In this document: piece after piece, positions 1 to 64,000 of the stretch
How positions within the stretch are numbered: the first letter of the stretch is position 1
Layout of the letters: each line of letters opens with the position of its first letter
Assembly (NCBI GenBank): GCA_964036195.1
Contig: OZ038456.1
Coordinates: forward strand, 8,804,001-8,868,000
DNA length: 64,000 nt
Direction: 5' to 3'
Source of the DNA: Sphaerolaimus hirsutus
Taxonomy: Eukaryota; Nematoda; Chromadorea; Monhysterida; Sphaerolaimidae
Program-made: the position numbers and the translations under genes
The notes under the pieces: model-generated
Database searches by the model: none
What the model was told of the DNA's origin: nothing
The model's input: only the letters and a program-made list of their open reading frames with translations

Positions 1-2
1 AA

Positions 3-2991
3 TCATACAAGCAATGCTTCTACGAAAACGCAGCCAATGTAGGTACCATCTGGCGTTTTTGTTTTCAACTGCAATTTGTACACGGTCTGAAAAAGGGGGG
101 ATTATTTCAGTAGGTTACAAAAAAGTACGTAAACTGGTAGGACCCTAACAAACTCGATAACATCTGAATACGAGAACAGAAGAATTTTTATGACAGTTTT
201 CACTACAGAGTGATTTAATCAAAAATTTATCAGGTGATATTATTGACTGAGGCCTAGTACACATCTAAACCCATTACACATCTAAACTCGCCACCCACAT
301 AATTCGACCCATCACACATTTAGCATTAAGATTAGCGTATTACCTAGTATTAGAAGTATATACCTTATATCGGAGGTAATACGGTATAAGTTTTCAACAA
401 CTGGCTCAAATTATTTTAAAATTGGAATGTGTGTTGAGCAGGGGTTTAGTAGGGGGGGGGGGGTCCCCCCAAATCTGCCAGATATCTATCTATCCCGGAG
501 GCCCGCTCAGCTATCTATTTATCCCGGAGGCAAAATTTTGGGTTACTATCCCCTAAACCTCCCCCCCCCCCAATCGGCCAGCTATCTATCTATCTGGAGC
601 GATTTTAAAGAAATTTTGCCCCAATTTTCGCTCAAAATCGCTAATTTTCGTACCTTTTATAGTTTTTCACCTTCAAAATTGTAATTCATGTTCCGTATTG
701 TCCATTTTCGGCTATTTTTTGTACTATACGTACTTATATACCTATTTTTAGCTGTTTTTCTCCTACTTTTAGCGATTTTCTCCCTTCTATACCTCGGAAA
801 AGCCTATACATTGAACCCCCGCGAACCCCCCCCCCAGAAAATTTTCAGCTATCTATCCCTCCGGAGGAGCGATTTACTACCTATATGAACCCCCGCGCAG
901 GTCCAAATCTACAAAACCCCTGGTGTTGAGTATACTTCAGTGCCCTTTATGCATATTTATATCAATATTTATTCTGGAATCATGAAATTTCTAGTCGAGA
1001 CACGACCGTGTAAACGCTGCTAAAAACTTTCACTCACATCGCCGCCAAGTTTCGAAATAATACTGGCGTATGGTGTCAAATCGAGCGGCTGCACGAAGGT
1101 CGACTTTCCGGGTTTCACGGGGCAGTTTTTCGCTACCGCGCATCCATCGATGTTGTGCCTGAAGTGATTTTTTAAATAAACACCATGTCATTTCGATGGC
1201 GCTGTGCCATTACGCATTTAAACCCATCACGCATGCATGTAGAACCGGCACGCATTTAACTATACCCTGCATGCTGAAAATATGCAATAAAACACAGGAC
1301 TTAGTGATTTTAAAAGTGAACATCTATCAAAAAAAACCCCTGAAAATTAGTGACTTTGGGTGAAAATTAGAGTAAAATTGCTCAAAAGTGGCCCAGATAG
1401 CTAGATAGCTCAACAATTTGCGGGGGGAGTTCAAAGGAAAGTAGCCAAAAATTGCCTCTGGGATAGATAGATAGCTGGGCGGCGATGGATAGGTGGCATT
1501 ACCCGCTCCCTTTTCTTACCGCAGCGGGTATAATGTGTCTACAATGGGTCTACATGCGCAATGGGTTTACATGCGTAATAGGCCTGACCCATTTCGATGT
1601 CAATTGACCGGTTACGGAACTTTGTTCAAACTGGCATGCAGCAAAAAAAATGTTTTGTCAATATTGTGGCTTGTGTTTTTTAATGTCTTTCTGCGACCGG
1701 TCAACTGAAATGTGAATTGACACCGAGTCGGATTTGTGAAATGTACTGAAATTTTTTCAAAGTAAGCTTTCAAAGTAAAGTAAACATTGAGTATTTATTT
1801 TTATTCACCGCTGAGTACAGAAAATGTAAAGTACAATTTTTAAGTACACTGCGTGAGTGAACGTGAATAGGTAGCAGTATTTTCACTCAGGGAGCATTTT
1901 TTCGATTGTGTACCTAGGAAAACCTAAAAGTGAGTAAAAGTAATAGTTAGAGTCATCGCTTTCCCTACCTGTCGCAACTTCAATCATTTTCGCTGCCATT
2001 TTCGCAGCAGTTTCAATTCCTTTGAGTAACTTTTGCTTTTCATGCACCCCATTAATTTTTCTGAATTACGTTTTCTGTTCTCGCGTACTTTTAAAAGTAC
2101 GCGTAAAGGTGAGGTGGGTACAGGTATTTTTTTCCAGAGGAAACATAAATGTATTTAAACTCGGAAACATATAACATACAACACACTGAAGAACCAAATT
2201 ATTAACTACCTAATTTTAATGCACCCAAAAGAAACCCCCTAATGTTCAAAACTGACAAAACGCCAAAAGTGGGAATCTTGTGCCAATCGCATCCCAAAAT
2301 GCCACCCCAATAGTACAAATCCGCATCCACAAGGACTTTATCGTAGGTTGTAGTCCCTTTATTGTCACCAGATTCATGCAGCATGATTTTCTGTTTCGCA
2401 TCAACTGGGTACAAAGTTTGACCGGCTTCTGTTGTCAGGTTTAGACTGAGCAGAACATTGGTCCACTCTGTACGGGAGGGGGGTTGTTTGAGGTATTTGG
2501 GTTATGGCCACAGCAAAAGTTGGTGTGTGATGATGGGCATGTGATGCAAAATTGGTGTGATACAAAAAGGGGTGTGTGATGCAAAATTAGTGTGTGATGC
2601 AAAAATGGGTATGTGATGCAAAATTAGTGTGTGATGCAAAAATGGGTATGTGATGCAAAATTGGGTGTGTGATGCAAAATTGGTGTGTGATGCAAACACG
2701 GGTATGTAATGCAAAATTGGTGTGTGATGCAAAAATAGATGTGTGATACAAAATGGATGTGTGAGTGATATAAATAGGTAAATGTGTTTTAAATGTTGTC
2801 ATGTTTTCTGATGATATATTTATGATAGATTCTACCCACAGTCTGCAATTAAATACCTAATGGAAATCATTCTTAATTATACCTCCTTTGCAATTTTCCC
2901 AATGAAGCGCTTTATCCGTGCCGTCAGGATATTTTGGGCAGCACAGGGCCACTGTGGCGCCAAAAAGCACAATTAGTGTCGTTTTCAACAT
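3..2991 (-). CDS. Secreted ML-domain (MD-2/NPC2/GM2-activator-like) lipid-binding protein
   Basis: Four exons read on the minus strand: 2991-2883, 2467-2257, 1158-1038 and 86-3. Phases agree at every junction (1, 2, 0) and give 174 residues plus a TGA stop at 5-3. The first exon begins with a hydrophobic signal peptide (MLKTTLIVLFGATVALCC), followed by HWENCKG. The middle carries GCDWHKIPTFG, then DGCAVAKNCPVKPGK, and the C-terminus has GTYIGCVFVEALLV. The paired cysteines, the C-P-x-K-x-G motif and the length fit the ML family, whose members bind lipids or sterols in lysosomes or outside the cell. Donors include GTGAGT and GTCAGT. The exact ligand cannot be told. No upstream exon is needed because the ATG directly precedes the signal peptide. 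Confidence 0.85.
424..1495. repeat. Low-complexity repeats in intron 3 of the ML gene
   Basis: Intron 3 (87-1037) and part of intron 2 hold copies of a GATAGATAGCTGGGC / GCTATCTATCTATCC motif mixed with G and C runs (for example 455-470 and 565-572). Similar blocks recur at 53935-54080 and about 60850-61010. No convincing protein is encoded here; the open frames at 427-888 are translations of the runs. Confidence 0.6.
2516..2768. repeat. Minisatellite (GTGTGTGATGCAAAA unit)
   Basis: About 14 imperfect copies of a unit near 18 bp, of the form TGTGTGATGCAAAATTGG or the same with AAAATGGG. The array lies in intron 1 of the ML-domain gene. Open frames on the minus strand here are repeat translations (ASHTN, ITHTH). 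Confidence 0.85.
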
Positions 2992-3819
2992 GTTTTGTGA
3001 CCGCTTTTTGGACAGTTTTTTAGAAAACAGGTTTTTAAGACCTTTTCTGCAGTTGCGACGGCGAAATGAATGAGGCTAAGTTTCGTGCGAGGCCGCTTTT
3101 AATGAGCTCTGTGAGCGCTTGACAATTAAAGCGACGTTTTTACCTGTCGCGTTATCAGTGACAGAGTTGTTAAAATGGGTGACATTGTTTATTTTACCTG
3201 CAGTTGCGATGTGACAAACGTGCATAGAATGTGTCATGTAAACTGTCAAAAATTATATAAATACCCTGTAAAATGTCTAATTTTCTTTGATTGAACGTCT
3301 GCTAGTTTTCATAGCATTTGACATGACATTTGACATTGCATGGCATTTGACATTTTACAGGTACTGGGAGTGGCACCTGGTGATAGTCCCGCTACCTGTA
3401 AAGTGGAAAAAGTGTTAAATGTCATGCAAAATGTCAAAAATTTAATAATAATGTGGTTTCTATTTTAATTGACATTTTGCATGACATTTGACACTTTACT
3501 TAACACTTTACACGGTGCAAGACTGCTGCATTTTTTAAAATATTTATTGCATATTTTGTACTTACTTATTTATTTTGTGTATATATATACCTAGGTTTAA
3601 TAAATTAAATACGTACATTTATTTATGTCATTTTAACAACTATGTATTTATGTATTATGTATGTATTAACGTTATCACACATTATAGAACAGCTGGCTTT
3701 CTTCTCAAGAAAATACTTTTTTTCTTGTCTGTTAATCAAGCTGTTTGTTTCGTATGAAGTCGTTCTTGCAATTGACGTTGTTTGTTTTAGCAGCGTTTAC
3801 ACGGCGTCCCTGCGACGAC

Positions 3820-4344
3820 TAAAGATGGCAAAAAAAATATTCGAAAATTCGAAAACGTTTTAGAATTTTCGAATTTTTAAGCAAAAAAAATTAAGCAAAA
3901 AATACACAAAAAATCGATTTATTTTACAAAAGATTCGAAAATTCAAAAATTCGAAAAGACTTTTCGATTTTTTTTGGTATTTTTGTTTGAAAATCGGTAA
4001 AAAATCTCAAAACATTTTCTCAAAACATCAATTTTGCTTGGATTTTTTGTACCGGCTCAACTTTGATGTGCAAATATCTCCGCGGTAAAGGTATAGACGG
4101 CTGTCAAACATAAAGATGTATTCAAAATTCAGACTAAAAATCTGAAATAGCTATAATTTGATGCAAAAAGAACTTGAATAGTAGGAAAAAGATTCGAAAA
4201 TTCGAAAAGTAATGAAAAAGATTTGAAAACTAAATTCGACAATTCGAAAACTATTTTTGGAAAAAAATCGAAATTCGAAAAGTCATTTTGGAAAAAAACA
4301 CTTAAAAATTTGAATAATTTTTTCGAGAGGGTTTGCCATCGATA
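3820..4344. mobile_element. hAT-like MITE, GATGGCAAA-end family, copy 1
   Basis: Ends are TAAAGATGGCAAA and TTTGCCATCGATA in inverted orientation. Flanks GCGACGAC and GTGACGAC (7 of 8 identical) look like an 8-bp target duplication, the hAT signature. The interior is dominated by TTCGAAAATTCGAAAA-type repeats. No transposase is encoded. Two further copies with exact 8-bp duplications lie at 26271-27467 and 49626-50214. Confidence 0.8.
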
Positions 4345-4781
4345 GTGACGACAAAAACATCAGTGAAAAGGTACCATAAATCCTGGAATGAGGTAAGTCC
4401 CATATTTGCTAGAAAAGACAGTGAAGTGTATGTAAATACTAGCCAATTTGCAGATAATTTGTGACTGTCAAAGAGTTTTAGGGTTTTGAATTAATTTCAG
4501 TTGCTGTTTTGTCATCGTCACATTTTTTCTTCGATTATAATGTGACGATAAGTTCATGCAACAATGTCGTCACACTGTGCACGGGAATCAACTTAATCAA
4601 AAATTGAAAATTAAACTCAAATACTTTAAAATCTATCAAAGCCGGGAATGCACAATTGTTTTCAGAGTACCAACACATTTTCACAGCAGGCATACCCGAT
4701 TAAAGGCATGCACACTTTATTGGAATGTTTGATTCCCAAAAATTGTATACCTAGCAATAAGTTATGCAAGTTGAATTAAAA

Positions 4782-4953
4782 TACCGTATATCCTTGAATA
4801 AGACCCCAGGGGCGTGATTATTTAGTCAGAGGTTTTGGAGGGGGGAGTTATTCAAGGGGGGGGGGGGCGTTATTTTTTCCTCACATGGCCAACACGGGGG
4901 TGTTATTCAAGGGTGTATTATTCGAGGGGGGTCTTATTCAAGGATATACGGTA
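4782..4953. mobile_element. TA-flanked CCGTAT-end MITE
   Basis: Starts TACCGTATATCCTTGAATAAG and ends in the inverted form TTCAAGGATATACGGTA, with G runs just inside. The TA at both ends is compatible with a Tc1/mariner-type target duplication. About 170 bp, non-coding. Confidence 0.75.
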
Positions 4954-5010
4954 GTGGGTGAACATGTTGATCAAGCCGATCAATCAAGACAAACAATAAA
5001 TAAATGAAAA

Positions 5011-5110
5011 GTCGATAAATCAATCATCCAATCAATAAATAAAAAAATCGTTCAATCGATAAATCAATCATCCAATCGATAAATCAATCATCCAATCGAT
5101 AAATCAATCA
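5011..5110. repeat. 18-bp minisatellite at the end of the nephrocystin reading frame
   Basis: Tandem AATCAATCATCCAATCGAT units. The last residues and the TGA stop of the minus-strand nephrocystin gene (5104-5106) fall in the first unit, so the array has grown at or into the stop codon. Confidence 0.7.
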
Positions 5111-8100
5111 ATAGCATGAGGTCCCGCCAAATCCAACAGGAAATCATCATAGTCCAATGGCTTAAAAGATACCAAACTACTGGTAAATGTCGCCGTTGCG
5201 AGCCAACGCAATGCTGATTTGTCTTTTGTGTAACTTCGGACAAAATCGTCAATTACATTTTGTCTAGCCTGAATGTAAAGGAAGAATAGGTAGATTAACC
5301 ACATAAAATTGTGATAGCATAAAAGCCTGTGGACAAATTATACTGGGCGGACATGATACTCTGCCCTCGCACTCATTTATGTCTCACGTTGGAAGCGCGC
5401 CAATGATAAAGCATGCGAATTTTGAGTAAAATATGAAAAAAATTATTGATGTGAATAAGTTAACGAATAGCCTTATATGACTTTTTCAACTTTCTGTGAA
5501 AATCGCATGCGTAAAAGATCGTTGGCACGCTTCCAGCGGGAACCACGCGTGCAGGGTGTAAAGTAACTGGAGTATACTTTTTTTATAACATAAGGCTAAG
5601 GTGTCAGCTCTCCATTTTCCGTTTTCAATTTCTGCTTGCCAAAGGCAAAACTTTTCTGTTTCTGGTTTCTGATTTGCGACTGTAAATTTTTGTGGTGTTG
5701 CCATTTTCCCATCTAATTTTTCATTTACCAGTTGAATTTGCTGTTTTTCTGGATCATTTTTTATTTTTTCAGGAAGTGCCAAATTTTGAATTTCTATTGT
5801 TTTTTTTAATTTCCATTTTGACATCCTACATCAACCTGTTCATCAAAAGTATTACCAACCTTTAAAGCCTCCATATCACACAAATCATAATCTGGTAGTG
5901 CTACCGCACTGTACAAAGTTGCAATACTATCCACGAAAAGTTTGCAAAATTCCACACTCATAGCTGTTGCGCTGCTCTGCGAATTTGGATTGGTGCCAAT
6001 TAAAAATTGCATTCATGGAGAGACAAAGTTGGTTGGTGTTGAGTTGAGTTCACAACTGGAGTTCACATTTGTACAAACACTTCCACATTTCTACTAATTA
6101 ATTTCCCATCATGAAGCAACCCAAATGGCAACTCCCAGTTGACAATCAAACTCCCAAAATGAATAAATTATAATCCCACAGTCAGTCAACTCAAAGCATG
6201 TCTCAGTGACAGCTCATACCCATTTTGTTTGGGGCACAAAAATGGCAGAAACAACAGAGTACAAGTGCGTAATTTGTCAAATGATAAGACAATTTCTAGT
6301 ATAAGAGAAAATATCTGAGTTACAACATAGTAGAGATAATAGAGCAGTAGAGATGGTAGACCTGCACCCTGTTAAGTGTAAAGTGTCATGTAAAATAGCA
6401 TCCAAATTTGTAAAATGTAAAATCTCCCGTAGTAATAGGGTGTCAAAAAAAATTTTCTACGGAAAACGGAAACGGAAACGGAAAATTTTTGTCAGCGGCC
6501 GGAAAACGGAACGGAAAACGGAAAAAAAATTGCACTTGGCGGAAAACGGAAACGGAAACGGAAAAAAAATTTCTGAGGCCGGAAAACGGAAAAAGAGGCC
6601 GGAAAAACGGAAACGGAAAAATCAAATTAGCACGGAAATGGAAAAACTTGCTAAAATTTTGCCGGAAAATGGATTAAATTTGCTGAAATTTTGCTGGAAG
6701 TGGAAAAAATTTGCAGTAATTTTGCTGGAAACAGAAAATTTTTCACGTCATTGACAATCTGCATGAATTTTTACCAGTTTGGCTGATCAGAAAACAGAAA
6801 GTTGGGCCAGAAAAAGGTAAAATGAGGCGGAAAAATGGAAAATTGAGGCGGAAAATGGAAAAAAGGCAGAAAAACTGGAAATTGAGGCGGAAAACGGAAA
6901 AAAGGCGGAAAAACTGAAAATTTAGCCGGAAAACGGAAAATGAGCCGGAAAAACGGAAACGGAAAAAAAAGTTGCCGGAAAACGGAACGGAAAACGGAAA
7001 AACAATTTCAGCAGCCGGAAAACGGAACGGAAAACGGAAAAAATTTGCCTGCGGAAAACGGAAACGGAAAACGGAAAACGGAAATTTGACACCCTACGTA
7101 GTAAATTTTTTTTTATTGAAATGAACCTTTTACATTTCATTTGCCACATTTTACTTTTCACTTGACACAGTGCATGACTGCCCCAGCGCCAGCTGTAAGC
7201 ATTCACAGTCACCTGTCGCTTATCAACTTATCACACAATGCTTATCACTTGCCAAGTTGCAAAACCCAGTTATATTATATTTGTTACCTTGTTCTCCTTG
7301 CTCATATGTTTGCTGGCATCCTGCCAAATGTGCCACATTGCCATCATCAGATCAGGCTGGTCAGCGATGGTGGGAAAAATTGCCAGCATTCTGTCTAGAA
7401 TTTGGGTGGGTTTTTCATTTTGTAGTTACTTTGTTTGGGGTTGGGGTTGTTTTGAATTTTTGAGTTTGGATTACATACAGGGAGGTAATGATCAAAATTT
7501 CAGATTTATGTTCTGTACTTGTAGATTCTATTATCTTTTCTGAGTTCGGTGAGAGGTTCTTTTGTTGAGTGTATTTTCATAAAGGATCCCAAAATACCCG
7601 TTAAATTTTAGCCAAAATACCTGACCCTTCTTTGCTGTCAGTGCTGTGCACATAATTGCACGGGAATTCTCGAAAAGCTCGCATAATTCATAACCTTACA
7701 TTGACAGAACCTTACTTGCAAATCAAACCCAAACTCTTCCCATCCCAAATACATAAATGGAACTCAAATAATGCATATATGAGCAACTAAAAAAATCAAG
7801 TGGAAAGTCAAGTGACAAGTAAGGTAAAAAAGTGACAACCACTCACTTTAATTCACAAAATTACCTGTCACTTTACTCACTTCACGTCACATACCGCTTA
7901 CCACTTTCCTTGGCACTTCTCCACAAGCAAAACTGGGGACACCCAAACCCCCTCCCCCTTCACCAACCTGGCACCATTACCCCCGTGGCGGGGTAATGTC
8001 TGGGTCTAGCCAGCAAGGCGCCAGCGTGCCATCTGCAGTAGCTGGCCATTGCTGCTGCATTGGTGCTCCATACTAGCACGTCTGGCAGGCAACTGAGGGG

Positions 8101-11100
8101 GGGGGGGGGGTTGAATGGGGGTAGATTGGTGTCAGGCCCTGTAGAATGGCACATGACAGGTAGAATTTCATGCAAAATGTCAAATTACCAGTACAAGATG
8201 AAATGAAATCTGACATTTTACACGACTTTTGTCACTTTTCATGTCGTTTTGCAGGTTCTCGGAGTGGCCCCAGACGGTCAGTTATTATCTGATAGTTCAA
8301 TTTTCTGGTAGAGCTGTTCGGATTTTTGTGGCTGGCGCTAGGTAGGGCAAAATTAAATGTGTAACTACTGTCTTTTTTGACATCATGGATATGCAAAAGT
8401 GTGCAAAATGTTGCTCAATGTAGTGAAGGATATCATATCACATTCAAAATATAATTTCCACAGAATTACCACATGAAACATGACTTCATTCACCAAAGTA
8501 TGGTAGTCTGGCATTCCGCAGCAAAGATCGCACTTTGGACAATGAAATCTACCGTTTCTCATCTGAATAAAAAGCAGGAAACTTTGTCTGTTTCAAACAA
8601 TAAAACACTTTTTTCCGCATACCGTATTTCTTCTAATAGAACAACACACCTCCAATAGAACGCCACGTCAAATAGAACGGCTTATTTTGGCATTTTTCCA
8701 ACCATGGCAAAATAGAACGGCAGTCTCCAATAGAACGGCATCTTCAATAGAACAACAGTTAAAAAGTTGACGAAAAATATAATGGCGTTCTTCTATTAGT
8801 AGAAATACGGTATTCAAAAATTTTAAACTCACTCCAAATAATCGGCCATCTGTTGGCTGGGTGCCAAAGTTTTCAGTGTCAAAATTGGCCCGTCATTTTT
8901 ACTTTTACCCGACGGAATTTTTGGGGGTGAATAGTCATCGGCACGGTGTTCATCGATTGCGGAAGGATTACGTTCTAGGCATACTGTATATTTTCTGCGA
9001 ATATAAATTTGAGTCGAGTTTTTATGGTAATTATTTATTAATAGTGGATTTATCGACTCCTTGCGGTGGAGTTAAAAAAATGTTCCTAATTGCTCCAAAA
9101 GTGTCAAAATGTGATTTTGGAAAATTGTGAAAAATGCGAAGGACTGATTGCTTAACCCGATTTTCGAAATAGACATTTGTGGAATTATAGACTTTCAAAA
9201 ATGGACACCTCATTTGAATAGATAATTTTAATTTTATTCACCTCGGAGTGGCAGCGGTCACTGGACTGGTCATCAGCGGAATAGCCGCCCATCCAAAAGA
9301 AACATCGCCCCATTCTTTCGTATCCTGGATTTGACAGGTAATTTTTTTAAAGATGGTATCTTTGCCTATAATTTTGAAAACAATTCTTAAAAAGACTTAC
9401 AGTAAACTTACGTTCTTCTCAAAAGCCATGCCGAATTCAATCAGAACATGTACGGATTTTTTTGCATAATTTGATCTGACGAAAACGTCCCCGTGCTCGA
9501 TCACATTTTGACCATTCGTTGGCTGAGAAATTGTCACAGATTTTTTGAAGCTGATTTAAATGTATTCTTGAAAGCTGTTGGTGAGCTCGTATCGCCCTGT
9601 CACAAAAAGATTGACAAGAATGTATATTTCGTTTTCTTTTGATAGGCACCTCGCCGTTTGGCGTTAACAGCTTTATTGTATCCAAAAAAGTATTTAAGTA
9701 TCCAAATGATTTATTTTAATTTTGGTGTGAAATCTTTGTTATTGCCGGTTCAAGTGAAACCCTGTAAAAATACTGTGGAAGTGTAAATTGTCAAAGTGTT
9801 AATTGTCAAAGTGTAAATTTAGTGAAATTTGACAAGGCAACGCGTGACTCGTGCTTACCAACCCATGTGTAGTAGTTGATTGAACTTACCTAGGTACTAC
9901 AAGTTGTGATCTCACATACACACGCGAACTCTTTTCATGAAATAAAAACTGTCCAACTTTACCACAAATTCACCTAAAAAACACCACACCCCACTTAAAT
10001 AGGTAACCCTCAAAAATACCCCCCACCCCAACCTTAGTATCAAACCTCCATACACCCTTCTCCAAGCCGCTTCCCTGCACTTGAGCATTAACCAAATGCA
10101 CATTCGAAAGCACCTGCCTGCCATCGGTAAGGCAGAGTCTACCGTACCGTTTAGTTACAGTAACGTTACCGGGTAAGGCGCCGGGTGCGGTATTGGGCAG
10201 TCCGGTGCACCGTAATAGCTGGATTACGGTACAACAGCGAACGTGTCGCTTGCGCAACTGTGGGGTGCGGGTTGTGTGAGAGAAAAGTGTGGTGTTGTTG
10301 GGAGGGGAAATTTTTGTCGGATCGATTTGAAGGGGGGGTTATTCAAGCTGGGATTTTTTCCCATTAGGTAATTTAACAAAATAATATTTAGAAAACAAAA
10401 CATTTTTAGCTAGGTAAAATACAAAGCGAGCTAGAGAGTAAAGTGACCTTTCACTCGATTTACAACCATTTCATTCGAACAACTTTCATTCGAAAAACAA
10501 CCACAAAACCCCGACCTTATTAGCCTCGGCATTCCAAAAAATGTCGTGAAACCCCAAATTAGATTCGCTCAATCTGGGTGTCAAATGACATCTGAGCGAA
10601 AGGTGCGGATCACTGCGCATAGCACTGCCAAGCCAGCTGTCACCCACCACTCCTGGCAGGGGCAGACTTGCTGACAGGGGTGGCTGTGTGAGTGGTGGAT
10701 TGTGTCCGGTGAGGTGTGTGATGGTGGTTTTTGGGAAAATTTGATGTTGTTTAGGAAGTGACAATTGGCCTTGGCTTATGGATAGATATACCGTATTACC
10801 TCGAAATACCCCCAGGGGGTTTATTATTTCGCCAGCAAAATTTGAGGGGGGGATAATTCGAGGGGGGGGGGGGGGGGTTTATTCGAGGGGGGGGGGGTCT
10901 ATTATTTTGCCAGAAATTTTCGGAAATCCCCTATACGCGGACGTAAAAAAATCGAACAATTTCATTGATGTATATGTGTTTATACGCATATATAACTGTA
11001 TATTTACATACAAAAACCCTACCCTAACGTCACTTAATCATCAGTTTTAACATGTGTTCTGCATTGTACAGATCACAAACTGCGGTATTTGTCATGTACG

Positions 11101-14100
11101 TTCACGTTACACTCAATCTTAGGGGGGGTATTTCGAGGGGGGGTTATTATTTCCTCAGCCGAAATTTAGGGGGGGGGGTATTTCGAGGGGGGGGGGGGGT
11201 TAATTCAAGGGGGGGGGGTTAATTCGAGGTAATACGGTATGCCTTTTCCAAAAAAAGTTTCTCAATTTTATTTACCGTATTTCCTCGAAATACCCCCCCT
11301 CGAAATACCCCCCTCGAAATACCCCCCCCTCTCGAGACCACTATGAAACAATCACCCCCCCCCCAAATTGAGTGTAAAGAGAACGTACATGACAAATACT
11401 GCAGTTTGTGTTCTGCGTAGTGCAGAACACACATGAAAACAATGTCGGAATCACGTTAGAACAGTGTTTATACAGTTAGACACCCTGTAGTTGCACGCGT
11501 CTATTTCCGTTGAGCGCTGCAATCCGGTTTTTTGGTTTTTGGTTTTTTGGTTTCTAGGTTTCGCTTCTCTTTTCGAATTTGTGTGTGGAAGCGATGGCGC
11601 GACGTTGATTTAGGTGTTGTTTGGTCATTCTATATTTTTCGCCTACATATTTTATTCTATTTGGCGCTCGCCGAATAAATGCACTACTAGTGATGTTAAA
11701 GGCACCGGGAAAAATGGCACCGCACCGCACCGGCACCTTTGCATACGCATGAAAAGGGCACCTGGCACCCTGGGGCACCGGCCAGAAAATGGCACCGCAC
11801 CGCACCGGCACCGGTGCCTTTTGGAAAAAATGGCACCGGCACCGAAGGGCACCGGCGGGTTGCCGGTGCTAGCACCGAAAGGCACCGCACCGGGCTGGAA
11901 TTTCTGAAGTAAATATCGGGCAGTTTCTCAGTGGTCTCACCTTTGGAAGTGCATATTTCCATGAATTTTCAACCGATTTTGATGGTTGAGAACTTAAAAT
12001 GATCATAATGATGTGGCAATCACTTTTAAGAAGCAATTACAATGATTACAAATGAAAGATAAATTATTTTTTTCACTACAATGTCCATAGCCACTATTGT
12101 CTACTGATCGGAGTCGTTACTGTACAGAGAATGAAACTATCTCTGTCATTAACTGACAACAAATTTTGAACAAAAAAGTAAGATAAATATAAAATATAAA
12201 AATGATTGAAAATTCGACCAAATTTTAGATTTGCTCATCAGATCACGTATCGGGTATAATGGATTTCACAGTATTTGATAGGAGGTTTACAAAATAGGCA
12301 AAAACGGTTGGGTAAATATATCACTGTTTTTTTAAATATGAATAAGCACATACTATGGACAAAATTGCACACCACATGAAGCCTTGGCCGGTGCCTTGGC
12401 CGGTGCCTTTCCCGGTGCCTTTTACTTTGGCCCTGGTGCTAGCACCTTTGGCACCGGCAAAAAAATGGCACCGCACCGCACCGGCACCGGTGCTATTCTG
12501 AAAAAAATGGCACCGGCACCGGCATGGCACCCCTGAAGATTGCAATGGCACCGCACCAGCACCGGTGCTGGTGCCCTTCGGTGCCCAGCACCGGGGCACC
12601 GGTGCCCCGGTGCCTTTACATCACTATGCACTACTTATTAAAAAACGGCTCGCCCCTCCTACTCGAACACAACTAAATAATTATTCAATCAAGAACTTGC
12701 GACACGGCCGCAAGCTTCTTTTGGTGCCGCGACCGTGGACATTAGGCACTTTCTAATAGTGTCTATGTTGTCGCCAGCCGCTGAAAAGCTCGCCAGCGGC
12801 CTGGCGTCTCCACGCAGCGGTCCGAATTGATTCGGCACCGCTATCACTGTGCACATTGGCCGCCGGACCGCGGTCACTCGCTGCACATTGCGACCGCCGA
12901 GCCGCGGTCCAACTCGCCGAGCCGACGCACTGAGGCGCCGGTTTTCGTGTGCCATTGTGGCTTGTCGGACTGGCCGACAGCGCCACCGCGTTCAACGTCG
13001 CCGACGCAACCACCCGGCGGCAACGTGCTCTGGTGCAGTCCGGGCACCAGTGCAGCGACACGCCGGACCGCTGTGAAGTTCGCCTGCGGCCTGGCACGTC
13101 TACACAACGGTCCGAGTCGACTCGGCCCCGCCACAGCACTGGGCTGACTGTCGCTGGACGCGACCAGCCCGGTATCAACTGCCAGCGCGCCACCGCGACT
13201 GGGCAGCACACGGCCACATCCGAGCGGTCCACGCCAGCGCCGACGCGACTGGCACCCGTCGCTCTCACAGCACTGGGCTGTAGAGCGATCCAGCTGGCCG
13301 ACGTAGCCAGCGCCGGCCATCGCGACCGCGTAGGTGCGGCCCGGCCAGTCCACACGCACGGCGCACACACAGCACTGGGCTGCGGTGCACCCTCCGGCCG
13401 ACGCCTCCCGCGCCAGGCTGACACGAGCGCCAACGCACACGCGCCCGGCGCCATCACAGCACTGGGCTGCTCGTCGCTGGACGCGACCGGCCCAGCCGCT
13501 ACGCGACCGCGCAGGAGCGGCCGCCACGACAGCGCCAACGCGACTGGTGTCTGTCGCACCCACAGCACTGGGCTGTGGTGCGTTCAGCTGGCTGACGCAG
13601 CGCGCGCCAGCGCAACGCGACCGCGCCCGGCAGCCCCATTGCCAGCGCCACCACGCCTGGCACCTATCGCACAGTAGCACTGGGCTGCTGTGTGATCCGC
13701 TAGCTGGCTGACGCACACCTGCGTCCCGGCATTTCAACGCAGTGGCCCGAACGACTCGGCGCCACTATCCAACGCGCAACTGACCGCTGGACAGCGGCCG
13801 ATACGTGCCAACGCGACTGCGCCAGTGCAGTCGTGCCCACAGTCGCAGTCACAAGACTGTTGGCTCCACTCCAAGTGCACCCGCCTGCACACAATCACGT
13901 GCCGCCATCGAAATGGCTGTCACTTCGGAGCAACTGCTTCAGTGCATCACCGATTTTGCCGATGCGAGGGATCGCCCAAAACTGCTGATCATCAAGGATG
14001 CTTTGGCCGGTGCACATGGCGCAGTCATTGACGACTGGCCGACTGATGACAAATGGGCCAAAATGTCCTTTGTCAATTTTGGCAACATGTTGCGCAACAC

Positions 14101-17100
14101 TGTGATAAGGCTGCGCACCGATTACAACATCACCGGTTTCGAAGTGCCTGGAATTGAAATTCCAGCTGCTAACGCAGCCTCAACATCCAACAACGTGCAC
14201 ATTGCCACCAGTGTCAATCAGTTGACACAAGTCATCAACAATTTGATGGCGCAAAGTGCACAGCAGCAGCAAGCCATGTTGCAAATGATGCAGCAAATGC
14301 AGCAATTTATTACGAGTTCGCAGGCAACGGGCCAACCGATGGCAAACTCGTCAACAGCCACGGCCCCAACTGGACAAATTTCCAGTCCCCCTGTCGGTAC
14401 TGGACCTGGGGGCAATCATTCTGGCTCGCACAATTCGCCTGCTAACTCAGTGGTCAATTCACCTGCGCCACTCCACGTGACTGGTTATACGCCAGCCCAA
14501 CAACGAATTTGGGCTCAACTACTGCAGCAGAATTACGACATGTTCGATGGTGATGATGCCATCAAATTCAAATTATGGCTCGAGGAGCTAACAGTCCGCA
14601 TCAACATGTTGGGTGCACCCGACAATATTGCGGTCCTACACATTCGCAAGTGCCTAACTGAACGGGCGCTACGCCAATTCGAGCGGCTACAGCCAGCCGC
14701 GCGCAGCACTTTCACACAAGTCTGCACATTCCTGGAATCGCAGTACGGGGATTGATTCGCTGCCCAGAGCGCAATGGGCAAGCTCTGCAGCGCACGTCAA
14801 GGGCCGAAAGAATTGGTCCGAGACTTCAGCCTGTTCATCGAGAATTTGGTGCAACAGGCGCTTCCTGCTGTGGCTGATGAGCCACTCACAGTGCAACTCA
14901 AGCACTATTTCATGGCTGGAATCCGTGACACAGCCCTACGAAAGGCGCTGTACACTCTGCCAACATTCCACATCATGCCTTTCTCTGAATTGGTAGATAA
15001 TGCGGAACGACTCGAATTCGCAGACAGACAGGACAAGGTGTCCCATTCAGATCGACACGATTCATCTACAACGAAGCCGAATAATCACTCGGTCAATTAT
15101 TCTACTACCTCAAAAGGTGGCAAGAAGCCATACTGCGCTTATCACAAGTCCAATGGCCACAATACAGCCGATTGCAAGGCTAGAAATCAAACCAGTTCAC
15201 AGAAGCCAACTGGTCCAGGAGCTCCGCGCTTCCCTCCGAAATCTGGCACGCCTGCCAGCAACAACAATCGATTGGGCAAGTGGTGCGAACACCACAAATC
15301 ACCGACACACAACACCAGCGAATGCTGGGCTCTGAAACAAAGTTCTGCTGGTGCAAATCCGCAGAGCACCAATTCGACTGGTCGTATCCAGCACATCGAA
15401 TGTGACAAGGGAACCGACGACACTGTGCGACGGGTCGAAACAAAAAGGGCCAACTTGGTCGTGCTGAAATTGGAGCCACCTACAAAATTGGCTCCAAGTG
15501 TACCGGTGCCACACTTGAATGGCATTGCATTCACTAATCACTTGGTCGATAATGGCGCCGATGTGTCTATAATTCGCCGGCACGTGGCTGACAAACTTGG
15601 CCTCATGCTGCAGCCAACCGAACACTGCATGACTGCAGTGAACCACACCACATTTCACAATCAGGGCTGTGTGGACATCGACACCACTTTCTCGGGTGGT
15701 AAAACGCGCCACACCTGGCAGGTGTCCGACGACATCGACCACGATGTTCTGCTGGGCCAGGACATAATGCTAAAACTTGGTGTCCAAATTCTGGGTGCTG
15801 ATGGCACTCCACTCATGCCAGTGGCTGATGAAGTCCGAATTGGCATCGACACGCACGACAAGCTCGTGCAAGTGTGCAAACTCGAGGATGATGACACGGC
15901 AATGCTGGTCGTGTTCACCAACACCGATGGCGAGCCAACCCGCATGGCTCACGTGCCCCTCATGGCTGAGGGCACCCATATGGTCTCTAAAGTCACGGAG
16001 ATCACCAAAGCCGATTGGGCATCGATGCTCAACATTGGCGATTGCAAACCGATGGAGCAGGCTCAACTTGTGGACAAACTGTTTGCATTGCAACATGTAT
16101 TTAGCTCCACATACTCTACTGGTGCATGCCAAAATGTGGATGAAATTGGCTGCACTGCAGTGGAGCATACGATCGACACTGGAAATTCGCTGCCATTCCG
16201 TGAGCCACCGCGACGCATCCCATTAAAATTACGGGATGATGTGGCCAAAATGCTACAAGATCTACTTAATCAAGGCTGCATTACACCATCTAACAGCGAG
16301 TACAGCAGCGCATTCGTACTTGCCCGCAAAAAGGATGGCTCGTGGCGGTTCTGTGTCGATTTCCGCCGACTACACAAATTGACTCGGCGGGACAGCTACC
16401 CGCTGCCACGCATGGATGACATGCTCGATTTATGGCATGGCATGAAGTTTTTCTCCTCACTGGATATCAAGTGTGGATACTACAACATCCGCATTCGGGA
16501 AGAAGACCAACACAAAACTGCATTCACCGCCTTGGACCAGTTGTACGAATGGAAGCGACTACCATTCGGCCTGCATTCAGCCCCTGCGACATTCCAGCAG
16601 GCTATGAACGACATCCTGCGGGATCACACCAAATATTGCTGAGCATATTTGGATGACATCATCATTGTGTCGGAAACATTCGATGATCATTTGCTAAATT
16701 TGACCGCAGTCATATCCACGCTAATGGATGCTGGCCTGCACCTCAATCCGAAGAAGTGCCACTTCCTGAAATCCCAGATCGCATACCTGGGCCATGTGAT
16801 CACACCTGATGGCATCAGTGTGGATCCAAACAAGGCGGCTACAATTTGAGATTACCTGCTGCCTCAAACAAAACGAGAAGCTGCCGCGTTCATGGGTTTC
16901 ACAAACTACATGCGGCGCTTCCACATCAATTTGTCACAACGAATGGCTCCGCTGCGGGCCATGTTCAATCGAGTGCCAACGAATGGTTCTAAACTTGAAT
17001 GGAATGAAAAACTAATAGCATTGTTGCATTCAATTTGTGCCGAGATGGGCAACCCCTGCAGTCTGGCTATGCCAAAGCCAGGCAATGGCTATGTGATCAC

Positions 17101-20100
17101 GAGTGACGCCAGTGCAGATGGCCTTGGGGCCATGCTGGAACAACCTGGTGACGATGGGCAACTGCGACCCATTGCCTTCGCCAGTCGGGCAACTTCTCCG
17201 ATGGAACGAAAGTACTCAGCTACTGAGCTCAAAGCCCGGGCCGTGATATTCGCCCTGGAGCTATTCCGTCCGTACATCACTGGTGAAAAAATCACTATCT
17301 ACACCGATCACTTGCCGCTGACACACTTGTTCCGAAAGAACAATCCTTCGCCGAGGCTCTACCGATGGTGCCTCATGATCCAGCAATTCGACATCACTGT
17401 CCGGTACAAACCGGGTGTCAAAAATCAAGTTGCTGATGCCCTGTCTCTTGCCCCCGCTGGTTCAGTGCCCGTGCGCACACCTGGTGACGACGAGGACTGT
17501 GATGCAGTTCTTGACCAACCTGAAGGCACACTTGACACAGTGTGCCACATTCGACTTGGGAAAATGGTTTCCAACCTGCCAATGCCATCAACTACAAATC
17601 ACACGGCTGGCAGCACTAAAATTGCAGCGATCACTTTCACCACTGCTGACGAAAAGCAGGATATGATTCGCTGGCATCACGAAGGTCGCTGGGCTTCTCA
17701 CGCCAATGCCCGCAAAACATATCAGCGACTCCGGCCATTCTATGCACATGAAACATGGCCCACACTCTGGGCTGACGTGGTTAATTTTTGCAATCGATGC
17801 AAAACATGCAAACAGCGACTAACAAAGTATGAGAATTTGCCGCTCATGCCTCGCCCACCTCCGGACCAGCCTTGAAAGCACTGGCACCTGGACTACTCGA
17901 CTTTTGTGCCGCCATCACATCCAGGCAATCGACACTGCCTGGTGGCCATTGACGCCATGTCGCGTTACATGGAAGCTCGAGCCTGCGCAGCTACCGATGC
18001 GAAAAATGCTGTGCGATTCTACAACGACATCATTGAGAAACATGGTGTACCCGAGGAAATTGTCACCGACAGTGGCACTCATTTCAAATGCCATGAATTC
18101 GAGAGTGCTTTGGACAAGCACAAAACCATTCTTCACACCACAACGCCGAATGCAAAAACTGGCAATGGCTTAGCTGAGCGAGCCATTCGCACACTGCAAG
18201 ACATCATTGCAAAAAAGCGCGCTACTGACAAACGTGCTTGGACTGCCATTCTGCATGAGGCGGTTACTGCATATAATGCTACTACGCATTCCGCTACTGG
18301 CGCTACTCCATTTGAGATTCATTTTGGTTCGAAACATGCCACTACGGGCTTGGAATTTGAATGTGATCCACCACTAATGGATTACTGGAAACACATCAAT
18401 GCACATGCCACTCGTGAACAGCAGCGAACTGCCGACAATTCACATGCCACGCGAGTTGAAACAAAATTCCAAATTGGCAACACTGTCTTCGTTCGAGACA
18501 CGATCGCAATGAGCGGTTGCAAAGCCAAGCTCGATCTGCCAAACTCACGCGAGGGCATCATCATCGCATTCACCTCTCGCAAGGCAGCCAACATTCGATT
18601 CAACAATGGGAAAACAAGAATCATGCCCACCAACATGTTACAGCCACGATTTGTCCCTGACAATGAAGAAACTGTGGATGATGACAATGTTTCTGTTGAG
18701 CTGTAGTATTGTCTTTGTTGCCTTGTTTTGTATTTTTGTAACAGTGATGAGGTGATCATTTTTTTATTACTGTCCGGGGACGTACAGTCTGAAACCCCCT
18801 GAGGAGTTAGACACCCTGTAGTTGCACGCGTCTATTTCCGTTGAGCGCTGCAATCCGGTTTTTTTGGCGCCATCTAGGTTTCGCTTCTCTTTTCAAATTT
18901 GTGTGTGGAAGCGATGGCGCGACGTTGATTTAGGTGTTGTTTGGTCATTCTATATTTTTCGCCTACATATTTTATTCTATTTGGCGCTCGCCGAATAAAT
19001 GCACTACTTATTAAAAAACGGCTCGACCCTCCTACTCGAACACAACTAAATAATTATTCAATCAAGAACTTGCGACACGGCCGCAAGCTTCTTTTATACC
19101 ATCTACGTACTAATATTAGTCTACAGGAGTTTTTACACGTCAGTTATTGAGCCCCAGCGTACATCACAAACAACGATTTTGTACTAGGATTTCAAAAAAG
19201 TTCTTGTGAAATAATAACCCTCCCTCGAAATAACCCCCCCCCCCCCCTCGTTTAACCCCCCCCCCTCTCGGGAGTACTATGAAACTATCACCCCCCGGGG
19301 GGTATTTCGAGGAAATACGGTATATATTTTCTTTAAAAAATTACACATCATTTGTAAATATTAGGTTGTAAACTAATGAAGTGTCTTTTTTTGATTTCAT
19401 ACAAATATACATTTGTGCATCCCACATTCTTTTGTACGTTGACCGATTTTGATGCCATTTGAGTATGTTGGGGTTTGGGGTCTGGGCTATGAAGAAATGT
19501 TTTTGTTTCCTCGAATAATCCCCCAGTCCCGAGATAAGGGGGGTCTATAAAAAGGTGGTCATTTTGCATGGCCGATCTAAACATTCACTTTGAACCTTAC
19601 TCACTCAGCCATTTCTGGGCCAATTTGGATCGTTCGACACTTAAAATGATCAGCACAACCAGAATATTCCATTTTTGTGGTCGGATTAGTGATGTCTAAA
19701 TAACGTATGCCGATTTGACCCAGTTTTTAAACACAAAAAAAAATTTTTTCTAAACATGCTATCATATACTTTAGACAATGGGGATTCATGTACCAAAAAA
19801 ATTATTTCAATATCTCTTTCCAATCAAAAGTAATAGAACTTTAAACTTCCGCCTCCCATACATGTAAATAACTAATCAAGAACGATGAATACAGATAACC
19901 TGAGCATAGAAATGAAACTTTCAGGTTTTTCTGATCATTTTAAGTGTTCATTGGTGAAAATTGGCTGAGAAATGGCCGAGATATGGATTTCTGAAGTCAC
20001 ATGTATTTGCTTGTCATGCAGATTTTTCTATTTATGGTTGGGAGGCGAATGTTTAAAGTGATATAACTTTTGACTGGAGAGAGATATTGAAATAATTTTT

Positions 20101-22394
20101 GGGCCAGATTTATTCTTTTTGTCTATAGTATATGATAGCAACTTCAAAAAAATCGTCTTGAAAAATTATAATTACGATTATTTTTCATGTTCAAAAACCG
20201 GGTCAAATCGGCATACGGGATTAAGACATCACTAACTCGACCACAACAATTGAATCTGCGGATTGTCCTGGTTATTTTAAGTGTTGAACGATCCGAATCG
20301 GCCCAGAAATGGCTGAGTTATTAAGCTTCAAAGTCAATGTGCATATTGGCCACGTAAAATGACCACCTTTTTATAGACCCCCTTATCTCGGGACTGGGGG
20401 ATTATTTGAGCAAACAAAAACATTTCATCATAGCCCAGACCCCAAACCACAACATACTCAAATGGCATAAAAATCGGTCAACGTACAACACAATGGAAAA
20501 CACAAATGTATATTTGTATGAGATGGCGAAAAAAGACACTTCATTAGTTTACAACCTAATACTTTGCAGAGAGCTGTAAATACATATTCAATTGCCTGTA
20601 TTTTTGATTCAGAAAATTTAAGTAAAATGTCACACAACTACAAAAAGTTTTTACAAATATATCAGCAATTTATTCAACAAAAACAACAACTGCAAGCAAA
20701 CAAACCAGTTTTCGTGGTTGCACCGGTCCCCTTGACACAATTGGCACCTGTCCAAGACGCGCCTTTGGTGGTGATTGTGGCACATTAGCCCTGGGCGGCA
20801 CTGGTGGCTTTTCACTCTCATGAACTTCTTCCTCTACTTGCTCAACGGCCTCCTGCACCTTCTGGGGCCAATTCCTCGAGTGGACAAATGACAAGTAAAG
20901 TGGTAGTGGTAAGAAAAGTAGTGAGTAATTATAATGTGACAAGTACGCATAACTTTATATGTAACAAGTAAGTATGTGAATGCAGTTGTTTGTCACTTTT
21001 GTATTTACTTGTCACTTTTTTCACCACTTGACACTGTCCACGTCACTTGACCACTCGCGGAATGGGCACCTGCCCTTTCTGCGATCCATCATTTTCCCTT
21101 TCCTTCAGCAATCTCTCGTGTTCTTCCAGCCACGAGTCTTTGTCCTTGTCATTGTCATTGTCGATGATCTCCTCATAGTTTTCAGTGTTGTGTGGCTGGC
21201 AGATAATCGCTGGCACCATGCCAGTTTCTTTTGTTTCTTGGTGCTCCGCGTGCCACCAGCGGTCGGAACTTTTTTTTTTTTGGGGGGGGGGGTTATCATT
21301 TCTTACAAATGAATGAATGTGAAAAATAGTGCACTGCAATATTTGAGCAATGCTGGTGAAAAGGAGAATTTTGTGTTTTTTTAAATTAATGGATCCCAAT
21401 GGGGTACGGTAGATCTCACTGTACTGTGTGCTGTCAATCAAAATTAAGACCAATTTACAGAAGAGTAATTATTCTTTTTGTATAAAAGTCTATTTTATTC
21501 AGAAAGTAGATTTTTGACAAAAAAAGCAGTGTATGTAGCTCAGGTTTTTCTGAAAAGAGAAACACATTTGTAGTCTTGTCAAGAAAAGTGTTCTTCCCAG
21601 AGAAAATCAAAACACAAAACGTTCTTCCCCTCCCCATAATTACATTGGGTTTGAATAATTGCATAAATTTTTCCACCTACCGCGTTTTTAAAATTTTCAC
21701 CAGGTCTCCCTTTCTCACGGCCAAATCCCCGTCATTTTCCGGCGTGAAATCCTCGGTTATCGAAAAAATTGGCAAATTATTTTCCGCTTTTTCCGCCTCA
21801 GTTTGCTCATTACTTTTTCCCTTTCCATTATCCTTTGTCGCCTCGCCGACGACACTTTTTGGGGAAAATAAATCATCGTATAAAATGACTGAATATTTGT
21901 TTTGTCATCACTCGTTAACAGAATACCGTATTTCTTCTAATAGAACAACGCCGTTCTATTCTTTTCGTCAATTTTTTTTACCTGCCGTTCTATTGGAGGT
22001 GCCATTCTATTGGAGGGTCCTTTCTATTGGAGGTCCCGTTCTATTCTTTTCGAGGGTGTAAAAAAGTGCCAAAACCTGCCGTTCTTTTGGAGGTGCCGTT
22101 CTATTGGAGGTATGCCGTTCTATTAGAATAAATATGGTAGTGATGGAAAAGCGCCATGGCTATTTTTGCATGGCGCCACAAACAAAAAAAAACCGGCGCT
22201 GGCGCTCGGCGACATTTTGCTCTGGCGCCATTGGCGCTTGGCGCCAAAATCCTGGCGCTTTTTACATCGCTACAACAGACGGAGTGTTTCATACGGGCTT
22301 ATCGGCTGATTTACGGTAATCGGTTAGAAATTTTTTACCTTTTCCTCTCAGAATCTTCCATATCATCCTTTGTTCGTTCAATTTCCAATGGCAT
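5104..22394 (-). CDS. NPHP1: Nephrocystin-1-like ciliary protein, 14 exons
   Basis: Exons on the minus strand: 22394-22339, 21854-21681, 21268-21070, 20861-20748, 10683-10516, 10218-10033, 9522-9412, 9324-9242, 8994-8833, 8331-8269, 8092-7968, 7394-7288, 5976-5860, 5268-5104. All phases agree, giving 609 residues (human protein about 730). Exons 2-3 form an SH3 domain (ITEDFTPENDGDLAVRKGD, then SDRWWHAEH and TGMVPA), followed by an acidic stretch and a proline-rich KPPVPPR. Exons 5-14 follow the nephrocystin homology region in order: FHDIFWN; GRLCLTDGRQVLSNVHL; DVFVRSNYAKKSVHVLIEFG; WGDVSFGWAAIPL; MLAIFPTIADQPDLM; PLDYDDFLLDLAG. The family acts in the ciliary transition zone. Exon 1 and its acceptor are the weakest part: a stronger-looking acceptor at 21888 is out of phase with exon 1. 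A retrotransposon lies in intron 4. Confidence 0.9.
5338..5578. mobile_element. Inverted-repeat element with TATACTC ends
   Basis: Outer blocks are TACTGGGCGGACATGATACTCTG and ACGCGTGCAGGGTGTAAAGT...GGAGTATAC, with GGCACGCTTCCA-type inverted blocks inside (near 5390-5400 and 5523-5533). Related copies are at 36316-36578, about 47088-47402 and 62256-62507. It lies in the last intron of the nephrocystin gene. Confidence 0.65.
6436..7096. mobile_element. hAT-like MITE, TAGGGTGTCAAA family
   Basis: Perfect 12-bp inverted ends TAGGGTGTCAAA / TTTGACACCCTA, flanked by an exact 8-bp duplication CGTAGTAA (6428-6435 and 7097-7104). The interior is an array of GGAAAACGGAAACGG-type repeats on one strand. 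It sits in intron 12 of the nephrocystin gene. Open frames here are repeat translations. A related fragment is at about 36980-37050. Confidence 0.9.
8093..8268 (-). mobile_element. Introner-like element forming most of nephrocystin intron 10
   Basis: On the minus strand the end CTGGGGCCACTCCGAGAACC abuts exon 10, and the other end, CTACAGGGCCTGACACC, lies near 8131; the acceptor is reached through a C-run ending CTCAG at 8093-8095. Phase is kept if exon 10 ends ...CTG GG and the intron begins with GC (a GC-AG intron). No GT donor is available that keeps the frame. Family 1 of the introner-like elements. Confidence 0.55.
8620..8812. mobile_element. TA-flanked MITE, TTCTAATAGAAC family
   Basis: Begins TACCGTATTTCTTCTAATAG and ends CTATTAGTAGAAATACGGTA. 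Internal AATAGAACGGC repeats. It lies in intron 9 of the nephrocystin gene. The same family recurs at 21924-22132, 25270-25685 and 48463-48814, and as half copies at 28703, 43771 and 52690-52775. Confidence 0.8.
10789..11239. mobile_element. TA-flanked MITE, CCTCGAA/G-run family
   Basis: Starts TACCGTATTACCTCGAAATA and ends TTCGAGGTAATACGGTA, with poly-G tracts just inside the ends and an internal GCAGTATTTGTCATGTACG-type core. A one-ended relative follows at 11274-11420. The family is one of the most abundant repeats in the window. Confidence 0.85.
11474..12721 (+). repeat. 5' LTR, interrupted by an hAT-like element
   Basis: Begins AGTTAGACACCCTGTAGTTG and ends GCAAGCTTCTTT. Without the inserted element and one duplication it is about 301 bp, against 290 bp for the 3' copy. 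The termini are not the usual TG...CA. Confidence 0.85.
11688..12626 (+). mobile_element. hAT-like MITE, TAGTGATG/GGCACC family, inside the 5' LTR
   Basis: Ends TAGTGATGTTAAAGGCACC and GGTGCCTTTACATCACTA. The exact 8-bp duplication TGCACTAC lies at 11680-11687 and 12627-12634; the 3' LTR shows the empty site with one TGCACTAC. Both arms carry GGCACCGCACCGGCACC-type repeats around an AT-rich core. No transposase. Other full copies are at 33198-34128 and 37199-38331. Confidence 0.95.
12722..12739 (+). other. Putative primer-binding site of the retrotransposon
   Basis: TGGTGCCGCGACCGTGG directly follows the 5' LTR end. The leading TGG is what a tRNA 3' CCA would pair with. I cannot assign the tRNA. 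Confidence 0.55.
12740..13800 (+). repeat. GC-rich tandem-repeat leader of the retrotransposon
   Basis: At least six copies of a CAGCACTGGGCTG motif lie near 13134, 13268, 13372, 13457, 13562 and 13677, spaced 85-135 bp. Surrounding units share GCCGACGCAGCC-like and GCGACTGGCACC-like sequence. GC content is far above the rest of the window. Open frames of 240-290 codons on both strands reflect lack of A/T-rich stops rather than genes. Confidence 0.7.
13913..18706 (+). pseudogene. gag-pol frame of the Ty3/gypsy element with four in-frame TGA codons
   Basis: One continuous frame with no frameshift; the only stops are TGA at 14753, 16640, 16847 and 17873. The ATG at 13913 is the likely gag start, though the frame is open upstream. 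Seen in order: a glutamine-rich gag; two CxxH...C zinc-knuckle-like motifs (CAYHKSNGHNTADC near 15140); protease core VDNGADVS (about 15545); reverse transcriptase with RFCVDFRRLHK and YLDDIII (about 16350-16670); RNase H with TSDASADG (about 17100); an HHCC zinc-binding region ending CNRCKTC (about 17795-17812); integrase HLDYSTF, TDSGTHF and GLAERA (about 17885-18185). It copies the element through RNA and inserts it. With these stops normal translation gives only truncated products unless TGA is read through. Confidence 0.85.
18805..19094 (+). repeat. 3' LTR
   Basis: 290 bp, matching the 5' LTR along its whole length except a T/G-rich stretch near 18860-18870 and scattered single bases. 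It shows the uninterrupted AATAAATGCACTACTTATT site that was hit by an hAT-like element in the 5' copy. Confidence 0.9.
19358..20564. repeat. Long fold-back element
   Basis: Two arms of roughly 590 bp in inverted orientation: ATTAGGTTGTAAACTAATG near 19360 pairs with CATTAGTTTACAACCTAAT near 20545; CAGCCATTTCTGGGCC near 19609 pairs with GGCCCAGAAATGGCTGAG near 20299; AACTTCCGCCTCCCATA near 19845 pairs with the region near 20038. Arms differ at scattered bases. No protein is encoded. It lies in nephrocystin intron 4. Confidence 0.85.
20862..21069 (-). mobile_element. Introner-like element, family 2: exact intron 3 of nephrocystin
   Basis: On the minus strand exon 3 ends ...GGGCAG and the intron begins GTGCCCATTCCGCGAGTGG; it ends CACTCGAGGAATTGGCCCCAG, and exon 4 begins AAGGTGCAG, phase 0 on both sides. 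The two ends are an imperfect inverted repeat (CCATTCCGCGAGTGG against the complement of CCACTCGAGGAATTGG), and TTACTTGTCACTT-type inverted blocks continue inward. 208 bp. The hairpin and the intron coincide. Confidence 0.8.
21924..22132. mobile_element. TA-flanked MITE, TTCTAATAGAAC family
   Basis: Starts TACCGTATTTCTTCTAATAG and ends CTATTAGAATAAATATGGTA, with GCCGTTCTATTGGAGGT repeats inside. It lies in intron 1 of the nephrocystin gene. Its terminal TA is shared with the TAGTGATG element that follows. Confidence 0.75.
22131..22275. mobile_element. Short hAT-like MITE, TAGTGATGG/GGCGCT family
   Basis: Begins TAGTGATGGAAAAGCGCCATGG and ends CTGGCGCTTTTTACATCGCTA, with TGGCGCTTGGCGCC-type repeats. 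No clear 8-bp duplication, perhaps because it abuts another element. Confidence 0.6.
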
Positions 22395-23712
22395 AGTTTT
22401 GGTAAATTACCTAGTCTAAATTTACGTTTTTATTCAGCGATTTAGTGCGGCTGTTGTAATATTTTTACGCTAAATTTCCATGTACCGAAATGCAATTTGG
22501 CTAGTTGCCATGACAACCGTACGTTGAGGTACGTTTCCTGTTTTTCAAGGTCACGTTTTTGCATGCATTTTCCTAGCGGTTCAAAGCTGCATTAGATAAA
22601 ATTCTATATTCTACATTCATTGCTTTCTTGTTGAGATATATTCAGTTGGAATCATTCGTGGAATACCGTATATCGTCAAATAAGTCCCCAGGAGAGTTAT
22701 TTTTTGACAGATATTTTTTACTTGTAATATGTAATTCATGCAATGAAATCAATGCTTCCGAACATCAAATGTAAATTTTACCTAATATTATACCGCATAA
22801 TAATCTCATTCCATCACTACCTAGTGCCAACCAAATTTTGGCGATTTTTGTTGTGTGACAATATTTGTAATGATACGGTATCATATGTTTATTTTCTCTA
22901 TTCATTCACTCATTAATTATCGTTTTATCAAGATAATATTTACATTAATTTCTCGTTTCGCAATTTCCAATAATTGAAATACTCTTCTGTTCCCTGTTTT
23001 TGACACCGTTTCATTTGCAATCACAGCAAAAAAATGTGTGTGTGACGCGCGGTGAAGTGTTGCGAAGTGTCCCTAAACCCGAGCATTTGTACAGTGTCCG
23101 TGAAGACACTTCACTGTGCATCCAGAGCTCCACGACGCTTCACGAACTATGCACAGTAAGCTGCAATGGTTCGTGAAGTGCATTTCACATAGTTTGTCTG
23201 TTGTGATAATAGGTGAAGCATGTGGAAAGCACTTCATTTCAAATCTCGTGAAGCGTGTGGAAGTGTCTTCACAAAGGCCGCTTCCACACGCTTCACGATA
23301 ATCTTTTTGCAGTGTATCTTCAATTGTGTTGTCTTCGACGATTTGTTCTATTTAGACGGCTGAAGGAAGAATTGTTCAAGGTTTATCTTAGAAGTCTTAG
23401 AAATGATTTATCTCATAATACTTTCCATAGATGACGTCATCCCAAAGAAGTTCATTGTGAAGCTCTTTTACAGGGAATCAATATCAGAATATAGGTATCT
23501 GGTCCAAAAAGAACCAAACTGCAAAAACAAACGATCATATTCACATGGTACATTTAATTCATGTATTTACATATTATTTACATTATATGGCACACAATGT
23601 AGTCAATGGGTACACTCACATGTCAACTCAAACTTATTTGCATGTGCAAATGGAGATTCAGGTCTACCCACTGCAAGGCAATATTAAATTAACCTGACTT
23701 GTCAATCACAAA
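22395..23712. other. Intergenic stretch between nephrocystin and VWA genes
   Basis: No gene seen. It holds a one-ended CCGTAT element near 22672 and, at about 23024-23318, an inverted-repeat element with CACAGCAAAAAAATG and TTTTTGCAGTG ends and GTGAAGCGTGTGGAAG repeats, related to 42681-43074. A small open frame at 23403-23687 matches nothing I know. Confidence 0.55.
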
Positions 23713-26700
23713 TCACGCACACTGCGCACCGGCTTTAAGTGTTCCCTGAACCTTGTCTAGGAAACCGGAAACATTTGCTTCAATTTCATCAAAGTCCGTT
23801 TTGATAAGTAGGCCTGTGTGTGTGTGTGTGGGGGGGGGGGGTTAATGAGGGTATTAAAAGTGCACGGGTGTGCTTTTGCTTGTCTTGGGAATGTGAAGAA
23901 TTTTGATCATGGGCCAGTTTCACAAGTGACAAAGTAAAGAATGAAACTTTACTCTTAACTCTTTACTTTTCAATTTACTTTATAAAAGTTTGGGAATCAG
24001 GTATTTAAGTGGGGGAACCTTTCACCTACCGTATTTTCTCGAAAACCCCCCGGGGGTTTATTGTTTCGCGAGTAAATTTTCAGGAGGTTGATTCGAGGGG
24101 GCTTATTCGGAGGGGGGTGTTTATCATTTCATCAGAAGTTTTTGTGTAAATTTGGCCAAATTTGAGAAAATACAGTCTGTGGAGTATTCAAGCAGGAACT
24201 ATTCAAGCGGGTGTACTATTCAAATGGGGGGGTATTCAAGCAGGAGAGGTAAATAATCGAGTAATCCATCTAACCGACCTTCACTATTACAATTCGCCGA
24301 ACTACCCCCACCTCCCGAGCCAGCCGGCCCAACAATCGCTGAAATCTGGGGTCCAGGAACCCCACCCCCCGAAACTGAAGGCTGGGGTCCGGGGAGGCCA
24401 CCCCCCGAAACTGAGGGGCGGGGCCGCTCCGGCGGCAGGTTGCACCCCTGGATTTGACCCAGTTGATAATCGTCCACGTTGGGTCCGATCGCGATTACGA
24501 TTATGCACACGCCCTGTGTTTTTAGATCGCGCGCCACTCGCACTGGGTCGCCCGGTGTGTTGTGTCTGGGGGGGGGGGTGTTTTTTGTTGGGGGGAGGGG
24601 TTTTGTTGGGGGGGGGGTTATTGGATGAAGATTTTTTCCCAGACTTGAGCTTTGCGTGACGCTCTTAAAATTACTTTGCAATGTGTCTGTCAACTGTTCA
24701 GAATGTCCAGAACTTATTCAAAAGTAGCACTAGGTAAGTGAAGTAAAGTGTCAAATCTCATGTCAAATGTCTTGCAAAGTGTCAATTGTCATGACAAATG
24801 TCAAGTAAAAGTGTCAATTGTCATGTATAGTTCAGTAATAAAATCTTCTTTTTTTATTGACATTTTACATGGCATTTGGCACATTACTTTACACTTTACA
24901 GGACTTGGGACTGCACCCAGGTAAAATTAGGTCGATAGGTTTAGGTTTAGGTTTACGACGATAAAATTAGGTTTTCACCCACCTGCCGTCAGTCCACAAG
25001 ATGATGAGCTTTTGTCCCCTGCTGTACGTCATCGTGTCGCCTGCCATCGACAGGGCGCTGAAAAGTGAAATGGATGTAAAAAAAGTTAATTGTCCTTAGC
25101 TCAGTTGATAAAAATGACCCACTGGGTTTTGTACCAGTTTCAGAAAATGAAATATTTTATTTTTATCATTGCAAGGTTTTTCGAGAGAAATTTTGTTTTT
25201 CGAGATTTACCGAGATCACATTTCACAGTATTTTCCAAAACATACCCATTTCTGGAAGGCTAAACACAATACCGTATTTCTTCTAATAGAAGAGCACCGT
25301 TCTATTTTTTTCGTCACGCTTTTTACCAGTCATTGGAGGTGCCGTTCTATTGGCGGTTGCAGTTCTGCTTTTTCGCCAATATTTTTCACACATTTCTCAT
25401 TTGAACTGAGTATATTTATGAAACATGGGCAACATTATAATATCAGAGCATCAATTAAAACGAAACCAAATGTGAAAACAACCCTTCAAATTTCAATCAT
25501 AGCGCTGAACACCTTGGATGTTCTCACCATCCATTTGTCATTTTTTGGTGTTTTGGCACTCTCTCAAGTAATTTCTATCTGCCGTTCTATTGGAGGTGCC
25601 GTTCTATTCATTTAGTCGGTGGAAAAAAAGTGCCAAAACCTGCCGTTCTATGAGAGGTGCCGTTCTATTAGAAGAAGTACAATATCCCATTTCAGCAACT
25701 CACTCTGCGATATTCGTCCTGGACGCACTTTCATAAATCATTTGATCGACGCTCGCCAGCGCCCTGTAAGCGTTCGTGGTCAAGCTCTGCACCGACGTGG
25801 AGTAGACGCCAAACTTTTGGATGCCGATTTCCAGGTTAAGATGGCCGTGGGCACCTGTTTCGCTGTTGATTACGTCCCTGGCGAAGTTTTTGCTCTGGGA
25901 TTTTTGGGGGGGGTTGTTCGGGAAAAGTTTTGTAGTTTACAAAGTTCATTACTGATGTTCACAGTGAAGCTGTCGGAAACAGAGATGTTAAAATACTGGT
26001 ATTTTTGGAAAGCGTAAATGTAAATACTTTTTCTAAATCTTGAATATTTACCTAAATTAAAACGCGGGGTTTTTGTTGAAATACCGAGGAGTGTATAAAA
26101 AAAGCGTAAGCGTAAAAGATTTCTTTGAAAGTGCTCTCGCTTTTCAGGATTGGAAAACAACACAATTATCGCATCACAAGCTAGTTTTCATGGTTCCAAA
26201 TCCAATTTGAAAACTCATTCAAAAACTGAAGCGACGCGAACACTGATTGACACTTCCACAATGCCATAACTAACGATGGCAAACCCTCCAAAAAAAAGTA
26301 TTTAAATTTTTAAGTGTTTTTTCCCAACTGAATTTTTGAATTTTCGAATTTAATTTTCGAATTTTCGAATCTTTTTTGGCAATTTTCGAATTTTTTGGCC
26401 ATTTTTTGAATTTTTTCAAATAATTTTCGAATTTTTTTGGAAAAATATTGAATCTGAAGGTTTAAACACAGAATTTGGACTGTTTTGGAAGTGGCTATAC
26501 TCGGCAGACGTGCTAATCTACAAATAGATATGATTTATATCTTTGGCTGGCAGACAGCCAACTGAAAACTTGTGAACTGATTCACCACTGCACTCCATTT
26601 CATCCTGACTCCGAACCAGTTCAGTCAGCTGTAAGTTCACTGCGGACTGCGGTTATGACGTCATGATGGGGTGTTACCACCAGAAAAATGTAGGGTGTAA

Positions 26701-28255
26701 TTTCGCCTGAGTATAGCACACTGAGCGTACTCAGTGCATACAGTGCTAACTGCACGAAATATGGGTACTTCTCAAACCAATACTCAAAACCACTCTTATA
26801 CTCCAGCGACATTACACCTACAATGAAATCTACCATAACCCATCTGAATAAAAGAACGAACAAAAAATTTTTCATCATATTTATCAAAGCAATTTGATTA
26901 ATATGATGACAAAATTTTATGTTTGTTCTTTCATTCAGATGGGATATGCTAGGTTTCATTATAAAGTGTAATGTCGCTGGAGTATATCTTTGATCACATC
27001 TCTTTTACTTATAAATATGTGCAGTCCCAGACACCTGTAAAATGCTCTGTGAAATGTCAAATGTTATGCAAAGTGTCTAAAGTCATGGAAATGCTGTGGA
27101 AAATGGCAAATATGTTTGCCATTTTTCCAGGGCATTTTCATAACTTTTGACACTTTGCATGACATTTCACATTTTACAGGGCAGTTTACATTTCAACGTT
27201 TTTGGACCTTTTTTCTGTTTTGTTTCGCTTTTTCATAAGCACCGCGTATCAATTTTCATTGTATTTAATACGTTGAACTTAAGAGTGCCTTGAATTGCCT
27301 GAAAAATTCGAAAAGTATTTTCGAATTTTCGAATTTTCGAATTTTTTGAAAAATAAATCGATTTTTAAGTGTTTTTTCTAGGGGTGAAATAAAAATTCGA
27401 AAATTCCGGAAAAATTCGAAAATTCGAAAATGTTTTCGAATTTTCGAATTTTTTTTTGCCATCGTTAGCCATAACTGACCACTTAGACTCAGCGTACTAG
27501 TATTAGGATGCAATTACCGTATTACCTCGCATTATTCCCCCTCGAATTAACCCCCCCCCCTCAAAATGGGCTGGGGAAAAAATACCCCCCCTCGAAATAC
27601 CCCCCTCGGAATGATGTACGTTATGTACGTAACAAATACGTCATGTATACAATGTACATGATGTATATTACTGCTAATTTGCATTGCAGCTACACATAGA
27701 CTAGTTTGTGTAGCTATCTACGTTTTTATGTCCAAATATACCCCGTTGGGACACATTTATTACCTGTTTTGGGTACGCAAATGCCTTCTTTTTACTACGA
27801 TCCTTACGAAAATTTCTGACGAAATAATAACCCCCTCGAATTAACCCCCCTCAAATTTTGCTGGCGAAATAAACCCCCCTGGGCGTATTTCGAGGAAATA
27901 CGGTATTAGTTTACAGAAATGATCAGTTCACAAACTGTAAGGAGATCAACAAAATGACGATCGAGTTTCCAAATCGGAACCATGAAAACTTGCGTAGTGA
28001 TTCAAATCAACCCACCGTCTCAAAGTGCCTCTGAGTAACGCTGCCGCTTTCGTCGAAAATCATCACCATCGTATCCAAATAATGTTGCGCGGCCATCCCG
28101 ACTATTCTAGACAATGTCGGGCTGAGATGACTGGTTTCTTTGGCGAATTTGTTCAATCGCATGTCTTTCAGCGACGCACTGAAAGAAGCTTGTTGTCCAA
28201 GTGTTTCAGTGTGGATCAGGCACGCGAAGTAGAGAAATGCAACTAGTTTGAACAT
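23713..28255 (-). CDS. Secreted von Willebrand factor A-domain protein
   Basis: Five exons on the minus strand: 28255-28016, 25894-25704, 25057-24983, 24565-24279, 23813-23713. Phases match (0, 2, 2, 1), giving 297 residues and a TGA stop. Exon 1 begins with a signal peptide (MFKLVAFLYFACLIHTETLG) and ends in the metal-binding motif MIFDESGSV (DxSxS). Exon 2 continues EIGIQKFGVYSTSV and SRTNIA; exon 3 has KLIILWTDG; exon 4 has DLKTQGVCIIVIAIG and QLGQIQGC. These are the core strands and three metal-ion loops of a single VWA fold, used in extracellular adhesion. After the domain comes an unusual Gly/Pro-rich insert with the unit PSVSGGGxPGPQ seen twice. Exon 5 supplies the final helix (KTDFDEIEANVSGFLDKVQ). 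No transmembrane segment, so it is probably secreted. Ligand unknown. Confidence 0.9.
25270..25685. mobile_element. TA-flanked MITE, TTCTAATAGAAC family, expanded copy
   Basis: Starts TACCGTATTTCTTCTAATAG; the right end is decayed (TTCTATTAGAAGAAGTACAAT). GCCGTTCTATTGGAGGT repeats inside. It lies in intron 2 of the VWA gene. Confidence 0.65.
26271..27467. mobile_element. hAT-like MITE, GATGGCAAA-end family, copy 2, with nested insertion
   Basis: Ends TAACGATGGCAAA / TTTGCCATCGTTA; exact 8-bp duplication GCCATAAC at 26263-26270 and 27468-27475. TTCGAAAATTCGAA repeats lie near both ends. The middle holds other elements, including an inverted repeat at 26797-26986 (TATACTCCAGCGACATTAC ends) and an introner-related TGTAAAATG block at about 27024-27185. 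It sits in intron 1 of the VWA gene. Confidence 0.9.
27515..27905. mobile_element. TA-flanked MITE, CCTCGAA/G-run family
   Basis: Starts TACCGTATTACCTCG and ends TTCGAGGAAATACGGTA, with C runs inside and a core containing ACGTACATCATTCC-like sequence. It lies in VWA intron 1, just inside the preceding hAT-like element's flank. Confidence 0.8.
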
Positions 28256-31200
28256 TTTTGTCCGAACTTTGGTGGGGATAATAATAGATTTGGTTGTTTT
28301 TTTGATAAGTGAGAATATTTTGTAGCGCTCAATGGATTTAAGTGAATGAATGAAACTCGCGCTGAATTTATACTCGCATTTCGTGGGGTGTTTACTAATT
28401 ACTGTTTACCAAATAATCTTCAATGTTTTTCCTGCTGTGTCAAATTACCATGCGTGTTGGGTTGGTATAATTAGAACACATCAAAAAACGAAAAATAGCT
28501 CATCTTTCAAGTTGATCAAATTGAATGCTATGCAGTTTTTACAAAACCATTTCATTGGCATCAGAGCAGAGAAACACCAGTTGTAATAGATTGATTTATT
28601 CACCGTATTACCTCGAATAACCCCCCCCCCCTCGAATTATCCCCCCTCAAATTTTGCTGGCGAAATAATAAACCCCCTGGGGGTATTTCGAGGTAATACG
28701 GTATTCTAATAGAAGGGCACCATTCTATTCTTTTCATCAACCTTTTTACCTACCCTTCTATTGGAGACACCCTTTTTGGCATTTTTCAGACAATTTTTTC
28801 AAGTTCTACAATGGTTTTTCAAAGTGTTTTGTCACAGACTATTCATAGAATGACAATTTATAGAGATTATTCAACATATGATAATAAAATATAGGCCAAA
28901 GAAATGGACAAAGCCAACTAAATAATCAAAAGAGTTGAAAAAGTTAAAGGGCAAAGGTAGAGCCGAATTCACACTTGCATTTCAATAAAATTTGCCCTAA
29001 AAATCCAGGTTCATTACTCAGTGGCCAATTGTAAGCAAAATTTTTAAACTTTTGGCATGAAAAATTATCATCTTGTTAAATGATGCAGTGAAAAATACAT
29101 AAACAGTAAACAATAAACAAGATATGTATCTTTTCTCAATTGTTCAACTGAAAGAAATAAAAAAATTCTGGTAGTTTTGTTGTAAAGATCTAAAAATACA
29201 ACACATGCATGTGTAATGTGAGTGATGAAATGAAAACATGGCACTGCTAGTGATGGGAAAGAACATAAAACAGGGCGCCAGTCAGAACGGGCAGCACGAA
29301 AAATGGCGCCGAGTGGAAATGGCGCTAGCGCCAAGACCTATATAGTAATACTTATCAGTTAAAATGGTGAATATTCTAGCAGCAAGTGTTATTTTGGAAC
29401 AATTATGAACAAATTTCAAAAATGTCCAGCAAAAAGTTGTAATATTTGTAAAAGAATTAAACATTCATTGTTGCTCACAGGTACCGTACGTTACCGAAAA
29501 ACGAAGCAATGAATTTTTGACCTTTTATGAAAATCGCCTGCATAGAATATCGTTGGCATGCAGCCAGCGTGAACCACGCGTGCAAGGTTAAAGTCTCTGG
29601 AGTAATTAATATAAAATATATATAGGTAAATGATATATTAACATTCCATTTTTTGTGAACTCAGAGATTAAATTTTACGCATTTTTAAATTTGAAAAAAT
29701 CACTGCAAAAATCACTCATCTATAGTAGTTATATTGGGAGAAGCGCCCCTATAATCGAAATGTAGTCAATACGCATATCAAGAATCAAGAAAGAGTTTTC
29801 ATATCCGAAAAACGAATGACACAGGTAGATCGTTACAAAAAAAACTATTGTAAATATTTATCGAAGCTACCACAGATCACATAAAAACTATGTAATCATA
29901 ACACTGCAATGTGCCTGACAAAGTAAAACTACTTACCATTATGGACATATACTCGGCAGACATCACACTTAGTATGGAAACCTACCATAACCAATCTGAA
30001 TAATGAACCAAAAATTTAACAGTTTTTCATCATAATATTTCGTTTTTACTATCGAATAATCAATTACGAAATTTATCACAAGATTTTATTCATTAAATTA
30101 CAAGGGGGGATGATTATTACCTCGATCGTCTTACAGGGGGGGATTATTCGAGGGGTCATTTTTCAAGTGGGAACTATTCAAGCAAATACGGTAGGTAAAA
30201 GCGTGGCCTCCCACCAACCAACAAAGCTGTGAATACCGTGGCAATTTCCTTCACGCTGTTTCAGCATCATTCACCAGGGTCAGAGTTGTTAAAAGTACCG
30301 AACTTTTTTTACGTACTTTTTACGTTTTAAGTTTACGCAAACGTAAAGTATTTATTTTTTACTCACCCCTTGAGTACAGAAAACGTAAAGTAAATTTTTT
30401 TACTTTTACTCATGAGTAAACGTGAGTAAACGTACTTATCCCCGCAGAAAACGTAAACATGAGTACTTTTGAGAAATTTCGCCAAAATTTTCGAGAAATG
30501 TCACTCAAAATCAGTCATTTTCATAACTTTTTGCCTATTTTACGCAATTTTCGACTATATTTTGGGTTCTATACCTATTTTCGACTAGTTTCCCATATTT
30601 TTGGCTCATTTTCTACTTTTTTCCCTTCTATGCCTTCAAAAACCTTTATAAAAGACGATCTAAAATACGTTTTCTGTACTCGAGTACTTTCAAAAAGTAT
30701 ACGTAAAAGCGAGTACCAGAACTTTTTTAGGAAACGTAAACGTATTTACTCTGTACTCGAGTATACGTATTTATCGAGTAAAAGTAAATACGTTTTAACA
30801 ACTATGGTACCTACTACCTAGGGTTCAAACGGGATTGACTTTTTGGGATTGTTTTTTTGAGTTTTTTTGATCGGGCGATCGTGAAAGGCTTTTTTCTTTA
30901 CATTTTTTCCACATTGCATAAGTACAGTGCACACAGTTTATTTAAAATGTTGCCCTCTACCCCCAGTGTATAGTAGCTGGGACTGGGAAGTTTCATACAT
31001 CCCTCATAATTTATCTAATAGTGGGGAATGTTAGGGCATTTCTGACCCCTCCGCCTCCATACTCATAAAATTTCCCAATATACCTACTTTGCAAAAAAAG
31101 GACTGCATGGCTCTACAAAAAAATCACTCCCAAAATCATCCCATATATCCCTGACCCTGACATCCGATATCAATATTCGATATTTTTCCAAAATTCTAAA

Positions 31201-31283
31201 TATTGATATGAAATATGACATTTCAATATGAAAAACACAGTCAATATCTAACTCAATCTTCAATACAATCTATCACCCCCACC
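28256..31283. other. Intergenic stretch between VWA and BTB genes
   Basis: No gene supported. Contains a short TA-flanked element (28601-28703), half of a TTCTAATAGAAC element after it, a partial TAGTGATG/GGCGCC fragment at 29249-29340, fragments of the TATACTC family at about 29500-29600 and 29949-30010, and a CAGAGTTGTTA-end element at 30281-30806 with ACGTAAACG repeats. Open frames here are short and repeat-derived. Confidence 0.6.
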
Positions 31284-34200
31284 CTACATGCCCCCTTCTT
31301 TCATACACTGCACCATGACCCCGGGAACCTCATCTAGTAGGTTTTTCTTTGGTCTACCTCCTACAACCTCATCGCTAGCGATCGCGTATGATTTGAGGGC
31401 GCACCAGGCGTCGGTGCCATCGATTTCCGACCACCGCCCAGCTACTGCCTGGGGGGGGGGGGTTAAAATGTGATTGTGTTAAAGGTGTATTGCAGAGTTG
31501 TTAAAAGGTACGTACGTTTACTCGAAAAATACGCGTACGCGAGTACGCGGTAAATACATTCACATATACTTTTCAAAAAAATACCGTACGCACTTGTACG
31601 CGTACACTTTCAAAGCGTACGCGTACGGAAAATGTATTTATGAAAATTCAATGTGGGACATAAATTTATTTATAAAGTAACTACACTGCTATGTATTTAC
31701 AGAAGTGGTTCCATTGAATATTTTAGATATGCGGGTGTAGTGCCTTCAAAAATTTCAAAATTCGCAACCAAATCGAAATGGTTGTCCAGACAATGGATGT
31801 GGTAAACGAGTCGGGAGAAAGACGATTTTTATCTCCTAGAAAAAAGAGACCTTGAAAACTATATACCGTATTACCTCGAATTATCCCCCCCCTTGAATTA
31901 ACCCCCCCCCCTCGAATTAACCCCCCCTCAAAATCGGCTGGGGAAATAATAAACCCCCCGTCGAAATACCCCCCCCTTCGGAATGATGTACGTCATGTAC
32001 ATCATAAATACACTTTATATGCAATGTACATGATGTATATTACTGTTTATCTGTATTGCAGCTACACATGGACATGTTTGTGTAGCTAATCTACGTTTTT
32101 ATGTCCAAATATATCTTGTTTGGACACATTTATTACCTGTTTTGGGCATGCAAATGCCTACTATTTACTACGATCCTTACGAAAATTTCTGACGAAATAA
32201 TAAGACCCCCCCTCGAATAAACCCCCCCTCAAATTTTGCTGGCGAAATAATAAACCCCCATGGGGGTATTTCGAGGTAATACGGTAGGTAATCTGTCATT
32301 TGCTTATAGAAAAACATACGTTGTGCTGTACACGTATGAAAAAGTGGCCACTTTTACACATTCTATGGAGAAAAGTAGTCGTTCTACACTCACAAAAAAG
32401 TACCCACATTTTCGCGTACGTACGAGTAAAAAAAAGTATTTTACGTTTTTTATACTTTGTGGTGAGTAAAAAAAAATACTTAACGTTTACATATACTTTT
32501 AAAAAAGTTCAGTAATTCTAACAACTCTGGTGTATTGTAGATTCAGTGGTCAATTTCGCGAGTGGAAAAGTAAAAACAAACAATTTTGAAGTGAGTACCT
32601 ATTTATTAGTAAAAAGTTAAAAGAAAAGTAAAGAGTAAAAGGAAAAGAAATGATTGATAATTTATGTCTGCAAAAAAATATCCGTTTGTATCGGTGGAAG
32701 TGTCGAATACTGTGAAACCGGGCCGAAGGTCCGGATGGAATCACGCTAGTCGTATACACTTACCTTAAGTCCCGCCTGTCTGGCTTCCTGCAAATTATAC
32801 CTGTCACACTCGATGAGAAATTGCACTAGTCTGTTCACAGGCTGCAAGCGAAATACAAGTGTTTTTTAATTTGTATTTTGCAATATAAATTTGCGATTGC
32901 AAGGTCAAAAGTGATCACACAGCAAAACAACACAGGTGCCACTCCCAGGCCCTGTAAAATGCCCTGCAAGTGCAAATATGTCGTGCAAAGTGTCAAAGTA
33001 CTGTATAATGTCCAATTTTCGCTTTTTTAACTGGTTGTTTGACTTTATCCATGACATTTTACATGACTTTTTACACTATGCATGATACTTGACATTTTAC
33101 AGGGCATTTTTCAAAGGGGGCGAGAGTGTCACCGCGTATATTTTCCAACATTAACTTCAATAAATCTGCTCATTTTCGACAAAAAACATGTCCCCACTAG
33201 TGATGTAAAGGCACCGGGGCACCGGTGCCCCGGTGCTAGGCACCGAAGGGCACCAGCACCGGTGCTGGTGCGGTGCCATTGCAATCTTCAGGGGTGCCAT
33301 GCCGGTGCCGGTGCCATTTTTGTCAGAATAGCACCGGTGCCGGTGCGGTGCGGTGCCATTTTTTTGCTGGTGCCAAAGGTGCTAGCACCAGGGCCAAAGT
33401 AAAAGGCACCGGACAAGGCACCGGCCAAGGCTTCATGTGCTGTGCAAGTGTGTCCATAGTATGTGCTCATTCATATTTCAAAAAACAGCGATATATTTAC
33501 CCAACCGATTTTGCCTTTTTTGTAAACCTCCCATCAAATATACATACCTACTGTGAAATCCATTATACCCGATACGCGATCTGATGAGCGCATCTAAAAT
33601 TTTGTTGGATTTTAAATCATTTTTTTTATTTATCTTACTTTTTTGTTCAAAATTTGTTGTCAGTTTATGACAGAGATAGTTCCATTCTCTGTACAGCAAC
33701 GACTCCGATCAGTAGAAAATAGTGGCTATGGACATTGTAGTGAATTAAATATTTAATCTTTCATTTGTAATCATTGAAATTGCTTCATAAAAGTGATTGC
33801 CACATCATTCTGATCATTTTAAGTTCTCAACCATCAAAATCGGTTGAAAAATCATGGAAATATGCACTTCCAAAGGTGAGACCACTGAGAAACTGCCCGA
33901 TATTTACTTCAGAAATTCCAGCCCGGTGCGGTGCCTTTGGGTGCTGGCACCGGCAACCCGCCGGTGCCCTTCGGTGCCGGTGCCATTTTTTCCAAAAGGA
34001 ACCGGTGCCGGTGCGGTGCGGTGCCATTTTCTGGCCGGTGCCCCAGGGTGCCAGGTGCCCTTTTCATGCATTGGCAAAGGTGCCGGTGCGGTGCGGTGCC
34101 ATTTTTCCCGGTGCCTTTAACATCACTAGTCCCCACCCCAAGAACACACCATCGAGTGCCCATTTTCATACAATTGTCTCAGCAAATTAGCTTCACAACC

Positions 34201-35090
34201 CGATTTCAAAGAGTCCATTTGCAAAAAATTTGCCGTCTCCAAAATCTCTAGAACACATTCATCCAAATCTTGGGGGGCGCATTTCAAATAGCAATATCTG
34301 AGTACCTCCCTTAATGTTTTCGCCGGTACACTTTGTAATTCCACCCTTTTTGTTCTGTTTTCTAAAAAGGCGCCCGCGCCTCCAGTTGACGCCTGGGGAC
34401 TTATTTAATTTGCCCGACACGTTTTTTTTGTCGGGCACACTGATTATCGTTGGGTTTTTGATCTAAGTGTATGCTTTTTTGTTAAAATACCAATTTATTT
34501 ATGTGATAATCGAGGTAACAGTCCGGCACCCTGTGAAGTGTAATCTCAAGTGTCAAAATTAATGCAAAATGTCAAAAGTTCAGTAATAAAACCATTTCTA
34601 TTTTTATTTTGACCCGATTTACATTTCCAATTTTCTTCCAGTCATGCTCTCTACGAAATGTCACGGTAAACATTTTGTTACTCAAAGTTTCTCAACTGCT
34701 CGCCAAATGTAAAATTCTCGGTAAAATGGGAGAAAACAACATTTTACATACATCCGATTAATTTTTGAGGCATTTCTTACAAATTTTTTAACCTTCACAG
34801 ATTGCACTTGAACTAAATTAAAATAATATTTACTTAGACACTTTCAACTCAGACAGAGCGCGCCTTCAAAACCACAACAAAAAAGCTCCCCAATAAAAAA
34901 AACACATCGGGCAAATCAAATCAGGTTCCTGGCCAGCATTCCCGGCACCCCCGGGCCCGCTGGCACCCCCCGGGGGGTCTCCAGTGGCGGTTAAACGTCG
35001 GAAAACGTCCGATTCGGAACAGAGACGCAACATGTCGGAATGGGCGAAAAACTCCGCCCCGTCAGAGGAGACTAGTGTCACGTCTGCCAT
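31284..35090 (-). CDS. BTB-domain protein
   Basis: Four exons on the minus strand: 35090-34949, 34361-34150, 32841-32764, 31448-31284, with phases 1, 0, 0 matching; TAG stop at 31286-31284; 198 residues from this ATG. Exon 1 reads MADVTLVSSDGAEFFAHSDM and VFRRL, the start of a BTB fold. Exon 2 gives VPAKTLREVLRYCYLK and VLEILETANFLQMDSLKSGC, its second half. Exon 3 (PVNRLVQFLIECDRYNLQEA) looks like the helices that follow BTB domains. Exon 4 is SEIDGTDAWCALKSYAIAS and a charged tail. BTB domains mediate dimerisation and often bind Cullin-3. A Gly/Pro stretch interrupts the fold between exons 1 and 2. A splice acceptor (TACTACCACAG) lies 4 bases before the ATG, so a 5' exon, possibly coding, may be missing. 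Confidence 0.8.
31493..32529. mobile_element. hAT-like MITE, CAGAGTTGTTA family, with nested TA element
   Basis: Ends CAGAGTTGTTA / TAACAACTCTG with exact 8-bp duplication GTGTATTG (31485-31492 and 32530-32537). The interior has GTACGCGTACG and GTACGTACGAG repeats. A CCTCGAA/G-run element (31864-32286) is nested inside. It lies in BTB intron 3, 45 bp from the last exon. Confidence 0.9.
31864..32286. mobile_element. TA-flanked MITE, CCTCGAA/G-run family, nested
   Basis: Starts TACCGTATTACCTCGAATTA and ends TTCGAGGTAATACGGTA; the core resembles those at 39113-39557 and 27515-27905 (GATGTACGTCATGTACAT, GATCCTTACGAAAATTTCTG). Confidence 0.85.
33198..34128 (-). mobile_element. hAT-like MITE, TAGTGATG/GGCACC family
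   Basis: Ends TAGTGATGTAAAGGCACC and GGTGCCTTTAACATCACTA; exact 8-bp duplication GTCCCCAC at 33190-33197 and 34129-34136. 931 bp, reverse orientation relative to the copy at 11688-12626, with the same AT-rich core. It sits in BTB intron 2, about 15 bp from the exon 2 donor. The many open frames on both strands are GGCACC repeat translations. Confidence 0.95.
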
Positions 35091-35233
35091 TGAGCTGTGG
35101 TAGTAGAAATTTGGGGTATATTCCGTGGACTGTGGTATATTGATAAAATAAGAAAAATTTTACAAAAATGATATCAACACGACGCTCCGCCGTTTTATAA
35201 AAAAATTTGTTTCTGTGAAAGTGAATACCTCAG

Positions 35234-36070
35234 TACCGTATTACCTCGAAATACCCCCATGGGGGTTTATTATTTCGCCAGCAAAATTTGAGGGGGGTTT
35301 ATTCGAGAGGGGTTTATTATTTCGTCAGAAATTTTCGTAAGGATCGTAGTAAAAAGTAGGTATTTGCGTACCCAAAACAGGTAATAGATGTGTCCAAACG
35401 GGTATATTTGGACATAAAAACGTAGATAGCTACACAAACTAGTCTATGTGTAGCTGCAATGCAAATTAGCAGTATTTAATATACCGTATTACCTCGAAAT
35501 ACCCCCAACGGGTTTATTATTTCGCCAGCAAAATTCGAGGGGGGGATAATTCGAGGGGGGGTTTATTCGAGGGGGGGGGTCTATTTTTTCACCAGAAATT
35601 TTCGGAAATTCCCCATACTCGGACGTAGAAAAATCGAATAATTACATAGATGTATATGTCTTTATAGGTATATAAAACTGTATATACACATAAACCCTTC
35701 CCTAACGTCACTCAATCTTCAGTTTTAACGTGTGTCCTGCATTGTACAGATCACAAACTGCGGTATTTGTCATGTACGTTCTCTTTACACTCAATGTTAG
35801 GGGGGGTATTTCGAGGGGGGGGGGGTTATTATTTCCTCAGCCGAATTTTAGGGGGGTATTTCGAGGGGGGGGGGGGTTAATTCAAGGGGGGGATAATTCG
35901 AGGTAATACGTTACATCATCTATTTACATTGCATACATGACGTATTTATTACGTACATGACGTACACCATTCCGAAGGGGGGGGGGGTCGTTATTTCCCC
36001 GGCCAATTTTGAGGGAGGCTAATTCGAGGGTGGGGTTAATTCGAGGGGGATAATTCGAGGTAATACGGTA
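35234..36070. mobile_element. TA-flanked CCTCGAA/G-run element with a second copy nested in it
   Basis: The outer copy starts TACCGTATTACCTCG at 35234 and ends TTCGAGGTAATACGGTA at 36070. A second full-length copy begins at about 35482 and ends near 35911, splitting the outer copy in its core (CAAATTAGCAGTA on one side, ACATCATCTATTTAC on the other). Confidence 0.75.
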
Positions 36071-36132
36071 TTTTGTTCGCGCGTTATCTCGACCAAGAGT
36101 TTTATATAAATATAGGAAACACTGTAGGGAAG

Positions 36133-36681
36133 TACCGTATTTCCTCGAAATACCCCCTCGAAATACCCCTCCCTCAAAATGATCACTATGAATTAATAGA
36201 CCCCCTTCGAAATACCTCCCCCCACTAATTAAGTGTACCTTAACAGAACGTAGATGGCAGAAGCTGCGGTTTGTTATATAGGCAATGCAGAGCACATGTT
36301 AAAACAATGACTGTGTTATGTTATATACTCCGGTTACTTTACACCTTGCATGCGTGGATCCCGCTGGAAGCGTGCCAACAATGTGTAACGCATGCGATTG
36401 TTATAAAAAAATTGACGAAATTCATTCCTATAATAACGTTATATGTAAATAACGTATCCACCACAATTATTATTTTCATCTTTTTACAAGGATCGCATGC
36501 TAAATTATTATTGGCACGCTTCCAACGAGAGACATAAATCTGTGTGAGTGCAGAGTATAAAGTTCGCCGAGTATAACAGGGTTTATACCTTCACAAATCT
36601 ACAAGTTAACCCCCCCCCCACCCTCTAAATTTCCAATCTGAAAAATAAACCCCCCGCGGGGTAATTCGAGAAAATACGGTA
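36133..36681. mobile_element. TA-flanked CCTCGAA element with nested TATACTC element
   Basis: Outer ends TACCGTATTTCCTCGAAATA and TTCGAGAAAATACGGTA. Nested at about 36316-36578 is an element beginning TATACTCCGGTTACTTTACA and ending with a GAGTATAAC block, with GCGTGCCAACA and GTTGGCACGC-like inverted blocks. Confidence 0.7.
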
Positions 36682-36749
36682 CTCAGCATATCAAATTGAT
36701 CGATTACATAAATCAACCATTCAAAAAAGGCTTGGCAGCAAAAAAAAAC

Positions 36750-39700
36750 GAACCCAGGTCCTGGTCTAACGGACTGCAGTCCGTTGTACCACATGTACAC
36801 TAAATCATCAGATGTGAATCGAGTTTCCGCTGGCAACTCGCCAGGAAATTGCACGGCCGACCGGTGCGACACTGGCTGGCCTGCGTGAATTGGCAGCGTG
36901 GAACGATAAAAAGCAAGGGGCTAAAAGTCGATCGCTCAACTTAAAGGTGGGATTTAGGGCATTGGAAAAACAGTAAGTTTCTGTTTTCCGGCAAGTGCCA
37001 ATATTTTTACCGTTTCCGCTTTCCGTAAAAAAATTTCTTTGACATCCTAGTCCCAATTTTAAGGCCCACTTCTTACCGTTCACTAGCGCAATTTCAATGC
37101 CCACGTGCAAATTGCACTTGTCCACGGCGCACACGCCCGCCTCGCGCAGTTTGCCCACGCTGCCCGACCTGCGCACGTTGAACCAATTCGGCACCGAGTA
37201 GTGATGTTAAAGGCACCGGGAAAAATGGCACCGCACCGCACCGGACCTTTGCCAACGCATGAAAAGGGCACCTGGCACCCTGGGGCACCGGCCAGAAAAT
37301 GGCACCGCACCGCACCGGCACCGGTGCCTTTTGGAAAAAATGGCACCTGCACCGAAGGGCACCGGCGGGTTGCCGGTGCTAGCACCGAAAGGCACCGCAC
37401 CGGGCTGGAATTTCTGAAGTATATATCGGGCAGTTTCTGCCGGCGAGGGGGGGGGGCTCAGCCCCCCCCCCCCCTAAAATTTTAGCTACGTAGTGGCGGA
37501 ATGGCGCTGGCGCCATTAGTGGGCGCCACGCCATGGCGCCATTGGCGTTGGCGTCAGCGCCACGGAACGCTGTATATGTATGTAAATATACATACAAAAC
37601 AGCAAAAACACAACATTGAGTGTATTTACAACGATTTGCGGCCACATGGAGCAACTCAGATGATAATATACTTCATGTCTGGTGAAGAATGCGCGCTTGC
37701 GCGCAAAAATTTTTACGCTGACGTTGAAAAAGTAGAATTTTCCGGTCACTTTCTGGTCTCGCCCCGGGAGGGGGGGGCTGCAGCCCCCCCCCCGCCCCCC
37801 CCCTGGATACGGCCCTGTTGCTGTACAGAGAATAGAACTATCTCTGTCAAAAACTGACAACAAATTTTGAACAAAAAAGTAAGATACATAAAAAATATAA
37901 AAATGATTTAAAATTCAACAAAATTTTAGATTCACTCATCAGATCACGTATCGGGTATAATGGATTTCACAGTAGGTATATTTATTTGATGGGAGGTTTA
38001 CAAAATAGGCAAAAACGGTTGGGTAAATATATTGCTGTTTTTTGAAATATGAATAAGCACATACTATGGACAAAATAGCACAGCACATGAAGCCTTGGCC
38101 GGTGCCTTTCCCGGTGCCTTTTATTTTGGCCCTGGTGCTAGCACCTTTGGCACCGGCAAAAAAATGGCACCGCACCGCACCGGCACCGGTGCTATTCTGA
38201 AAAAAATGGCACCGGCACCGGCACCGGCATGGCACCCCTGAAGATTGCAATGGCACCGCACCAGCACCGGTGCTGGTGCCCTTCGGTGCCCAGCACCGGG
38301 GCACCGGTGCCCCTGTGCCTTTACATCACTAGCACCGAGCTCACCGACGCGCAAAGTGGTCGTTTGGATCGGAAACCGGTGTTTATTCCGTTTAATCGGA
38401 AACTGGGGGTTGATTTCGCGAGTGGGATAAGTGAATAACAAAAGATTTTGAAGTGAGAAGTAAACAGTTTAAAGAAAAGTATAGTTAAGAACGTTTCTTT
38501 TAACCTTTCACTCCTATTTTAACTTTTCTTTCTAGTTCGTAAGTTTTTACTTCTTACATCGAGTTTTTTCGACAGCAGTGTAAAAGGCACCGTAAAAGGT
38601 GGGTAAAATACTTTTTGCGGAAAACGCACCGAAAAGCTAGTACCGTATATACTCGAATAATTACCCTGCCTTGAATTATCCCCCCTCCTAGACGAGTGAG
38701 GAAAAAACAATCCCCCCTCGAACAATTCCCCCCTCTAGGCATATGATAATGTTTTTGCATCCAATATGAACAAAAATTGTTATTTCGTAAATAAAGCACA
38801 TTTCATAAAATCAGTTTATAGAAACATGCTTACAAATTTTTCACAAAATCATAAATTCCCTTTGAATAATTGCCACCTCGAATAGCCACCCTCAAAAGAA
38901 GTCTCGTAAAAATTCCCCGGGAGATTATTCGAGTATACACAGTATTTTCTCACAGAAAACGTAAAATAGTTTTAAATTTTTACTCTGGAAAATGAATAAA
39001 TTTTTGTAAATAAATGTATTTTTTCTATTTTTACTCTAGATTACATCACAGTCGAGTTTTTTCACCTCATAAGTATTTATTAGGCAAATCTCGGCCACTT
39101 TCTATGTCCGCATACCGTATTACCTCGAATTATCCCCCCCCCCTTGAATTGACCCCTCCCCCTCGAATTAACCCCCCTCAAATAGGGCTGGGGAAATAAT
39201 AAACCCCCCCTCGAAATACCCCCCCCCTTCGGAATGATGTACGTCATGTACATAATAAATACGTCATGTACGCAATGTACATGATGTATATTACTGTTAA
39301 TTTGCATTGCAGCTACACATAGACTAGTTTGTGTACCTATCTACGTTTGTATGTCCAAATATATCCTGTTTGGACACATTTATTACCTGTTTTGGGTATG
39401 CAAATGCCTACTATTTACTACGATCCTTACGAAAATTTCTGACGAAATAATAAAACCCCCCCTCGAATAAACCCATCCCCCTCGAATTACCCCCCCCCCC
39501 TCAAATTTTGCTGGCGAAATAATAAACCCCCATGGGGGTATTTCGAGGTAATACGGTAGTTTTGTTATGCTGTAAATGCCCCTAATATACGTTTTCTGTA
39601 CTCATGAACTTTAAAGATATACGCGTAAAGGTGAGTAAATACTGGTATTTTTATCGTAGGAAACGTGAAGATATTTACTCATACTCGAGTATAGGTACGT

Positions 39701-42700
39701 ATTTTTTTCGAGTAAACGTAAATATGTTTTATCAACTATGGTGCAAAATGTCAAAAGTCATGTAAAATCCCCGGTAAAATGGCAAACGTTAATAGGTACG
39801 TTTGACATTTTCCACGGCATTTTTAGGGGGGCTGAAACCGCGACCAGATGCACTGCACACCTCTGATTGTGATCTCTGATCTCAGAGCTCTGATCCCGAT
39901 TTAATGTAGACGATTTTGCATCCGCAGTAGCGTTGTTAAGATGCAAAGAAGTTGCATTGTTGCTACTAGAGTTGGGAAAATTATCGCGATCGCAGTTAGC
40001 AGTATCTTTTTGCTTATTTTCCTTTCGATGGTGCAGCGATTTGCTCCGCAGCACCGGTTTGAGAAGTCGCATTTGAATTTAGAATTTTTCTGATAAAATG
40101 AATTATTCGCTATAACATTTGGCAATTGGCCAAAAATTGGGTGACGTTTGAAAGTAGGTATAACAGGCTTTTAAGGTGTGTAGAAAGCTAGAAAATGATA
40201 TAAAAAATTGCGAGAAAAAAACAAGGTAAACTACCTAAAAATCTATGTAGGTACTTGGTCCGGCTGAAAAGTCCCCGGGCAGTGTTCGCCATTCGCGCAA
40301 GGGGTAAGCTACGGTCACATTAGATTAGTGATGGAAAAGCGCCATGGCGCTGGCGCTTGGCGCTAGCGCCAAAGCAAAAAGCGCCATGGCGCTTTTGGCG
40401 CTTGGCGCTAAAATGCTCTGGCGCCATTGGCGCTTGGCGCCGAGAACTGAGAAAGCGCCATGGCGCTTTTGGCGCTTGGCGCCATTTTCTGGTGGCGCTA
40501 TTGGCGCTTGGCGCCAGCATTTTCAATGGCGCCAAAAAAGCGCCAACCATAAGTATACAAAATCCAAAAAGAAGTCCAGTAAACAAGTGGACTTAACGAT
40601 TTCTTGCACCTGACAAATTTTTGTTCCCAAGCCCTGTTAAATTTGCATTTGATCACTGTGAGTACCCTAAAAACATCGAAATGTTGCATAGGTAGGTTGT
40701 CCAAAATTGCTCCTCATTTACTCCTCAGAATTGCTCCTAATTCCAGCTACCGTATATCCTCGAATAAGACCCCAGTGAGTTATCATTTCGTCAGTAAGTT
40801 TTGTAGGGGAAGTTACTCAAGGGGGTGTTATTCGAGTGGGTGTTATTCAAGGTGGGATTTTTTCAATTTACCCTCTCGGAATTTACCACCTCGTATTTAC
40901 CCCTTGAAATTCACCCAGGTGCGAGTGAGCTGGAGAAATACTACTCTCCCCTTGAGATGCACTCACCGAAAATGCATGTAAAATAAAATAAGTATGTAGC
41001 TTGTATAAAAAGGTTCTAACGTAACAATGTGGTTCTTTTTAACGTCTGTTCTGCATTGCCCGGGTCACAAACCGCAGCTTTAGTCATGTATGTTCCCTTT
41101 AGGCCGGATTAGAGCTCAGCGTCGATTCGACGTGAAATGATGACGTGAAATGACGTCGTGAAATTAATTACACGAGTGTGGATCATGCTACGGGTCTACA
41201 ATTTTCTAAGGATAATATATGAATCAATACCTTAATCGTGTCCAATACTGAGTGTTATCAGCCACAACTAGAGCGAATTGAAAATTCAATTTTTATCATT
41301 CCACGTCATCATCATTTCACGTCGAATCGACGCTGAGAATTCCCGCTTTACATACAATTAGGGGGGGGGGTATTTCGAGGGGGTGGGTAATAATTTCATA
41401 GTGTCCATTTGGGGGGGGGGGGTTATTTCGAGGGGGGTATTTCGAGGAAATACGGTAGCTGGAAAAAAATGCTCCGGGGGGGGGGCTGTTTGGGACATCG
41501 TGCTGCATAATAAGAACTGTTTTTACTTTGGCGCTGGCGCCATTGGCGCTTGGCGCTATAGCTTCCTGGCGCCGTTGGCGCTTGGCGCCGTGGTCCAGAA
41601 AAGCGCCATGGCGCTTTTGGCGCTTGGCGCTAAAACGCTCTGGCGCCATTGGCGCTTGGCGCCGTGGACCGGAAAAGCGCCATGGCGCTTTTGGCGCTTG
41701 GCGCTAAAAGCCTGGCGCTTTTTCCATCACTACATTAGATATCAGGTGTTTTGAGTTTTCACCCGAAATTTCACCCCTCTAGCTCCACCCGCTGCGGAAC
41801 TGTGGGGGGTTAGCAATTTCGGTCATTTTGTAGTGATGTACACATGGTGCTCTAGCTCAACGCTGCTTTAAGTTGTGATCATGAAACTTTGGCTAGTGTA
41901 AGCCATTAGTGTTGGCAATGTGCCAGTACTAACCAACATTAGCTATGATATCATAAGCCTAGTCCATATTGCCATTACTGTCACTACTCTCACTACCAAA
42001 TTCATCATTCTGCCTCTCCTTCTCAAAATAGCCCCCTTGGAGTCTACTCACTGCTGTTGAACACATGAAACATAGGGAAGTTTTATTCACATGATTCATT
42101 TACTGCACATTTCAAAACAACATTAAAATCACTGCAATACAACATGATCTCAGATGGTCACCAAAAACATCCATCACAGTTCCCACGTTTCATGCACATC
42201 ACCCTGATCTGCATATTAATTTTACCTTAATAGCAATGATGTTAATGAAAGTGTTGAATACTATCAGCACATTGCCAACACTGGTGGCTTACACTAGCCA
42301 AAGTTTCATGATCACAACTTAAAGCAGCGTTGAGCTAGAGCACCATTTGTACATCAGTACAAAATGACCGAAATTGTAACCCCCACAGTTCCGCAGTGGG
42401 TGGAGCTAGAGGGGTGAAAACTCAAAACACCTGATATATTAACCTGTCAAAATTTTATGACCGTAGCTTACCCCTAGCGCGAATGGCGAGCACTGCCCGG
42501 GGACTTTTCAGCCGGACCAAGTTCAAATACCTAAATATTAATACAGATAAAATTGTTTTTTTTAACAAGAAAAATGTTAAGTGAATTGGCAATTTTGAAA
42601 GTGAAAATGGGCAAATTTTGGCGGCGTGTATGGCGCAAATTCAACAATGAAATTATGAAGGTACTCCGATAAGAAAACAATCACAGCAAAAAATAGGTGT

Positions 42701-45700
42701 TTAAGTGCGCGGTGAAGCGTCGTGAAGTGTCACGTCGACGCTTCCCGACGCTTCACCAAGCTGCTCTGCACTTCCACACGCTTCACAAAATTTTGCGTGA
42801 AGATACTTCACGCTTTTAAATATGGTGCTGGCTCGCAAATGTATACGTGCGTGAAGCGTGTGGAAGGGCCAAGCAGCGTGAAGTGCCTTCCACATTTTTG
42901 GAAGCGTGTGAAGCGTTGGTGAAGCTAGGTGAAGCGTGTGGAAGACACTTCACCACAAATTTCAGGATTCTTGGTGAAGCGTGCTGAAGGGTGTGGAAGC
43001 GTGTGGAAGCGAGCCGCTTCACGCGCATCCAGCCCGCTTCCCGACGCATCACACACCCATTTTTTGCTGTGAATGTGTGCGCTTGCATAAAAAGATCCGT
43101 GAAAGGAATTGTTTGATAAATAATTGATGTACATTAGTATGCGTGAAAGTGTAAATTGGTATAATACTGCAAAATCCGACCGAAGGTCCAGAGCGTCCTC
43201 TGCTAGTATACCAAATACCTAGATACCTACCCACCTAATAGTACTCAAAAACTCGTCAGCCGCACTGATCTGAATGGTCTGTTCATTCCTTATAACCAAT
43301 TCCAGGTCGCTACCAGCGGTTTTCACTAGAAACAGCCGATATGTAGCTGTCAATTCATTCGTCGGCCCTGCGTGCGAAATTCATTGAGAATTTATACTTT
43401 CGGACACTTGGTAAATGTATTTACCGTAAACCATCGAATAAGCACCCCCCCCCCCTCTCGAATAACTACCCCATGTTAACTGAGTGAAGAAAGTGACTAC
43501 TCGCCGGTCAGAAGGTCTGAGGAAGGACTAAATAAATCCCCCGGGCATTCATTTGGGTATATACGGTAGTACGTCACATGGTTTACAGTGTGGCCCATTG
43601 AGAATTGATGCTTGCGGGGAAAAATTTGGAGCGGAAACGGGATATCGGGCAAAAGTGTAAATATCAACAGAAATATTTACCTAAGAAGAACCATTGTAAT
43701 ACAAAAAGGCGGAGTTCCTTGCTGAGATCACATAAATATCCGTTCACATAAATAAATATTCTCCAAGATCACCGTATTTCTTCTAATAAAATGTCATTCC
43801 TTAAAATAGAAGGACACCCGCAATAGAATGTCACGTTTTGGCACATTTTTTCAGTCACGAAGAAAAGAACGGCAGAAAGAAAAGTCGCATTGGAGAGTTC
43901 CAAAACACCAAAATAAGAAAAAATGAATATGCCTAACCATTCAAATACTATTCACATTAAATTTTTAAATTGATGCTCTGATATTAATCGACATTGCTCA
44001 ACTTCCATAAAAAAAATTATTTTCAAATGAAAAATACGTGAAAATATAAAATGGCAACCCCAAATATAACGACACCGCCATCTCGGTGCAGAAATTCATA
44101 TAATACGCAAGTCCGCGTGCACAATGCATTGCACAACACAAAGTGGTGCAATATTCGCCAGATATCTTGCAGAGCAATGCATTTTTAATGAAGTGCCCAC
44201 TTTTCTTTGGGTGTTGACGATTATCTCGCAAAATGCAGAGATGGGTTGCCAGCAAATGGAAGTGTTGATCTCGTGGTGAAGCGAGAATAAAATTGATGTG
44301 AGCGGAAAAATGCATTTGGTATTACTTTAATGGTGGTGGGTTTTGTAAAAATCTGTCGGTTTAGATGCAATGCAATGCGATTTATTTAATGTTAATCATT
44401 CTTTCAAATTCAGCCTTACACACGCATACATCATATACATATAAAAAGAGTGCAAAAATTGCACTGCCGCAAGCGGGAATCGAACCCGCGCCTCTCGTTT
44501 AGAACACGAGCGCCGTAACCGCTGGACTCCATCTGGGCCGCTTGGCTCTACTAGTAATAACTATAATTGGCTTAGATGCCGCAATTTTCAGTTTCAGGCG
44601 ATTTCAGAAGAAAAAAATAGCAAAAATAAAAAAATTAAAAAAATAAAACAAAAATAAACGTACCGGCGACATAACAGAACCGAAAGGCGAGACACCTGTG
44701 TATTCTGCGATCAGTCCTCAAAGACGCCACTTTCAGTTTGCATCGAAATCTCTGCCCGTTGATAGTGTCCACTATGAACTCGCCCGCGTCCACATGAAAA
44801 AAGGTATTTGAAATCAAATTAATGGGCCTACACGCACTGGTCCACCCACAACTATTTACCGTATTACCTCGAATTAACCCCCTCTCCTTGAATATACCCC
44901 CCCTCGAAATAATCCTAGGTCTGAGCGAGCTGAGAAAAATATGAAGTCCACTCGAAATAAACACTTATCATTGATGCATTTTTGCTGTTGGAGTATGCAG
45001 AAGTTTAAAATTATTCTGGCGAAATAAAAGAGCCCCCTCAAATAAGCCCCCTCGAATTAACCCCCCACTCAACATTTGCTGCCGAAATAATACACCCCAT
45101 GGGGGTAGTTGACAAAGTTGACAAGAAAATCGTTGAAAAAAATTGAATGGCAGCCTTTAAGTCCAATATGAAGAATAGCAGCTAAAAAAAATTTGACAAA
45201 AAAATTGGCTGACGCCTTTCAATTCGAATAGATACGGTAACTAAACGATGCACCACCAAACCTCAATCTCCACAGCCAATCTGTCGACATTTTCCACTTC
45301 GAAAATCTTTCTCAAAGGTCTGGTGTCGCCGGCGCCGCAATTTTCCGCCCACGATGACGTCATTATATAAAATCCCCGCGTGGGATTTTCCACCGATTTT
45401 GTCAACTCGGGGTCGCCGAAAATGTAATTTTGCGTAGATTTTGGATCGTTTAAATTGACCGTATGAAAATTAGTTACATTCGGGTCGGTCACAACTCTTT
45501 TAGATTCTCTGTAATAATTGTCGTCTTTCTCAAGCTGGCGCCAGTCCCAGACCCTGTCAAATGTCATGTAAAATGTTAAATGTCATACAAAGTGTCTAAA
45601 GTCATGTAAAATGCACTGTAAAATGTTAAATTAAATACAAATTGTCTAAAGTACTGTAAAATGTCATGAAAAATGTCAGACAGTCTGCAAAAATTTACTT

Positions 45701-48700
45701 TATTTTTGACACTTTGACATTTGACATTTGCATGACATTTGACATTTCACAGGGCTTTTTACATGACTTCTCACACTGAGAATGACATTTGACATTATAC
45801 AGGACATTTTACAGGGTCTGGGAAAGACACCTGAAACGGGCGATTATTATCGACACTGATCAAAAAGTTCCGCCTGGGGGCACTCCCAGACCCTGTAAAA
45901 GACCATGTAAAGTGTCAAAGACACTGTAAAATGTCATGTGTCATGTCAAAATGTAAGATTTGGATACCAAAACATAAGATTTAGATACGATAAAATAAGA
46001 TTTGGATAAGATAAGATAAGACACTTTACAGGGTCTTTTGCATGACATTTGACACTTTAAAGGGTCTTTTACATAACACCAGACATTTTACAGTGCCTTT
46101 TACATGACACATGACACTTTACAGGGTCTTTGCCACTGCACAGGGTCTTCTACAGGGTCCGGGAGTGGCACCTGGCCGGGAGCCAATCTGCGCACAGCCT
46201 CGTCCGCTCGCGCAGTTCGCTCAGCGCGTCTTGACGCAAATGCTGCCGCGACGCGCTCGCGAAGCAGCGAATCGTGCCGTCGGCGGCGCGACTGCACAGT
46301 GCAGTCGTGCAGTCGGGCTCATTAATGGCTGATGAAGGGGCGGCCGCACGGTGTGTGTGGCGGATTGGGGGGGGGGTGGCACCCCCCCCCCAACATGAAA
46401 TGTTGGGCTGGCGTCATGTCGTGTAGGCATTTACCGTAATTTTTCGAAATACACCCCCCTTGAATTGACCCCCCCACCCCACTCGAAACACCCCCAGATG
46501 TTTTTGTGCTGAGAAAAAAATACTCTCGTTGAAATACCCCCCCCCGTCTGGAATAAGGTTCATCATGTATGCAATGTACATGATGTATTTATTGCCGCCA
46601 ATATTCATCGCAGCTTCACATGTTTACATACAACGTAAATAGTAACCTCGTTTGAGTATCCATCTACGTTTTTACGTCGAAATGTATCGCGTTTTATCAC
46701 GTTTATTACACGTTTTGGGTACCTATTTAAAAGCCCATCTTTATTATGACCCGCCTCGCAAATTTCTGGGGAAATGATACCCCCGTCGAATAAGCGCCCC
46801 CTCAAAATTTGCACTCTGAAATTAACCCCCTGGGGATATTTTGAGTAAATAGGGTATCTACGTCTACACGTACACTCCGCGACCGAATGCTATGCATTTT
46901 TCTGAACGAAACACTCCACCATGACGTCATCGTTAGTAAAATTACAGTTGTTTCCAAAAACAAGAAAACAACATGATTTAAGGCACGAAACATATGTTGG
47001 TTGTACTCGACTCCGCCTTTTGTCTTAAAAAAAACTTTTTATCTTTTTGTGAAAGTGCGGGCATATGCATGTTCGGTGGACTTGACACTCTGGACTCGCA
47101 CTGATTTGCGTCTCGTGTTGGAATTGTGCCAATTAGATAAAAGCATAGGATTTTTCTTAAAATTGAAAAAGTCGTTGTCGTGAATACTGTCATTATGTCA
47201 ATGTATAATGTCATACAGCAATGAATTTTTAAAAAAATTTTATGATAATTGCACGCGCTAAATATCGTTGGCACGCTTCCAACGTCACCACGCGTGCAAG
47301 GTGAAAAGTGATCCGAATATAATATGTGTCACATGGATGCGTTTGCAGGTAAGACAATGATTCATAGCCGAATGTAAGTAAACCGTTGTGTCCGCTGGAG
47401 TATAATAAAAAATAAAACAATCACGTTGACAACCAACGCGCACAATTTCTGCGCTCAGCCGTTTGTCTGGCGCCTTACGCGCGCTTTATAAGGTTCAATT
47501 CAATTCAGATGAAGGCGTCAGTTCGCAACCATTCAAAGTGCCAAATCACATCGCCACACGCCTGCATTAACTAAATTGTTGGCACACTGCCCAGTATTGG
47601 ATATTGTTACGGTGGGGAGGCTTCTCTTTTTAACCGGTCTCCCCGGCGAATGACGATCCGTGAATTTCTCCGTATCTGCCAGGGGACATAGGCGCGCCTG
47701 TGTGGGTGGGTATAATATTTATGTACTGTTTTACAGGGGTATGCTTGAATAGACCCCCCCCTGTATGAGCTACGTTGCGTGGTTTGTATTGTAGAATTGC
47801 GCAGTTTAGAATTTTGTGCTAGCGACATAGTGCCACAGCAAAAAGGCACTAAGGAGCAAGAGCGCCATGGCACTGTTTTCTTTGACGCTAGCACCAAATT
47901 ATAAATTTTCAGTGCGCAAATTGTCAACCTGGGGGCAGTCCCAAGCCCTGTAAAGTGTAAAGTAAAGTGTCAAATGTAAAGTCAAATGCAAAGTCAAATG
48001 TCAAAAGTAAAGTCAAATGTCAAATGTAAAGTAAAGTGTCAAATGCAAATTTAAATGCAAAGTCAAAAGTCAATTGTCATGCAAAGTGTCAAATGTAAAG
48101 TAAAGTGTAAAGTAAAGTGTCAATTGTGTACCCAAATCTTATTTTTCTTATCCAAATCTTATGTTTTTGTATCCAAATCTTATGTCGAAAAATAAGATTT
48201 GGATACGAAAACACAATATTTGGATACGAAAAATAAGATTTGGATACACAATTAACACTTTACTTTACATTTGACACTTTACTTTACACTTTATGTTACA
48301 TTTGACACTTTACTTTTTACATTTGACTTTGCATTTGACCTTACATTTGACACTTTACTTTACACTTTACAGGGCTTGGGATTGCCACCAGTGTGCCGCC
48401 TGTCAAAGATGAAAAGTAACCTAACGCTATTTTATGTACTAGGTAAATATTAAGTAAGTACATACCGTATTTCTTCTAATAGAACGTCATACCTCCAAAA
48501 GAATGGCAGCCTCGAATTGAACGGCAGTCTCCAATAAAATGGCAGGTAGAAATTACGCTGGAAGTGTGCCAAAACACGAAATATAAAAATAGATGGTGAT
48601 AACATTCAAAATATTGAAATATTGATGTTAAATGTCATATTGATGCTCAAATAATTAAATGTTGCTCGAGTTTCATTAAAAATAAAAATGTGGTCGAATG

Positions 48701-49291
48701 AAAAATGTTCAATAAAGTCGGTGAAGAATAAGAAAGGCGCCCCCAATAGATCTGCAGGGAAAAAATTGATAGAAAAAAATAGAATGACACTCTTCTATTA
48801 TAATAAATACGGTATGTAAATAGCACAAAAAAGTAACCCCCAGAGAAAAAAACACGACCTGCGCAAGCGCCAGCTGCTGTCTAGCTTTGACGCCAAAATC
48901 CTTCACAACTTTTTCAGCTTCATCGACGACACTCTCCTCGACCTGGAGCCAATTCCTCACTTTGTCAAGTGATACGAAAGTGGTAAGTTGTGATAAGGTC
49001 ACTTTTAAGTGATGCTAGGGTTAGGGATGGGAAAAGATAAAATGTACGTATTGCTGCTGCACACCCTAGTTTATTGCCAGTAAACTTAACATTTAGCGAT
49101 CTCATAAATTCAACAATAAATCGTAAAAAAGTACCTGTTCCGCCCTTTTTCTACAGCAGCATATCACTTTCCACCAACTTTCACTGTCACTTTGTTTCAA
49201 AGTGGCCAAACTTCCAAACGCAGTCGATGATCTCGGCGATGTTGATGCCGTTGTTGTACAGGTTGGCGCGCAGCTCGGACAAAATATCGGG
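36750..49291 (-). CDS. Unrecognised multi-exon gene, cysteine-containing protein
   Basis: Minus-strand exons with matching phases: 49291-49220, 48942-48859, 46317-46172, 45873-45831, 45534-45262, 44778-44664, 43367-43235, 38402-37077 (interrupted) and 36880 to about 36771 or 36750. Readable stretches include SELRANLYNNGINIAEIIDC, EEAEKVV-like coiled helix, LCADWLPARRNFLISVDNN, NPTRGFYIMTSSWAENCGAG, FRCKLKVASLRTDRR and NELTATYRLFLVKTAGSD. I do not recognise the family. The first two exons could belong to a separate upstream gene; the acceptor of the third (GAG at 46318-46320) is weak. The last exon (RFTSDDLVYMWYNGLQSV) resembles a Cys-loop receptor segment and overlaps a tRNA-like sequence, so its membership is uncertain. 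Neither start nor stop was found. Exon 38402-37077 carries an hAT-like insertion that breaks the frame. Confidence 0.55.
37199..38331 (+). mobile_element. hAT-like MITE, TAGTGATG/GGCACC family, inside a coding exon
   Basis: Ends TAGTGATGTTAAAGGCACC and TGTGCCTTTACATCACTA; exact 8-bp duplication GCACCGAG at 37191-37198 and 38332-38339. 1133 bp. Its core is partly replaced (about 37440-37817) by a different sequence starting CCGGCGAGGGGGG and ending CTGGATACGGCCCTG, with GGGGGCTGCAGCCCCC-type ends and a GGCGCC block, probably a second insertion with a deletion. Confidence 0.95.
38641..38943. mobile_element. TA-flanked MITE, diverged copy
   Basis: Starts TACCGTATATACTCGAATAAT and ends TTATTCGAGTATACACAGTA. 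C runs near the left end. It lies in an intron of the unrecognised minus-strand gene. Confidence 0.7.
39113..39557. mobile_element. TA-flanked MITE, CCTCGAA/G-run family
   Basis: Starts TACCGTATTACCTCGAATTA and ends TTCGAGGTAATACGGTA. Very close to the copy at 31864-32286 throughout. Confidence 0.85.
39850..40081 (-). other. Possible coding exon, unassigned
   Basis: A good acceptor (TTCATTTTATCAG, minus strand) opens a frame with CDFSNRCCGANRCTIERK followed by a hydrophobic stretch (ILLTAIAIIFPTLVATMQLL) and a TAA stop; another frame here is also open. It could be the membrane-anchored tail of a small protein, but it lies in an intron whose flanking exons join in phase without it. Confidence 0.25.
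40326..41732. mobile_element. hAT-like MITE, TAGTGATGG/GGCGCT family
   Basis: Ends TAGTGATGGAAAAGCGCC and GGCGCTTTTTCCATCACTA; exact 8-bp duplication CATTAGAT at 40318-40325 and 41733-41740. Both ends carry arrays of TGGCGCTTGGCGCCAT units. A TA-flanked element (40748-41457) is nested in its core. Confidence 0.95.
40748..41457. mobile_element. TA-flanked MITE nested in the hAT-like element
   Basis: Starts TACCGTATATCCTCGAATAAG and ends TTCGAGGAAATACGGTA; the two halves differ. A further inverted repeat at about 41102-41349 lies inside (GGCCGGATTAGAGCTCAGCG against CGCTGAGAATTCCCGC, with CGTCATTTCACGTCG blocks), related to the one at 57238-57664. Confidence 0.75.
42681..43074. mobile_element. 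Inverted-repeat element with CACAGCAAAAAATNGGTGT ends
   Basis: Ends CACAGCAAAAAATAGGTGT and ACACCCATTTTTTGCTGTG, with many GCGTGTGGAAGCGTG / CTTCACACGCTTC repeats inside. Its relative is at about 23024-23318. Open frames are repeat translations. Confidence 0.75.
43422..43568. mobile_element. Short TA-flanked MITE
   Basis: Starts TACCGTAAACCATCGAATAAG and ends TGGGTATATACGGTA, with a C run near the left end. A one-ended TTCTAATAGAAC relative starts at about 43771. Confidence 0.65.
44465..44539 (-). tRNA. tRNA-Arg (TCT)-like gene, possibly a pseudogene
   Basis: On the minus strand: anticodon arm CTCGT-GTTCTAA-ACGAG (perfect 5-bp stem, anticodon TCT), variable loop AGGC, T-arm GCGGG-TTCGATT-CCCGC (perfect), and D-arm GTCC-AGCGGTTA-CGGC. 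The acceptor stem pairs poorly (5' GGCCCAG against 3' TTGCGGC, 5 of 7 pairs at best). No intron. The acceptor mismatches suggest decay or a tRNA-derived repeat. Confidence 0.6.
44857..45239. mobile_element. TA-flanked MITE, diverged CCTCGAA copy
   Basis: Starts TACCGTATTACCTCGAATTA and ends TTCGAATAGATACGGTA. It fills most of the intron between exons 45534-45262 and 44778-44664 of the unrecognised gene; the stop of the upstream open frame is contributed by its end. Confidence 0.7.
45535..45830 (-). mobile_element. Introner-like element, family 1: exact intron (296 bp)
   Basis: On the minus strand the upstream exon ends ...CCGTTTCAG; the intron begins GTGTCTTTCCCAGACCCTG and ends CAGGGTCTGGGACTGGCGCCAG; the next exon begins CTTGAGAAAG in phase 0. 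The ends are inverted repeats (CCCAGACCCTG / CAGGGTCTGGG) and the interior is TGTCAAATGTCATG-type inverted sequence. Element ends and splice sites coincide. Confidence 0.85.
45874..46171 (-). mobile_element. Introner-like element, family 1: exact intron (298 bp)
   Basis: On the minus strand the upstream exon ends ...CCCGGCCAG; the intron begins GTGCCACTCCCGGACCCTG and ends CAGGGTCTGGGAGTGCCCCCAG; the next exon (43 nt) begins GCGGAACTT, with matching phase. The loop carries AAGATTTGGATAC repeats also found in the copy at 47929-48391. Confidence 0.85.
46432..46858. mobile_element. TA-flanked CCGTAAT-end element, decayed
   Basis: Starts TACCGTAATTTTTCGAAATA and ends near GAGTAAATAGGGTA, with C runs and an ATGTACATGATGTA core as in the CCTCGAA/G-run family. 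Intronic in the unrecognised gene. Confidence 0.6.
47929..48391. mobile_element. Family 1 introner-like element, not shown to be an intron
   Basis: Ends CTGGGGGCAGTCCCAAGCCCTG and CAGGGCTTGGGATTGCCACCAG, perfectly placed inverted repeats, with TAAAGTGTCAAATG and TTGGATAC repeats inside. On the minus strand it would begin GTGGCAATCC and end CCCCCAG, but no reading frame is seen on its flanks. It lies within a longer intron of the unrecognised gene. Confidence 0.75.
48463..48814. mobile_element. TA-flanked MITE, TTCTAATAGAAC family
   Basis: Starts TACCGTATTTCTTCTAATAG and ends TTCTATTATAATAAATACGGTA. Interior includes AATAGAACG units and an A/T-rich core shared with 43771-43990 and 52600-52775. 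Confidence 0.75.
48943..49219 (-). mobile_element. Introner-like element, family 2, diverged: probable exact intron (277 bp)
   Basis: On the minus strand it ends CAAAGTGAGGAATTGGCTCCAG, like the family 2 intron of nephrocystin; its start GTTTGGAAGTTTGGCCACTTTG matches the inverted end less well. Exons on both sides read in phase 0 (NNGINIAEIIDC then VEESVVDEAEKVV). The donor (TGC|GTTTGG) is weak. Confidence 0.6.
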
Positions 49292-49625
49292 CTGTTTTCA
49301 GCGGGGTCGACATTTAATTTCGAGATTGATATGTGGATTTAGTCTCTGAAGGACCGGTTTAGCAGATGTTACCCTAAGCTTCTAATAAAATGCGAAACAA
49401 TTTTTTTGGCGGCATATTCATTTCGACGGGTACAGATGTGTTCTTTTGCTGGTGCATTCATTCATTGACGTAGGCAACTTTTCAGCCACTTCCATTCATG
49501 CATTTTTGATCAATTCGGTGCCATTCAGTTTCAGCCCAAAGTGCCACAAAACTATGTAGAATACCACCTTTAACTTTCACAGTGTACTTTTGACTTCCTT
49601 CAAAATGCATAGGAGGCATGCAGTA

Positions 49626-50214
49626 TAACGATGGCAAGCCATTTGAAAAAAGTGTTTAAGTTGTAAGTGTTTTTTTCTGAAATTACTTTTCGAAATTTTT
49701 GAAAAGTTAGCTTTAGTTTGCGCAATTTTGGTATACTTTTTGAATCTTTGAATTTTTTCATCTACCGTATTTCCTCGAATTACCCCCCGGGGGTTTATTT
49801 TTACAGAGTGAAAATTTTGAGAGAAAAACGTGAAAAATGCAACATTAACCACCATTTATAAGTTTTTACAGCCTTATATAAGGATGTAGATGGTATAAAC
49901 GATGTTCTAACGTAACACAGTAAGTGTTTTGAACGTCTGTTATGCATTTCCCGGACCACAAATTCATAGTGCCCATTTTGAGGGGGGTATTTCGAGGGGG
50001 GTATTTCGAGGAAATACGGTAGGTACATTATCACATTTTCGAAGCTGAATTTTGAATAGGTACATACACCCTTGTCTTGTGGCCTTCAAAACTGTCAAAT
50101 TTCCAATAAAAAATACCAGTAAGAAACGAATTCACACGCTTTTTCTAGTGGTGAAATAAAAATTCCTCAATTTAAAAAATTCGATTTTTTTCCAATTTTT
50201 CTTTGCCATCTTCA
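49626..50214. mobile_element. hAT-like MITE, GATGGCAAA-end family, copy 3, with nested TA element
   Basis: Ends TAACGATGGCAAGCC and TTTGCCATCTTCA; exact 8-bp duplication ATGCAGTA at 49618-49625 and 50215-50222. A CCTCGAA element (49763-50021) is nested inside. Confidence 0.9.
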
Positions 50215-50408
50215 ATGCAGTACACTGCTTAGTGAACTCGACAATTGTCGGGATGATTTCCAACTTTCGAAGGGGGGGGGGGGGTTGGCAAAATTGAATT
50301 TACGTTCGGACGCGGTTTGAGAAAACAGCCAATTCGCATGGAATATGGTACGGGTACATAACTTCCACTTTGAGCTACTGCACTGGCGGGAAATTGTTTA
50401 GCCCGATA

Positions 50409-51469
50409 ATGTTTTCGGGTAGCCCGATCCGTGGTGTTTATTTATTTATTGATTCCCGCGTGTCTGAACCAGGTAAGTTTGATCGGGGAGCGTATAATTT
50501 CCAGCGAGGGCAAAACAATATTTAAAATTTTGAAGCGCTTTTAGCCTTTAATTTAAAATTTTTCAACGATTTCGTTATCCACCTAATGGAGCCAAAAGAT
50601 TCCGAAAAAATTCCCTGAAAAATCGACAAAAAAATCGAAACTTTCACAGCTTTATCAAATTTTCGAATTTCCCCTTACCGTCGTTCAAAATTTCAAAATT
50701 CGGACGCCCCCAAAAAAGTTCCGGCTAATTAAATTTGGTCTTGAAATTCTAAGCCGAAACTGTTTTGAAACTTATGCCCCGAGGAAGTTATTACAAATTA
50801 TCGGACCTCTGCGCAGTGGAAACTCATTTCAGTGTTGCAGTGAAGTGCATAACGTAAAAATGCAGTTCATTTAGGGTTCTCCGGCCGCACAACCTACCGT
50901 ATTTGCTTGAATAATTCCCCCGGAGGGTTTTTTATAGACTCTATAGACTTTTATAAGTATGTAGATGGTATTCATTTTCTAACAAAACACAGTCATCGTT
51001 TTCACATGTGTTCTGCGTTTTCCGGTCCCCGGATCATAAACCGAAGCTTTTGTCATTTGCGTTCTCTATACACTATATTTGGGGGATGGGGTATCTCGAG
51101 GGGAGGGGTTTATAAATTCGTAGTGTCCATTTTGAGGGGGGGGTATTTCGAGGAAATACGGTAGACATCTTTTCCCGACTTATCTAACATAGGGATCATT
51201 TCAGAGGGGGGATTATTCAAGGCGGGGGAATTATTCGAGCAAATACGGTAACTACACACATATTCATGTACTTGTACACAGAAATACGCAGAGTATCACA
51301 TTTAGAAGCAGCGCACCATGCGGTTACACTCGGTGCACATGAGCAAACTCAATTAGCGAACTCAAACGCGCCAGTTGACAAAATGGGGAACGGGGCACTT
51401 CAAAATGCGCCCAAATTTGGCATTGTAAATATGCAGCCCCCAAAGGATTTCATAGGTGCCGAGCGTTAG
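50409..51469 (+). CDS. Small two-exon gene of unknown function
   Basis: Exon 1 50409-50472 begins ATG and ends at a strong donor (ACCAG|GTAAGT). Exon 2 51282-51469 follows a TACACAG acceptor. Phase 1 matches, giving 83 residues (MFSGSPIRGVYLFIDSRVSE ... PKFGIVNMQPPKDFIGAER) and a TAG stop. An AATAAA lies 129 bp after the stop. No signal peptide, membrane segment or family is recognised. The intron holds a TA-flanked element at 50895-51250. Exon 2 is more convincing than exon 1. Confidence 0.5.
50895..51250. mobile_element. Composite TA-flanked element
   Basis: Starts TACCGTATTTGCTTGAATAAT and ends TTATTCGAGCAAATACGGTA. Inside is a CCTCGAA-type right end (GTATTTCGAGGAAATACGGTA at about 51145-51164), so two element types are nested or fused. 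Confidence 0.7.
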
Positions 51470-51597
51470 GAAGTGTGCCAGGCACTGCCATCTTGACTTT
51501 GCAAATGTCATTGTTTGATTATTTGTTGTTGTGTTGTTTTTTTTTCAAATGTTTTTTTTCTTCTACTTTCATTCCTTTATTTATTTGATGGACATGT

Positions 51598-51603
51598 AAT
51601 AAA
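51598..51603 (+). terminator. Polyadenylation signal AATAAA
   Basis: Canonical AATAAA downstream of the stop at 51469, after a T-rich stretch; compatible with the 3' end of the small plus-strand gene. Confidence 0.5.
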
Positions 51604-53151
51604 AATATTTGGATACCTATATGATATCTTTTTGTTATATAATTCTCGTTATAAATAGTATATACCGTATTTCTTTGAAATACCCCCCGAGGTTATTTTT
51701 CAGAGTGAGAATTTTGAGGGGGGTTAAACAAGGGTGGGTATTTCGAGGGGAGGGTATTATTTCGCCAGAAAGTTTTTGAACTGCTTTGAACTTTCACTAA
51801 TTTCTTGTTTGTAACGAAATCATACGTAGAAAAAAGCAACAATAAGCACCATGTATAAGAGTCTATAAACTTGTATAAGTATGTAGATGGTGTTGTAACA
51901 TAACACGGTCATTGTTTTTAACGTGTGTTCTGCGTTGCCCGGACCACAAATCGCTACTTTTGGCATTTGCACTCAATTTGGGACGCGGGTATTTAGGGGG
52001 GGGGGTATTTCGAAGAACTACATTATGCTAGGTATTTACCGCATTGTTCAAAGAAAAATCGATTGAAGTTATTTTATAAATATAAATACTACATCATTAG
52101 TTTTATATATAAAGCGTTACTTACCCCGCAGACCACACAATTTCATCAATTCTCATTACAAAAAATCTCTCTGCCAAAAAAGCAAATGAAAATAAAATGT
52201 AAATTGTGAAAATATTTCATTCAAAACAAAACAAAAACAACGAAAAATGGGAACGCCCTTAGCACAAGAAGAAATTGCCAGATGAACAATTGACAGGTGA
52301 ATCTGCTTAATTTTGTTTTAAGCTTTATTTAAGTGCGGTCAGGTGGAAATGCCCCACATGCTAAACTCGAGTGACTTATGTATTGCTACACAATTTTGGG
52401 CCAGTTAAACATAAATGCATATATACATACTTTACATACCATCTTTACATACCTTTATAGGTAGATATATCTTTAGTACTGATGGATATTTTTGTCAATA
52501 TTTTACCTGAAGTTTTATTGGAGCCCGAACATCTGGGTATTTTTTCATTTAGTTTACAGTTTAGTTTAGTTTTATTAGAAGTTAAGCATAATTTTGATAT
52601 AAGAGCATCAATTTGAAATAAAATATCAATATTTGAATGGCTTAAATGTTATTGCCATCAATTTTTTGTATTATTGTGTTTTAGCACTCTTCCAACGTGA
52701 TTTCTACCTACTGTTCTATTGGAGGTGCCCTTCTAAATATTGGACGTATGTCGTTCTATTAGAAGAAATACGGTATTTACCCTATCTCATTTTTCATCAT
52801 ATACATTAAATATTGTGGCTCTGCGCAGTAGTTCACAACCATAATTTCGGAAACTGATAAATCTGTTTTAAACTAATTTTAAAATTAGCAGTTTTCAATC
52901 TCCGTCAAAAGTATTCACATATATAACTGGCTATTCGTTCCTATTGTAAACTCAAAGTCTAATTTATCAGTTTCCGAATTTCCGGCGTAAACTAGTGTCC
53001 GCGGGGAAATTTATGTATTCAAAAGCGAACACAATTTCGTCAACATTCATTTTGTCGCAATTTTTCAGTCCGCCAATTCAATAATAGACGAGCGCGCGTG
53101 TTTTTCCCCTCTGCATTCTACACTGATGTTGGAAATGTGGTGTCTTGTCGG

Positions 53152-53634
53152 CAGAGCTGTTTAAAGTACTGAACTTTTTTGAAAGTAAACGTAAAGTATT
53201 TATTTTTTACTCACAGGTGAGTACAGAAAACGTAAAGTATTTATTTTTTACTTTTACTCATGAGTAAACGTGAGTAAATTACTTTTGTCCCCGGAAAACG
53301 TAAAAGTCGGTATTTTAAAAAAATTGTGCGACAATTTTCGTACAAAATCGCTCATTTTCGAACTTTTATACCATCAAATTCACTAGTTAATGTGTTTTTG
53401 CCTATTTTTTTCTATTTAGGATATTTTGTCTATATTTTTAGCTTTTCTCTCCCTTTGCTTAATTTATTCCTTGAAAAAGCCTATCGAAATACGTTTTCTG
53501 TACTCGCGTACTTTCAAAAAAGTACGCGAGTAAGTGAGTACCGGTATTGTTTCGGGAGGAAACGTAAACGTATTTACGCAGTACTCGAGTATCCGTTTTT
53601 ATCCAGTAAACGTAAATGCGTTTTAACAACGATG
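53152..53634. mobile_element. hAT-like MITE, CAGAGTTGTTA family
   Basis: Ends CAGAGCTGTTTAAAG and TTTTAACAACGATG; flanks CTTGTCGG and CTTGTTTG agree at 6 of 8 positions. Interior ACGTAAACGTA repeats. Older than the copy at 31493-32529. Confidence 0.7.
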
Positions 53635-54732
53635 CTTGTTTGCACCATTTCCAATTTTAGCGCCCGGCCAGGGGAGGGGGCCCTTCCGCACCCAGTAAAG
53701 TATCACGTCAAAAGCCATGCATAGTGTCAAATGTCAAGTAAGGTGTCATACAAATTTGTCAAAATTAATGCAAAATGTAAAAAGTTAGCAGTATTCTTTT
53801 TAACTTTGTTGACAGTTGACATTTTTCTTGCCATTTGACACTTGACATGACACTTTGCAGGGTGCTGCGGGACTGGCACATAACACGCCCGAAATAATAA
53901 GCAATTTTGAGTGAAAATTGGGGAAAAATTGGTCAAAATCTGTCTCAGATAGATAGATAGGTAACCTTAATATCCAACCAATTGCGGGGGGGGGGGTTCA
54001 CAGCAAGGGATAGTTGCCAAAAATTGATGGATAGCTGGGCTACGTCTGGGGTAGATAGCTGTCCGATTTAGGGGGGGGGGGGGGCGGGGGTAGCCCCCTC
54101 CCTCAACCCCCATTTGAGACCCCTAGAATGTCCTGTCCTGTGCACGGTCAAGCGAAGTTTCAGTAATATTGCAAAGCAGTTTCGAAAATCTTCCTTTTAT
54201 TTTTGCCACTTGACTGAACACTTGACAAGTTTGTAAAAGCTGCCAACCTATCAATCAACAGTTGACAAATCATTCATGTCAACTGCTTTTGTCAACACAC
54301 TATATCTCTACCAAATGCCGTGCACTATAAATATAAGTTAACACTTTTCACCTTGTTATACAGGAACATGGGAACGCTATCCCCCCATGTTTATTTGTGC
54401 CAGTGAAATGCGAAATGCATTTATCTCAAGTTAGAATATCTTCCCTTCTTTAATCGCATTTCGCTAGGGAAGGGCACTTAGGCTGATTTGGGTGTGTATG
54501 CAAATGTGCTATGAGCGACAATAGGAAACTCGGTGATAATGTCCGTCTACCGTAGACCCTTGAATAAAGCCCCCGCCCCCAACCGGGACGCTTTTTTCGT
54601 AGAGATCTTCAGTGTGTTTTAATTCAAGTTTGATGTTTGGATTTGCATGAAAATTATCACGGTATTTTTAGATTGTAAGATGCAATTTTCCACAAAAAAT
54701 ATGCAAGATATCGACCGAAGCGATGCGATTCT

Positions 54733-55092
54733 TAGTATTGATGGAAATGGCATCGGCAAAAAATGGTTCCGCACCGCACCGGCACTGGTGCTATTCTTGA
54801 AAAATGGCACCGGCACCGGCAGGGCACCCTCGAAAAAGGGCGCCGCACCGTACCAGAATCAGCACCAGCACCGGTGCTGGTGGCGCTTTTGGCGCTTGGC
54901 GCTATTTTTGACCGGCGTCAGGAACAAAATGCCTGGCGCTGGCGCTTGGCTAATGCGCCAAAGCAAAAAGCGCCATGGAGATTCTGGCGCTTGGCGCCAT
55001 TTTGCTCTGGCGCTATTGGCGCTGCGGTTCGGAAAAGCGCCACAGCGCTTTTGGCGCTTGGCGCCAAAGTTCTGGCACTTTTCACATCACTA
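54733..55092. mobile_element. Hybrid hAT-like element: GGCACC left half, GGCGCT right half
   Basis: Left end TAGTATTGATGGAAATGGC leads into CCGCACCGGCACTGGTGC-type repeats, as in the GGCACC family; from about 54880 the repeats switch to TGGCGCTTGGCGC, as in the GGCGCT family, and the element ends TTCACATCACTA. No clear duplication. Confidence 0.65.
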
Positions 55093-55244
55093 CTAGTTCA
55101 TAGTGTCTCCACATAGACTGCTTCATGCACATCCAGCTTATTAAAGATGACGTCATGATGGACTGTTCCTTCAGAAAAATGCATAGCATACTCTCCGCGC
55201 ATTATTATAAATACCAAACATATTTTTCGGCACCGCGCACGCTA

Positions 55245-55445
55245 GTTTACTAACATCAGTTAACTTAAAAGTGAATGCTTATAAGTCAGCTTTGAAGGTA
55301 TTTCAGTTTAATTTTGAGTTTCCTTTGATTCTCTGTCAACTGGCTAATTAAAGGCAAACTCAAAATTAAACCCAAATGCGTTCAAAGCTGATTGATGAGT
55401 TTCAATTTTGAGTTTACTGGTATTAGTAAACGAGCGTTTGCACCG
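55245..55445. repeat. Inverted-repeat element (GTTTACTA ends)
   Basis: CTAGTTTACTAACATCAGTTAACTT on the left pairs with AGTTTACTGGTATTAGTAAACG on the right; inner blocks AGCTTTGAAGGTATTT and AATGCGTTCAAAGCT also pair. A closer pair of arms of the same family is at 63165-63365. Confidence 0.65.
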
Positions 55446-57112
55446 ACATTATGTATACTGCCTGTAGCTAGGTACATAAATACCTTTGTATTTATGTATT
55501 GTTAGATTTTAGTATACATGAGAACACGTTGCATCTGACAAGCAATTTATATATTTACTTGGGTGAGAAATTATTGTACACACTACACACTGTCGTGTCT
55601 GCCAATCGTGTTCAGTAATTAGGTAAGCATTAAATCGTGCGTCCACCGTCTATCAAATATCGCGCTTGATTAAATTTTTTGGAAAATATTTTAAACATCA
55701 TGTAGTATGCAGAATAGGATCCTTGGACATGATTAATTGATACGAAATTTCAAATTTGGCCAAAATTTAGTTGAGTCAAAAAGAAAACTTGAGCCTCAAA
55801 TCACAGCCATATTTTCTCAGTCGAGTCAAGTCTCTCTGCATGTTTTTTTGGATTCGAGGCAAGAGTTGAGTCGAGTCGAGTCGGGTCGACTTCGGACTCT
55901 ACTGGGTGGATTACTGGATACCCTAACTTTGAATAGCACCATGGTCTCGGTGAACCTTGGAGCTATTTTTGTGGCACTTCACTGTGGGGGGTATTTTTCA
56001 TAACATAACATATACCTGTATTTTGTATACCGTATTTACTCTTCATACCACCAGGTCTGAGCGAGCTTATGAAAAAATACCCCTTCCCCCTCCTCGAAAT
56101 ACACCCCACCCGAAATGAGTGTAAAGAAAATTTAATTGCCAAATAAACCGCAGTTTGTGATCTGTTTATGCAACAGGACAGGGCTCATATTTACCATCTA
56201 AATATACTTAGTATAGGTATACAATGGGTTAAAGGGGGTCTGAATATTCGCAATATTACTGACACTGACAGATATCAAAATGCATTCAAGTGTGCAAAAT
56301 CACACGGTTTGACATGACATCACATTGTATAACCGGGATATGTCATGCACTGCACTCGCACGTAATGTGCTTGAAATGAATTTCCGTTGATCAAAATTTG
56401 CTTTTGGCATGTTATATTTTGATGCAGAAAATGTAACAATATGCTAATCAGTGTGGCAAAGCTCACATGTTTGGTTGTAGTGACAGGGAAATACACACTT
56501 ATTTACCTAGTTTTATGTTCCCATCCTTGAATAATATCCCACTCTTATCGGCGGGAAAAATGCTGGACATATTTTATCACAGTCCAGTGCACAGACAGAT
56601 TTGAATGTTCATTGAAATAGGTAGGTAAATACAGTGACAGTACTTGCATAAACATGCATGTGTAACAAATCTAGTGTTTAAGAGGTTTAAGCACATTCCC
56701 GGAACTTATTCTTCATGCAACATTGTTTATACTATGAATTGATAGAAAAGCGGACAAAACTTCCAAGATAAAAAAGTACACCACTTTGAATAATACCCCC
56801 CCCCCCTCACCAAAACGTCTTGCACAAATAAACACAATTCCTAAGACACAACTATCTGCGGGTTTATGGCTCATTTATATTTGTGTATCTCTTCGCTAAG
56901 CACAAACTTCGGAACATTCATGTGTTCTAGATGTGTTGATAACATGGGCTCAACTCAACATAATGTCCCGCAGCGACATAAGACACTCAAAAGCGCATGA
57001 AATTTCCGTGGCGGAGAATTTTTTGCTTAATTTCCAAGTGAAGACGTCGAAACGAAAGCCAGAACATAAGAGAAACTTCCCAGAAAAGTATTTCTTCAGA
57101 ATGAAAAATTAC

Positions 57113-57768
57113 AACCGTATTTCCACGAACTACCCCAGGGGGTTTAATTTTTCATAGTGGAAATTTTGCGGGGGAGGGGATTTCGAGGGGGGATTTCATT
57201 GCCCGGATCAAACAACGCAGCTAAGTCATTGACATCTCTAAAGCCGGAATTACAGCTCAGCGGCGTTTGACGGGAAATGATTACGTCGCAAAATTGATTA
57301 CATCAAAATAGACATAGGTACAGCGTTGAACAGAATTTGATAGTTCTAGTAATTGTGTGTAATGTTCTAAAAAATAAAGAAAATAATTATTATTTAAGAA
57401 GTTATTAATTTTACGTCAAAATTTACACATTCTACGTCAACATTTCACGTCAAACATTTTACGTTACCAAAAAATTTTGATGGTGAATTAATAACTACTT
57501 AAATAATGATTATTTGATAAAAAAATTTGTTAGACATTACACACAATTACTAGAACTATCTAATTCTGAAATTTCAATGCTGTACCTTTGTCTATTTTGA
57601 TGTAATCAATTTTACGACGTCATCATTTCACGTCTAACGCAGCTGAGCTGTAATTCCGGCTTTACAACCAATTTGGGGGGGGGGTATTGCGACTGGGGGG
57701 TGTATACATTTATAGTGACCATTTTGAGGATGGTATTTCGAAGGGGGGTATTTCGAGGAAATACGGTA
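57113..57768. mobile_element. TA-flanked element with nested inverted repeat
   Basis: Outer ends AACCGTATTTCCACGAACTA and TTCGAGGAAATACGGTA. Nested at about 57238-57664 is an inverted repeat, TAAAGCCGGAATTACAGCTC against GAGCTGTAATTCCGGCTTTA, with arms of about 200 bp. Confidence 0.75.
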
Positions 57769-58145
57769 TGCATAAAAAATAAACCAAATTCACTTTTCCA
57801 CCGATTTCCATTGTTCTCACATTTATGATGTGGCGCGATAAAAACATAACTAGTGTAGAAATAACATCATTTACGAGCTATATATTTATCTCAAAGCAAT
57901 ATAACTATTTATTTCTCGAAGCTGTGTGAGTATTCCATGAAGCCGCCACAATTTTGTCGAGACACATTCACGGGTTTATTTATTTTTCGTTCCTAAATTT
58001 TCTTTTGTTTCATTATTTATGCATACCTAGCTTTTACGCTCGTCATGTAGCTATTACTTAACGCTCGTGCGCATAAAAAAACGCCCCATGGAAAAACACG
58101 CAGAGCACTAAAGTGGCTAAACTGGCTGCCTAAAACGGCCCGACA

Positions 58146-61100
58146 ATGAACAATAAAATGCCAAAATCATTAGCCGAAATCTCGAATCAATATTTTCTGA
58201 CCATAGTGTTGATCTTGAGTAGCTCAAGTAGCAGCGTGGACGCGTACAAGTACCTGAGCTGCAACAGCATGTGCTGCGAGTGCGTTAGCACCTCGAGAAC
58301 TATGAAGGCGGATTATGTTAGGTTGAAGGTTTGTTGGAAAAAGTGTCCCATTTTTATGTGATTTTTTATTTATTTTAAAGTTTACATAAAAATTCTTCGA
58401 TAAGCTATTGAGTGGTAGAAGCATCAGAGTGTCAACAATTTGAAAGGGGTATTAGCTTTGTAAAATTGATATACCTAGGTAAAGTGATTCAAAGCTGAAA
58501 AAACTCTTCGGAGACACTCACTGAAAGACTGAAATATAAACAAAAAAGATTCTTTTTCAAAGATAAGTTTCACTGGTATTATAGTCTTTTAATTAGAAAA
58601 AGTTGTCGAATATATACAAATACTAATTAAAGCATAATTTACACCCACAGAATGATATTTTTGATGGCTATGAAAAACATGTGAGGCCAGTTTTCAGTCA
58701 CAAGACAGCTATTCCAGTCAAAGTTCAAGTCAGATTAAAAGCTTTAGTTGATGTGGTTTGTTTTTTGGAATTTTTTAACTTAACCATGAATTTCTCTCTA
58801 AAAACTTGTATCAATTTCCTTGACAGAAAGAGGCAGAACAAACAGTTGTGATTTCACAATCATTTGGACTGGTCAGTTTGGTAGAATCTTTATTATTTTC
58901 CACAATTGATGGATTTATATTTATCATGAATATTATTTAATCTTCACCTCATTCTTTAGATGTATTGTTTATACATATATAGATGTATATAGATGTATTT
59001 TTTACTATTTATGTATTAATTATTGTGATTAAAAGCTACACTTCCCAGTATTGGATTGATGAACTGTTGGCATGGGACAAACACAAATACAATGACATTG
59101 ATAGCATGCTTATAGCTGCATCAGAATTATGGTTTCCAGATATTATCTTGTATGAGAGGTTGGTTTATCAGTTTTCTTATAATTTTTGAAGAGTTATTAT
59201 CCCCTGCTTGTAGTAATTGATTGAACTTTTGTAGTAATTTCTATAAACTACTACATGGAATGCTTTTGTTTTTATACTCATTCCACCATTCCTAAACTAC
59301 TGTTTCATTGCCGGTTAACCAAGTTTTTTTTAGTATATATCAGTATGACAGTGTGTGGGAATATTCTCTAAACATATTCAACACTGTTGAGTATTTTAAC
59401 TAAAACCCCCCAAAAAAACAAAAAAGCATAAAGGCAACAAAAAAACCTTAAAGTGTGAGGGATAACACACGACTCATTTTCCAGCCTGGGTGCCATAAGC
59501 CCGCTCAAAGATGATGTGTCATATGTCACAGTGTGGTCAGGTGCCAATCCCAGACCTTGTAAAATGTCCTATAAAGTGTCAAAAGTCACGCAAAGTGTTT
59601 AAAATCATGTAAAATACGGTGGCGTGGATAATGGCAAACGTAGATTGCCATTTGCGATATTCCAGGGCATTTTACATGACATCAAAACACTTTGCATGCC
59701 ATTTGACAATTTACAAGGCATTTTACAGGGTCTGGGACTGCCCCCAGATGGAAAAACCAAAGTTACTTGGCCTGAATTGACCAGTTTTCACTGCGATTTT
59801 GAGGTGGTCGAGTTTCCATTTGACGTGCAGGAATGTGTCATGACTTATGCCAGTTGGAGATTTAGGTTAATTTTTAAAAGTTTTTTCAAAAATGAAGATT
59901 TTTTAAAATATTTTTTTTTTCAATTCAATTTGCAGCACTGATGAGGTTGTTGCTTGGCCAGTGGGCAGTGGGAAGGAACTCATACCTGATTTCAAAGAAA
60001 ATGGAGGTAGGCAATTGAGCTTTCGTTGGCACGCTGCCAGTGAAGACATGATAACTGTGCATGCAGAGTGTCAATTTAAATTGGTGTAATTACATTTCAG
60101 AATTTGAGCTGATGGAATTTTCTGTGGACTACAAGAATAGGACAGGTTCCACTGGCACATCGGCCTTCAGTGAAATTTATTTCAAAATGGTAATCAGAAG
60201 GCGGCCGGAATATTATTTAATTACACTTATTGTCCCAGTTTTTGCAATTACAAATCTGGCTATTATTGGTATATTTTCCCCATCTTCTGTTTCACAGGTT
60301 TGTCAAATTAGTAATGTTCGAAATTTTTGACACTGTCAGAACATTTAATTTTTGTGACACGTTTTTGTGACACTTTTTTGTGATAAATAAGCCAGCCACT
60401 AGTCAATTTTCATCTAAAAAAACTCCCAAATAATTTCACAATCCGCAAAATTTTCAGGAAAGAGGCGAAAAAGTGTCAATGGGATTGACAGCGCTGCTGA
60501 CGACTTCTGTCATGTTGCTCATGGTTTCTGACATGATGCCGAAATCACTTAAAGGGTTGCCCAGATTGGGTTTGTTTATTGACCTTGGATTGGCATTGCG
60601 GGGGTTAAGTAGAGCGGGGATCCCCCCTCAAATACCCCACCCGGAATACCCCCTCAAAATGGGCTACCCCTCCAGCTACCGTATTTTTCGACGTCAGTGT
60701 ACGTAACAAACAACAATTTACTACTGGGATTTCAATAAATTTCTGGCGAAGAAATACCCCCCTCGTTTAACCCCCATTCAAAATTTCCACTCTGAAAAAA
60801 AAACTCCCCGTGGGGTAATTCGCGGAAATACGGCATCTATTTTCCCCAGGTACCGCTCAGCTATCCAACGATATCGCGGCAAATTTTTCGTATACTTTTG
60901 ATTTTGAAAAATCTGGAGCAACTTTTCAGAATATTTCGCCCGCATTTTCACTCAAAATTGCTGATTTTCGCACATTTTCATACATTTCCGGTTTCAACCC
61001 CCCCCCCCCTAATCGCAGGCAGCTACATCCTGTGGGAAATGACAATCACCACTCTGTGCACTGTGATCGCGGTGGCTTGTATGTACGTTCATAGTGAAGC

Positions 61101-62740
61101 CAGTTTTGGGGAACCCGTTCCAAGGTGGGGGTGGGGGTTATTAGTCTTGATTTTGGGTCAGGTAACACTTACAGAAAATGTAAAATGCCCTGTAAAATGT
61201 GAAACGTGATGCAAAATGTCAAGTGATGGAAAATGTCAAATGTCATGCAAAGTATCAAAAGTCATGGAAAATACCCTGGAATACGTCAAATGTTTTTTTC
61301 TCGTTTACCGGTCATTTGAAGCTTTTGATGGCATTTTCTATTGACACTCTGCACGACATTTGACATTTTACAGGTTCTGGGAGTCACCCCCGGGGTGGAT
61401 TCTGTCATGTAATATTTTATTGCAACTGTGTTAGAGTTACCACATCTATTAGTAGATCTAATCTAATTAGGTAAATAAATATTTACATCTAATCGTAGAC
61501 GCACACACTTGAATTAAGTAAATCTGATACACACTTCTATATCAGAGAAGCGCGTATTCAGCCTCCCCCAATCGTTCACTATAACCCAACAGACCCGCTT
61601 CTTTATGTGACTAAAACCACCGTGGCCAACCACCCCATGACGATTCGAGAACCCCTCAGTAAACCAACCCAAAACCCCCTCAGATGGCTTCTGCGCGCCA
61701 CGGGTCTCTCGCACAAAGCGCCCGACGGCAGCCCCGACCAGCCCGAAATGGACGATGACATAATGGGCGGTGACCAACTGCACCGGGACTATATTAAGGT
61801 GGACCCGTCGAGTAAAGTGACGAATCGAGAACGGTTGGGCGTGACCGCGCAGGGCAGCGGCGATGGACCGGATACAGAGGGGGATGTGAAAGTGAGCGAT
61901 TTGGGGTTAATTCAGCATGTGGAAAACTGTTTATTAAAGGACACTTTTGAAGTGAGAAGATAAAGTGAAAAGAAAAGTAAATTTATAAGTGAGAGGTGAA
62001 ATATCAAAAACGTTTTTAGCGTTTTCTTGTCAGTTGCCATTTGACTTTTTACTTGCCATTTCATATCGCACTTATAACTTACTTCTCTAGAAAAAGGAAA
62101 ACATGTCGGGTGTCACATCAAATGTCCGGTAAAATGGAGGAAAAAATGTTTCCGGGTGGTAGCGCTCGATATTTCACTGCGCGGGGATGGCCCCGTTTCA
62201 ACCTACCCACCCCCCAACAAACGAAAAGAAAAAAACACACCTGAAACCCCTACCTATACTCCGGTTACTTTACACCCTGCACGCGTGGTTCCCGCTGGAA
62301 GTGTGCCAACGATGGTTAACGCGTCCGAGTTTCATAAAAAGATGACAAAATTGATTGTTGTTATAATGTTATTCATTAACATATTCACATCGATGAATTT
62401 TTTTCATAATTTTACGGAAATCGCATGATTTTAATAATCATTGGCACGCTTCCAACACGAGACATAAATCAGTGCGAGGGCAGAGTATCACGTACGCCGA
62501 GTATACCCATAAAACCAACAAAAATCCCCCACCCAGAAAAAAACAAAGAAAAAACACCAAAAACTCATCCATACACCAACACCCCCCCCCCCCCCCAAAT
62601 CCCAGACGAGCCACGAAGACCTGTCGGGCGAGGGCGGCCTGCCCGACAACGCGGGCGAGGCGGGCACGCCCACCGACGCCCGACTGCCCGTCACCACGTT
62701 CGGCTCGGCCGGCAGGCGCAAGTTGAGGGAATTTGAACAG
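58146..62740 (+). CDS. Cys-loop ligand-gated ion channel subunit (nicotinic receptor-like), 3' end outside window
   Basis: Exons: 58146-58328, 58651-58755, 58827-58871, 59049-59158, 59485-59540, 59748-59865, 59936-60006, 60101-60297, 60458-60569, 61019-61124, 61546-61951, 62606-62740; phases match throughout. A signal peptide (FLTIVLILSSSSSSVDA) precedes an extracellular domain with YEKHVRPV, YWIDELLAWD and LWFPDIILYE. The Cys-loop is CDFEVVEFPFDVQEC (13 residues between cysteines). M1 is YYLITLIVPVFAITNLAII; M2 is EKVSMGLTALLTTSVMLLMV with GEK before it, as in cation channels, and a central leucine; M3 is SYILWEMTITTLCTVIAVA. Exons 11-12 encode the intracellular loop ending RRKLREFEQ, the usual lead-in to M4, which must lie beyond 64000. 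No adjacent cysteine pair is seen in loop C, so it is not a classical alpha subunit. The exact end of exon 11 is uncertain (61917 or 61951). Confidence 0.9.
59541..59747 (+). mobile_element. Introner-like element, family 1: exact intron 5 of the channel gene (207 bp)
   Basis: Exon 5 ends GTGTGGTCAG; the intron begins GTGCCAATCCCAGACC and ends GGTCTGGGACTGCCCCCAG; exon 6 begins ATGGAAAAACC. The split codon restores ...TVWSDGKTKVTWP, a typical receptor stretch. The whole intron is one hairpin: TTGTAAAATGTCC near the left pairs with GGCATTTTACAGG near the right, and TGCAAAGTG / CACTTTGCATG-type blocks pair inside. No extra intron sequence lies outside the element. Confidence 0.9.
61150..61398 (+). 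mobile_element. Family 1 introner-related element in intron 10 of the channel gene
   Basis: A TGTAAAATGCCCTGTAAAATG start and GACATTTTACAGGTTCTGGGAGTCACCCC end in inverted arrangement. Its ends do not coincide with the splice sites at 61124 and 61546, so it sits inside a longer intron. Confidence 0.6.
62256..62507. mobile_element. Inverted-repeat element with TATACTC ends
   Basis: Begins TATACTCCGGTTACTTTACA and ends ACGTACGCCGAGTATA, with GGAAGTGTGCCAACGAT and ATTGGCACGCTTCCAAC inverted blocks. It lies in intron 11 of the channel gene, and is the same family as 36316-36578. Confidence 0.7.
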
Positions 62741-63164
62741 GTAAGCAGATTTTGGTGGACCGCAGGAGATGTGCAGAATCCTACCGTAATTTAAGGAATA
62801 AGATATTGTGATAAATTTCGTGATTATTTAGTCCATAGTAAAAACAAAATATTATGATGAAAAAACTGTATAATGTTTGATTTATCATTCGGATGGGTTA
62901 TGGTAGGTTTCCATACTGAGTGGGATGTCCGTCGGGTATAGCTTTTGGTGGATGGGGGTGATTAGGTTCTGTTCTGGGTTGGATAAAATGTGTGCGGGAT
63001 TTTTTGATTTTAGAAATGTTGGAAAATTTTAGATTTATTTATATTTATATATTTTTCTGGGATTTCCAAAAGAGATTAAATTCTCGTTTCGAGGGATTTT
63101 CTGAGATGTAAAAAATAGCAGAGAAACCCTCGACAGAATGTTGCTGCACACATTATTGTACAGA

Positions 63165-63365
63165 ACAGAAGTCAACTTAACTTGGGTGCTCACAAATCAG
63201 CTTTGAATGTATTGGAGTTCACTAGAATGAGTTATTTGATCTTTCGTCAACTGTAGTTGACAGACACCTGTAGTTGACATTCTGGTTAACTCAAATGCAT
63301 TCAAAGCTGATTTATGAGCACCCAAAGTGAGTTTACTCCTGCTAGTAAAGTAGTGTGTGAAGCGC
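63165..63365. repeat. Inverted-repeat element (AAGTTGAC / GTTTACT ends)
   Basis: GGGTGCTCACAAATCAGCTTTG on the left pairs with CAAAGCTGATTTATGAGCACCC on the right. AATGTATT and AATGCATT blocks also pair. Intronic in the channel gene. Confidence 0.7.
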
Positions 63366-63388
63366 CAATAAGTTAGAAAGTTTGAAAC

Positions 63389-63758
63389 CTGGGGCCAGAT
63401 TTAATTCTCCCTAGAGATTTGTAGGGTAGGGCGTACGCCCGATTGATTTTTTAAAGTTCAGCCGCATCGACGCACATGCACCGAGAGCAAGGCGGTTTGT
63501 AAAATATAATAAAATAACAAAATAAAATAAAAAACGAATTGGCCGACGGCCAAGAAATGACGAAATCATGATTTCCGTTCCAAAATCGAAGTGATATACG
63601 TCATATTGCACTATCAGCGACCTTAAGGGATGGTTTCGTGTATTTTACAAACCGCCTTGCTCTCGGTGCATGTGCGTCGATGCGGCTGAACTTTAAAAAA
63701 TCAATCGGGCGTACGCCCTACCCTACAAATCTGTAGGGAGAATTAAATCTGGCCCCAG
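63389..63758. mobile_element. Third hairpin family with introner-type termini
   Basis: Begins CTGGGGCCAGATTTAATTC and ends GAATTAAATCTGGCCCCAG, with near-perfect arms of about 118 bp on each side (for example CGTACGCCCGATTGATTTTT and CAAGGCGGTTTGTAAAATA) around a short AT-rich loop. The ends share the CTGGGGCCA / TGGCCCCAG termini of the two introner families but the rest is unrelated. It lies in the last visible intron of the channel gene. Confidence 0.85.
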
Positions 63759-63881
63759 GGGCCAGTTCCGCAAAATGAGAAATGAAATGGCAAAAGCGAA
63801 GAAAAAAATAAAATAAAAAGTAATTTCTCTTCGCTTTTGCCATTTCACTTCTCACGTCTTATTTTGCGGAACTGGCACCAG
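63756..63881. mobile_element. Short hairpin element with CAGGGGCCAGTTCCGC / GCGGAACTGGCACCAG ends
   Basis: Directly abuts, and shares CAG with, the preceding element. AATGAGAAATGAAATGGCAAAAGCGAAG on the left pairs with CTTCGCTTTTGCCATTTCACTTCTCA on the right. The ends match family 2 (CCAATTCC, CCAGTTCC). On the minus strand its start would read CTG|GTGCCAGTTCC, a usable donor. Confidence 0.75.
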
Positions 63882-64000
63882 GTTTGACCCCGACGCCCGC
63901 ATGCACAAATGCCCAACCCTACCGTTATGAAAAAAAAGTTCAGAAAGTGTTTCCAATTCAAAATAGCATCTCCCCCGGGGGTAGAAACCTACACTCACCC

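Follow-up and report, generated by a model that had tools for sequence, protein, structure and literature searches.

Introduction

The fifth intron of a nicotinic-type Cys-loop receptor gene in the nematode Sphaerolaimus hirsutus coincides with what appears to be a single mobile element, which raises the question whether this element made the intron or came to occupy an older one. Introners have been reported from few animals, and the transposon from which they derive is often not known. According to the consulted part of a published survey, introners are elements that enter exons and turn into introns, and most of them fit DNA transposition; certain families bring one splice site with them and recruit the other from the duplicated target, so that the mRNA keeps its length (PMC9860276). 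Among animals and land plants, the same partial text places introners in only two groups, both of them animal, with copepods named (PMC9860276).

We analysed the 64,000-nucleotide stretch of contig OZ038456.1 that carries the gene (hereafter the window), starting from a preliminary description in which intron 5 was read as one inverted-repeat element and as a strong candidate for active intron gain.

Architecture of intron 5

The receptor gene (58146–61962, plus strand; coding span of the model) was assembled by eye and with a script. The model comprises 11 exons and encodes 460 aa after splicing, with GT-AG borders at 10 of 10 predicted introns. Pfam identified Neur_chan_LBD (E 1.2e-40) and Neur_chan_memb (E 5.6e-9) in the spliced product. 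Among solved relatives, des-2 and acr-23 scored highest, ahead of other acetylcholine-type receptors; a search for protein relatives scored none of its 4755 candidates at E <= 0.001. Intron 5 (59541–59747, plus strand; 207 bp, phase 1, GT-AG) is predicted from the gene model, from Pfam and from alignment over the join, since solved acetylcholine-type receptors align through the junction of exon 5 (59485–59540, plus strand, ending ...VSYVTVWS) and exon 6 (59748–59865, plus strand, starting DGKTKVTWPEL...). Excision of the 207 nt joins TCA G|AT and yields VWS-DGK in frame. Read-through of the element was considered and rejected because in-frame stop codons follow, and an alternative acceptor within the right arm, the AG of TTTACAG near its inner edge, was dismissed by eye, as it would add 19 nt.

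Over its whole length, intron 5 is one MITE-like inverted-repeat hairpin. Its left arm (59537–59600) and right arm (59685–59748), both given on the plus strand, measure 64 nt each, are 81% complementary and stand 84 nt apart, which confirms the preliminary reading of a single inverted-repeat element together with the ends, coordinates and sequence assigned to it. The predicted RNA fold of 59541–59747 reaches -87.7 kcal/mol (z -10.45) and was equalled by 0 of 200 shuffles; the DNA fold of 59538–59747 has a z of -11.45. The intron ends in CAG (59745–59747, plus strand), which would provide the 3' splice acceptor, and the same triplet precedes it (59538–59540, plus strand) as the end of exon 5. 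The acceptor AG therefore probably belongs to a target-site duplication and not to the transposon. The transposon proper is probably 59541–59744 on the plus strand (204 bp, GTGCCAATCCC...GGGACTGCCCC), shorter than the intron by one CAG, with its ends deduced from the 14 complete copies described below. An element spanning from donor G to acceptor G, as originally described, is thus exact in its coordinates, while its last bases are probably supplied by the duplicated CAG.

The element family

Searching the genome (348 Mb, 762 contigs) with the 207-bp sequence, as the preliminary description had proposed, returned 2421 unconfirmed first-look candidates, and matches were present at 40 of the 40 places that were scored, the window copy being one of them. 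At the other 39, identity to the query was 78–82% in the better orientation; the 40 places gave 80 matches, on both strands each, because the element is near-palindromic. The dispersed repeat family expected of an introner is thereby found at all 40 scored places, seven of which were read in sequence and the other 33 of which are known as search rows. Within the window, blastn with the element returned 40 rows, of which two are the copy itself and the remainder group into 11 other regions, bearing out the earlier remark that relatives are scattered over it.

Eight loci were read with 1.5-kb flanks, L001 being the window copy; L008 proved identical in position to L004 and was left out. From the window and L001–L007, 14 complete copies with paired ends were collected by fuzzy end patterns that favour CWG; the family ends are GGGGCANTCCC-like. 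Unpaired or degenerate ends were omitted, in the window at 3351, 3377, 8245, 24892, 32933 and 61159–61392 and in the loci at 351 (L002), 299 (L006) and 1027 (L007), as were further partial blastn matches, e.g. 27021–27190, 39743–39823 and 53819–53879. The degenerate copy at 61159–61392 (plus strand) lies within intron 10 of the receptor gene (61125–61683).

When seven copies were aligned and compared with their majority, the window copy differed at 24 of 198 positions and the other six at 8–13 of about 198. By this measure of difference from the majority, the copy in intron 5 is not a young one. Of the proposed active intron gain, creation by the element is well supported, and ongoing activity is not supported for this copy.

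One complete copy of the window (47929–48391, minus strand, CTG/CAG) lies without clear coding context. Its portion 48190–48391 and similar copies contain short near-tandem units, e.g. CATTTGACACTTTACTTTACA, and the element may change in size by growth and shrinkage of such internal repeats.

Flanking triplets and element ends

All 14 complete copies, collected with patterns that favour CWG, read CWG-[GTG...]-CWG; two unpaired ends carry other triplets (TTG, CGG). With the copies oriented by their GT end (script), the flanking triplets are CAG/CAG in six, CTG/CTG in three, CTG/CAG in four and CAG/CTG in one, and this sole CAG/CTG copy (in L006) has its CTG in common with an adjoining copy. The triplet is identical on both sides in 9 of the 14, against 7 of 14 expected with independent W, which is near chance, so that the reading as a 3-bp duplication draws chiefly on a CWG rule from the literature. 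All 14 copies begin with GTG at the 5' end, and 12 of the 14 show GGGG at the 3' end when it is read inward; in most copies this 3' end also supplies a CCCC tract before the CWG.

The rule in question is that of the NuwaI transposons, PIF/Harbinger-type elements for which the consulted part of the source gives a CWG target duplication and terminal inverted repeats usually starting GGG (PMC4482050). Taking this into account, the CAG pair flanking the element probably represents a 3-bp CWG target duplication, and membership of the element in NuwaI appears likely from its ends and flanks. As far as that source was available, the family resembles the NuwaI group of PHIS (PIF/Harbinger) in its putative CWG duplication, its terminal inverted repeats and the GGG at one end, and both are known from animals; in contrast to NuwaI, it is non-autonomous, its 5' end is GTG and its copies are intron-like (PMC4482050). 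Since one end is NuwaI-like and the other carries the splice donor, the element should act as an intron in one orientation only.

Copies in coding context

Ten of the 14 complete copies were judged to lie in coding sequence, in that an open frame runs on across the excised copy. Three of these assignments are backed by Pfam (in two genes), one (L002) by a sub-threshold match and six by the open frame alone. The ten copies fall within seven loci and thus represent fewer than ten independent cases. In 10 of these 10 copies the GT end is the 5' end on the sense strand, and this orientation bias is suggestive, with L002 and L007 also open on the opposite strand. The four copies without clear coding context are the window copy at 47929–48391 and three in L006, among which one is CAG/CAG.

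For L004, an alpha7-like receptor, a partial seven-exon model with a 282-aa open frame was obtained. It carries two family copies, CAG/CAG at RP|D and CTG/CTG at IA|W, and with both excised the Pfam ligand-binding domain spans both joins (E 4.6e-68). At two sites, window intron 5 and RP|D of L004, the ends of a copy thus coincide with those of a predicted intron. Both of these Pfam-supported coincidences lie in nicotinic-type receptors, and further ones are indicated by open frame. Aligning the two receptors, L004 is uninterrupted at the position of window intron 5, while window introns 2 and 3 match L004 introns 1 and 2 in position and phase. Over the comparable window introns 1–8, two of eight are common to L004, and those absent are intron 5 and the non-family introns 1, 4, 6, 7 and 8; the window gene, in turn, is without two further non-family introns of L004. 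With five non-family introns likewise missing from L004, the missing intron 5 provides only mild evidence for gain. Vertebrate alpha7 is not known to have an intron at this position either.

Two further copies of the window lie on the minus strand at 45535–45833 and 45874–46174 (both triplets included) and flank a 43-nt exon (45831–45873). The second and third apparent introner-derived introns of the window would accordingly be 45535–45830 (minus strand, CAG/CAG, phase 0) and 45874–46171 (minus strand, CAG/CAG, phase 2). The frame, ...WLPAR|RNFLISVDNNRPFQ|LEKDDNYYRES..., stays open across the two joins, and each copy is bordered by CAG at either end, so that a single gene has apparently acquired two adjacent introns. 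For its product, Pfam listed no family at E <= 1, and nothing convincing was found in the PDB.

In L002, L003, L005 and at two copies of L007, the frame likewise stays open over the excised copy; long frames also occur in another phase or on the opposite strand in L002, L003 and L007. L003 is the weakest coding case, with 20 and 27 codons and a longer frame in another phase. The sub-threshold match of L002 is to a cuticlin C-terminal region and lies only downstream of the join (Pfam, E 0.00092). When the joined products were submitted to Pfam (six, then five overlapping), only the receptor L004 and the below-cutoff L002 were named, and the comparison of L003 and L002 pieces with the PDB gave nothing useful. 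By-eye readings of L005 as an LRR C-terminal region and of L003 as BTB-like were discarded, being without a Pfam match. Read-through of the copies in L003 and L004 was rejected by eye as well, given in-frame stops.

Origin of intron 5

The anatomy of the hairpin, its membership in a dispersed family and the restoration of the frame are read directly from the sequence. We propose that intron 5 is an introner, derived from a non-autonomous PIF/Harbinger NuwaI-like MITE that inserted into an uninterrupted exon, and we hold this explanation with good confidence. The MITE would have inserted at a CAG and duplicated it. Because the 5' end of the element starts GTG, the upstream copy of the triplet would then form a good donor, CAG|GTGCC, while the downstream copy, placed behind the CCCC tract from the other element end, would form the acceptor. 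Splicing out the element and one CAG would restore the old reading frame exactly, with no codon changed. Within this model we infer that the spliceosome uses the intron 5 sites, that the CAG arose by target duplication and that the element was mobilised by a transposase of NuwaI type. The exact fit of element and intron, the dispersed family, the CAG pair and the frame restored upon excision all support an intron made by the element.

The preliminary description had named invasion of an already existing, old intron as a case that would speak against this. Under such a scenario, the MITE entered an older intron at the same position and the original intron sequence around it was lost. MITEs of this family do occupy existing introns, as the degenerate copy in intron 10 demonstrates, and with five non-family introns also missing from L004, the missing intron 5 proves no gain. 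Still, we regard invasion as unlikely, as intron 5 consists of the element and one CAG with no leftover, L004 is intronless at this position, which adds mildly, and the ligand-binding domain of L004 is itself interrupted by two further copies. Slightly less probable again is a hairpin that is not spliced at all, making the locus a disabling allele or a pseudogene, with the good splice sites a by-product of CWG targeting. Splicing of intron 5 is predicted from sequence alone, and the CTG/CTG copies lying in coding sequence without an AG (L003, L004, L005) illustrate that exon insertions need not be spliceable. Against this stand a receptor model that is otherwise open over 11 exons despite the 24/198 differences of the copy, the canonical GT-AG intron that CAG yields, and the single orientation of the ten copies judged coding. 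A chance inverted repeat in an ordinary intron, finally, is hardly conceivable: it is refuted by the family, with 39 further scored places at 78–82% identity, and by the RNA fold at z -10.45. The insertion of a MITE into an uninterrupted exon is therefore our preferred explanation. If correct, the target triplet itself would explain intron creation in one step, CAG being both a preferred exon end and an acceptor.

Comparison with known introners

On this basis, the element probably constitutes an introner family. It shares with some introner families of PMC9860276, as far as covered by the available text, that the element would bring one splice site and the duplicated target the other, and it differs from them in being a hairpin family of its own, in an animal; that portion of the paper contains no mention of CWG or CAG targets. 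The introners of Amoebophrya, a dinoflagellate parasite, are described in the consulted part of their report as hairpin introns with inverted repeats and 3–5-nt direct repeats at the exon/intron boundary (PMC7789003). The hairpin with inverted repeats and the short direct repeats at the boundary are common to both systems. In contrast to those introners, which are supported by RNA-seq and mostly have highly variable splice sites (PMC7789003), we find a fixed GT end paired with CWG, and intron 5, as predicted from its sequence, has GT-AG sites rather than the non-canonical ones typical of Amoebophrya. Another animal, Fritillaria borealis, offers a further comparison: many of its introns escape GT-AG, and introner transposons with weak splice sites are given, in the part of the text at hand, as one possible source (PMC13326754). 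Unlike in F. borealis, each of the 10 introns predicted for the receptor gene has GT-AG borders here, and only the CTG/CTG copies hint at non-canonical introns. Among the titles and abstract openings returned by searches of the open-licence PMC literature, we found no paper on this hairpin family.

These CTG/CTG copies make up three of the ten copies in coding context (L003, L004 at IA|W, and L005, copy at about 1499–1696) and have a GT donor without an AG acceptor in place. By eye, the next exonic AG keeps the frame in L003 (3 nt, 1 codon lost) and L005 (18 nt, 6 codons lost), so that GT-TG splicing is not forced in two of the three; in L004 it shifts the frame and deletes the conserved FPFD. 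It is possible that the CTG/CTG copies are spliced as GT-TG introns or else that some of them do damage. With 4 of 14 copies, compared with one CAG/CTG, the CTG/CAG class could represent CTG insertions in which an AG was later selected, small as these numbers are. We therefore put forward, as a tentative and rather doubtful extension, that one transposon gives rise to introns at both targets: GT-AG introns at CAG, and at CTG hairpin-aided GT-TG introns that drift to CTG...CAG as AG is selected. If true, a series from insertion via non-canonical to canonical intron would be visible in a living animal. Should the many candidate relatives act alike, direct tests would become possible of how introns are gained, how splice sites are recruited and what becomes of insertions that have no AG.

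Other features of the window

An LTR-type retrotransposon is located at 14756–18703 (plus strand), with protease-like, reverse transcriptase, RNase H and integrase regions in separate frames (Pfam); the frame adjoining it, 13784–14752, gave no Pfam family. A single tRNA-like Rfam match is present at 44473–44528 on the minus strand, scoring 34.2 bits against a gathering threshold of 29.
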